Source of the DNA: Armatimonadota bacterium
GTDB taxonomy: Bacteria; Armatimonadota; Hebobacteria; GCA-020354555; CP070648
DNA length: 38,052 nucleotides
Assembly: GCA_020354555.1 (NCBI GenBank)
Contig: CP070648.1
Coordinates: forward strand, 1,534,603-1,572,654
Direction of reading: 5' to 3'
The position numbers were made by a program, and so were the translations under genes. Shown here in pieces: positions 1 through 38,052 of the stretch; position 1 is the stretch's first letter; every line of letters starts with the position of its first letter. The notes below the pieces were generated by a model. That model saw nothing but the letters and a program-made list of their open reading frames with translations, ran no database searches and had not been told where the DNA came from.

Positions 1-664
1 CGACAGCGCCCGGCGGCTCGTTGATGAGCGCAAAGCAGAGCACCCCCGCTCCGATCGCTGCCGCGCCCATGATGAAGAGGTGCATGTAGTTGCGCGGGAA
101 CACGAGCGCACTCTCCTCGCGGAGCACATACCTCACGACAACTGCGGCAGCGATCCCCAGCACCCCGCCGTAGAGCTGACGCTGGCCGAAGAAGGAGCCG
201 ATACGGTAGGGGGGTATCGTCTTCGCGACCACGTCCATGAAGGAAATGCCGCCCGCGCCTCCGGCAAAGGTGAACATTGCGAAGAACAGCACGAACAGCG
301 GCAGCAGGAGCCGTGGGTTCCCGCCGAGCAAGTAGAGCGACGCGATGACCGCGCACAGTGACATCATGCGCACCACCGCCATGGCGCGATAGACCGGCAG
401 CTTGCGCGGCATCACCTGGACGTAGTTGGCAACCACAAGCTGCGGCAGCATCCACCCCGCAAGGGCCACGGCTGATACGATGCCCACTGCCAGCCGGGAC
501 TGCGTCAGCTCGTTGACGAACGCGGGCAGCACCGTTGAGGGCTCCATGAACGACATGCCCATCTGCCATAGTGCGCCGTTGAGTACGCCGAGGAAGAATG
601 CTCTCTTGTACGAACCAGGGATGCGGCCGGTGTCAGCGGAGCCGGTCGCGGAAGCGTCATCCAT
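1..664 (-). CDS. MFS transporter, N-terminal part (cut by window edge)
   Basis: The minus strand is open from an ATG at 664 to the first base of the window, about 221 codons with no stop, so the C-terminal part lies outside. The translation starts MDDASATGSADTG and then gives about six hydrophobic segments separated by short basic loops (for example PRKLPVYRAMAVVRMM and IPPYRIGSFFGQRQLYGG). This is the pattern of the first half of a major facilitator superfamily permease in the inner membrane. An in-frame GTG at 691, preceded by an AGGGCGG sequence, is an alternative start nine codons upstream. The gene lies just downstream of the putative glycoside hydrolase on the same strand and may import a breakdown product. 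Substrate cannot be told from the sequence. Confidence 0.8.
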   Translation of the reverse strand, partial: MDDASATGSADTGRIPGSYKRAFFLGVLNGALWQMGMSFMEPSTVLPAFVNELTQSRLAVGIVSAVALAGWMLPQLVVANYVQVMPRKLPVYRAMAVVRMMSLCAVIASLYLLGGNPRLLLPLFVLFFAMFTFAGGAGGISFMDVVAKTIPPYRIGSFFGQRQLYGGVLGIAAAVVVRYVLREESALVFPRNYMHLFIMGAAAIGAGVLCFALINEPPGAV

Positions 665-718
665 GCCGTGTCGTGAATTCGGCGCGGACACGCCGCCGCC
701 CTGCTGCGGCCGATCGGA

Positions 719-2845
719 TCAGTCGCCTCGCGTCGAGAATCTTACAACCGCGTAGCTGCCGACCGCCCCAAGCGGGAACGTCACCGGCGAGCCGCGCTCG
801 GCTAACTCGATCGGCTGGGCCTCTGCGTCAGGCGCGTATCGGGTTGCCGACGCGAATTGCCATCCCGCCGGCGCTTCGAGCGTGATGCGCGCGGGCGCGG
901 ACGGCGTCACCTGTCCGTGCTCCTTGGCGCTGGCTCGCAGGACGTTGTAGTTGACGATATGCAGCACGACCTCCCCGTCTTTCGCATCGCCGCGGCGATA
1001 GGCGTTGAAGCGCAGATAAGGTGCGTGCGATTCCGTCACGCGGAGTCGCCTGCCGGTCGCGTGTTCCAAGTAGCGGACGAACGGTGCGCCGGCGCCGCCC
1101 GGCTCCTGCGCGGGCGCGTCGGCCAGCCGCCGGTACACCAACTCGATGTCGGCCAAGTCGTCTTCCTTGAAGTCGTAGACGGCGAACGGGCGCTGGGGTA
1201 GGATCGCCCACGGGTCAGTCGCCCACAGCACCTTCCCGCGCCCCAACGCCGCGCGCCTTACCCCGTGCTCGTCGGACGGCACCGCGTCAAACGCCTCCGC
1301 GAATGCCGCCGGCTCCCGCGGCCGACACCACGGATCCCGAGTTCCCGCCTCGCCGACGATGAACAGCGTTCCCCCGCCCTCGACATATTCCCGCAGCGCC
1401 GAAACCTCCGCGTCGCTGAGGACCCTGCCGCCAGTGAGAACGACGGCGTCGAACTGCACGAGGGCTGCCGAGCGACACACGTCGGTCACGAATTGCCACA
1501 GCACCTGTTGCTCGTTGAGGTAGTCGCACGCCCGGTAAATGCCGCGCAGGTGCTCCGGGTCGCTCATGTGCACCTGGTGATAGAGGAACGCGACGCCCAC
1601 GCGCGCAAACGGTTCGCCGCCTTCGTAGAGTGCACGCTGATCGGCCAGGAAGCGGTTATGGCGATTCGTCACCTCCGGCCACCCCGTGCCGGGCTGGACG
1701 AACGCCCCGCCGCCGCTGAAAGCCGCCGCCTCGGCGAGCGCGAGTTCCGAAGACCGCGGGTCATTGCCGACGTAGCACAGCACCACCGCAGGCGAGCCGA
1801 ACGCGTGGGACAGCTTGTACTGAAGGATGCTGTCCACCACCGCGCCGCGGCCGAGGTGACCGGGGAACAGCATCTCCTCGTACATGATGTACTCGCTCAC
1901 CGGCGCCCAGAGTTCAACGCTCTTGCCCGTGCCCCGCCGATGATCGGCGCCTTCGAAATGAGCGAAGGGGCCGATGTTGGGGATGATGATGAACCCGGGC
2001 CGCACCGCCGCCCCCGCGTCGCGCACGCGGGCGAGGTTACGGGTGATGCTCTGCGCGCGGAACGTCTCGATCTCAGCCAGCAGGGCAGGCGCGGCGTCCT
2101 CCGTCAGCGCCGCGGCGCGGACGTCGCTCATGCCGAACAGCTCACGCAACTGCTCGGCGCTGTAGCGTTCGGCTAGATAGTCGCGGAACTTGCGCTGGCA
2201 GAAGCCGCAGAAGCACCAGCACGTGTTGACATCCATGAACACGCCGTCGTACCCGCAGCGCGCCGCCCAGCTTGCCGCGAAGGCCAGATAGTCCGTCCAG
2301 CAATCGTTGTTCGGGCACGGCGAGTACCAGTAACCCTCGTGCGGCGCGGCCGGTTTGCGGGCGTCATCCTGCATCCAGTCGAGGGGATCCTGCGGCGGGC
2401 GTTCGCCGATGCCGAACTCGGCGTAGTCGTGCCAGTGGTCGAAGGCGGCCCAGAATCCCATCCGGCGCTCGTGGTCACCCCACATGATGCAGTTCGTCAG
2501 GTAGGGTATGACGAGGCGGACGCCCGAGTCGTGCAGCGCAGCGATGGACTCGCGCAGCCCTTCGATCTGCGCGCGCACCTCCGCTGCGGAAGCGGGCGCC
2601 GGGCTCACGAACTCGTACCCCGGGTTCGTTATCGCTACCGCGCGAAACGGCAGATCGTGGCCGACGTGCATCAGCGTCGGCGGACCTGCGGCCAGGCGCT
2701 GGCGGAACTGTGGGGAGACGGCGTTGCCCGGCGAGTAGTCTATGCAGTACGTGAAGGGCGGACGGGTGGCGCTCATGGCGGCGCTTCCTCCCAGCGCGGG
2801 CAACAGGATAAGCACGGCCGCGGCTATCGACTGGCGGACTAGCAC
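719..2845 (-). CDS. putative glycoside hydrolase, beta-galactosidase-like TIM barrel plus GATase-like domain
   Basis: The first part of this 708-residue protein looks like a TIM-barrel hydrolase (motifs RCGYDGVFMDVNTCWCFCGF and SEYIMYEEMLFPGHLGRG). The later part (FDAVVLTGGRVLSDAEVSALREYV) resembles the class-I-GATase-like trimerisation domain of GH42 beta-galactosidases. I infer a carbohydrate-active enzyme of unknown substrate. The start is ambiguous. GTG at 2845 yields a credible signal peptide (LVRQSIAAAVLILLPALGGSAA). An internal ATG at 2779 has a very strong GGGAGGAA ribosome site and would give a cytoplasmic protein. An upstream GTG at 2926 would translate a dispersed palindromic repeat and is unlikely. 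The four-cysteine cluster CWCFCGFC could bind metal. The gene follows a ceramidase-like gene on the same strand. Confidence 0.7.
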   Translation of the reverse strand: MLVRQSIAAAVLILLPALGGSAAMSATRPPFTYCIDYSPGNAVSPQFRQRLAAGPPTLMHVGHDLPFRAVAITNPGYEFVSPAPASAAEVRAQIEGLRESIAALHDSGVRLVIPYLTNCIMWGDHERRMGFWAAFDHWHDYAEFGIGERPPQDPLDWMQDDARKPAAPHEGYWYSPCPNNDCWTDYLAFAASWAARCGYDGVFMDVNTCWCFCGFCQRKFRDYLAERYSAEQLRELFGMSDVRAAALTEDAAPALLAEIETFRAQSITRNLARVRDAGAAVRPGFIIIPNIGPFAHFEGADHRRGTGKSVELWAPVSEYIMYEEMLFPGHLGRGAVVDSILQYKLSHAFGSPAVVLCYVGNDPRSSELALAEAAAFSGGGAFVQPGTGWPEVTNRHNRFLADQRALYEGGEPFARVGVAFLYHQVHMSDPEHLRGIYRACDYLNEQQVLWQFVTDVCRSAALVQFDAVVLTGGRVLSDAEVSALREYVEGGGTLFIVGEAGTRDPWCRPREPAAFAEAFDAVPSDEHGVRRAALGRGKVLWATDPWAILPQRPFAVYDFKEDDLADIELVYRRLADAPAQEPGGAGAPFVRYLEHATGRRLRVTESHAPYLRFNAYRRGDAKDGEVVLHIVNYNVLRASAKEHGQVTPSAPARITLEAPAGWQFASATRYAPDAEAQPIELAERGSPVTFPLGAVGSYAVVRFSTRGD

Positions 2846-2879
2846 CGGTTCCCACCACAGATGCGGGCCGCGACCGGTA

Positions 2880-2901
2880 GGGGCACAGCATGCTGTGCCC
2901 C
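2880..2901. repeat. dispersed palindromic repeat, copy 1
   Basis: This is a perfect 22-bp palindrome with arms GGGGCACAGCA and TGCTGTGCCCC, flanked by GTA on the left and ATAC on the right. It lies between the ceramidase-like gene and the putative glycoside hydrolase gene. The same core recurs at 12006-12035 and 19282-19303. Confidence 0.8.
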
Positions 2902-2974
2902 ATACGTGTCGGGCCGACGCTTTCACACGTGCCGGATGACTTCAGCGGCCGCGACGGAGCCGGCGATCACATGT

Positions 2975-4306
2975 TCACTGGGGCGCGAACAGCGGGCGCG
3001 CGGTCTGCTTCATCTGGCTGACGAGGATGGCGCCGAGCTGCGGGCCGTAGAACGAGGTGCCGCTTTCGTACCCGCCTAAGCCGTACTGCTCGGGCGATAG
3101 AATGTAGCCGATGTAATCGTTGCCGAGGCCGACAACCACGGGGTACTTCGCCCCGAGCCCGACCGCGTCGTCCTTCATCGCCAACCCGAGTTCAACAATG
3201 GCTTCCCCGGGAACGGACATGAACACGCCGTCGCCGACGCGGATTGCCTGGAGCCGGTGCTTGGTGGGGAAGAGACTGCCGATGAGCGCTGTCGCGGACT
3301 CCGGCGTCATCTCGTACTCCTGCCCCGTGCTCTCGATAAACGCGGGCGAAACCCGCGGCTCGGGCAATGTCCACATGACATTGTTGACTCCCAGCGCGAC
3401 GTCGCTGGACATCTCGATGCTCTGCGCCAACTCCCAGGCTTTCTCCGCCAGGGCTTTGCCGTACGCGTCAACGCGCTCCCAGCCGGAGCCGAAGTCCCCG
3501 GTGTGCGTCTGGTCGCCTTGGGCTCCGTTGAAGAACAACGCGATGCCCTGGCGCCGCAGCGCGTTCTCCAGCGCCTGGCACATCGCGCCCGGCCATTCGC
3601 CCGAGATGTCGAAGTTGCTGGCGCCCATGATGGTGGGGTGGGCGGTGAAATTCACGACGAGCGCCAGCGTGCGCGCGGCCGGACCGATGCCCAGGTTGGC
3701 CACCTTCATCACCGTCATGGTCGGGTCAACCAAGTCGCCGCCGGTGTCCCGACGGTTGCGATTGAACCCCTCGAGTCGAGCCGAAGCGAAGCCAAGCTGC
3801 GCGCCCTGTACGCGCATGTTGGCGATGCGGATGGACTCGGCGATGCGCGTTGCCATCCATTCGAAGAACTGCGGGTGGAACTTGCCGAACGCGAGCGGCC
3901 ACACGTCGCCGCCGGGATGCAGACATTCGGGCGCCGAGTGGTCATGGGCGGCGGCAAGCAGGACGGTGTTCTCATCGAGGCCTATGTCCGCGACCTTCTG
4001 CGCCACCCTCTGCTTCAGGCCGCCGGGTATGATCAGCAGGTCGGTCGAGACAAGCGCGACCTTCGTGCGACCGTCGGCGAGCACCAGCGCGCGGGAGAAC
4101 ATGTCATCGTGCACCCCCTGCGCCGGCTTTCCCTGGCGCTCCCCGAAGCCGGCGAGCGATATGGTCGGGAACTCCTCGAGCGAAGGCGTGATATTGACCT
4201 TACCCTCACCCGCGGCCACGGCACCGGCCGGCGGCGCGCCGAGCGTCATGATGATGATGACGGTCCCTGCGCACATGCCCCAAAGGAACAGCCTGGCAAA
4301 TTCCAT
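2975..4306 (-). CDS. secreted neutral/alkaline ceramidase-like hydrolase
   Basis: The 443-residue product begins with a signal peptide (MEFARLFLWG, then GTVIIIMTLGAPPAGAVA). The body matches the N-terminal catalytic domain of neutral/alkaline non-lysosomal ceramidases: VNITPS near the mature N terminus, a histidine-rich LLAAAHDHSAPE near residues 117-127, NFTAHPTIMG, and NGAQGDQTH. In this zinc amidase family those histidines bind the metal. The protein is shorter than classical ceramidases of about 650-700 residues, so the C-terminal beta domain is missing. Members of this short type are common in environmental bacteria and their true substrate is not established. The ATG at 4306 has a GGAGG ribosome site seven bases upstream. 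A related, window-truncated gene lies at 36992-38052. Confidence 0.85.
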   Translation of the reverse strand: MEFARLFLWGMCAGTVIIIMTLGAPPAGAVAAGEGKVNITPSLEEFPTISLAGFGERQGKPAQGVHDDMFSRALVLADGRTKVALVSTDLLIIPGGLKQRVAQKVADIGLDENTVLLAAAHDHSAPECLHPGGDVWPLAFGKFHPQFFEWMATRIAESIRIANMRVQGAQLGFASARLEGFNRNRRDTGGDLVDPTMTVMKVANLGIGPAARTLALVVNFTAHPTIMGASNFDISGEWPGAMCQALENALRRQGIALFFNGAQGDQTHTGDFGSGWERVDAYGKALAEKAWELAQSIEMSSDVALGVNNVMWTLPEPRVSPAFIESTGQEYEMTPESATALIGSLFPTKHRLQAIRVGDGVFMSVPGEAIVELGLAMKDDAVGLGAKYPVVVGLGNDYIGYILSPEQYGLGGYESGTSFYGPQLGAILVSQMKQTARPLFAPQ

Positions 4307-4323
4307 CGTACGCCTCCGCGAGA

Positions 4324-4352
4324 AAGATCACTCTTATTTACTATATTGTCAA
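4324..4352 (-). promoter_or_regulatory. candidate promoter of the ceramidase-like gene
   Basis: An AT-rich island in otherwise GC-rich DNA directly precedes the ceramidase-like start. Read on the minus strand it holds TTGACA at 4352-4347 and TATAGT at 4345-4340, which are too close together to be the -35 and -10 of one promoter. TATAGT would put a transcript start about 25-30 bases before the ATG. This is a composition-based guess. Confidence 0.3.
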
Positions 4353-4482
4353 CCAACGGGGGGCATTCCTGCCTCGGCAGCAGCCGGCACGGCGACCCGA
4401 CGCAGTCCTGAGTCGCACAGGCCTCAACCGGAAGTCGCAGTGCTTCACCCGGCTCACCGGGAATCGCGGCGCTCTGGACAGG

Positions 4483-5889
4483 CTAGAACTGGAAGTAGAT
4501 GAACTCCGCGCCGACCGCGCCGTAGAGCATAATCGCCGCCGCAGCTGCGGTGTAGAGGATCGGGACAAGCCAGCGCGGGTAGGCGCGCAGAGTCGGATCC
4601 CAGGTGCGCCAGGAGGCGAGGGCGTGCGCCGCGGCAAGCGCGGCAAGCGGCAGCCAAGCGGCGACCGGCACCTCGAAGTTGACGATGCGGGGCGACCATT
4701 CGAACAGCATGTGGCGCAGCATCACCGCTGCGTCGGAGAACGTCTGGGCGCGGAAAAAGACCCATGCGATGACCGTGAGGTGGAAGGTGACGAGGATCGC
4801 CAGCACGCGCCGCCAGCCGTGCACCGCAGGCAGGCCTTTCATGCCGCACAGCGCGCGCTCCGCCATCAGGTAGAAGCCATGCAGCGAACCCCAGATCACG
4901 AAGTTCCAGCTCGCCCCGTGCCACAGTCCCCCCAGCGCCATGGTCATGTAGAGGTTGAAGTAATTGCGCCGCCTGCCTCGCCGCGAGCCGCCCAGCGGAA
5001 TGTAGAGATAGTCGCGCAGCCACGTGGAGAGCGTGATATGCCAGCGCCGCCAGAAATCGCGGAAGCCCGTCGCCAGGTGGGGCAGGTTGAAGTTGACCGG
5101 TAACCGATAGCCGAACACATAGCCCAGGCCGCGCGCGATATCCGTGTACCCCGAGAAGTCGCAGTAGATCTGCCCCGCAAACGCGTAGGTGGCGATCCAC
5201 GCCTCCAAGGTCGTCGCCCCGGCGGGGTTGGCGTAAACCTGCTCGACGTATAGCGCCAGGTTATCCGCGAGCAGCATCTTCTTCATCAGGCCTATCATCA
5301 TCAGGTTGCAGCCCATGTAGAAGGCGGGCCACGTGAAGCGCTGGTGCCGCTCGATCTGGGGCAGGAACTGCTCCGAGCGCACGATCGGCCCGGCGACGAG
5401 CTGCGGAAAGAACGTCACGTAGAGAGCGAAGGCAAGCCAGTCGCGCGTCGGCTCACGCGCGCCGCGGTAGACATCCAGGCTATAGCTCATGGTCTGGAAG
5501 GTGTAGAACGAGATGCCGAGCGGCAGGACAATGTTATATGGCTGAGGCTGAAACTCAACGCTGACGGCGTGCAGCAGAACCTGGAAATTGCCCATGAAGA
5601 AGTTGGCGTACTTGAAGAACCCGAGCACGCCGAGGTTACCCGCCAGGCTGAGCAACAGCAGCCCCGTGCGTCGCCAGCGCTGCTCGGTGCGCGCCATCGC
5701 CAGGCTCACATTGTAATCGAAAACCGTCGAGAAGATGAGGAGCAGCACGAACGGCGGGTTCCACGACATATAGAAGACGGAGCTGGCAAGAATAAGGAAC
5801 ACGGTCCGCGGCCGCCCCGCCGGCAGGAGCCGGAACACGACGTAGACGATGACGAAGAACCACAGAAAAGTCGGCGTGTTGAAAAGCAT
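4483..5889 (-). CDS. MBOAT-family membrane O-acyltransferase (AlgI-like)
   Basis: This 468-residue protein has the hydrophobic multi-span layout and motifs of AlgI/PatA-type MBOAT acyltransferases: an N terminus MLFNTPTFLWFFVIVYVVF, GISFYTFQTMSYSLDVYRG, FFPQLVAGPIVR, YCDFSGYTDIARGLGYVFGY, and GGLWHGASWNFVIWGSLHG with the conserved catalytic His. These proteins move acyl (usually acetyl) groups across the inner membrane for attachment to exported polysaccharides or wall polymers. The ATG at 5889 is chosen because it matches the family N terminus. The frame stays open to 6021 but that extension is not membrane-like. No AlgJ, AlgX or DltD-like partner is in the window, so the acceptor is unknown. 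It ends 176 bases before the ceramidase-like gene on the same strand. Confidence 0.9.
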   Translation of the reverse strand: MLFNTPTFLWFFVIVYVVFRLLPAGRPRTVFLILASSVFYMSWNPPFVLLLIFSTVFDYNVSLAMARTEQRWRRTGLLLLSLAGNLGVLGFFKYANFFMGNFQVLLHAVSVEFQPQPYNIVLPLGISFYTFQTMSYSLDVYRGAREPTRDWLAFALYVTFFPQLVAGPIVRSEQFLPQIERHQRFTWPAFYMGCNLMMIGLMKKMLLADNLALYVEQVYANPAGATTLEAWIATYAFAGQIYCDFSGYTDIARGLGYVFGYRLPVNFNLPHLATGFRDFWRRWHITLSTWLRDYLYIPLGGSRRGRRRNYFNLYMTMALGGLWHGASWNFVIWGSLHGFYLMAERALCGMKGLPAVHGWRRVLAILVTFHLTVIAWVFFRAQTFSDAAVMLRHMLFEWSPRIVNFEVPVAAWLPLAALAAAHALASWRTWDPTLRAYPRWLVPILYTAAAAAIMLYGAVGAEFIYFQF

Positions 5890-6241
5890 GCTGTGTTCCG
5901 ATGGCCGAGCCCGCCAGGGAGACAAGGCAGGGAACTCTCGTGCGGGAGACTCGACTCTCGCACGACAGATCATCGCCGCCGCGCCGGTCACCGCCCGCAC
6001 GGAGATCAGCAGATAATACAACGCGCACCACTGGGAACCTTATCGCAAGCGCCGCCAACAGCGGCGCCCGAACGGCTTCGCCGTCGACTCATGGGCCGCG
6101 CCTCAGCTCGGCGGTCGCGGATGAGTGCTGCTCACGTTACGACGACGGAGCTACCGTTAGTGCCACGGGGCGCGCCGCGGGCAGGAATGCCATGACGGCC
6201 CGCAGAAGCCCCATCGCAGACAATCCCAGGGGGTCGGATCT
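5890..6241. other. divergent intergenic region
   Basis: About 350 bases separate the divergent MBOAT and DJ-1/PfpI genes. Promoters for both must lie here, but I see no convincing -35/-10 pair, hairpin or RNA. An AGGGGG sequence about nine bases before 6242 is the ribosome site of the plus-strand gene. Confidence 0.5.
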
Positions 6242-6841
6242 ATGCGCGCGACACTCATCCCGATGATCGTGCTGCTCGTAGCGGCGGCCGCCATCCCGTC
6301 ATTATCCGCGGAGGAGACGAAGTTGAAAGGTAAACGCATCGTCATTCTGGTCGAAGACCAGGTCAATGAGCTGGAGGCGATCTATCCCTTCTTCCGCCTG
6401 CAGGAGGAGGGGGCCAAGGTCGAGTTCGCCGGGCGCGGCAAGGACAGCTACAAGGGCGAATACGGCTTGACCGTCGAGCCCGTCACGCTCAATGCCGCCG
6501 ACCTGAAGGTCGAGGATTTCGACGCGGTGATCGTTCCCGGCGGGTATGCTCCCGAGCAGCTTCGCCGGGATCAACGCGTCACGACGTTCGTCCGCGGCAT
6601 GTTCGACGCCGGCAAGGTGGTGGCGTCAGTGTGCCACGGGCCGCAGGTGCTCATCTCGGCGGGGATCCTGCGCGGGAAGCGCGTCACCGGGTACGGCGTG
6701 ATTAAGGACGACGTGATCAACGCGGGCGCGACGTGGGTGGACGACGAGCCGGTGGTGCGCGACGGGAACCTCATCACCTCGCGCTGGCCGGAGGATATGC
6801 CCTTCTTCTGCCCGACGATCATCAAGGCGCTCAGCGAATAG
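6242..6841 (+). CDS. exported DJ-1/PfpI-family protein
   Basis: The product is 199 residues. After an N-terminal signal peptide (MRATLIPMIVLLVAAAAIPS) comes a complete DJ-1/PfpI domain: RIVILVEDQVNELEAIYPF, IVPGGYAPEQLRRD, and the nucleophile elbow SVCHGPQVLISAG with Cys131 followed by His132. Glu44 corresponds to the conserved acidic residue that tunes the cysteine. Family members act as proteases, deglycases or chaperones; a PfpI-type hydrolase or glyoxalase-like activity is possible but cannot be fixed from sequence. Most homologues are cytoplasmic, so the export signal is unusual. The next gene downstream, a sugar isomerase, starts about 110 bases later on the same strand. Confidence 0.9.
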   Translation: MRATLIPMIVLLVAAAAIPSLSAEETKLKGKRIVILVEDQVNELEAIYPFFRLQEEGAKVEFAGRGKDSYKGEYGLTVEPVTLNAADLKVEDFDAVIVPGGYAPEQLRRDQRVTTFVRGMFDAGKVVASVCHGPQVLISAGILRGKRVTGYGVIKDDVINAGATWVDDEPVVRDGNLITSRWPEDMPFFCPTIIKALSE

Positions 6842-6950
6842 AGGGGCGCCGCGCGCGCCCGTCGAAGGTGGAAGCGCCTCGCCGGCCTGCGCCGCGCGAG
6901 GCGCTCATCACTCGTGAGGAACCAGTGGCCTCGTGATTACGGAGGAATAA

Positions 6951-7763
6951 ATGAAGAAGTCGGTCAGCATTTGGTGTTTTCCCGGCGGCATGTCCCTCAA
7001 GGACGCGATGAAGCAGGCCAAGGAAGCCGGGTTCGATGGCATCGAACTCGCGCTCAACGAGCAGGGCGAAATGGGACTGGACTGGGAGCCGTTCCAGGTC
7101 AAGGACATCCGGCTCTACGCCGACGAGATCGGCCTTGAGATCTCCAGCTTCGCCATCGGCCTGGGGTGGAAGTACCCCCTCATCACGCGCGATGAAGCAA
7201 TGGCCAAGCAGGCCAAGGATGTGCTCCAGAAAGGCCTGCGCTTTGCCGGTATCCTCGAGGCCGAATGCGTGCTCAGCGTTCCCGGCACCGTCAACCCAGA
7301 CATGCCCTACGACGAGGCCTACGAGCGCGGAGTCGCGGTGTACAAGGAATGCGCCAAGATGGCCGAGGAGTACGGCGTCACCATCGGCGTCGAGAACGTG
7401 TGGAACAAGTTCCTGCTCAGCCCGCTCGAGGCCGCCAAGTTCGTGGACGACATCGGCCACCCGCACGTGCAGTTCTTCTTCGACGTCGGTAACGTGCTCA
7501 TCTTCGGCTACCCGGAGCAGTGGATCCGCGTCCTCGGCAAGCGCATCCGCAAGGTGCATATCAAGGACTTCCAGACCGGGCCGGGCGTCTTCACCACGCT
7601 CCTCAACGGCAACGTCAACTACCCGGCGGTGGTGGCAGCGCTGCAAGAGGTCGGCTACGACGACTACCTCATCGCCGAGGTCGGCCCGATCAGTCCGGCC
7701 TTTCCGTCGTACCTCATCGAGGAGACCTCGCGCGCGATGGATAAGATCCTCGGGCGGGAGTGA
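6951..7763 (+). CDS. sugar phosphate isomerase/epimerase (xylose isomerase-like TIM barrel)
   Basis: This 270-residue protein matches the AP endonuclease 2/xylose isomerase-like TIM barrel family. Visible features are KEAGFDGIELAL near residues 23-34, GVTIGVENVWNKF, HVQFFFDVGNVL, IRKVHIKDFQTG and DDYLIAEVGP. These carry the Glu, Asp, His and Glu expected to bind the catalytic divalent metal, as in D-tagatose 3-epimerase and L-ribulose-5-phosphate 3-epimerase (UlaE). The reaction is therefore likely keto-sugar or sugar-phosphate epimerisation in the cytoplasm; the substrate is not determined. The start is well set by GGAGGAATAA immediately before the ATG. It is followed by a convergent epimerase-like gene. 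Confidence 0.9.
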   Translation: MKKSVSIWCFPGGMSLKDAMKQAKEAGFDGIELALNEQGEMGLDWEPFQVKDIRLYADEIGLEISSFAIGLGWKYPLITRDEAMAKQAKDVLQKGLRFAGILEAECVLSVPGTVNPDMPYDEAYERGVAVYKECAKMAEEYGVTIGVENVWNKFLLSPLEAAKFVDDIGHPHVQFFFDVGNVLIFGYPEQWIRVLGKRIRKVHIKDFQTGPGVFTTLLNGNVNYPAVVAALQEVGYDDYLIAEVGPISPAFPSYLIEETSRAMDKILGRE

Positions 7764-7838
7764 GAGGGGACGGGCGACCCGTCGACGAGGGCGGACGGGA
7801 CGCCTGCAGCGACGGCGTGGCCCTCGGCCCGCGGCAGA

Positions 7839-8699
7839 CTACTCCCGCAGATGGTCGCGCAGCGATGCCGGTTCGACGCCGAATGTCTCGCGCATGGTCG
7901 TATCGTCGCAGGCGTTGTCCTCGAGCAGCATGACAAGCTGGTCGGGGGTGACCGGGAAGTCCGGCATGACGCGGCTGCCCAGTGACGCAGCGGCGCGCAT
8001 CACCGCCACGGGGATGTGAAACGTGGGCTTGCGGATGCCTTCCGCCTCTGCCACGAGAGCCACGAGTTGCTCGAAGGTCAGTCGATCCGGCCCCCCGAGT
8101 TCGTAGGCGTGGCCCGCCGTGTCCGGGCGTTCCAGCGCCCCGGCGAAGCACGTGACGACATCCTCGACCCACACCGGCTGGAGCAGGCTTTGCCCGTCGC
8201 CGATGATCGGGATCACCGGGCCGTGGTCGAGCAGGTCGCGCACCAGGGGCAGGAAGCTGTTCCCGGCGCCGAACATCACCGAGGGGCGGAAGACCGTCGC
8301 GGCCACGTCGGAGGCGCGCACCAGTTCCTCCGCCTCCCATTTCGTGCGGTGATAGCGGCTGGTTGCGTTCGGCCGTGCCCCGAGGGCGCTCATATGCAGG
8401 AGGCGGCCGACCCCTGCCCGCCCACAGGCCTCAATCACCGCGCGCGTGCCTTCAACGTGTACCTTCTCGAACGTTGCGTCGCCCTGCTCGCGGATGATGC
8501 CGACGAGGTGGATGGCCGCCGCGCATCCCCGCATCGCCGTGGCGACGGACGAGACGTCGGCGACGTCTCCCGGCACGACTTCCGCTCCGGCAAGGTCCGC
8601 CGCCGACCGCGCGAGAACGCGCACCTGCCCGCCGCCCGCGACGAGGCGGGCCACCAGATGACGACCCACAAACCCAGTACCGCCCGTAACAAGAATCAT
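7839..8699 (-). CDS. NAD(P)-binding epimerase-like protein (NDUFA9/NmrA type)
   Basis: The 286-residue product starts MILVTGGTGFVGRHL, the Rossmann dinucleotide-binding loop of atypical/extended short-chain dehydrogenases. It then has VVPGDVADVSSV, HLVGIIREQGDATFEKVHVEGTR split over the core, RYHRTKWEAEELV (Tyr and Lys of the YxxxK site) and FRPSVMFGAGNSFLP. This resembles complex I NDUFA9-like and NmrA-like proteins, which bind NADPH and act on quinone biogenesis, carotenoids or unknown sugars. The ATG at 8699 is preceded by GGAG at good spacing; the frame is open upstream to 9005 but lacks family similarity there. It is divergent from the photolyase gene, with 268 bases between the starts. 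Confidence 0.85.
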   Translation of the reverse strand: MILVTGGTGFVGRHLVARLVAGGGQVRVLARSAADLAGAEVVPGDVADVSSVATAMRGCAAAIHLVGIIREQGDATFEKVHVEGTRAVIEACGRAGVGRLLHMSALGARPNATSRYHRTKWEAEELVRASDVAATVFRPSVMFGAGNSFLPLVRDLLDHGPVIPIIGDGQSLLQPVWVEDVVTCFAGALERPDTAGHAYELGGPDRLTFEQLVALVAEAEGIRKPTFHIPVAVMRAAASLGSRVMPDFPVTPDQLVMLLEDNACDDTTMRETFGVEPASLRDHLRE

Positions 8700-8967
8700 C
8701 GTTTCTCCGACCTCGCGCATATCCGTTTTGGCGTCGTGCGCATGCGCTCCTGTCGCGCCCTGGTGGGCCGCTTCGACATCGCGGTCTGCCGCTGCAACTG
8801 CGTCCCGCATTGCCGCGAGAGCGCGCTCGTCGGCTGCACGGCAGGAAGCGTGCGCGTCGTGCTGAGCGAACAGGCGTTGCACTCGCTGCGACGAAACTCT
8901 ACAGCGCGCGGCGCTTCGGAGGCCCGTTTCGGACCGGCACCGATTCCCCAGTCGCCGCCGGACGTGC

Positions 8968-10446
8968 ATGGCCAACGTGCCTGAGCTTCGAGTCGAGAGA
9001 ATCAACTCCGCGCCCGTGCGCGCGGACGGCGATTTCGTCCTCTACTGGATGATCGCGTCCCGGCGCACGACATGCAACTTCGCGCTGCAGCGCGCCGTTG
9101 AATGGGCGAAAGAACTCGGCAAACCGCTTGTCGTTCTCGAGGCGCTGCGGGTCGGCTACAGATGGGCGAGCGACCGGCTCCACCGCTTCGTCCTCGACGG
9201 CATGTCCGACAACGCGCGGCGGTTCGAGAATCGCAGTGTGCTTTACCATCCCTACGCCGAGCCTGAGCCGGACGCGGGCAAGGGGCTGCTCGCGGCCTTG
9301 GCCGGTCGCGCCTGCGTCGTTGTAACCGACGATTTCCCGTGCTTCTTCCTTCCCCGCATGGTCGGGACGGCCGCCGGGCGACTGCTCGTCCGCGCGGAGC
9401 AAGTGGATTCGAACGGTCTGCTGCCGCTGCGCGCGGCGGACCGGGTCTTTACGACTGCGTATTCCTTCCGCCGGTTCCTCCACAAACACATCGCGCCGCA
9501 TCTCTCCGCGTTCCCGGCTGCCGATCCCCTCGCCGGAGTCAAGCTCCCGCGCCTCCGCGCTCTACCAGGGGACATCACGCGGCGCTGGCCAAAGGCCTCG
9601 CCTCAACTGCTCCGCGGTGACGCAACAGCTCTCGCGGCACTGCCGGTTGATCATGCGGTGGGCGTCACTGAGACAAGAGGTGGCTCCGCCGCGGCCGCGA
9701 TCACGCTCAAGCGCTTCGTGCGACAACGGCTCCCGGACTACGCGGACGCGCGCAACGAGCCGGAGCGGGAGGTCACCAGCGACCTGTCGCCATACCTGCA
9801 CTTCGGGCACATCTCGGCACATGAGGTCTTCGCGGCGGTGACGAAATGCGAGGGCTGGTCCCTCGACGACGTGGCGCCCAAGGCGACCGGAAGTCGCTCG
9901 GGCTGGTGGGGCATGAGCGAACCTGCCGAGGCGTTCCTCGATCAACTGGTGACGTGGCGCGAGCTGGGCTTCAATATGTGCTTCATGCAAAACGATTACG
10001 ACCGCTACGAGTCACTTCCGGACTGGGCCAAGAGGACGCTCGCGAAGCACGCCGGGGATGCGCGGCCCTACGTTTATGCACAGGAGCAGCTCGAGACCGG
10101 CCGCACCCACGACCCGCTGTGGAACGCGGCGCAGATGCAACTCGTGCGCGAGGGTCGGCTGCACAACTACCTACGCATGCTGTGGGGGAAGAAGATACTG
10201 GAGTGGTCGCCCACGCCGCAGGACGCCCTCAGGACGATGATCGAGCTCAACAACAAGTACGCGCTCGACGGTCGCGACCCGAACTCCTACAGTGGGATCC
10301 TCTGGTGCTTGGGGCGCTACGACCGCGCGTGGGGTCCCGAGCGGCCGATCTTCGGCACCGTGCGCTACATGAGTTCGCAGAACACCGCGCGGAAGGTGAG
10401 GGTGAAGGAGTACATTCGGAAGTATGTGCCGGGGGCCGATTCGTGA
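8968..10446 (+). CDS. phrB: class II CPD photolyase
   Basis: The 492-residue product is a class II deoxyribodipyrimidine photolyase, which uses FADH- and light to split cyclobutane pyrimidine dimers. The N-terminal Rossmann part has VLYWMIASRRTTCNFALQRA and GKPLVVLEALRVGYRWAS. The C-terminal FAD-binding half has LSPYLHFGHISAHEV, ELGFNMCFMQNDYDRYESLP, YLRMLWGKKILEWS, NKYALDGRDPNSYSGI and GPERPIFGTVRYMSS, all typical of the class II group. Length fits the family. The ribosome site before ATG 8968 is weak. Its presence suggests exposure to sunlight. It is divergent from the epimerase-like gene and convergent with the HMA protein gene. Confidence 0.95.
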   Translation: MANVPELRVERINSAPVRADGDFVLYWMIASRRTTCNFALQRAVEWAKELGKPLVVLEALRVGYRWASDRLHRFVLDGMSDNARRFENRSVLYHPYAEPEPDAGKGLLAALAGRACVVVTDDFPCFFLPRMVGTAAGRLLVRAEQVDSNGLLPLRAADRVFTTAYSFRRFLHKHIAPHLSAFPAADPLAGVKLPRLRALPGDITRRWPKASPQLLRGDATALAALPVDHAVGVTETRGGSAAAAITLKRFVRQRLPDYADARNEPEREVTSDLSPYLHFGHISAHEVFAAVTKCEGWSLDDVAPKATGSRSGWWGMSEPAEAFLDQLVTWRELGFNMCFMQNDYDRYESLPDWAKRTLAKHAGDARPYVYAQEQLETGRTHDPLWNAAQMQLVREGRLHNYLRMLWGKKILEWSPTPQDALRTMIELNNKYALDGRDPNSYSGILWCLGRYDRAWGPERPIFGTVRYMSSQNTARKVRVKEYIRKYVPGADS

Positions 10447-10493
10447 GCCGCGCTCAATGGCGACCCACGAGCGTTCGGCCGAGTTCGCCGCGC

Positions 10494-10700
10494 CTACTTC
10501 GCCTCGTGGCCGAGTTCGCGAATGGTCTGGATGACCTGGACTTCGTTGACGAGGGCCGAGTCGAGGTCGACGCAGACCTCCTTCGCCTCGATGTCCACCT
10601 GAACGCCCATGATGCCGGGCAGGCGCCGCAGCGCAGTTGAGATGGTCCGGACGCAGGCTTCCCCCTTGATCGTCGGCACGTCAAATATCCTGGTGCTCAT
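10494..10700 (-). CDS. HMA-fold protein with only one of the two metal cysteines
   Basis: This 68-residue protein has the beta-alpha-beta-beta-alpha-beta pattern of heavy-metal-associated domains (CopZ/MerP-like): FDVPTIKGEACVRTISTAL, LPGIMGVQVDIEAKEVCVDL, VIQTIRELGHEAK. In the family the loop reads GMxCxxC. Here it reads IKGEAC, with Gly13 in place of the first Cys and only Cys16 kept; a third Cys43 sits in a strand. Metal binding by a single-domain chaperone is thus doubtful, unless dimers share cysteines. The ATG at 10700 is set by GGAGGTTGCGC directly upstream. No copper ATPase or CsoR regulator is nearby. Confidence 0.8.
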   Translation of the reverse strand: MSTRIFDVPTIKGEACVRTISTALRRLPGIMGVQVDIEAKEVCVDLDSALVNEVQVIQTIRELGHEAK

Positions 10701-10803
10701 GCGCAACCTCCACGACCGCGTGTAAGTTACCACGCCGACCGTGGGAGGTCAAGGGCTGCCAAGCGCGCCCGACATGCCGCTCGCGCACCACCCGCGAGCG
10801 TGA

Positions 10804-11820
10804 CTACAGCTTCTCCCCCGGCCAGCCCGCCATGATCCGTGCGCCGAGTTCGGGAAATGCCGTCGGGATCCGCTCCAGCGCCCCGCGCGCGGCCTCGAGG
10901 TGCCCGATTCCCGCCACGGTACAGTTGACGCCGGCGACGATGTTCGCCGCCGCGTTCGCCTTCGCCGGCTCGCGGCACTGGAAGTAGTTCCACAGGAAAC
11001 CTGCGGAGAACGAGTCGCCGCAGCCCGTGGTGTCCACGACTTGCTCGACCGCCAGCGCCGGATTGGCGACCCAGAAAATGCCGTCCGCGCGCCGATAGAC
11101 CAGCACCGACCCCAGCGGCCCGAGGGTGATGAGAACGATCGGCGCGCCGGCTTCGCCATGGCCTCCCGCGCGGCGCTTCGCCGAGCAGGCCTCGACGATC
11201 TCCGCGCCCGCCTGCACGAAATCCTGCTGCTCGCGCAGCTTGCGCCCGACCGTCATCTCGCACTCGAACTCATTCATCTGCGCCGCGTCCACGCGGCTCA
11301 GCCATTCCTGCCACCCCTCGAACGGTACCTGGGACTTCTTGCCCTCGGCGTCCCAGTGGGCGACTTTGCTGTGCACGTCGAGATGGAGGAAGCCGCGCGC
11401 ATTCTCCCGCAGCGCCGCGAACGTTTCGAGGTCGAGTTCGCTCCCGTTGATGAAGTTGACGAGCACGGCGTCGGAATCGAACGCCCCTGTCAACCGCTCC
11501 GTGGTCAGCGGGCGCATCGGGTGCAGTACCGTCTCGTCTCGCCACGTCGGGCTCGTGTACACCAGCTTCGCCGCGGTCAGCTTGCCGGGCACGCGCTGCA
11601 CGTCGTCCGTTGTGACGAGCGGATAGCGGGCGAGCAGTTCCACGACCTCGTCCCACCGATCCTCGGCGACGTTCGCGATCGGGCAGATGCTGGTGTCATC
11701 GCTGACGATGGACGACAACGCCGCCATGTTGTAGGTGATGCCGCCGAAGGATTCGCGGCGCGCGCCGTCGGCGGTGGTAATCTCGTCGTGAACGATGGCC
11801 CCGATGACCGATATCCTCAT
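10804..11820 (-). CDS. PfkB-family carbohydrate kinase
   Basis: The 338-residue product begins MRISVIGAIVHDEITTADG, followed by the substrate-cap motif ESFGGITYNMAAL. It ends with the PfkB signature VVDTTGCGDSFSAGFLWNY, which includes the GCGD anion hole and the catalytic Asp. Such enzymes phosphorylate sugars or nucleosides with ATP; the exact substrate is not clear. The ATG at 11820 is chosen for its GAGGAG ribosome site and family N terminus; the frame is open upstream to 11979 without similarity. It lies 76 bases downstream of the mannose-6-phosphate isomerase on the same strand. This suggests co-transcription for sugar phosphate metabolism. Confidence 0.9.
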   Translation of the reverse strand: MRISVIGAIVHDEITTADGARRESFGGITYNMAALSSIVSDDTSICPIANVAEDRWDEVVELLARYPLVTTDDVQRVPGKLTAAKLVYTSPTWRDETVLHPMRPLTTERLTGAFDSDAVLVNFINGSELDLETFAALRENARGFLHLDVHSKVAHWDAEGKKSQVPFEGWQEWLSRVDAAQMNEFECEMTVGRKLREQQDFVQAGAEIVEACSAKRRAGGHGEAGAPIVLITLGPLGSVLVYRRADGIFWVANPALAVEQVVDTTGCGDSFSAGFLWNYFQCREPAKANAAANIVAGVNCTVAGIGHLEAARGALERIPTAFPELGARIMAGWPGEKL

Positions 11821-11896
11821 GCCTCGATTCTCCTCGCGGCGTCCGATGCAGAGATGCCCATGATCGGTGATGCGAGCGGACCTGGGATCGCTTGCG

Positions 11897-13108
11897 TCAT
11901 TGCCCGCCGGCAAGTCGCGACGTGTGGCTCTTGCCGAGCATCGGGTCTTCGCACGTCCGGCCGCCGCCCGGCGTGGCAAGCGCAGGTGGCTCGGCGGTGA
12001 TCACCTGCAGGGGCACAGCGTGCTGTGCCCCTGCACTGCCGACTGCCCGGTATTTGTGCTCGCGCACGGAATTGGGGACGAAGAACGTATCCCCCGCGCG
12101 CAGGTCCATCGCGCCCCGCGCCCAGGTCAGCCTCCCGCGCCCGCCGATGACTGCGCCCGCGTAGAATCGCTCGTTGGCGCACTCCAGTTCACCGATCACG
12201 CGCAGCCGTCGCGCCGCGAAGAACGGCGTGTCATCGTATGAGATGAGTTGATCCACCGCCCCACTTGCGCCGACGGCGATCTCGCGCGGCGTGAGCCGCG
12301 CACGTCTCAGCGTCTCCTGCTCCGTGCGCCCGGTGAAGTCGAATACTTCCATCGCGCGATCCCACCCCAGCCCCATGTGGCAGATCTCCTCCGGAATCTC
12401 TACCTCCACCACCTTGCGCTCGGTGTGAATCACGAGATCCGACGGCTGCTGCACTTCTATCATGAACACGCCGCTGCCGATGGCATGGGGAGTCCTGCCG
12501 GTCACGAGGTAGGCGTCGCCCGGCTTCACGGCGATGCGGTTGAGGCACGCCACCTGACCATCGAGATCCTCCTCGTCAACCATGCGGCGGAAATCGGCGG
12601 GATCGACTCCGGGTCGGAAATCGAGCAGGATGTACGGCTCGGCTCCGTTGATGACGCGCGTGTTGACGATGATCCACGCTTCAGTCTTGCCGACGGGAGA
12701 ATCGAAGTAACGCTGCGCGAGTTCGTCGTCGGGATGCGCCTGGATGGGCAGGCGCACCGCCGAGCACAGGAATTTCGCCAGGACTCGCGTGGTCGCTCCG
12801 AAAGCCGCCAGGTGCGCTCCGCCCAGGATCTCCTCGGGGAACAGCTCGACCAGAAGCGAGAACGGGATTTCGGTGCCGCGGATGACGCTCAACCCCTCCA
12901 AGGGCGGCTGGCCGTCGCGCGGCGGGTTGTCCGCTCGCGTCATGGAGGCGACCCAGTCCTCGGGGTAGTACGAGTCCCGCGGGTCGGGCTGGCCGCGGAG
13001 TTCGCGGAACAGCTTGCCCCCCGTGTACACGCGCCATACCTCGTTGCGCTCGAACGCGATGGGGGCGCGCGCGAGCGCCGCGAGTTGGTCTAATCTGGGT
13101 GACGCCAT
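11897..13108 (-). CDS. manA: class I mannose-6-phosphate isomerase
   Basis: This 403-residue protein is a type I phosphomannose isomerase, which interconverts mannose 6-phosphate and fructose 6-phosphate with zinc. Visible features: NEVWRVYTGGKLFRELRG, LPIQAHPDDELAQRYFDSPV (metal Gln and His), GKTEAWIIV (metal Glu), PGDAYLVTGRTPHAIG (metal His), IEVQQPSDLVIHTE, and a C-terminal cupin with RAGDTFFVPNSVREHKYRA. The ATG at 13108 fits the family start; the open frame extends to 13309 without similarity. The last 45 or so residues (after EHKYRA) are encoded by a dispersed palindromic repeat and sequence beyond it, and look acquired. The gene is followed by a PfkB kinase and is divergent from the FNT-receiver fusion gene. 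Confidence 0.88.
   Translation of the reverse strand: MASPRLDQLAALARAPIAFERNEVWRVYTGGKLFRELRGQPDPRDSYYPEDWVASMTRADNPPRDGQPPLEGLSVIRGTEIPFSLLVELFPEEILGGAHLAAFGATTRVLAKFLCSAVRLPIQAHPDDELAQRYFDSPVGKTEAWIIVNTRVINGAEPYILLDFRPGVDPADFRRMVDEEDLDGQVACLNRIAVKPGDAYLVTGRTPHAIGSGVFMIEVQQPSDLVIHTERKVVEVEIPEEICHMGLGWDRAMEVFDFTGRTEQETLRRARLTPREIAVGASGAVDQLISYDDTPFFAARRLRVIGELECANERFYAGAVIGGRGRLTWARGAMDLRAGDTFFVPNSVREHKYRAVGSAGAQHAVPLQVITAEPPALATPGGGRTCEDPMLGKSHTSRLAGGQ
12006..12035. repeat. dispersed palindromic repeat, copy 2, inside manA frame
   Basis: The arms are TGCAGGGGCACAGC and GCTGTGCCCCTGCA, a perfect 14-bp inverted repeat around a central GT. It lies within the 3' part of the mannose-6-phosphate isomerase reading frame, where it is translated as AGAQHAVPLQ. 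The core matches copies at 2880 and 19282. Confidence 0.85.
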
Positions 13109-13338
13109 GTTTCCCACGCCTCCGGCATCAGGCTCGATTCGGCTGACGCCCAAACCTCTCCCCAACGTGATTTCCACGACGCAGGGCCGCGTACCTGTTG
13201 ACAGCGCAGGGACTGCGGCCGGCCGCTGGCCCGCGCGTGCGCGCGCCGCAGCCGCTGCGCTCGATCGCGGCGGGAAGGGAGAAGGATACAGGGCAGCGAA
13301 ATCTCGCATTTGTTTCCGACGTCGTGGAGGATCTCCAC

Positions 13339-14607
13339 ATGGCTGACGATCAGAAGCAAGGGTTGAGGATCGGCCTCGACGCCCTGATGCCTGCAGAAAT
13401 GGCGATCAAGGCCGAGAATATCGGCGTGCGCAAGGCCGAGTTGCCCTTCGACAAGCTTCTGCTGCTCGCCATCCTGGCCGGTGCATTCATCGGCCTCGGC
13501 GCGGAGTTCTGCACCGTAGTCGTCACCGGCACGTCTGACCATATCGGTTACGGGTTGACGAAGCTGGTCGGGGGCATCGTCTTCTGCCTCGGACTGATTC
13601 TGGTGGTGGTGGCGGGGGCGGAGTTGTTCGCCGGCAACGCCCTCATCATTATGGCCTACGCCAGCCGCAAGGTCGCGATCGCGCTCCTGCTGCGCAACTG
13701 GGGCATCGTCTACGTCGGCAATTTCGTCGGTGCTATTCTCACCGCGTATTTCCTGTTCCTGAGCAAGCAGTACACCTTCGACGGCGGCGCGGTCGGCGCT
13801 ACCGCGCTCGACATCGCCAACAGGAAATGCGGGCTGGACTTCTGGCCCGCGCTGTTCTTGGGGGCGTACGGCAATGCTTTGGTGTGTCTCGCGATGTGGC
13901 TGTGCTTCAGCTCGCGCACGATGACCGACCGCATCCTGGCCATCGTCTTCCCGATTACCGCGTTCGTTGCCTCCGGCTTCGAGCACTGCGTCGCCAACAT
14001 GTATCTCATCCCGATGGGGTTGTTCGTCAAGTCCGACGCCGTCGCTGCCGCACTCGCCAGGTCCGTCGCCGATCTGACGTGGGCCAACTTCCTCGTGCGC
14101 AATCTGATCCCGGTCACTATCGGCAACATCATCGGCGGCGGGGTGATGGCGGGGGCGATCTACTGGTGGGTCTACCTGCGCCCGTCGGTGAAGGTGGCCG
14201 CACCCGCAGTCACGCCGAAAGCGACCACCGAAGGCTTGCCCCTCGGCGCGCGCAGCGTCGTCGTGATTGACGACGATCCGGACTTCTGCAATGTGGTCTC
14301 GGCGCAGCTCGAACAGCAGGGCTACGATGTTCGCTGTGCGCTCTCGGCGCAGGAGGGCCGCCGCGCGATCCGCGCCCACCGACCGGATCTGGTGCTGCTC
14401 GACATCCGGATGGAGACGCAGTCCGCCGGCCTTGAGCTGGCCCACGATCTGCGCGAGGAAACGGACACGCGCGACCTGCCCATCGTCCTCGTCAGCGGCT
14501 TCGAGCCGCCGCCCGAGCACGGCGCCGACCGCTTCCTCAAGAAGCCGGTGCGCTTCTCGCTCCTGAGCAAGACCATTGATGAGGTGATGAAGGAGCGCGC
14601 CGAGTAG
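13339..14607 (+). CDS. formate/nitrite-family channel fused to a response-regulator receiver domain
   Basis: The first 285 residues or so are a complete FNT channel. After a soluble start (IGLDALMPAEMAIKAENIG) come six membrane segments, the first family signature as VVAGAELFAGN (90-100), the second as GAYGNALVCLA (175-185), and the pore histidine His216 in ASGFEHCVANMYLIP. FNT proteins conduct formate, nitrite, hydrosulfide or lactate. After a short linker (286-305) there is a full receiver domain: acidic DDD 311-313, phospho-acceptor Asp355 in LLDIRM, Ser386 in LVSGFE, and Lys402 before Pro. All catalytic positions are present, so phosphorylation is plausible. There is no DNA-binding output domain, so the channel itself may be the output. 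The ATG is set by GGAGGATCTCCAC. No histidine kinase is nearby. It is divergent from manA. Confidence 0.93.
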   Translation: MADDQKQGLRIGLDALMPAEMAIKAENIGVRKAELPFDKLLLLAILAGAFIGLGAEFCTVVVTGTSDHIGYGLTKLVGGIVFCLGLILVVVAGAELFAGNALIIMAYASRKVAIALLLRNWGIVYVGNFVGAILTAYFLFLSKQYTFDGGAVGATALDIANRKCGLDFWPALFLGAYGNALVCLAMWLCFSSRTMTDRILAIVFPITAFVASGFEHCVANMYLIPMGLFVKSDAVAAALARSVADLTWANFLVRNLIPVTIGNIIGGGVMAGAIYWWVYLRPSVKVAAPAVTPKATTEGLPLGARSVVVIDDDPDFCNVVSAQLEQQGYDVRCALSAQEGRRAIRAHRPDLVLLDIRMETQSAGLELAHDLREETDTRDLPIVLVSGFEPPPEHGADRFLKKPVRFSLLSKTIDEVMKERAE

Positions 14608-14752
14608 CGGCAGGCGGCAGGCCGCCCGCGCGGCAAGTCGAGTCACTGGTCCGCCGATCGCCTCCTGCTGGGGCAGGTGCGTTTCTTCACGCCTCGAAAT
14701 ACTCCCCCAGCGCCTTGGGGCGCGCAAGCGACCACTCACGGAGGCTGGACCG

Positions 14753-16045
14753 ATGAAACGCGCACCGGTGATCCTCGTTGTCGTGCTCTCCCTTGGTCTG
14801 GTTGCCCCCTGCGCATGCGCGCAGGACGTTGACCTCAGCGACGCCTGGGCGAAGGATAAGGAGGGCGTGAAGTTCCTCCACCTCGCCGGCACCCCGTACG
14901 AAATGGGCGTCCAGCAGGGGACTATCCTGCGCGACGAAATCCGCGAGATGATGTCCTCGCTCTGGTTCGGGCCGATCAAGCTGCTCATTGGGGACAAGAT
15001 GCCCCTCGCCCGCGACCTGGTGAGCCGCATCGCAGCGATGTGCCCGGACTACCTGCTCGAGGAAATGCGGGGCATTGCCGACGGCGCCGGCGTCCCGCAA
15101 GAGGATGTCATCGTCGCCACTCTCATCGCCGACCAGGTGGAGCACCTCGCGCACACCGGGCGGCTGGGCGACGAGACCGCCGCCGCGCCGACGCTGCTCG
15201 GTGCGCCGCTCGGGTGCTCCAACTTCGCCTGCTTCGGCCGCGCGACGAAAACGGGCGAACTCTACCACGGCGTCAACTTCGACTGGAAGAAGGAACTCGG
15301 CCTGCAGAAGCACTACGTCGTCATCGCGCGCGCGCCGGACCGCGGTGCGCCATTTGTCACCATCGGCTGGGCGGGAACGCTCTACACCACCGCGACGATG
15401 AACGCACACAGGATCTCCACCGGCTTCGTCGGCTTCAGCACCGTCAACACGCCGGACTGCGGCTTCCCCATGGGCCTTGTGCACCGCCGCATCGCCCAGG
15501 AGGCGAAGACTCTCGATGACGCCATCGGCATCATCATCTCCGTGCCGCGCACGCCGTACGGAGGCATCAACTACGTGGTCGCCGATGGCAAGGTGCCTGA
15601 CGCCGTCGCGGTGGAGACCGACGCCAAGCACGCCTCGGTGTGGAGCGCCAACGACCCGCGTGAGAACGACGTCTTCTACGCCATCCCCGTCATGGATACG
15701 GTCGTGCGCAGCGACGAAGCGATGGACGCACGGGTACGGGATGCCCAGACGTGCACTAAGGGCGACCCGACCAAGCCCGGCCTCGAGGCGCCGTGGGGCC
15801 ACGAGTCCTACGAGCACCGCTACAAAGGGCTGGCGGTTGGGATTCTGCACGACTTCGGCCGCGTGGATGACGGCGTGGCGCTCCGGCTCGTCCGCGAGGC
15901 GGCGATGGCGGGCGTCAACATGCACAGCGTACTGTGGTGCCCGACTCGGCTCGAATTCCACCTCGCAGTGGCCCGAGGCCAAGTGGATGCCGCGAAAGGC
16001 ACGTACGTGCATTTCACGTGGGATGAGCTCTTCCCCGGAAAGTGA
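14753..16045 (+). CDS. secreted C45-family (acyltransferase-like) Ntn hydrolase
   Basis: The 430-residue product has a signal peptide (MKRAPVILVVVLSLGLVAPC, cleaved near ACAQ). It belongs to the peptidase C45/acyl-CoA:6-aminopenicillanate acyltransferase-like family of N-terminal-nucleophile hydrolases. Evidence: FLHLAGTPYEMGVQQG near residues 41-56, a self-cleavage site LLGAPLGCSNFACFGR with Gly154-Cys155, and LYHGVNFDWKKE. In this family autoproteolysis before the Cys frees it as the nucleophile for amide hydrolysis or acyl transfer. Substrate is unknown. GGAGGCTGGACCG precedes the ATG. The next gene starts nine bases after the stop, so the two are probably co-expressed exported enzymes. 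Confidence 0.88.
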   Translation: MKRAPVILVVVLSLGLVAPCACAQDVDLSDAWAKDKEGVKFLHLAGTPYEMGVQQGTILRDEIREMMSSLWFGPIKLLIGDKMPLARDLVSRIAAMCPDYLLEEMRGIADGAGVPQEDVIVATLIADQVEHLAHTGRLGDETAAAPTLLGAPLGCSNFACFGRATKTGELYHGVNFDWKKELGLQKHYVVIARAPDRGAPFVTIGWAGTLYTTATMNAHRISTGFVGFSTVNTPDCGFPMGLVHRRIAQEAKTLDDAIGIIISVPRTPYGGINYVVADGKVPDAVAVETDAKHASVWSANDPRENDVFYAIPVMDTVVRSDEAMDARVRDAQTCTKGDPTKPGLEAPWGHESYEHRYKGLAVGILHDFGRVDDGVALRLVREAAMAGVNMHSVLWCPTRLEFHLAVARGQVDAAKGTYVHFTWDELFPGK

Positions 16046-16053
16046 GGTGTCTC

Positions 16054-17475
16054 ATGAGCGTACGGCTTGTATTGTCCATCATCGTCCTCGGCCTCACCGG
16101 CACGGCCTGGTGCCTGGACGATTCGCGCTTGCCGTCGCAGGAGACGATGATGCACTGGGTGCGGGAGCTGTGCCGCACCGAGCATCGTCGCCCGGGGACG
16201 CCCGAAGGACACCGCGCAGAGCGCTTTGTGGCGGATGAGTTTCACCGCCTCGGGTTACAGGACGTCCGCGTCGAACCCGTGCCGATTGAGGTTTGGAAGC
16301 CGCATTCCTGGAGCCTCACCGTCGCCGTCGGCTGCCGCGAGCATGAGGTCCCTTGCTTCTATCTCCCGTATGCGGCCTTCACCCCGCCGCAGGGCATCGA
16401 ACGGCGGCTCGTCTACCTCGGCGAAGGCCGTCCCGAGGACATCTCCGCAGCCGACCTCGCGGGCGAGATCGCCGTCCTCGATATGCGGTTCCAGCGGATG
16501 CCCTACGAGGCATTGACATCGAAGGCGCATCACGTCGAGGACCCGAACGGCACCATTGCGCCGGGCGACTGGCAATGGGCCGCCTGGTGGCGGCCCAACT
16601 GGTCGGCGTACGGTCTGGCGCACGAGGCCGGCGCGGCTGCCGTGGTGTGGATCCTCGCCGACCAAGATACCAACGTCAACACCCACTACGGGCCGTACGA
16701 CGGTGTGATGAAGCCCCTGCCGGGCCTCTACGTCGGCAAGTATGACGGTGTGAAACTGCGCGAGCTGTGTGCCGCCGGCGCCTCCGCGCGATTCGTTCTC
16801 GACGGCCGCTGCGAGCCGGGCTCGATGGCGAACATCATCGGACGCCTGCCCGGGCCGGGCGAGAAGAGCATCGCGATAACCTCCCACCACGACAGCCCGT
16901 TTCGCGGCGCCACCGAAGACGGCACCGGCATGGCGTCACTGCTCGCGCTGGCGCGCTACTATGCGCCGCTCCCGGAGGACCAGCGTCCCGCGCCCCTCAT
17001 CTTCGTCGCCACCGCCGGGCATTTCTACGGCGGCGCCGGCATGGACGCGTTCGTCATGGATCAGAGCGCGGACGAGTTGCGGCAGATCGCCCTTGGCGTC
17101 ACCGTCGAGCACGTCGGCGCGCGGGAGTTTGTCGAGAGGAACCGTGAGTGGGCCCCGACGGGCAGACTCCAGGCGCGCGGATTGTTCGTGTGGCCGCAGG
17201 TGGCGGAAGCAGCCGTAGCCGCGGTCAAGGCCGAGCGACTGGAGCGCGCGATTGTGACGCCGGCTGATGCGTTTGACCTCCCGCCGCCGGGCGAGGCGTC
17301 GGGGTTCCACGTCGCAGGCATCCCGTGCGTGCAGTACATCACCGGGCCGACCTATCTGCTCGTCAGCGACGATACGCTCGACAAGGTCGAGCCGTCGGCG
17401 CTGCTCCCCGTGGTGCGCACCATGATCCGCCTCATAGACGCTGCGGCACAGCAGGACTGGCCCGACCGGGGATAG
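16054..17475 (+). CDS. secreted M28-like PA-domain protein with altered active site
   Basis: The 473-residue product has a signal peptide (SVRLVLSIIVLGLTGTAWC), a protease-associated-type middle region (RLVYLGEGRPEDISAADLAG to AGAAAVVWILADQ) and a C-terminal M28 aminopeptidase fold. The M28 His-x-Asp is present (ITSHHDS, 278-280). The bridging Asp is Glu288 (ATEDGTG). The usual Glu-Glu catalytic/zinc pair is replaced by His323-Phe324 in FVATAGHFYGGAG. Further possible ligands are Glu352 (TVEHVG) and His419 (GFHVAGIP). It may be an inactive or reprogrammed peptidase. The ATG at 16054 has AGGTG upstream; a GTG at 16042 would overlap the previous stop. Confidence 0.82.
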   Translation: MSVRLVLSIIVLGLTGTAWCLDDSRLPSQETMMHWVRELCRTEHRRPGTPEGHRAERFVADEFHRLGLQDVRVEPVPIEVWKPHSWSLTVAVGCREHEVPCFYLPYAAFTPPQGIERRLVYLGEGRPEDISAADLAGEIAVLDMRFQRMPYEALTSKAHHVEDPNGTIAPGDWQWAAWWRPNWSAYGLAHEAGAAAVVWILADQDTNVNTHYGPYDGVMKPLPGLYVGKYDGVKLRELCAAGASARFVLDGRCEPGSMANIIGRLPGPGEKSIAITSHHDSPFRGATEDGTGMASLLALARYYAPLPEDQRPAPLIFVATAGHFYGGAGMDAFVMDQSADELRQIALGVTVEHVGAREFVERNREWAPTGRLQARGLFVWPQVAEAAVAAVKAERLERAIVTPADAFDLPPPGEASGFHVAGIPCVQYITGPTYLLVSDDTLDKVEPSALLPVVRTMIRLIDAAAQQDWPDRG

Positions 17476-17626
17476 GCGCGGACGCGTCGCATGAGCGCTA
17501 CATGCCGGGCGCGATCTCCTCGCCGCGCGAAGCGCGATAGGAATGCCGCTGCGCCGCAGTGAACTACAATAGTCAATCCTCGGCACGCGACAGCGCGCGT
17601 GTTCGGCGCAGCGGAGGTAGCGGATT

Positions 17627-18331
17627 GTGCACAGGCGTGATGGGTTCACACTGATCGAGCTGCTCGTAGTCATCGCAATCATCGGCATTCTGGCCGCGCT
17701 TCTCTTTCCGGTCTTCGCCGCAGCTCGCGACAAAGCCAAACAGGCGGCCTGCATGTCGAACGTCAGGCAAATGGCACTGGCCATCGTGATGTACGTCGAG
17801 GACTGGGAGGCGTACCCCGGACATCACTTCGTCTGCCCGGGTGATCTCCACGTCCGCTGGTGGAACGCGATTCAGCCCTATCAGAAGAACGACGACATCT
17901 TCATCTGCCCCGCCGTGCCCGACTGGGAACCGGGGCGCAATATGGCCTACGGGTACAACTACCAGTATCTCGGTAACGCGCGCCCGGCTGAGCAGGGCGG
18001 CAACATGCCGGTGGCGGACGTCGAGATTGAAGTCCCGGCACAGACGATCGCGATCGCAGACTGCGACGGCACCGGCACCGAGCCCTATGAGCCATCCCCG
18101 TCCACCGATCCGACTCGACTGGGCAATCACGGCTACAGCCTTGACCCGCCTCTGCTCCCCCCTACGCCGGGCAACGACTATGCGGTGCCCGACTGTCCGT
18201 CGTATGCCTCGATTCGCCACAATGGCGGCGCCAACGTTGCCTTCTGCGACGGTCACGCCAAGTGGTACAGGCGCGATGTGCTGTACCGGGACAACTCGCT
18301 GTGGAACGGCCGAGGCGATCCGGCCCCGTGA
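17627..18331 (+). CDS. type II pseudopilin with H-x9-DG domain
   Basis: This 234-residue protein opens with a prepilin cleavage/methylation site and hydrophobic helix ([20 protein letters not shown]), processed after Gly. It ends with the H-x9-DG motif [13 protein letters not shown] typical of the DUF1559-like pseudopilins that are abundant in Planctomycetota and Armatimonadota. The middle has cysteine-containing loops ([21 protein letters not shown]) and tyrosine-rich [10 protein letters not shown]. The role is probably a minor fibre or secretion-linked surface protein; the partner system is not in the window. The start is GTG at 17627, supported by GGAGG ten bases upstream. Confidence 0.93.
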
Positions 18332-18377
18332 ACTCCTGTCGCGCGCTGCTGGACATTGGCGCAGCCAGGGAATATGC

Positions 18378-19256
18378 GTGTCAGCACGGCACACGACGCA
18401 CACCAGCGATCTGACGATTGAGTTCGCCGACAACACGGAGGGCGAGGACCGCCGCGCCGGCATGAACGGCGTCCGCATCCGGCATCGCCTCGATCCGCAG
18501 GGCCTGTTCGCCCCCGAGCTTGCGGGCCTCAACTTCGAGCACATCTTCGACGGGCAGCAGAGTGACCGCGACCTGCACTTCGAGCCGCGGCGCGCGCCGT
18601 GCGCGCTCGAACCGCTGGACGACGGCTCCGGCGTCACCTTGACCTGGCCGCCGACGCCGCAGTGGGGGCTCTCCGCGAAGATCACACTCCGCGCGGCCGA
18701 GCCGGATATGGTGGACGCCGAGTACGCCTTCACCCCGACGCGCCGCACGTCGAAGGGCGACCTGCTCGGAGTCTTCTTCGCGGATTACATCAACCAGCCG
18801 GCGGAGCCGGGCTTTGAGTTCCGAGGGCGCGAGGCCGACGGCGGCGACGAGCGCGTCATCTCCTACGCTTCACCCCACCATGGGACAGAGAGCACGCACC
18901 GCCGGCTGAACGAGCCCGAGTACCCGCCGATGGGCGAGATCGAAGCCCACTGGATGTACGCGAGCTTGTCGCCTTACGTCTTCACCCGTCCGTATTTCTG
19001 GGGTGAGGTGCACGGGCTGACCGCAACGTGGATGTTCGATCCCGCGGAGGGCCTGCGCATGGCCCATTCCCCCAGCGGCGGCGGGCGGGGCAATCCCGCG
19101 TGGGATTACATCTTCCTTATGCCCGGGTACGAGATCGGCCGCACCTACCGCTGGCGCAGCCGGCTGGTGTATCGCCAGATGCCCGCGTCCGACGTCGCCG
19201 CGGAGGTTGATGGCCTGTATCACGCGTGGCAGAGGGGAATGTTGACCGCGGATTGA
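18378..19256 (+). CDS. uncharacterised protein
   Basis: I do not recognise this 292-residue protein. It has no signal peptide or membrane segment and is rich in charged and aromatic residues. Alternating short strands (LTIEFADNTE, GVTLTWPPTPQWGL, AKITLRAAEPDMVDAEYAF, GRTYRWRSRLVYRQM) suggest a beta-sandwich like sugar mutarotase or carbohydrate-binding folds. Aromatic-rich stretches (HWMYASLSPYVFTRPYFW) could form a ligand surface. The start is GTG at 18378 with AGGGA eight bases upstream; the open frame further left overlaps the pseudopilin gene and is a shadow. It starts 46 bases after the pseudopilin on the same strand. Confidence 0.65.
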   Translation: MSARHTTHTSDLTIEFADNTEGEDRRAGMNGVRIRHRLDPQGLFAPELAGLNFEHIFDGQQSDRDLHFEPRRAPCALEPLDDGSGVTLTWPPTPQWGLSAKITLRAAEPDMVDAEYAFTPTRRTSKGDLLGVFFADYINQPAEPGFEFRGREADGGDERVISYASPHHGTESTHRRLNEPEYPPMGEIEAHWMYASLSPYVFTRPYFWGEVHGLTATWMFDPAEGLRMAHSPSGGGRGNPAWDYIFLMPGYEIGRTYRWRSRLVYRQMPASDVAAEVDGLYHAWQRGMLTAD

Positions 19257-19281
19257 CGCGGATAGACGGCGGATAGTCGTA

Positions 19282-19303
19282 GGGGCACAGCTTGCTGGGC
19301 CCC
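19282..19303. repeat. dispersed palindromic repeat, copy 3 (one mismatch)
   Basis: The arms are GGGGCACAGC and GCTGGGCCCC around a central TT. One base differs from the perfect complement (G in place of T), so this copy has decayed slightly. It is preceded by GTA, as in copy 1. Confidence 0.7.
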
Positions 19304-19438
19304 TTCCAGGTGCCGCTCCGATGGCGACATAGCGCAGACTCGACCCGTCCGACGTGGCGGCTGATCTGCCGACTGGCCCGTCTTGGCTTGAACTGACCGT
19401 TGCCGGCAGGGCCGGCGCGGATGGACAACGAACCTCTC

Positions 19439-19464
19439 AGGGGCGCTCGATCGGGAGCGCCCCT
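19439..19464. terminator. possible GC-rich hairpin terminator
   Basis: A perfect 10-bp inverted repeat, AGGGGCGCTC and GAGCGCCCCT with a six-base loop, lies downstream of the unknown gene. There is no T-run after it, so it is either an untypical terminator or another small structured repeat. Confidence 0.35.
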
Positions 19465-19632
19465 CGGACGTTAGGGCGGCGGGTCGCAGATGGACTGCAG
19501 TCCGGAGGAATCACCACCGAGGGCGGCTGTGCCACATCGCTTGGCGCATCGCCTCTCGGCAGCCGCCGGGCATTGCCATGGTTCCTCTGCGTCCACTGTG
19601 TTCTCTCTGGTTAGTCTGAAAGGAGTCAACCC

Positions 19633-22389
19633 ATGGCCGACGGCAAAACCATCCACGTCATCTGCAACACCCACTGGGACCGCGAGTGGGTATATCCCTT
19701 CCGCGAGACCCAACTCCTGCTCGTCGACTTCATGGATCACCTCCTCGACCTGCTCGACACCAAGCCCGGTTACCACTCGTTCCTCATGGATTCGCAGACC
19801 CTGTGCGTCGAGGACTATCTCGAGCTGCGCCCGCAAAACCGCGACCGCATCGTGAAGCACGTCCGCGACGGGCGCCTGTTCATCGGCCCGTGGTATTCCC
19901 TGCCCGAGGAGTACATCGTCAACGGCGAGTCGCTGGTGCGCAATCTCGTCATCGGCCACCGCGTCGCGGAGTCCCTGGGCGGAGTGATGAAGCTCGGCTA
20001 CACGCCGTTCTCCTACGGCCAGACGTCGCAGATGCCGCAGATCTACAACGGCTTCGGCATTGACACGATCATCTTCTACCGCGGCATCAACACCCCGCAC
20101 TCCGAATTCGTCATGGAGGGCCCCGACGGCTCGCGCGTGCTCGGCTGCCGCTTCGGCGCGCTGTCGCGCTTCAGCTTCTACTTCTACATCTATCGCATGG
20201 TGCGCTACGACAAGACGCGCGACGACTGGCGCTATGAATGGGATCGCGGCGCCCTGCCCTTCCGCCTGTGCAACGAGTTCCACCCCCGCGCGCATTACTA
20301 CGTCGTTGATCCCGAGCAGAAGCTCGACAAGCGCGAGTACGTCCCGGAGCAGGTGAAGAAGCTCGTCCGCGACGAGTCCGAGCATTTTACGACGTCCCAC
20401 ATCGCCTCGATGCAGGGCTTCGATTCCTCCGAGCCGGACCCGGTCGAAGCCGACCTCATAGTCGAATGCCAGAAGCACCTGCCCGATGACACGATCAAGC
20501 AGAGCAGCCTGCAGGAGTACATGGAGGCGATGCGCAAGGAGGTCAGGGATCCCTTCGTCATCCGCGGCGAGAGCCGCGACCCTGGCGCGACCGGCAAGTG
20601 GACGCACCTCTTCGGCGACGTCATCGAGAGCCGCACTCGTACCAAGCGCGCCAACGCGCAGACCGAGACCTTGCTCCAGCGCAAGGCCGAGCCGTTCGCC
20701 GCGCTGGCGTGGACCCTCGGCGCCGAGTACCTCAAGCCCGCCTTCGATGTCGCCTGGCGGTACCTGCTCAAGAACCACCCCCACGACACCATCTGCGGCG
20801 CCGGAATTGACCAGATGGAGAAGGACATGTGGCACCGCTTCGAGCAGTGCCAGATCATCTCCGAGGGGCTGATGCGCCGGGGCCTCCAGGACATCCAAAA
20901 GCGCATCAACAACGACGACATTGACGTCTCCGAGGCGGTGCTCACGGTCTTCAACCCATCGCCCTTCCCGCGCTCTGAAGTCGTGACCGCGCTGGTGGAT
21001 CTGCCCGACGAATCGGGGTACGAGGACTTCGCTCTGGTTGACCCGGCGGGCAAGGAAACGCCGTTCCAGGAGGTCGCGCGCTGGCCGCAGGGGACGCTGG
21101 TGCGCAACCTCCAGGACATCAGCCTCGAGCAGCGCGCGACGCGGATCAAGCTGCACTTCGCGGCCGAGAACGTGCCGCCGCTGGGATACAAGACCTACCA
21201 CGTCCAGCGCCGCGCCGAGGCGCGCCGCACCCCGGAGAGCTTGGTCATCGCGCATAACGTAATGCGGAACGAGCACCTTCACGTGCGCATCAATGACAAC
21301 GGCACGCTGTGCGTCACCGACCGCCACAGCGGCCGCACCTACGACGGGTTGCACTACTTCGAGGACGGTGGGGAGGTCGGCCATTCGTGGGTGCACATGG
21401 CGCCCGAGTTCGATGACGTCATCACCAGCCACGGCGCGCCGGCTGATGTCGAGCTGGTGGAAGACGGCGCGCTGCTCGCCCGCTTCCGCATCCGCGTGCA
21501 CATGGAGATACCGGCGCGCATTGAAACTCGCGAGGACGGCCGACATCGCAGCCACGACCGCATGCCCCTGATACTCGATTCCTGGGTCACGCTGCGCAAG
21601 GGCGCGCGCTCGGTTGACATCATCACCCGCTTCGACAATCAGTGCCACAACCACCGCCTGCGCGCGGTGTTCCCGACCGGCATACCGGCGAAGGTCTCCG
21701 CCGCCGAGGCGTCGTTCGACGTCATTGAGCGGCCGATAGACCGCGCGCCCGACAGCCTTTACTACCAGCGCGACAACCCCATCTACCCCAACCATCGCTT
21801 TGTTGACATCAGCGACGGGGAGGTCGGCATCGCCATCATCAACGACGGGCTGCGCTCGTTCGAGGCGATTGACAAGCCCGAGCGCGCGGTGGCGATCACG
21901 CTCATGCGCGGGTTCGTGTTCCGCCAGTCGCCGGTGATTGACCGCTGGGACGTGTACCCCGAGATGACGCTGTCGCAATCGCTTGGCGAGCACGAGTTTC
22001 GCTATGCGATCTACCCGCACGGCGGGACATGGGATGGGGCCGCGGTGTGCCAGGAGGCCGAGCTGTACAGCCTGCCGCTGGAGGTCGCCGAGGCGGGCAA
22101 GCACGGCGGGGATCTGCCCAAGGAGATGAGCCTGCTGTCCATCGAACCGGCCGCGGTGGCGCTGAGCGCCCTCAAGCGCGCCGAGGATCGCGATACCCTC
22201 GTCGCGCGTATCTACAACCCGACCATTAGGGACGTGACGGCCGTCGTGACCGCCTACAAGCCCATATCCTCGGCCGCCTTGCTCAACCTGAACGAGGAAG
22301 TTCAGGACAAGCTGTCGCCCCAGGGCAACAAGCTGTCCATCCCTCTCGGCGCCAAGAAGATCGCGACGGTGGAACTGGTGTTGTCGTGA
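19633..22389 (+). CDS. GH38 alpha-mannosidase homologue lacking the usual nucleophile
   Basis: The 918-residue product has the full GH38 architecture without a signal peptide. The N-terminal metal site is HVICNTHWDREW (His14, Asp16), the helical middle has KNHPHDTICGAGIDQMEKD, and the C-terminal beta domain has DIITRFDNQCHNHRLRAVFP. GH38 enzymes bind zinc and cleave alpha-mannosides by a double displacement. The nucleophile Asp, also a zinc ligand, normally sits in a P-D-x-F-G motif. Here the matching segment is GYTPFSYGQTSQMPQ, with Phe126 (codon at 20008) where Asp is expected. The gene may be inactive on usual substrates or use another mechanism. GAAAGGAG sets the ATG. Its context, with manA and a sugar kinase nearby, suggests mannose metabolism. 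Confidence 0.9.
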   Translation: MADGKTIHVICNTHWDREWVYPFRETQLLLVDFMDHLLDLLDTKPGYHSFLMDSQTLCVEDYLELRPQNRDRIVKHVRDGRLFIGPWYSLPEEYIVNGESLVRNLVIGHRVAESLGGVMKLGYTPFSYGQTSQMPQIYNGFGIDTIIFYRGINTPHSEFVMEGPDGSRVLGCRFGALSRFSFYFYIYRMVRYDKTRDDWRYEWDRGALPFRLCNEFHPRAHYYVVDPEQKLDKREYVPEQVKKLVRDESEHFTTSHIASMQGFDSSEPDPVEADLIVECQKHLPDDTIKQSSLQEYMEAMRKEVRDPFVIRGESRDPGATGKWTHLFGDVIESRTRTKRANAQTETLLQRKAEPFAALAWTLGAEYLKPAFDVAWRYLLKNHPHDTICGAGIDQMEKDMWHRFEQCQIISEGLMRRGLQDIQKRINNDDIDVSEAVLTVFNPSPFPRSEVVTALVDLPDESGYEDFALVDPAGKETPFQEVARWPQGTLVRNLQDISLEQRATRIKLHFAAENVPPLGYKTYHVQRRAEARRTPESLVIAHNVMRNEHLHVRINDNGTLCVTDRHSGRTYDGLHYFEDGGEVGHSWVHMAPEFDDVITSHGAPADVELVEDGALLARFRIRVHMEIPARIETREDGRHRSHDRMPLILDSWVTLRKGARSVDIITRFDNQCHNHRLRAVFPTGIPAKVSAAEASFDVIERPIDRAPDSLYYQRDNPIYPNHRFVDISDGEVGIAIINDGLRSFEAIDKPERAVAITLMRGFVFRQSPVIDRWDVYPEMTLSQSLGEHEFRYAIYPHGGTWDGAAVCQEAELYSLPLEVAEAGKHGGDLPKEMSLLSIEPAAVALSALKRAEDRDTLVARIYNPTIRDVTAVVTAYKPISSAALLNLNEEVQDKLSPQGNKLSIPLGAKKIATVELVLS

Positions 22390-22567
22390 CCGCGGGGCGT
22401 TGCTGAGGCTTACGGCCAGGCTCTGAACCGCCCGGGGGGCTTTGAACGTGCTGGGCGAAAGTGGGGCCGTCGCGCCCGGCACGACGAATTCCCTGCCCCG
22501 GGCTCGCCGTGCGGCCTCTGCCGTGAACGATATGTGCCCGACAGGGAACGCGGCGTCCGGACTTGCC

Positions 22568-22597
22568 CGCCTTGGGCGCGGGGCTCCGCCCAAGGCG
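22568..22597. repeat. perfect 11-bp inverted repeat upstream of the ECF sigma gene
   Basis: Arms CGCCTTGGGCG and CGCCCAAGGCG enclose an eight-base loop. It ends one base before the -35 of the ECF promoter. It could terminate transcripts from the GH38 gene or be an operator; there is no T-run. Confidence 0.6.
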
Positions 22598-22598
22598 C

Positions 22599-22627
22599 TG
22601 AAACATTTGCCACACCCACAACGTCTA
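22599..22627 (+). promoter_or_regulatory. ECF-type promoter of the sigma cassette
   Basis: TGAAAC at 22599-22604 and CGTCTA at 22622-22627 are 17 bases apart. This matches the -35 TGAAAC / -10 CGTC pattern of many ECF sigma factor promoters. A transcript would start near 22634, about 15 bases before the sigma start codon. I infer autoregulation. Confidence 0.65.
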
Positions 22628-22648
22628 CCATGATGAACCGCGCGGATC

Positions 22649-23218
22649 ATGGATAAGCCCGCAGACATCGCCGATGGGGAGATCGTGCGGCGCTGCCTCG
22701 CGGGGGAGCGGGATGCCTTCGCCGAGCTGGTGCAGCGGCACCAGCGGGTCGTGTACGGCGTCGCCGTGCGCATGCTCGGCAAACGCGACCAAGCGGAGGA
22801 CGCGGCCCAGGAGGCCTTCGTGCGAGCGTATTCGCGACTCTCGACGTTTCGGGGCGATTGCGCAGTCCGGGTCTGGCTGATCCGGATCGTCACCAGGTTG
22901 TGCCTCGACCTGCTGCGAGCGCGCCGCAGGCGGCCCGAGGTATTCCTGGACGATCATGGCGGCGATCCCACCGACTCCGGCTGGGAGTCCGGCGTTGCCG
23001 AGCGCCACGCCATCGCCCGCGCTATCGCTGAACTGCCGCCGCACTACAGAGCAGCCATTATCCTGCGCCATCTTCAGCACATGCCGTACAGCGACATGGC
23101 GCGCGCTCTGGGCATACCTCTGGCAACGGCGAAGACCCATCTCCGACGCGCGCGGCAGATCCTGCAAGCCCGCCTCCGACCTGAAACGGCGGATACGGGG
23201 GAGGAGGCCTCGCAGTGA
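22649..23218 (+). CDS. ECF RNA polymerase sigma factor
   Basis: The 189-residue product is a two-domain extracytoplasmic-function sigma factor. Region 2 spans about residues 20-90 (DAFAELVQRHQRVVYGVAVR, KRDQAEDAAQEAFVRAY, TFRGDCAVRVWLIRIVTRL). Region 4 spans about 115-175 (IAELPPHYRAAIILRHLQHM, YSDMARALGIPLATAKTHLR). It would direct polymerase to stress promoters. The gene ends in a GTGA overlap with the anti-sigma gene, so the two are translationally coupled. The ribosome site before ATG 22649 is weak. Confidence 0.95.
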   Translation: MDKPADIADGEIVRRCLAGERDAFAELVQRHQRVVYGVAVRMLGKRDQAEDAAQEAFVRAYSRLSTFRGDCAVRVWLIRIVTRLCLDLLRARRRRPEVFLDDHGGDPTDSGWESGVAERHAIARAIAELPPHYRAAIILRHLQHMPYSDMARALGIPLATAKTHLRRARQILQARLRPETADTGEEASQ

Positions 23219-23985
23219 ACCCGCTGCGGCGCTGGTTTGAGTGCCGCTTCGTGCGCGGTGCTATACATGCCTACCTCGACGGCGAGGCGCCGCGCGCCGG
23301 CGCGCGCATCGAGGCGCACCTGGCGCAGTGCGCGCACTGCCGGGCGCTGGCGCAGGCGCTCCGCGCGCAGTCGCGCGCCATCGAATCCCTCTCGGCGGAG
23401 GAGGAGCCGTCGGCGGGCTTCGTTAACCGCGTGATGGAGCGAGTTGCGACGGCGGAGAGTGTACGCGCCCCCATCGTCCGGCGGCAATGGACGCCGGCAG
23501 TCGCCGCAGTCGCCACGGCTGCGGCCGTCATCGTCATCGCATTGACCATGTGGGCTCTTTTCCCCAGGCCCACGCCGTCGGTAGTTGAGCCAGCCAGTCG
23601 TACGCCGAAGATAGCGCGGGAGGAAGATGCACCCCGGCAAGCGCTCGTTCAGGCGCCGCCGGCCGTGCCTGCCCCGACTGCGGACAGGACCGTCACGCGC
23701 AAGCCCGCGCCGACCGGCACTCCGCGGCGAATCGCGGCCGAACGGCCTGCGCCAGCGCAGGAGCACCGCGATCTAGGTCGTGCCTACGAGGATGAGGGGC
23801 AACTTGACGAGGCCCTCGAGGAGTACGTGACCGCGCGCGACGAAGGTGGCTCGCAGATGGCGCGCCTGGACGTCGCCCGCGTGTACGAGAAGACGGGTCA
23901 CACAGCGGAGGCGGTGGACGAACTCATCCAAGTGGCCTTCGCGGAAGTGGATGAAACGACGTGGGAAGCGCTGAGCGTGGATTGA
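23215..23985 (+). CDS. zinc-finger anti-sigma factor with periplasmic TPR-like tail
   Basis: The cytoplasmic start has the anti-sigma zinc motif His-x3-Cys-x2-Cys (HLAQCAHC, His35, Cys39, Cys42) after AIHAYLDGEAP. A single membrane helix follows (PAVAAVATAAAVIVIALTMW, about 94-116), then a proline-rich stretch, then a C-terminal TPR-like pair of helices (DLGRAYEDEGQLDEALEEYV, LDVARVYEKTGHTAEAVDEL). It should hold the ECF factor at the membrane and release it on an envelope signal. The TPR-like tail, rather than a simple loop, could bind the exported partner encoded next. The start is GTG at 23215, overlapping the sigma stop by four bases. Confidence 0.9.
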   Translation: MNPLRRWFECRFVRGAIHAYLDGEAPRAGARIEAHLAQCAHCRALAQALRAQSRAIESLSAEEEPSAGFVNRVMERVATAESVRAPIVRRQWTPAVAAVATAAAVIVIALTMWALFPRPTPSVVEPASRTPKIAREEDAPRQALVQAPPAVPAPTADRTVTRKPAPTGTPRRIAAERPAPAQEHRDLGRAYEDEGQLDEALEEYVTARDEGGSQMARLDVARVYEKTGHTAEAVDELIQVAFAEVDETTWEALSVD

Positions 23986-24065
23986 TCGAGGCCGCCGTAT
24001 TCCGCCCCGGGCACCACGCGAAGCGCACAAGTCCGATCACCGAATTGCATCAGGAGGAAGTACAG

Positions 24066-24695
24066 ATGATGCGAGACGATCGTCTGCCGATCATCGCCGG
24101 GGTAGTCGTGGCGATCTTGCTGACAGTTGCCGTGCCGGCGCTGGCACAGCCCCAGCGCCCCGCGCCGCGCGTGCCCATGCCCATACTGACGGGGCAGCGC
24201 GATGTCGAATTGACCAATCTGGCTCGCGACATCGTGGTCCTGCGCGCCATCAACAGCCTGGCGATGACGAAGGAGCAGATCCAGAAGCTGGTACCGCTTC
24301 TGGAGCAGATGGTGGCCGCCGATCGACGCCTGCGTGAGGGGGCGCGCCGGCAACTCGCCGCGGAGCGCCAGCGTCTGCTCGCCGGCAATCCTCCGCCTGA
24401 GGAGAGCCGCAGGGCCATGATGGCCTTGTCCGATGCGCGGCGAGAGTACCAGAAGGAAGCGGAGCAGGTGATGAACCGCGTGCTCGGAATTCTCAGCCCG
24501 AAGCAGGGCGAGAAGCTGAAGCGGATCGTCGCGGGTGGCCTAGGCAGGGCCGCCGCGAGTGGGCCCGCCGCACCGCGGGCCGCGCCGCCTGAGCACGAGG
24601 TGCTGAGGAACGCCGGTCTAGGTCCCTCGACGCAAGCGCTTGATCATGTGATAGAGCTTCTTAAGGAGAAGCTGCACGCCATGTCGGCATCCTGA
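24066..24695 (+). CDS. exported Spy/CpxP-like protein, third gene of the sigma cassette
   Basis: The 209-residue product has a signal peptide (LPIIAGVVVAILLTVAVPALA) and an almost all-helical mature part (LAMTKEQIQKLVPLLEQMV, REGARRQLAAERQRLLAGNP, QKEAEQVMNRVLGILSPKQG). The LTxxQ-like TKEQIQKL and SPKQGEKL segments resemble Spy/CpxP/ZraP periplasmic sensors and chaperones. Position after a sigma and anti-sigma pair suggests a periplasmic sensor or effector of the same stress response. The start is ATG at 24066 with AGGAGGAAGTACAG upstream. It begins 80 bases after the anti-sigma stop. Confidence 0.8.
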   Translation: MMRDDRLPIIAGVVVAILLTVAVPALAQPQRPAPRVPMPILTGQRDVELTNLARDIVVLRAINSLAMTKEQIQKLVPLLEQMVAADRRLREGARRQLAAERQRLLAGNPPPEESRRAMMALSDARREYQKEAEQVMNRVLGILSPKQGEKLKRIVAGGLGRAAASGPAAPRAAPPEHEVLRNAGLGPSTQALDHVIELLKEKLHAMSAS

Positions 24696-25091
24696 ACGGG
24701 CCTGGCGTCGGGTTGAGACGCGCCTCTGGAAGCCTTGCGGGCGTGGTGGCTTGGGCTGCCGCGCCCGTGGCTCTCCGGTTTCCCCTTCCTCGACGGTTGC
24801 CTGCCGTCTGCGTGGCGCTATATCCGGCCGGTGCTGAATGCCGGCCCGTCACTGGCCTTTGCGCATCCCCGAGGTGACACCCGCGCCCCGTCGTCGGCCC
24901 GGTATACGGATTAGCATCCGACCCAAAAACCCCAGGCGTGGGCAGGAATTGTGCGATTTGCGACACAATACCATAGGGGAATCAGGCCCGAGCGCCGCGC
25001 ATATGTTGTCGTGGCGAGACAGCGCTGGGCTGTCCGGCGGCTGCCAGCTTGAGCAGGGTGCCGAAAAGAGGAGGGATTGGAGGAGGTCGTT
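24696..25091. other. intergenic region before the MerR-type gene
   Basis: About 395 bases separate the Spy-like gene and the MerR-type gene. A dyad at 24948-24969 is the only ordered element I see. I found no riboswitch-like or tRNA-like structure by eye. Confidence 0.5.
24948..24969. promoter_or_regulatory. candidate operator dyad
   Basis: ATTGTG and CACAAT form a 6-bp inverted repeat spaced by ten bases in an AT-rich patch about 120 bases before the MerR-type start. MerR proteins bind such dyads between promoter boxes. No clear -35/-10 pair frames it, so the role is uncertain. Confidence 0.3.
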
Positions 25092-25742
25092 ATGGCTAAC
25101 CGCGCTGAAGGAAAGAAAAAGGGCCTGACACCGATTGACGTCAACGACCTGATGCACGGTCTTCAGTTGGGCATTGGGCAAGCGGCCACACTGTGCGGCG
25201 TGAGCGTCCGCCAATTGTCTTATTGGACCGACAAGGGCATCATCCAGCCCGTGGATGAGGACCGGAGTCGCACCTACGATTACGCGGCCGTCGAGAAGGT
25301 GTGCCTCATCAAGCAAAGCCTCGATCAAGGCTACAGCCTGGAGGGCGCGGTGCAGGAAGCCGACGCCTTTCTCAAGCGCCGCGATGAGGAGCAGCACCGC
25401 GTCGAGCAACTCTCCGAAGCCGATCTGGAGCAGCTCATTCTCCAGCGCGCCAACCAGCTCCAGCAGTTGGCCGAGCGCATTCGCAGGGAAATCCGCACTT
25501 ATCGGGTAAGCGGCGATCTGGGCAAAGTCGCCGGGTCCCTCAGCGGCGTCGAGCGTCTTATCGCATTCTTCGAGGCCAACCCGTACACCGTGAGCACGGC
25601 ACGCCAGATCGCCTTGCGCCTGGGTCGTGAAGTAACGGAGGTCGAGCACGAGCTCGACCTCTTGGAGCAGAAGAAGTTCATACAGAAGATCAGCTATCCC
25701 GGATCAGATGTCTATCGCTACATCCCGCAGCGCCGGCACTAG
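25092..25742 (+). CDS. MerR-family regulator with C-terminal winged-helix-like domain
   Basis: This 216-residue protein has an N-terminal MerR DNA-binding domain (LGIGQAATLCGVSVRQLSYW, TDKGIIQPVDEDRSRTYDYA) ending with the dimer helix AVEKVCLIKQSLDQGYSLEG. A long charged linker helix follows (LEQLILQRANQLQQLAERIR). The C-terminal part (about 160-216: FFEANPYTVSTARQIALRLG, VTEVEHELDLLEQKKFIQ) looks like a second winged-helix module. No metal-binding cysteines of classic MerR type are present. The ATG at 25092 is set by GGAGGTCGTT. It precedes the KaiC-like gene by about 126 bases on the same strand and may control it. Confidence 0.88.
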   Translation: MANRAEGKKKGLTPIDVNDLMHGLQLGIGQAATLCGVSVRQLSYWTDKGIIQPVDEDRSRTYDYAAVEKVCLIKQSLDQGYSLEGAVQEADAFLKRRDEEQHRVEQLSEADLEQLILQRANQLQQLAERIRREIRTYRVSGDLGKVAGSLSGVERLIAFFEANPYTVSTARQIALRLGREVTEVEHELDLLEQKKFIQKISYPGSDVYRYIPQRRH

Positions 25743-25868
25743 CCGAGGGAAAAGGGCGACCTGCGGAGCACTGCGGATGCGGCGGCTTGCGCGGGACGAG
25801 GATGCCGCCGCCGACTTCTCGACGACCCCGCGCGAGCACGTTCGGGATAAGCTAAAGAGGTGGAACCT

Positions 25869-27215
25869 ATGGCACGAATCCTGACTGGTGTCGAAGGTCT
25901 CGACGAGATCACGCGCGGCGGCTTCATTGAGGGCGACTCGGTGCTGGTCGCGGGCGCCCCGGGCACGGGCAAGACGAGCCTCGGCATGCAATTCATCTAT
26001 AACGGCATTACCAAGTACGACGAGCCCGGGTTCTTCATCACGTTCGAGGAGTTCCCTCAGCAGATCTACCGTGACGCGCTGAGCTTCGGCTGGGATTTCC
26101 GGCGGCTTGAGGAGGAGGACAAGCTGAAGGTAATGTTCACCTCGCCCGAGCTCCTGCAGCAAGACATTCAGCGCCAGGAAGGCCTGATTTCCCAGATGAT
26201 CCGAGAGGTCAACGCTCGCCGCATCGTCGTGGACAGCATTACCCACCTGCGCCGGCTCACGGACGACCCCGGCGAGTTCCGCGAGATGATCTACGGCGTC
26301 ATCAACGCCCTCAAGCGCGAGGGCCTCACCGCCATGCTCATCCGCGAGTTGGTCGAGTCGGATGTCCCCGGATCCGGCAGCGAGGAGTACATCGCCGATT
26401 CCGTCATCTACCTCACGCGCGAGAACGTCAACGGACAGCGCATGCGCTGTCTCGAGGTCATCAAGAGCCGCGGCACCCCTCATCTGCCCGGCCGCTGCCT
26501 GTTCTTCATCCACAGCGACGGCGTGCGCGTCGTGTCCCCCTACCGCAGCCCCTTGTTCCGCTTCGAGCAGGCCGCCTCCACTGGACACCCCGAACTCGAC
26601 AACTTACTCGGCGGCGGTATTCCCGACGGCGCGTTCTACCTCTTCGAGGTCAGCTCCGACATCCACCAGGCCGTGTTCCAGATCAACTTCCTGCGCGAGG
26701 GCCTCGACGCAGGTGACGTGTATGCCGTGGTGAATCGCGACGCATCCTTGCCCCACACGTTGACCGACGCCGCCGGTCACTTCGGCATGGCCGACGAGCT
26801 TCAGGCCGCATACGAGTCCCATCGCGTAGCCGTTCTCGCGCCCCAATCCGGCATCGCCGCATCGCTCAGGGAAATACAGGCGGAAGGGGAGACCCGCGCC
26901 AAGACTCGCGTCTTCGTCGACCTCACGCGTATGCTCGCGGGCATGGGCGGCGACGAGTTCCTACAGCAGCTCAACACCTTCACCGACTCCCTGCGTGAGT
27001 CCGGCGCCGTCGCCATGGCCATCCTGAACCGCGACGTTATCGCTCCCCAATCAGTCGAGCGGATTCGCTCGCTCGCCGACGGGATTATCCGTATGTGGCG
27101 CGAAGGGGGCTACAACTACCTCCAGGTGCTCAAGACCGTCAACTCCGTCCGCACGCCCGTCGTCGCCTTCCTCGAGATCGCCGAGCCGCCGTTCATCGAG
27201 CTGCCGCGGTACTGA
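25869..27215 (+). CDS. two-domain KaiC-like RecA ATPase, second domain without P-loop
   Basis: The first half of the 448-residue product is a KaiC/RadA-type ATPase: Walker A GAPGTGKTS (29-37), PGFFITFEEFPQQIYRDAL with the acidic pair, and Walker B RRIVVDSIT. The second half keeps the KaiC start (TGHPELDNLLGGGIPDGAFY) but its P-loop position reads EVSSDIHQAVF and lacks the GxGKT sequence; KTRVFVDLTRML resembles a Walker B strand. It could be a KaiC-like signalling scaffold with one working nucleotide site. KaiC-like proteins of this kind in non-cyanobacteria serve signalling or motility roles. The start is ATG 25869 after GAGGTGGAACCT. Confidence 0.9.
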   Translation: MARILTGVEGLDEITRGGFIEGDSVLVAGAPGTGKTSLGMQFIYNGITKYDEPGFFITFEEFPQQIYRDALSFGWDFRRLEEEDKLKVMFTSPELLQQDIQRQEGLISQMIREVNARRIVVDSITHLRRLTDDPGEFREMIYGVINALKREGLTAMLIRELVESDVPGSGSEEYIADSVIYLTRENVNGQRMRCLEVIKSRGTPHLPGRCLFFIHSDGVRVVSPYRSPLFRFEQAASTGHPELDNLLGGGIPDGAFYLFEVSSDIHQAVFQINFLREGLDAGDVYAVVNRDASLPHTLTDAAGHFGMADELQAAYESHRVAVLAPQSGIAASLREIQAEGETRAKTRVFVDLTRMLAGMGGDEFLQQLNTFTDSLRESGAVAMAILNRDVIAPQSVERIRSLADGIIRMWREGGYNYLQVLKTVNSVRTPVVAFLEIAEPPFIELPRY

Positions 27216-27398
27216 TGGGGCTCTTGAGCTGGTGCCGCGCGCCAGGCACGATGCGTCGACGCCGCCGAGGCAGATCGTGCCGGACGACCTCCATTCCAGG
27301 AGAATCTCGGCCCTCCCATACTGCCCGAGATGCTATGAGAGGGCGGCGGTCGGCCCCGCGCGGCGCGGTCATTGTGTGCTCCGTCGCCGACGAGGCAC

Positions 27399-27965
27399 CT
27401 ACGGTCGGGGTCTGGCGATCAAGGTCAGGAACTCGTTCCGCGTCGCCACGGAGTTGTGGAAACTCCCGAGCACCGACGACGTCGTCATCACCGAGTTCTG
27501 CTTCTCTACCCCGCGCATCATCATGCACAGATGCCGCGCTTCGATGATGACGCCGACGCCGGACGCATTGATCGAGTCCATCACGGCGCGGGCGATCTGT
27601 TCCGTGAGCCGTTCCTGAATCTGCAGCCGTCGGGCATACATGTCCACCAATCGTGCCAGCTTGCTGATGCCGAAGACCTTGCCCTGCGGAATGTACCCGA
27701 TGTGGCAGCGGCCGAAGAACGGCAGCATGTGGTGCTCGCACATGCTGTACATCTCGATGTCCCGCGCGATGATCATGTTGTTCGTTTCCTGCGTGAAGAT
27801 CGCGTCGTTGATCAACGCTTTCGGGTCGGCGTCGTACCCCGAGGTCAGGAAGCTGAGCGCGGCGGCGATGCGCGTGGGCGTCTTCATCAGACCCTCGCGC
27901 TCCGGATCCTCGCCGATCTCGACCAGCAGCTCTCTGACGAGTCCTCGCACTTTCTCAGCGTCCAT
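27399..27965 (-). CDS. folE: GTP cyclohydrolase I
   Basis: The 188-residue product is a GTP cyclohydrolase I, which makes dihydroneopterin triphosphate from GTP, the first step of folate and pterin synthesis. It shows [20 protein letters not shown] (zinc Cys and His), [50 protein letters not shown] (second zinc Cys) and [12 protein letters not shown]. Length is usual for the zinc-type FolE IA. The start ATG overlaps the last codons of folK by 11 bases, so the two are coupled. It is the last gene of the minus-strand pterin cluster and converges with the KaiC-like gene. Confidence 0.97.
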
Positions 27966-28476
27966 GTTCGATGTCCTTTCTGATGATTTCCGTGTACTCC
28001 AGCAGCGCCTGCATATCGTGGTCGGCGAACGCGTCGGCAGCGTCGCAGACGCGCCGGCCGGAATTCGGCAGCACCAGTTCCGGCGCGAGCTCGCACAGCG
28101 GAACGGCGAGAAATGGGCGGCGCTCGATGTCCGGGTCCGGGATCATCAGGTCGTCCGCTTCCACCGTGAGGCCGTCATACACCAGCACGTCCAGATCTAT
28201 CGTGCGCGGTGCATACTTGTCATCTCCACGGATCCGCCCCAGCTGGCCCTCGACGCGCCGCAGCACCGAGTGCTTGAGTTCGACGGGTGCGATGTCCGTC
28301 TCGACTTCGACGACGCAGTTGAGGAAATCCGGCTGCTCCGGCCGGTCGAGCGCCGCGGTGCGGTAGACCGTCGAAACGCCTATGACGCGCACGTCGCGCG
28401 CCAGCAGTCGCAGCGCTCGCCGCACGTTCTGCTCCGGGCTGATGTTCGACCCGACGCCGATGAAGACGCGCGCCAT
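27955..28476 (-). CDS. folK: HPPK, 2-amino-4-hydroxy-6-hydroxymethyldihydropteridine diphosphokinase
   Basis: The 173-residue product transfers diphosphate from ATP to 6-hydroxymethyl-dihydropterin. It shows [40 protein letters not shown], the HPPK signature [12 protein letters not shown], and [16 protein letters not shown]. The ATG at 28476 fits the family start. An upstream in-frame ATG at 28560 overlaps the folB stop (TGATGA) and would add 28 residues with no family match, but it could serve for coupling. The gene overlaps folE by 11 bases. Confidence 0.95.
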
Positions 28477-28559
28477 CCGCGTTACCCGTAGGCGCCGCGT
28501 CCCGCGGCGATTCGCGCGGGCCCGCCCAAGCTGCGCGTGCTCGTCTCCGGCATTTGTCA

Positions 28560-28943
28560 TCAAGCCCGGTCGCGCGTGATCTCGACCCCGACGCTGCGCG
28601 CGAAGCGCAGGGCGGACGGTTTCTCCACCGTGACCTGCGCCCGCCGTACAGCGGGATGATGCTCCAGGCACATCTCCGCGACGCGCTCCGCCAGCCGTTC
28701 GACCAGGTAGTACTGCGAGTTCTCCACCATTGCGAGAATGCGCTTCTTGAGGGAACGATAGTCGACCGCGTCCTCGAACTGGTCGCTCCGGCCCGGCTTG
28801 CGCAGATCCGCGGACAGCACGAGGTTGATCACCACGTCCTGCTTCTCGCGCCGCTCGTCTTCATTGATCCCGAGAATGCAGCGCGCCCGGAGATCTCTGA
28901 TCAGTATGCGATCCATGGGTGAGCTATCGCGCTGGAGTGGCAT
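28560..28943 (-). CDS. folB: dihydroneopterin aldolase
   Basis: The product is 127 residues (118 if the second ATG at 28916 is used). FolB converts dihydroneopterin to 6-hydroxymethyl-dihydropterin plus glycolaldehyde. Visible features: RILIRDLRARCILGINEDER, DAVDYRSLKKRI, YYLVERLAERVAE and VTVEKPSALRFARSVGVEIT with the active-site Lys-Pro. The upstream ATG at 28943 has a GGGGAT ribosome site six bases away; the internal one lacks it but fits the family N terminus better. It lies 15 bases after the SDR gene and before folK. Confidence 0.93.
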   Translation of the reverse strand: MPLQRDSSPMDRILIRDLRARCILGINEDERREKQDVVINLVLSADLRKPGRSDQFEDAVDYRSLKKRILAMVENSQYYLVERLAERVAEMCLEHHPAVRRAQVTVEKPSALRFARSVGVEITRDRA

Positions 28944-28958
28944 CTATCCCCGTGCTCC

Positions 28959-29714
28959 TCAACCAAGTGGCGACCCGCTGCCGGGCTCGCCCAGGTGCGC
29001 GCCGCCGTCCACGTATATCACCTGACCGGTCACGAAGCGGGACGTGACGAGAAACAGAATGGCGTCGGCGATATCCTGCGCGTCGCCGTGACGTCTGAGC
29101 GGAACGGTCTGCGCTCGGTCAACGAGGTACGCCTCGTCTTCGCCCGGCGGCGGCAGGATCAATCCCGGCGCGACGGCGTTGACCGTGATGTCCGGCGCGA
29201 ATTCGAGAGCGGTCATGCGCGTCAGCATCCCGAGCATGTGCTTGCTCAGCGCGTACGCCGCGTGCGAGGTGGCGTGCGCGCCGAGGCTCGCGTCGAGGAG
29301 ATTCACGATCTTGCCCTTGCCGACGCGCCGTGCGAACTCCCGGCTCAGGACCAACGGCGCCCATGCATTCACGCGGACGTTTGCGACTACCGCGTCAAAA
29401 GCCACAGTGTCGAGCGTGTCCGGCGGGAAGATGGAGGCGTTGTTTACCAGAATATCCAGGCTGCCGGCGGCCTCGCGCGCACGGGCGACGAGGGCCTCGC
29501 TGCCCTCGGCCTTCGCGAAGTCGGCCGCCATCGCCCACGCCCTGACCCCGCGCGATTCGGCTTCAGCCACGACCTCGGCCGCCGCCTCGTCCGCGCCGAG
29601 ATGATGCACGACGACATGTACTCCCGCCTCGGCCAGCGCGAGCGCCGTCGCGCGCCCGATTCGCCGCTCCGCGCCGGTGATGAGAGCCGTCTTGCCTGCA
29701 ATTGGTTCAGTCAT
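28959..29714 (-). CDS. pteridine-reductase-type short-chain dehydrogenase
   Basis: The 251-residue SDR has the nucleotide loop TGAERRIG (13-20), which fits the pteridine-reductase variant TGx3RxG that selects NADPH, plus DILVNNASIFPPDT. The catalytic residues are Asp141, Tyr154 and Lys158. The usual SDR Ser is replaced by Asp at the PTR1 spacing (Asp-13-Tyr-4-Lys, as Asp181/Tyr194/Lys198 in Leishmania PTR1). It is therefore likely a FolM/PTR1-like reductase of dihydropterins, possibly dihydrofolate. The ATG at 29714 follows GGTGGG. Location beside folB, folK and folE supports this. It may replace classical DHFR in this organism; no folA is in the window. Confidence 0.9.
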   Translation of the reverse strand: MTEPIAGKTALITGAERRIGRATALALAEAGVHVVVHHLGADEAAAEVVAEAESRGVRAWAMAADFAKAEGSEALVARAREAAGSLDILVNNASIFPPDTLDTVAFDAVVANVRVNAWAPLVLSREFARRVGKGKIVNLLDASLGAHATSHAAYALSKHMLGMLTRMTALEFAPDITVNAVAPGLILPPPGEDEAYLVDRAQTVPLRRHGDAQDIADAILFLVTSRFVTGQVIYVDGGAHLGEPGSGSPLG

Positions 29715-29853
29715 CCCACCCGCCCGTTCTGGGGTACGGCACGGCCTGCCGCCAAGCCTCGCCGCCACTCCGGCTCAAACGGCTCAGGGGCCGTGCCTCC
29801 GCAGAGTCGCCGCCGATTCGCATCCCGTCCGAGCGCTGGCACGACCGGCGGTG

Positions 29854-30174
29854 TTACGCCAGCAGATCCACCTTCGCCGCGCAGATGAAATCGTTCTGCG
29901 ACAGCCCGCCGATCTTGTGCGTCGAGAACTCTAGTCGCACCCTATCATACGAAACATGGATGTCGGGGTGGTGATCCTGCTTCTGCGCCATCCGTGCGAC
30001 CTCGTTGACGAACTCCATCGCCTCCGCGAAATCGCTGAAGCGGAACTCGCGCTCGATCGCCCCTTCCCGCACGGTCCACTTCGGCACCTCCGCGGCGAGT
30101 CTCTCCGCTTCCTGCCGCGACAGCGGCTTCGTATCCGCAGAGATCGGTTCGGCGTCCTGCTCGGCCAGTGTCAT
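29854..30174 (-). CDS. pterin-4a-carbinolamine dehydratase (PCD/DCoH)
   Basis: The 106-residue product has the PCD core AQKQDHHPDIHVSYDRVRLE followed by FSTHKIGGLSQNDF, with the His-His-Pro, Tyr, His and Asp spacing of the family. PCD dehydrates 4a-hydroxy-tetrahydropterins during cofactor recycling. THK replaces the more usual THD. It lies 37 bases after the AIF-like gene and upstream of the pteridine-reductase gene, all on the minus strand, so it probably belongs to the pterin operon. No aromatic amino acid hydroxylase is in the window. Confidence 0.92.
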   Translation of the reverse strand: MTLAEQDAEPISADTKPLSRQEAERLAAEVPKWTVREGAIEREFRFSDFAEAMEFVNEVARMAQKQDHHPDIHVSYDRVRLEFSTHKIGGLSQNDFICAAKVDLLA

Positions 30175-30211
30175 GTCGTGCTCCCCGGCGATGGGCGGGT
30201 GCCTGCGCCGG

Positions 30212-31417
30212 TCATCGGATCGCTCCGCGCAAGTCCTCCGGCGTCATGCGCTCGCCCTTTCCAATCAACTCCCGCGCGGCATCCACCTTGTCCCACACAT
30301 TGCACATCATCGCGCCGCGCACCTTGCCCTCCCGGAGGTAGTAGATGACGCCGGTGTCGTTCTCCTTCTGCCAGTCGGCCAATGTCTCCAACTTCGTGTT
30401 GACGTCCCCCACCGCCTCGTAGCCGAAGTCGAAGAGATCGGAGAAGAAGTACGGCATGTACGTGAAAGGCTCGTCCGCGCCCGCCATGTTGCGTCCGGCG
30501 TGCTGCCCCTGGTTGAGCGCATTGTCCCAGTGCTCGATGCGGACGTGCTCCCCCAGCGCCTGGTACGGGAAGAAGGCATTATCGCCCGCCGCGTAGATGT
30601 CGGGGTGCGAGGTCTGCAAGTGCTCGTTGACGACGATGCCGTTCTCGACTTCCAAGCCGGCCTGTTGCGCGAGGCCCGTCGCGGGCGAGATCCCAATGCC
30701 TACAATCAGGATGTCGGACTCGATCCGCTCGCCGCCGCGGGTGTGCGTGACGAACCGCTTGCCGCTCTTCTCGAACGACGCGGGCGCGTCACCTGCGAGC
30801 ACGAGAATCCCCCGGCTGCGGTAATCATCCTGGAGCGCGCGGCCGAGAGACTCCGGGAACACGCGCTGAACCAGGTACGGCTCGGGAAACACCATCGTCA
30901 CTTCGACCTTGCTCAAGTTCAGCGCCGCCGCCATCTCTGAACCGATGAACCCGCCGCCGATTACGACCGCTGTCTTGCCCTCTCCCGCCTCGCTCCTGAC
31001 CCGCATGTAGTCGTCGAGGTAACGATAATGGCAGATTCCCTCGAGATGCCCGCCGGGAATGTCGAGCCTGCGCGGGGCGCCGCCGGTGGCCAGGAGCAGC
31101 TTGTCGAAGCGGTACGCGTCGCCCCTGCCGTCGGTCACGGTCTTGCGCTCGACATCGACACCGACGATTTCCATGCCCATCGCCACGTCCACATGCTGGT
31201 TCGTGTAGAAATCCTGATCGTGGAGGAAGACGTCCTCGACCTTCTTCTTGCCGAACCAGAGCTTCTTCGACAGCGGCGGGCGGTCGTACGGCAAGTGCTT
31301 CTCCGCCCCGATGAGCAGGATCGAACCGTCCGCGTCTGCTCCGCGGATGCCGTCAATTGCCGATGCCCCGGCGAGTCCTCCGCCGACGATGATGTACCGG
31401 TAAGCCTGTTCCGCCAT
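30212..31417 (-). CDS. AIF-like FAD/NAD(P) oxidoreductase
   Basis: The 401-residue product is a pyridine nucleotide-disulfide-fold flavoprotein without the redox-active disulfide. It has FAD loop YRYIIVGGGLAGASAIDGIR, YDRPPLSKKLW, KLLLATGGAPRRLDIPGG, NAD(P) loop AVVIGGGFIGSEMAAAL, IYAAGDNAFFPYQALGE and a C-terminal AIF/ferredoxin-reductase-type domain (FSDLFDFGYEAVGD). It probably passes electrons from NAD(P)H to an unidentified acceptor. The ATG at 31417 follows TTGGAGGTCACC. It leads the minus-strand group that continues with PCD and folate genes; a link to pterin reduction is speculative. Confidence 0.92.
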   Translation of the reverse strand: MAEQAYRYIIVGGGLAGASAIDGIRGADADGSILLIGAEKHLPYDRPPLSKKLWFGKKKVEDVFLHDQDFYTNQHVDVAMGMEIVGVDVERKTVTDGRGDAYRFDKLLLATGGAPRRLDIPGGHLEGICHYRYLDDYMRVRSEAGEGKTAVVIGGGFIGSEMAAALNLSKVEVTMVFPEPYLVQRVFPESLGRALQDDYRSRGILVLAGDAPASFEKSGKRFVTHTRGGERIESDILIVGIGISPATGLAQQAGLEVENGIVVNEHLQTSHPDIYAAGDNAFFPYQALGEHVRIEHWDNALNQGQHAGRNMAGADEPFTYMPYFFSDLFDFGYEAVGDVNTKLETLADWQKENDTGVIYYLREGKVRGAMMCNVWDKVDAARELIGKGERMTPEDLRGAIR

Positions 31418-31642
31418 GGTGACCTCCAAGCCGGAAATGCCCGCTCAGATGACTTTGCCGCGGCGCGGTCATGTCCTGTTCGACGTTCGCCACACGAGGA
31501 GCCGCACGCATCTCAGCCCTGTGTTCGGGGTGCAAGCCACTGCATCACAGTGACGGGCGGGCGGCGAGAGTGCGCCGGTAGAGGAACACTCGGATCGAAC
31601 TTGAGCTGCGTACGGCGGACGACGGGATGCCATGGCCGTCGC

Positions 31643-32803
31643 TCACGGCCTCGCGTCGGGAAACACCGTCGCGGTCTCACCTTCGAAGGTCAGGTTGACC
31701 TCGGCGCCGGGGTTGAGGCCCTCGCCTGCGTAGCCCTGGAGTTCAACGGTCACTGCGCCGACCGCGGTCTGCACGCGGAGGCGGGTGACGGCGCCGAGGA
31801 AGACGATTTCCTCGACCCTCCCTGGCAAGGTATTTGCCGCCCCCGGGTCTGCCAGAACGAACCGCTCCGGTCGCAAAGCGACCGTCACGTCCTGCCCTTG
31901 GGCCAGATCCCCCGCCGGTACGGAAATCAGCACGCCGCTCGACGTCACTGACTCGCCATGACCCTCGATGGGGCGCTGCTCGTCCACCTGTGCTTCCGAG
32001 ACCATGTCCGCTGTCGCAGCAGATGCGGTCTTCAGCAAGACACGCGCCCGCCCGCCCGCGACCGACTCGACCGTTCCCGTCAGGAAATTCGTGTGCCCGA
32101 TAAATCCAGCCACGAAGGGAGTCGCCGGCTCGCGGTAGATGCGAAGCGGATCGCCGATCTGCTCGAACGCGCCCGCGTTCATCACCGCGATGCGGTCGGA
32201 CAGGGCGAGCGCTTCCTCCTGGTCGTGGGTCACATACAGCGTCGTGATGCCGAGCGCGCGCTGTACGCGGCGGATCTCCTCCCGCATCTGCACGCGCAGC
32301 TTGGCGTCGAGGTTGGACAGCGGCTCGTCCATCAGCAGCAGGCGCGGCTCGATGGCGAGGGCGCGCGCGGTCGCCACGCGCTGCTGCTCGCCGCCGCTGA
32401 GCATCCCGGGAAAGCTCCGTGCGCGGTGCGCCAGATGCACCATCGCCAGCGCCCGTTGCGCCCGCTCTTTGATGACCGACGCCTGCATCTTGCGCGCCCG
32501 CAAACCGTAAGCGACATTCTCCCGCACCGAGAGATGAGGGAACAATGCGTAGTTCTGGAACACCATGCCGAGGTTGCGCTGATGCGGCGGCAGCGGGTCG
32601 AGCCGCTCGCCGTCGCAGATGATCTCCCCGGCGTCGGGGTGACAGAAACCCGCGACGCAGCGCAGGAGCGTCGTCTTCCCGCAGCCGCTCGGCCCGACCA
32701 GACAGAAGAACTCGCCGGGCCGGATCTCCAGATCCACCCCCGCGAGCGCGTGGTGACCGTCAAAACGCTTGCGCAGTCCCTTTATCGTCAGTCCAACGCT
32801 AAT
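31643..32803 (-). CDS. ABC transporter ATPase, iron/polyamine type, with non-canonical start
   Basis: This is the ATP-binding subunit of an importer: Walker A GPSGCGKTT, Q-loop VFQNYALFP, signature LSGGEQQRVATARAL, Walker B LLLMDEPLSNLD, H-loop TLYVTHDQEEALALSD, and a C-terminal TOBE region (about residue 230 on). The family N terminus is encoded as ISVGLTIKGLRKRFDGHHAL, but it has no ATG, GTG or TTG. The first ordinary start is GTG at 32737, which would remove the first strand. An ATT at 32803 lies five bases after GGGAGG. I therefore place the start there. It follows the permease by about 130 bases. Confidence 0.88.
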   Translation of the reverse strand: MSVGLTIKGLRKRFDGHHALAGVDLEIRPGEFFCLVGPSGCGKTTLLRCVAGFCHPDAGEIICDGERLDPLPPHQRNLGMVFQNYALFPHLSVRENVAYGLRARKMQASVIKERAQRALAMVHLAHRARSFPGMLSGGEQQRVATARALAIEPRLLLMDEPLSNLDAKLRVQMREEIRRVQRALGITTLYVTHDQEEALALSDRIAVMNAGAFEQIGDPLRIYREPATPFVAGFIGHTNFLTGTVESVAGGRARVLLKTASAATADMVSEAQVDEQRPIEGHGESVTSSGVLISVPAGDLAQGQDVTVALRPERFVLADPGAANTLPGRVEEIVFLGAVTRLRVQTAVGAVTVELQGYAGEGLNPGAEVNLTFEGETATVFPDARP

Positions 32804-32814
32804 CGACGCCTCCC
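32801..32814 (-). promoter_or_regulatory. ribosome site with probable ATT start codon
   Basis: Read on the minus strand, GGGAGG (32814-32809), five bases CGTCG and ATT (32803-32801) form a ribosome site and a rare start codon, as used by infC in other bacteria. This decides the N terminus of the ABC ATPase. Confidence 0.45.
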
Positions 32815-32932
32815 GTGCACCTGATTACCCGCAGACCGAAAGCGATGGGCAGGCGCGACGCCCGCCCTACCATCAACTCGCAGCTGAGCCGTCTCGGCTG
32901 CGCTGCACTTACATAATCTGTGGACTGCTCCC

Positions 32933-34666
32933 TCACACCAGCTCCGCCGCGCGTTCGCCCTGCCACACATTGAACGCGAGCAGGGGCACAAAGACGCCCG
33001 CGAGCAGCAGGCTCGACGTCGCCGCCGCGGTGCCGAAGTTGTCGCTGAGCACCTGCTGGTATATCACCACCGACATGGTAGCCCATGCGCCGTAGTAGAG
33101 CAAGATCGTAGAGCTGATTTCGCTGATGACCTGCACCCACGTCATGACCGCTCCGGAGATGATGCCCGGCATCATGAGCGGCAGAGTGACCTGGCGAAAC
33201 GTGCGCGTCGGCGACGCCCCCAGGCTCAGTGACGCCTCCTCCGTCGCCGGTTCGATGTTGTGCAGCACCGCCACCACGCCGCGCACGGCATACGGCATTC
33301 GCCGGATGACGTAAGACGTGACGAGGATCGTCACCGTGCCCGTGAGCAGCAGCGGCGGCCTGCCGAAGGCGCTGATTAGCGCCACCGCCAGCACCGTCCC
33401 GGGAATCGCGTACGGCACCATGAGCAGCGCGTCCAACCCCGCCGTCCACCGGCCCGGCCGGCGCACCAGCAGGTAGCCGATGACGACACCGAGCATCACG
33501 CACAGCAGCGTCGACACACCGGATAGGTATAGACTGTTGAACATCGCCCGCGGTACGCTGCGGAATACGGTGGCATAGCTGTCGAGGCTCAGGCCGGGAC
33601 GCATCATCGGCCCCGTGGTTGGAAAGAACGACGTCACCAGCACCACCGCCGCCGGTATCAGCGACACCCCGACCACGCCGTACGTAAAGACAGTCGCGAG
33701 CGCGCGCAGTCGCGGAGAGACCTCGCGCTCCTGCCGCCGCCGCAGACCGGACATGATGTACGACCTGCGGCCGACGTACCACCGCTCGACGAGCAGCACG
33801 GCCGCCGTGCAGCCACGCAGCACCATGCTCGCCGCCGCCGCCATCGCCGGCTCGCTCGCCATCTCGTTGATGAACAGGCCGTAGATCAACGTCGGCAGCA
33901 CCAGGTAGTCCTCGCCGATGATGACCGCCGAGCCGAAATCCGCCAGCGCGGTCAGGAAGACCAGCAGCGCGCCGCCGAGAATCGCAGGAGTCAACAGCGG
34001 CACGGTCACTGTGCGGAACGTCCGCCACGGCGTAGAGCCCAAGTTTCCTGCCGCCTCCTCGAGGGAAGTGTCAATGGACGACAGCGAGGCGGACACGACG
34101 AGGAAGACGAAGGGATAGAGATTAAGCGTGAGCGCGAGGATGATGCCGCGCGGGCCGTAGATCGTCCCGAACCAGGGGATGCTGCCCCCGGCGGCGATGG
34201 CAGCCGCGGCGGATGGATGCAACGCGACGTAGACGCGTTCGAGCAGATTGGTGATCCAGCCATTGCGCCCGAGCAGCAAGATCCACGAATACGCGCCGAT
34301 GAACGGCGGACTGACGAGCGGCAGCACGATCAGCGCGCGCAGCAGCGCCTTGCCCGGCACGCCCCAGCGCGTCACCGCCGCCGCAAGCGGCACGCCGATC
34401 GCGGTCGCAAGCAGCGTCACCATCGTGGACACGTACAGGCTGTGCTCGAGCGCCGAGCGATAGTAACGCATGGCGAAGAAGTCGCGGAAGTTTGCGAGCG
34501 ACCACGCGCCGTCCTCTGCGCGCAGGCTGCTGACCAGAAGCTGCGACAGCGGATAGACGATCAGGAAGATGAGCAGGATGTAGGAGAGCGCCAGCGCCGC
34601 CCGCCAGGGATCGGCGAAGGTTCGCGCACGCCCTACTGCTTGATGCGCAGCAGTACGGCTTGCCAT
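32933..34666 (-). CDS. fused double-domain ABC permease (FbpB/AfuB-like)
   Basis: The 577-residue membrane protein has two copies of the importer permease domain, each with an EAA loop for the ATPase: LEEAAGNLGSTPWRTFRTVT and TEEASLSLGASPTRTFRQVT. About twelve hydrophobic segments are seen. Fused double permeases with a family 1 lipoprotein are usual in ferric iron and related oxyanion or polyamine systems. The start ATG overlaps the binding-protein gene by 34 bases, so the order is lipoprotein, permease, ATPase. Confidence 0.93.
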   Translation of the reverse strand: MASRTAAHQAVGRARTFADPWRAALALSYILLIFLIVYPLSQLLVSSLRAEDGAWSLANFRDFFAMRYYRSALEHSLYVSTMVTLLATAIGVPLAAAVTRWGVPGKALLRALIVLPLVSPPFIGAYSWILLLGRNGWITNLLERVYVALHPSAAAAIAAGGSIPWFGTIYGPRGIILALTLNLYPFVFLVVSASLSSIDTSLEEAAGNLGSTPWRTFRTVTVPLLTPAILGGALLVFLTALADFGSAVIIGEDYLVLPTLIYGLFINEMASEPAMAAAASMVLRGCTAAVLLVERWYVGRRSYIMSGLRRRQEREVSPRLRALATVFTYGVVGVSLIPAAVVLVTSFFPTTGPMMRPGLSLDSYATVFRSVPRAMFNSLYLSGVSTLLCVMLGVVIGYLLVRRPGRWTAGLDALLMVPYAIPGTVLAVALISAFGRPPLLLTGTVTILVTSYVIRRMPYAVRGVVAVLHNIEPATEEASLSLGASPTRTFRQVTLPLMMPGIISGAVMTWVQVISEISSTILLYYGAWATMSVVIYQQVLSDNFGTAAATSSLLLAGVFVPLLAFNVWQGERAAELV

Positions 34667-35697
34667 TTCTCGAGGTAGTCTTTCTGGTGCTGCGCGGCGG
34701 AGCGGAAGTCGAACCCGGGCGCGGGCTTGATCTCGTCAATCGGCGACAGGCCGGGCGGTGAGGCGACGTCTGTGCGCACCGACCGCAGGGACAGCTTCTC
34801 CGCCAGCATCTCCTGCACCGCCTTGCTCAGCAGGAAATCAAGAAAGCGCTTGGCCGGCGCCGGATGCGGGGCTCCGCGAATAAGCGCGTTGCCGTCAGGA
34901 GTCACCGCCGTTCCTTCGGCCGGATACACGATCTCAATCGGCGCGCCGCTCCGCTTGTAAAGGCCGGCGATGTTCTCGTACGTGATGCCGATGGCGTATT
35001 CGCCATCCGCCACGCCCTTGATGACTTTGCCGGAACTCTGCAGGATCTTGGCGTTCGCCATGATCTGCTCGATGATCTTCCACCCCGCCTCGTTGTCGCC
35101 GAAGATCGACACCATGGTCGCGAGTTGGGTGTACGCGGACCCGGACTTGTCCGGCGCGGCGTAGGCGAGCAGGCCCTTGTTATAGAAGAGCGCGAGGTCG
35201 CGCCATCTCTGCGGGGCAATCAACGGCGCGCCCCTCGTGTGTCCGGGGCCGCGCGCCAATCGCGTGTTGTACACGACGACCATCGGCACGACATTATTCG
35301 GCTGCCACGGCTCGCCCTCGGCGACCGCAAGCCAGCGCGGGTCAATCGCGGCGTGCTCCTTTGTCTCGTACGGCTCGAACAGTTCCGGGTGCGCCGACAT
35401 GCCCTCGGCGCCGATGCCCCAGATGACATCGCCCAGGGGGCGCTGGGCCTCGGCGCGGACGCGCTGCACGACCTCGTTGGTGCCCGCGGCGAGCGTATTG
35501 AGCCTGATGTCCGGTTCCGCCTTGGCCCACATCTCGGCCACGGCCTGGATGATCTCCTCCTTCTCCGCCGTATAGACGACGACTTGATTGGTCGAGGAGC
35601 CACGAGTCGCGCAGCCGCTCACCACGGCGATGCCGAGAATCGCCGCGAGCCCGAGTGGCCCGAGTCGGCGCAATGCTGATGCCTTGACCTTCATCAT
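34633..35697 (-). CDS. family 1 extracellular solute-binding lipoprotein
   Basis: The 354-residue product has a lipoprotein signal ending VVSGC (Cys29). The mature part VVVYTAEKEEIIQAVAEMWA, PLGDVIWGIGAEGMSAHPEL, GLLAYAAPDKSGSAYTQLA and GEYAIGITYENIAGLYKRSG fits the ferric iron / 2-aminoethylphosphonate-type binding family (AfuA/FbpA-like). Substrate is most likely iron(III) or an organic anion, but the ligand residues cannot be fixed. The ATG at 35697 is used with GAGGAC upstream. It is the first gene of the importer operon. Confidence 0.9.
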   Translation of the reverse strand: MMKVKASALRRLGPLGLAAILGIAVVSGCATRGSSTNQVVVYTAEKEEIIQAVAEMWAKAEPDIRLNTLAAGTNEVVQRVRAEAQRPLGDVIWGIGAEGMSAHPELFEPYETKEHAAIDPRWLAVAEGEPWQPNNVVPMVVVYNTRLARGPGHTRGAPLIAPQRWRDLALFYNKGLLAYAAPDKSGSAYTQLATMVSIFGDNEAGWKIIEQIMANAKILQSSGKVIKGVADGEYAIGITYENIAGLYKRSGAPIEIVYPAEGTAVTPDGNALIRGAPHPAPAKRFLDFLLSKAVQEMLAEKLSLRSVRTDVASPPGLSPIDEIKPAPGFDFRSAAQHQKDYLEKWQAVLLRIKQ

Positions 35698-35949
35698 GGA
35701 CACGTCCTCAATGCTGTCAATCGATGTGGGATGACACCACTCCCGTATTCGCCGCCTTCACTGGGATACCCCCCTTGCCAAGGCCGGCCGTGCTGCGAGG
35801 TCCTCCGTAAACAGGGTAGCCGCGCGCCCGAGCTTAGGCTGAAGTCGTGGCGCCTCACCCACCGGCACTCCCTGGCCTCCGAGGGGGAGGTCGGAAGCAG
35901 GTGAGACGGTTCCACATTCCCGCTGCAGCACCGAAGTCCGATCCGGTGC

Positions 35950-36969
35950 CTACAGCGTCACCACGCGGTCATCTTCGCTCGAGGTGCGGATGGCGTCCAA
36001 GATACGCGACAGCTCCAAGGCATGCATGGGGATGACGGGGTAAACGCGTTCGCCGCGCAGCCCCTGCGCGATCTCCGCGTAGATCTCGTCGGTGTCGCCA
36101 TACAGGTCGCCTTCGAGCGTTTCAGTGGCGACGCGATCATCCAGCGATCCTCTGCTGCCGTATCCCGTCGAGTCCTCTGGCGGCGCGGGGACGTAGCGGT
36201 GCACGGTCATCTCTTTCCCGCGGACGACGATGGTGCCCTGATCGCCCTGCACAAACCAGCTCGGCAGTTCCTCGATGGCGGGCGTGAACTCCACGTGCGC
36301 CACGGCGCCGTCGGCCAGGGTCAGCACGCCGAGGAACAAGTCTTCGCCGTCGCCGGGATTGATCGTGCGCTTCATGCGCCCGTACACGCTCTTGACCTTG
36401 CTGCCCAGCAGGACGACGGGCGGGTCAACGATATGCGGCCCCCAGTTCAGCAGATACCCGCCGCCGTAGCGCCGCTGCATCTGCCAGTCGTTACGCGTGC
36501 TGAAGCTGCACACCGTCCTGCGCACCAGAAAGACATCGCCCACGACCTTCTCCGCGAGCAACTGCCTGAGGCGGCGCAAGTCGCATCCCCACCGCGCCGG
36601 CAGCCACGGCATGAGCAGCTTGCCGCTCTTCTCCGCGGCCTCGACCATGCGCTGTGCCTCGGCCGCATTGACGGCCCACGGTTTCGTCACCAGCACGTTG
36701 ACGCCCGCCGCGAGGCAGTCGCATGTCATCTCGCAGTGCTGGTCGCTCCGCGTGACGATGATCACGAGGTCGAGCCGCTCGTCGCGGAGCATCTGGTGAT
36801 AATCCTCGTGAATCGCGCAGCCGAAACGCTCGCGCGCCTGCTTCTGCCGCTCCGGGTCAATGTCGCACACCGCGACCATCTCGAACCCGTCGTTATTCTC
36901 CACGCCCCCCGCGTGCATGCTGCTCCCGCTGCGACCGTAGCCTAGAATAGCCGTTCGAATCCCTGCCAT
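35950..36969 (-). CDS. Gfo/Idh/MocA-family oxidoreductase
   Basis: The 339-residue product opens with the Rossmann loop AILGYGRSGSSMH and has VVAVCDID-type strand MVAVCDIDPERQKQARERFG, VIIVTRSDQH and VLVTKPWAVNAAEAQRMVE with the conserved Lys-Pro (Thr replaces the usual Glu before it). The C-terminal beta sheet domain includes GGGYLLNWGPHIVDPP, carrying the conserved Asp/His region. Such enzymes oxidise or reduce sugars and cyclitols with NAD(P). GGAGACGAGGGC precedes the ATG. It starts 22 bases after the second ceramidase-like gene on the same strand and may be co-transcribed. Confidence 0.92.
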   Translation of the reverse strand: MAGIRTAILGYGRSGSSMHAGGVENNDGFEMVAVCDIDPERQKQARERFGCAIHEDYHQMLRDERLDLVIIVTRSDQHCEMTCDCLAAGVNVLVTKPWAVNAAEAQRMVEAAEKSGKLLMPWLPARWGCDLRRLRQLLAEKVVGDVFLVRRTVCSFSTRNDWQMQRRYGGGYLLNWGPHIVDPPVVLLGSKVKSVYGRMKRTINPGDGEDLFLGVLTLADGAVAHVEFTPAIEELPSWFVQGDQGTIVVRGKEMTVHRYVPAPPEDSTGYGSRGSLDDRVATETLEGDLYGDTDEIYAEIAQGLRGERVYPVIPMHALELSRILDAIRTSSEDDRVVTL

Positions 36970-36991
36970 GCCCTCGTCTCCTTGACCTGCT

Positions 36992-38052
36992 CTATGCGTC
37001 CGGGCCGAGCACGCCGTAGTCCCACTCGTCGGACGACAACCCCGATGCCGCCTGCACCTGCGCGCCCTCCGGAACCGCGCCAGGCGCCAGCTTCGCCGCC
37101 AGCGCCAGACTCGCCTCCGCGATCTTCCTGCCCGCCGTTGTCTCGAGAGTCGAGTAGCTGGTCAGGACGGTTTCGTAGCCGCCGCCGGATGGAGAGAACG
37201 CCTCCTCGGTCGGCGTGTAGCCGACCGCCCCGTTGGCCAACTCCACGACATACGTGAATGGGAACTGCGAGCCCTGCTTGATGTCCAGGCCCAACTGGCA
37301 GAAGAACTCAGCCGGATTCGCCAGCAACACTGCCGGGCCGACCTGAATCGCCTGCACCTCGACCTCCACCTCGGGCTCCTGCGCCGCCAGCCAATCGAGG
37401 ATCACCAGCTCTTTGGCGAAGGTCCACGCGGTCGTGCCTGTCTCGCCTATCTTGAGGCCGTCTTCGACGATCTTGCGTGCCTCGTCCAGCCGCGTCTTTG
37501 TCGGCAGCCGCCGCTTCAGCCGCAGCACCGTCGTCGCAGCGACCACCGGCTTGAGATCTCCCCGTTCCGCGGAGGCGATGACTTTCAACGCCTCCGCCGC
37601 CACGCGCGTCCCCACCAGCCGCGACCACTTCTCCCCGAACTCCGGCTCGCGCAAGGACTGGTTGTCAACCTGCGTCACGTCCCCGCACGCGCCGTTGAGG
37701 AAGACGACGCCGGCATCCTTGCCCATCGCGCCCTTGATGGTCGAGTCGAGGTAGCCAATCCAGTCCGCCGAAACGCCGCCGCCGAACGTCGTCCCGTGGC
37801 AGGCGAAGTTGACGATACAGCCGAGCAGGTCGCCGCGCGAGCCCCAGGCAGCGATGACGCCGACCTCCGGGTCTATCGGCCCCGCAGGTTCGACGATATC
37901 CGGATTGCCTTTGCCGGGATGGGTGTAGCTGCGGCCGTTCTTCATCCGGAAGCGACGGTTGAACGTCGTCTTGCCCTCGCATCCCGAGCCGACCGCGAGC
38001 CGCGCGTCTTCCTTCCGCCGGTCGGCCTCGCAGATCGCCGTGCAGATCTGCG
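36992..38052 (-). CDS. second ceramidase-like hydrolase, N terminus outside window
   Basis: The frame is open from 36992 through the last base of the window, at least 353 residues, so the N terminus is missing. Sequence CIVNFACHGTTFGGGVSADW, GVVFLNGACGDVTQVDNQSL, VAAEALKVI and ELANGAVGYTPTEEAFSPSG fits neutral/alkaline ceramidase-like proteins. The HGTTF and GACGDVTQ segments correspond to AHPTIM and GAQGDQTH of the gene at 2975. The cell location cannot be told without the N terminus. An internal ATG at 37945 is not the true start because similarity continues upstream (TTFNRRFRMKNGR). It is followed by a Gfo/Idh/MocA gene after 22 bases. Confidence 0.82.
   Translation of the reverse strand, partial: QICTAICEADRRKEDARLAVGSGCEGKTTFNRRFRMKNGRSYTHPGKGNPDIVEPAGPIDPEVGVIAAWGSRGDLLGCIVNFACHGTTFGGGVSADWIGYLDSTIKGAMGKDAGVVFLNGACGDVTQVDNQSLREPEFGEKWSRLVGTRVAAEALKVIASAERGDLKPVVAATTVLRLKRRLPTKTRLDEARKIVEDGLKIGETGTTAWTFAKELVILDWLAAQEPEVEVEVQAIQVGPAVLLANPAEFFCQLGLDIKQGSQFPFTYVVELANGAVGYTPTEEAFSPSGGGYETVLTSYSTLETTAGRKIAEASLALAAKLAPGAVPEGAQVQAASGLSSDEWDYGVLGPDA

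Follow-up and report, generated by a model that had tools for sequence, protein, structure and literature searches.

The window, that is, the whole 38,052-nt stretch of DNA that was analysed, carries on its plus strand a 422-residue FNT-REC fusion gene, delimited by its open frame and Pfam domains (13339..14607; all features of this gene given below lie on the same strand). The frame runs from the ATG at 13339 to the TAG ending at 14607 without an internal stop, and a GGAGG ribosome-binding site, read from the sequence, lies 8 nt 5' of the ATG (13326..13330). The first-pass annotation had announced both a single continuous frame and a ribosome site before its start, and both are borne out. Pfam assigns residues 20-277 (13396..14169) to Form_Nir_trans (PF01226; E 6.8e-76, 255.2 bits against a curated cut-off of 34.6), the match spanning the whole profile (1-240/240), and residues 307-413 to Response_reg (PF00072; E 1.3e-16, 61.2 bits against a curated cut-off of 30.2). 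These are the only two domains that Pfam gives, and no kinase domain was found in the chain. The channel domain and the receiver (REC) domain (residues 304-422, 14248..14604) are separated by a linker of 22 residues (282-303, 14182..14247), rich in Ala, Pro, Thr and Lys, which is predicted to be disordered (AF2 pLDDT below 50 at residues 285-296). Coding phase is kept through the linker: third-position GC is 0.88 in the FNT segment, 0.82 in the linker and 0.88 in the REC segment, with a single codon phase over the join. Nothing therefore points to a frameshift near 14220, where the annotation had imagined that a stop or a frameshift might undo the fusion; nor is a stop seen there. A weak terminator-like stem-loop 3' of the stop codon (14664..14677) is a pattern match only, in a region that has three such matches where 1.3 are expected. 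The gene looks monocistronic, and an Rfam search of the window returned no match. The encoded protein is the sole FNT in its 4.88 Mb single-contig genome.

Among solved structures, the FNT part matches Vibrio FocA (3kly, E 3e-71) and E. coli FocA (3kcu, E 1e-62). Alignment to these structures places a FocA-like cytoplasmic N-terminal amphipathic helix region (LDALMPAEMAIKAENIGVRKA) at 13375..13437, and FocA Lys26 is conserved as Lys32. In the full-length AF2 model TM2 and TM5 of the FNT part are each interrupted, and a linker of low confidence connects the channel to the receiver; the broken helices, 71-92/96-108 and 195-211/219-232, are mostly modelled at pLDDT >80. The modelled channel part thus shows the aquaporin-like fold, with its two interrupted helices, that is expected of an FNT member. 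Its score against the FocA equivalog TIGR04060 is 257.3 bits, under the cut-off of 290.1, so that the protein is FocA-like and is not classed as FocA.

The pore histidine, His216 (codon 13984..13986; FocA His209), was located by alignment in a column that is His in 88/88 aligned sequences. Also kept relative to E. coli FocA, besides Lys32 and Glu215, are Phe82, Leu86, Lys163, Asn179, Phe209, Asn220 and Asn263. By the same means the essential FocA Thr91, in the Omega loop, was found to correspond to Ala98 (13630..13632). Thr occupies this column in 87 of the 88 aligned FNTs; across the 143 FNT sequences gathered, it is Thr in 138, Ala in four and a gap in one. The other three Ala carriers are one half of a tandem FNT (L148) and the divergent second copies L118 and L120, and the idea that Ala98 is unique to the window protein was dropped. 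In FocA, Thr91 makes a hydrogen bond to His209 and is needed for bidirectional formate movement (PMC9380403; PMC12559229). Loss of the pore threonine is a rare variation within the FNT family and does not exclude the protein from it. The complete FNT channel of the first-pass annotation accordingly stands as far as the full-length Pfam match, His216 and most pore residues are concerned, but not at the position of FocA Thr91. Because Ala98 replaces the pore threonine, the window protein may, to judge from its sequence, be an altered FNT or a non-conducting, sensor-like one; it may be biased, slow, or a sensor resembling Ks-Amt5.

The best solved relatives of the second part are response-regulator receivers. 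The receiver alignment identifies the acidic metal-binding cluster Asp311-Asp312-Asp313 (14269..14277), the switch Ser/Thr residue Ser386 (14494..14496) and the aromatic switch residue Phe399 (14533-14535), while the predicted phospho-acceptor Asp355 (14401..14403) and Lys402 of the K-P motif (14542..14544) fill invariant columns of alignment A2. His216, Asp311-313, Asp355, Ser386 and Lys402 all stand where they had been placed on first reading. Modelled alone, the receiver reaches a pLDDT of 94.8 and lacks alpha-4; the rest of it superposes on the DivK, PhoB and RR468 receivers with TM-scores of about 0.87. Helix alpha-4 is part of a common output face of receivers. With alpha-4 missing from the model, the (beta-alpha)5 fold is not complete, and on the strength of its PF00072 profile match and catalytic residues the domain is classed as a receiver whose alpha-4 region is shortened. 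The earlier description of a complete receiver domain is thus right for all the phosphorylation residues and wrong for alpha-4, as far as the AF2 model goes.

How widespread such fusions are was surveyed in public genomes. At the 74 loci of a first homologue set, the FNT homologues stop near residue 283, with the exception of one that carries PilZ. Scans with PF01226 found FNT in 38 of the 291 genomes of the window's phylum, and in samples from the phyla of a Nitrospirae locus (95 of 396 genomes), a Planctomycetota locus (100 of 392) and a Chloroflexi locus (78 of 400). G286 of the window's phylum and G295, the Candidatus Zipacnadia genome with locus L027, agree in contig number, coordinates, size and score of their FNT and are probably a single genome, which would make the window's phylum that of Ca. 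Zipacnadia, Armatimonadota in NCBI naming. Fusions were sought in the extensions of the longer open frames among the matches listed, and the fusion counts are lower bounds. The FNT-REC order occurs in at least two genomes, the window genome and G1092 of the Chloroflexota sample. The reverse order, REC-FNT, occurs in at least three genomes from two phyla: G270 and G265, which belong to two genera of one family within the window's phylum, and G698 of the Planctomycetota sample (loci L116/L124, L122/L123 and L136/L174). At least four genomes of the Nitrospirota sample (G291, G679, G533 and G635) have an FNT with a C-terminal PilZ domain (L025:1847-3169, L128, L130 and L131). The PilZ motifs RxxxR and D/NxSxxG are readable in three of these four, G679 having S for D/N. 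FNT-PilZ is a parallel signal-input fusion, in which PilZ likely provides a c-di-GMP input. Searches of the order and class around G1092 and of the class of G698 covered just one or two genomes each and carry no information on spread. A plasmid search gave FNT-length matches only, no record reaching 80% query cover.

Several candidates were rejected. An apparent match to residues 1-420 in Clostridia (L038) is an FNT that ends at a stop, with no receiver after it, and in GC-rich genomes the length of many open frames at FNT loci comes from non-coding extension upstream. Neither the single frame with a tandem FNT-FNT in G858 (L148) nor the G828 frame in which FNT precedes additional membrane segments and a trypsin-like region (L149) is a signalling fusion.

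The G1092 protein (P0003) is 51% identical to the window protein (P0001) over residues 13-413, which covers both domains (E 4e-140). It bears on two doubts raised at the outset. One was that the fusion might exist in this assembly alone, and a homologue in another phylum speaks against that; the other was that homologues might end at residue 290, and most indeed end near 283, but a full-length FNT-REC exists in Chloroflexota. A sequencing or assembly artefact that joined two genes would be conceivable given that a single assembly of the species was examined, but the single-contig genome, the continuous codon phase over the join and the identical architecture in G1092 make it extremely unlikely. 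Very improbable, too, is an accidental or decaying fusion without functional coupling in the window genome. Such an origin would suit the unusual combination of Ala98 with a missing alpha-4, and no closely related genome with the fusion gene was found; against it stand the full-length homologue in another phylum, an intact frame with coding bias throughout, a phosphorylation site that lacks no residue and a linker that is clean and of low complexity.

The surroundings of the related fusions were then compared. In G1092, FNT-REC (L185 10510-11757) is part of an apparent operon with three histidine kinases on the minus strand: an sCache-HAMP-HisKA-HATPase kinase (12995-14971) and a REC-HATPase kinase (11830-12987) precede it, and a REC-HisKA-HATPase kinase (9344-10486) lies 24 nt after it. 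HdrC comes next (8635-9219, minus strand), followed downstream by HdrB-like and HdrA-like frames that were assigned by reading the sequence. Further along lie a nucleotidyltransferase/HEPN-like pair that is unrelated, two iron-sulfur-type frames, one small and one larger, and then formate dehydrogenase alpha (L185:1-1218), split by one stop immediately before HSATVAGLA, the usual selenocysteine site. In G270, REC-FNT (L124 7361-8671) comes immediately after two kinase genes on its own strand, encoding a REC-PAS-kinase (8737-10269) and an sCache-HAMP-kinase (10273-12330). After REC-FNT in G698 (L174 2991-4337) come genes for a receiver protein and a GAF-PAS-kinase, and an NtrC-like gene. Histidine-kinase neighbours are thus present in G1092, G270 and G698, and no kinase adjoins the REC-FNT gene of G265. 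The FNT-PilZ genes of G533 and G635 adjoin a Cache-type chemoreceptor, and that of G635 also adjoins a molybdopterin oxidoreductase resembling formate dehydrogenase.

As a separate observation, an FNT in G282 (L127:3451-4716) has a C-terminal extension of about 70 residues that belongs to no Pfam family and closely resembles the C-terminus of the receiver protein (L174:4431-5102) encoded beside REC-FNT in G698. The G282 gene has a kinase and a LuxR-type regulator upstream of it and FDH-N alpha downstream.

FNT and REC were aligned separately for phylogeny, a mixed alignment (A1) having placed receivers onto FNT. The receiver tree puts both C-terminal receivers among single-domain receivers (95/87), that of G1092 grouping with paralogues of its own genome (100/98). 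The N-terminal receivers group with receivers of REC-kinase proteins, and that of G698 has as its sister the receiver encoded by the following gene (100/99). AU tests reject a single clade of all fused receivers (p 0.0003) and, on the FNT tree, of all receiver-carrying FNTs (p 2e-48). The corresponding values for the two C-terminal receivers and for the three N-terminal receivers are both 0.013, and since the tested groups were defined after the fusions had been seen, p-values near 0.01 are to be read loosely. A clade of the two FNT-RECs is not rejected on the FNT tree (p 0.22). A single origin of the receiver-FNT fusions is rejected, the trees opposing a single clade for the fused channels as well as for the fused receivers, and fusion therefore arose repeatedly. 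The trees and AU tests together separate N-terminal from C-terminal fusions; the receiver, but not the channel, speaks against a common origin of the two FNT-RECs. There were probably four receiver fusions and one PilZ fusion.

No histidine kinase gene was found in the 38,052-nt window. Orphan regulators are common, and the absence of a kinase nearby does not exclude a response-regulator role. The most similar receiver in the window genome (46% identity over residues 303-387) is encoded between a kinase with a [FeFe]-hydrogenase-like domain and a REC-kinase, in a cluster (G000:C1 ~3,068,200-3,072,300; L125:3212-7337) that comes after HydF-like and NfnAB-like frames. This hydrogenase-like kinase cluster offers a lead to the partner kinase, not evidence of pairing. 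The window genome has one formate-dehydrogenase-like enzyme, which scores under the equivalog cut-off, and four glycyl-radical enzymes. The three of these that were scored are under every pflB-type cut-off, which leaves a PFL partner for the channel unsupported. The genome evidence favours formate as the candidate substrate over nitrite or sulfide.

Other genes of the window were also recorded. An apparent folate/pterin cluster occupies 27399-30174 (GTP cyclohydrolase I, FolK-like, FolB-like, a short-chain reductase and a pterin-carbinolamine-dehydratase-like frame), and a MerR-type regulator followed by a 451-residue KaiC-type ATPase lies at 25077-27215. Two long frames, 719-2926 and 8968-10446, have no Pfam match at 1e-5, the latter resembling a photolyase by eye.

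In FocA, gating takes place at the cytoplasmic face; translocation requires PflB as well as the N-terminal helix (PMC11841067), and the short C-terminal helix is mobile and essential for translocation (PMC12559229). A C-terminal receiver sits where these gating parts lie, and phosphorylation could remodel its surface and with it the conformation of the vestibule. I give slightly better than an even chance to the proposal that FNT-REC is an anion channel with a built-in two-component input, the flux of which is tuned by kinase phosphorylation. The membrane would hold a pore assembly of five FNT subunits, with five receivers hanging on flexible linkers at the cytoplasmic side. A histidine kinase would phosphorylate Asp355, the residues for this reaction being present, and the changed surface of the phosphorylated receiver would alter its contact with the vestibule, the N-terminal helix or the short C-terminal helix. 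The altered contact would in turn open, close or bias the flux of formate or of a small anion like it. The outcome would be a fast control that bypasses transcription, matched in the relatives to formate-dehydrogenase/heterodisulfide-reductase and hydrogenase-type redox metabolism.

Recurrence beside kinases and formate-dehydrogenase genes in the relatives fits a kinase-controlled channel. Ala98, the lack of a kinase in the window, the lost alpha-4 and the lack of a close relative with the gene count against the mechanism, and for the general claim the window protein carries less weight than G1092, G270 and G698. The same adjacency of kinases to both REC-FNT and FNT-REC genes would also suit a formate sensor ("transceptor"), in which anion binding to the FNT part would shift the rate of receiver (de)phosphorylation and thereby report to the kinase network. 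The replacement of Thr91 by Ala98 points the same way, and a precedent exists in Ks-Amt5, in which the transporter domain binds NH4+ without translocating it (PMC5764959). I nevertheless regard a sensor as unlikely: the pore residues Phe82, Leu86, Lys163, Asn179, Phe209, His216, Asn220 and Asn263 are all kept, every other REC-fused FNT, that of G1092 included, retains the Omega-loop Thr, a receiver ordinarily terminates the signalling chain and does not send, whereas Ks-Amt5 has a kinase, and the window protein is the only FNT of its genome. Quite improbable is a role of the receiver as a docking or phosphate-sink module that tethers kinases or formate enzymes and drains or buffers phosphate while conductance stays unchanged. 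The predicted disordered linker would suit tethering, and C-terminal receivers fall in a subfamily of otherwise single-domain receivers, one of them within the histidine-kinase cluster of the window genome; fusion at either end of FNT and the parallel PilZ fusion fit an allosteric input better.

Taken together, the best reading is that FNT channels repeatedly took up cytoplasmic signal-input domains, by which a kinase could tune the flux of an anion, probably formate, without transcription. The broader proposition, that FNT channels are general, direct and non-transcriptional two-component outputs that gate formate to suit formate-dehydrogenase/heterodisulfide-reductase redox state, the PilZ fusions forming a parallel c-di-GMP variant, is put forward tentatively, as falling a little short of an even chance.

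Several known systems resemble the window protein in part. It shares with FocA of E. coli and Vibrio cholerae the whole length of the FNT domain, the N-terminal helix, the pore His and most pore residues, and differs in the added receiver, in Ala98 for Thr91 and in having no pflB neighbour; in FocA, PflB and the N-terminal helix of the channel do the gating (PMC11841067). Ks-Amt5 likewise combines a membrane domain of a transport family and a two-component domain in one chain, but it is an Amt, not an FNT, carries a kinase instead of a receiver and has been shown to be a non-translocating sensor (PMC5764959). REC-FNT (G265, G270 and G698) and FNT-PilZ proteins also join FNT to a cytoplasmic signal-input domain, which is an N-terminal receiver or PilZ, and they have separate origins. 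Most described receivers switch DNA-binding, enzymatic or protein-binding outputs. Canonical response regulators have such partner domains and a receiver with all the catalytic residues (DivK, PhoB and RR468 match in fold); in the window protein the partner is a membrane channel and alpha-4 is missing. A 2017 survey of FNT proteins makes no mention of a fusion, a receiver or a response regulator (PMC5525234). The architecture had been flagged as one not known to have been described, and indeed no description of an FNT-REC or FNT-PilZ protein was found in a search confined to open, as distinct from subscription, literature. Both domains are standard and transporter-signalling fusions are known; a channel that has its own receiver and recurs beside kinases is new to me.

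A receiver borne by a channel would let a sensor kinase alter membrane flux in seconds. That one channel family took up REC and PilZ independently and repeatedly suggests that control of this kind has been selected for. The fusions also provide concrete proteins for testing the cytoplasmic gating of FNT channels, a question that bears on FocA too.
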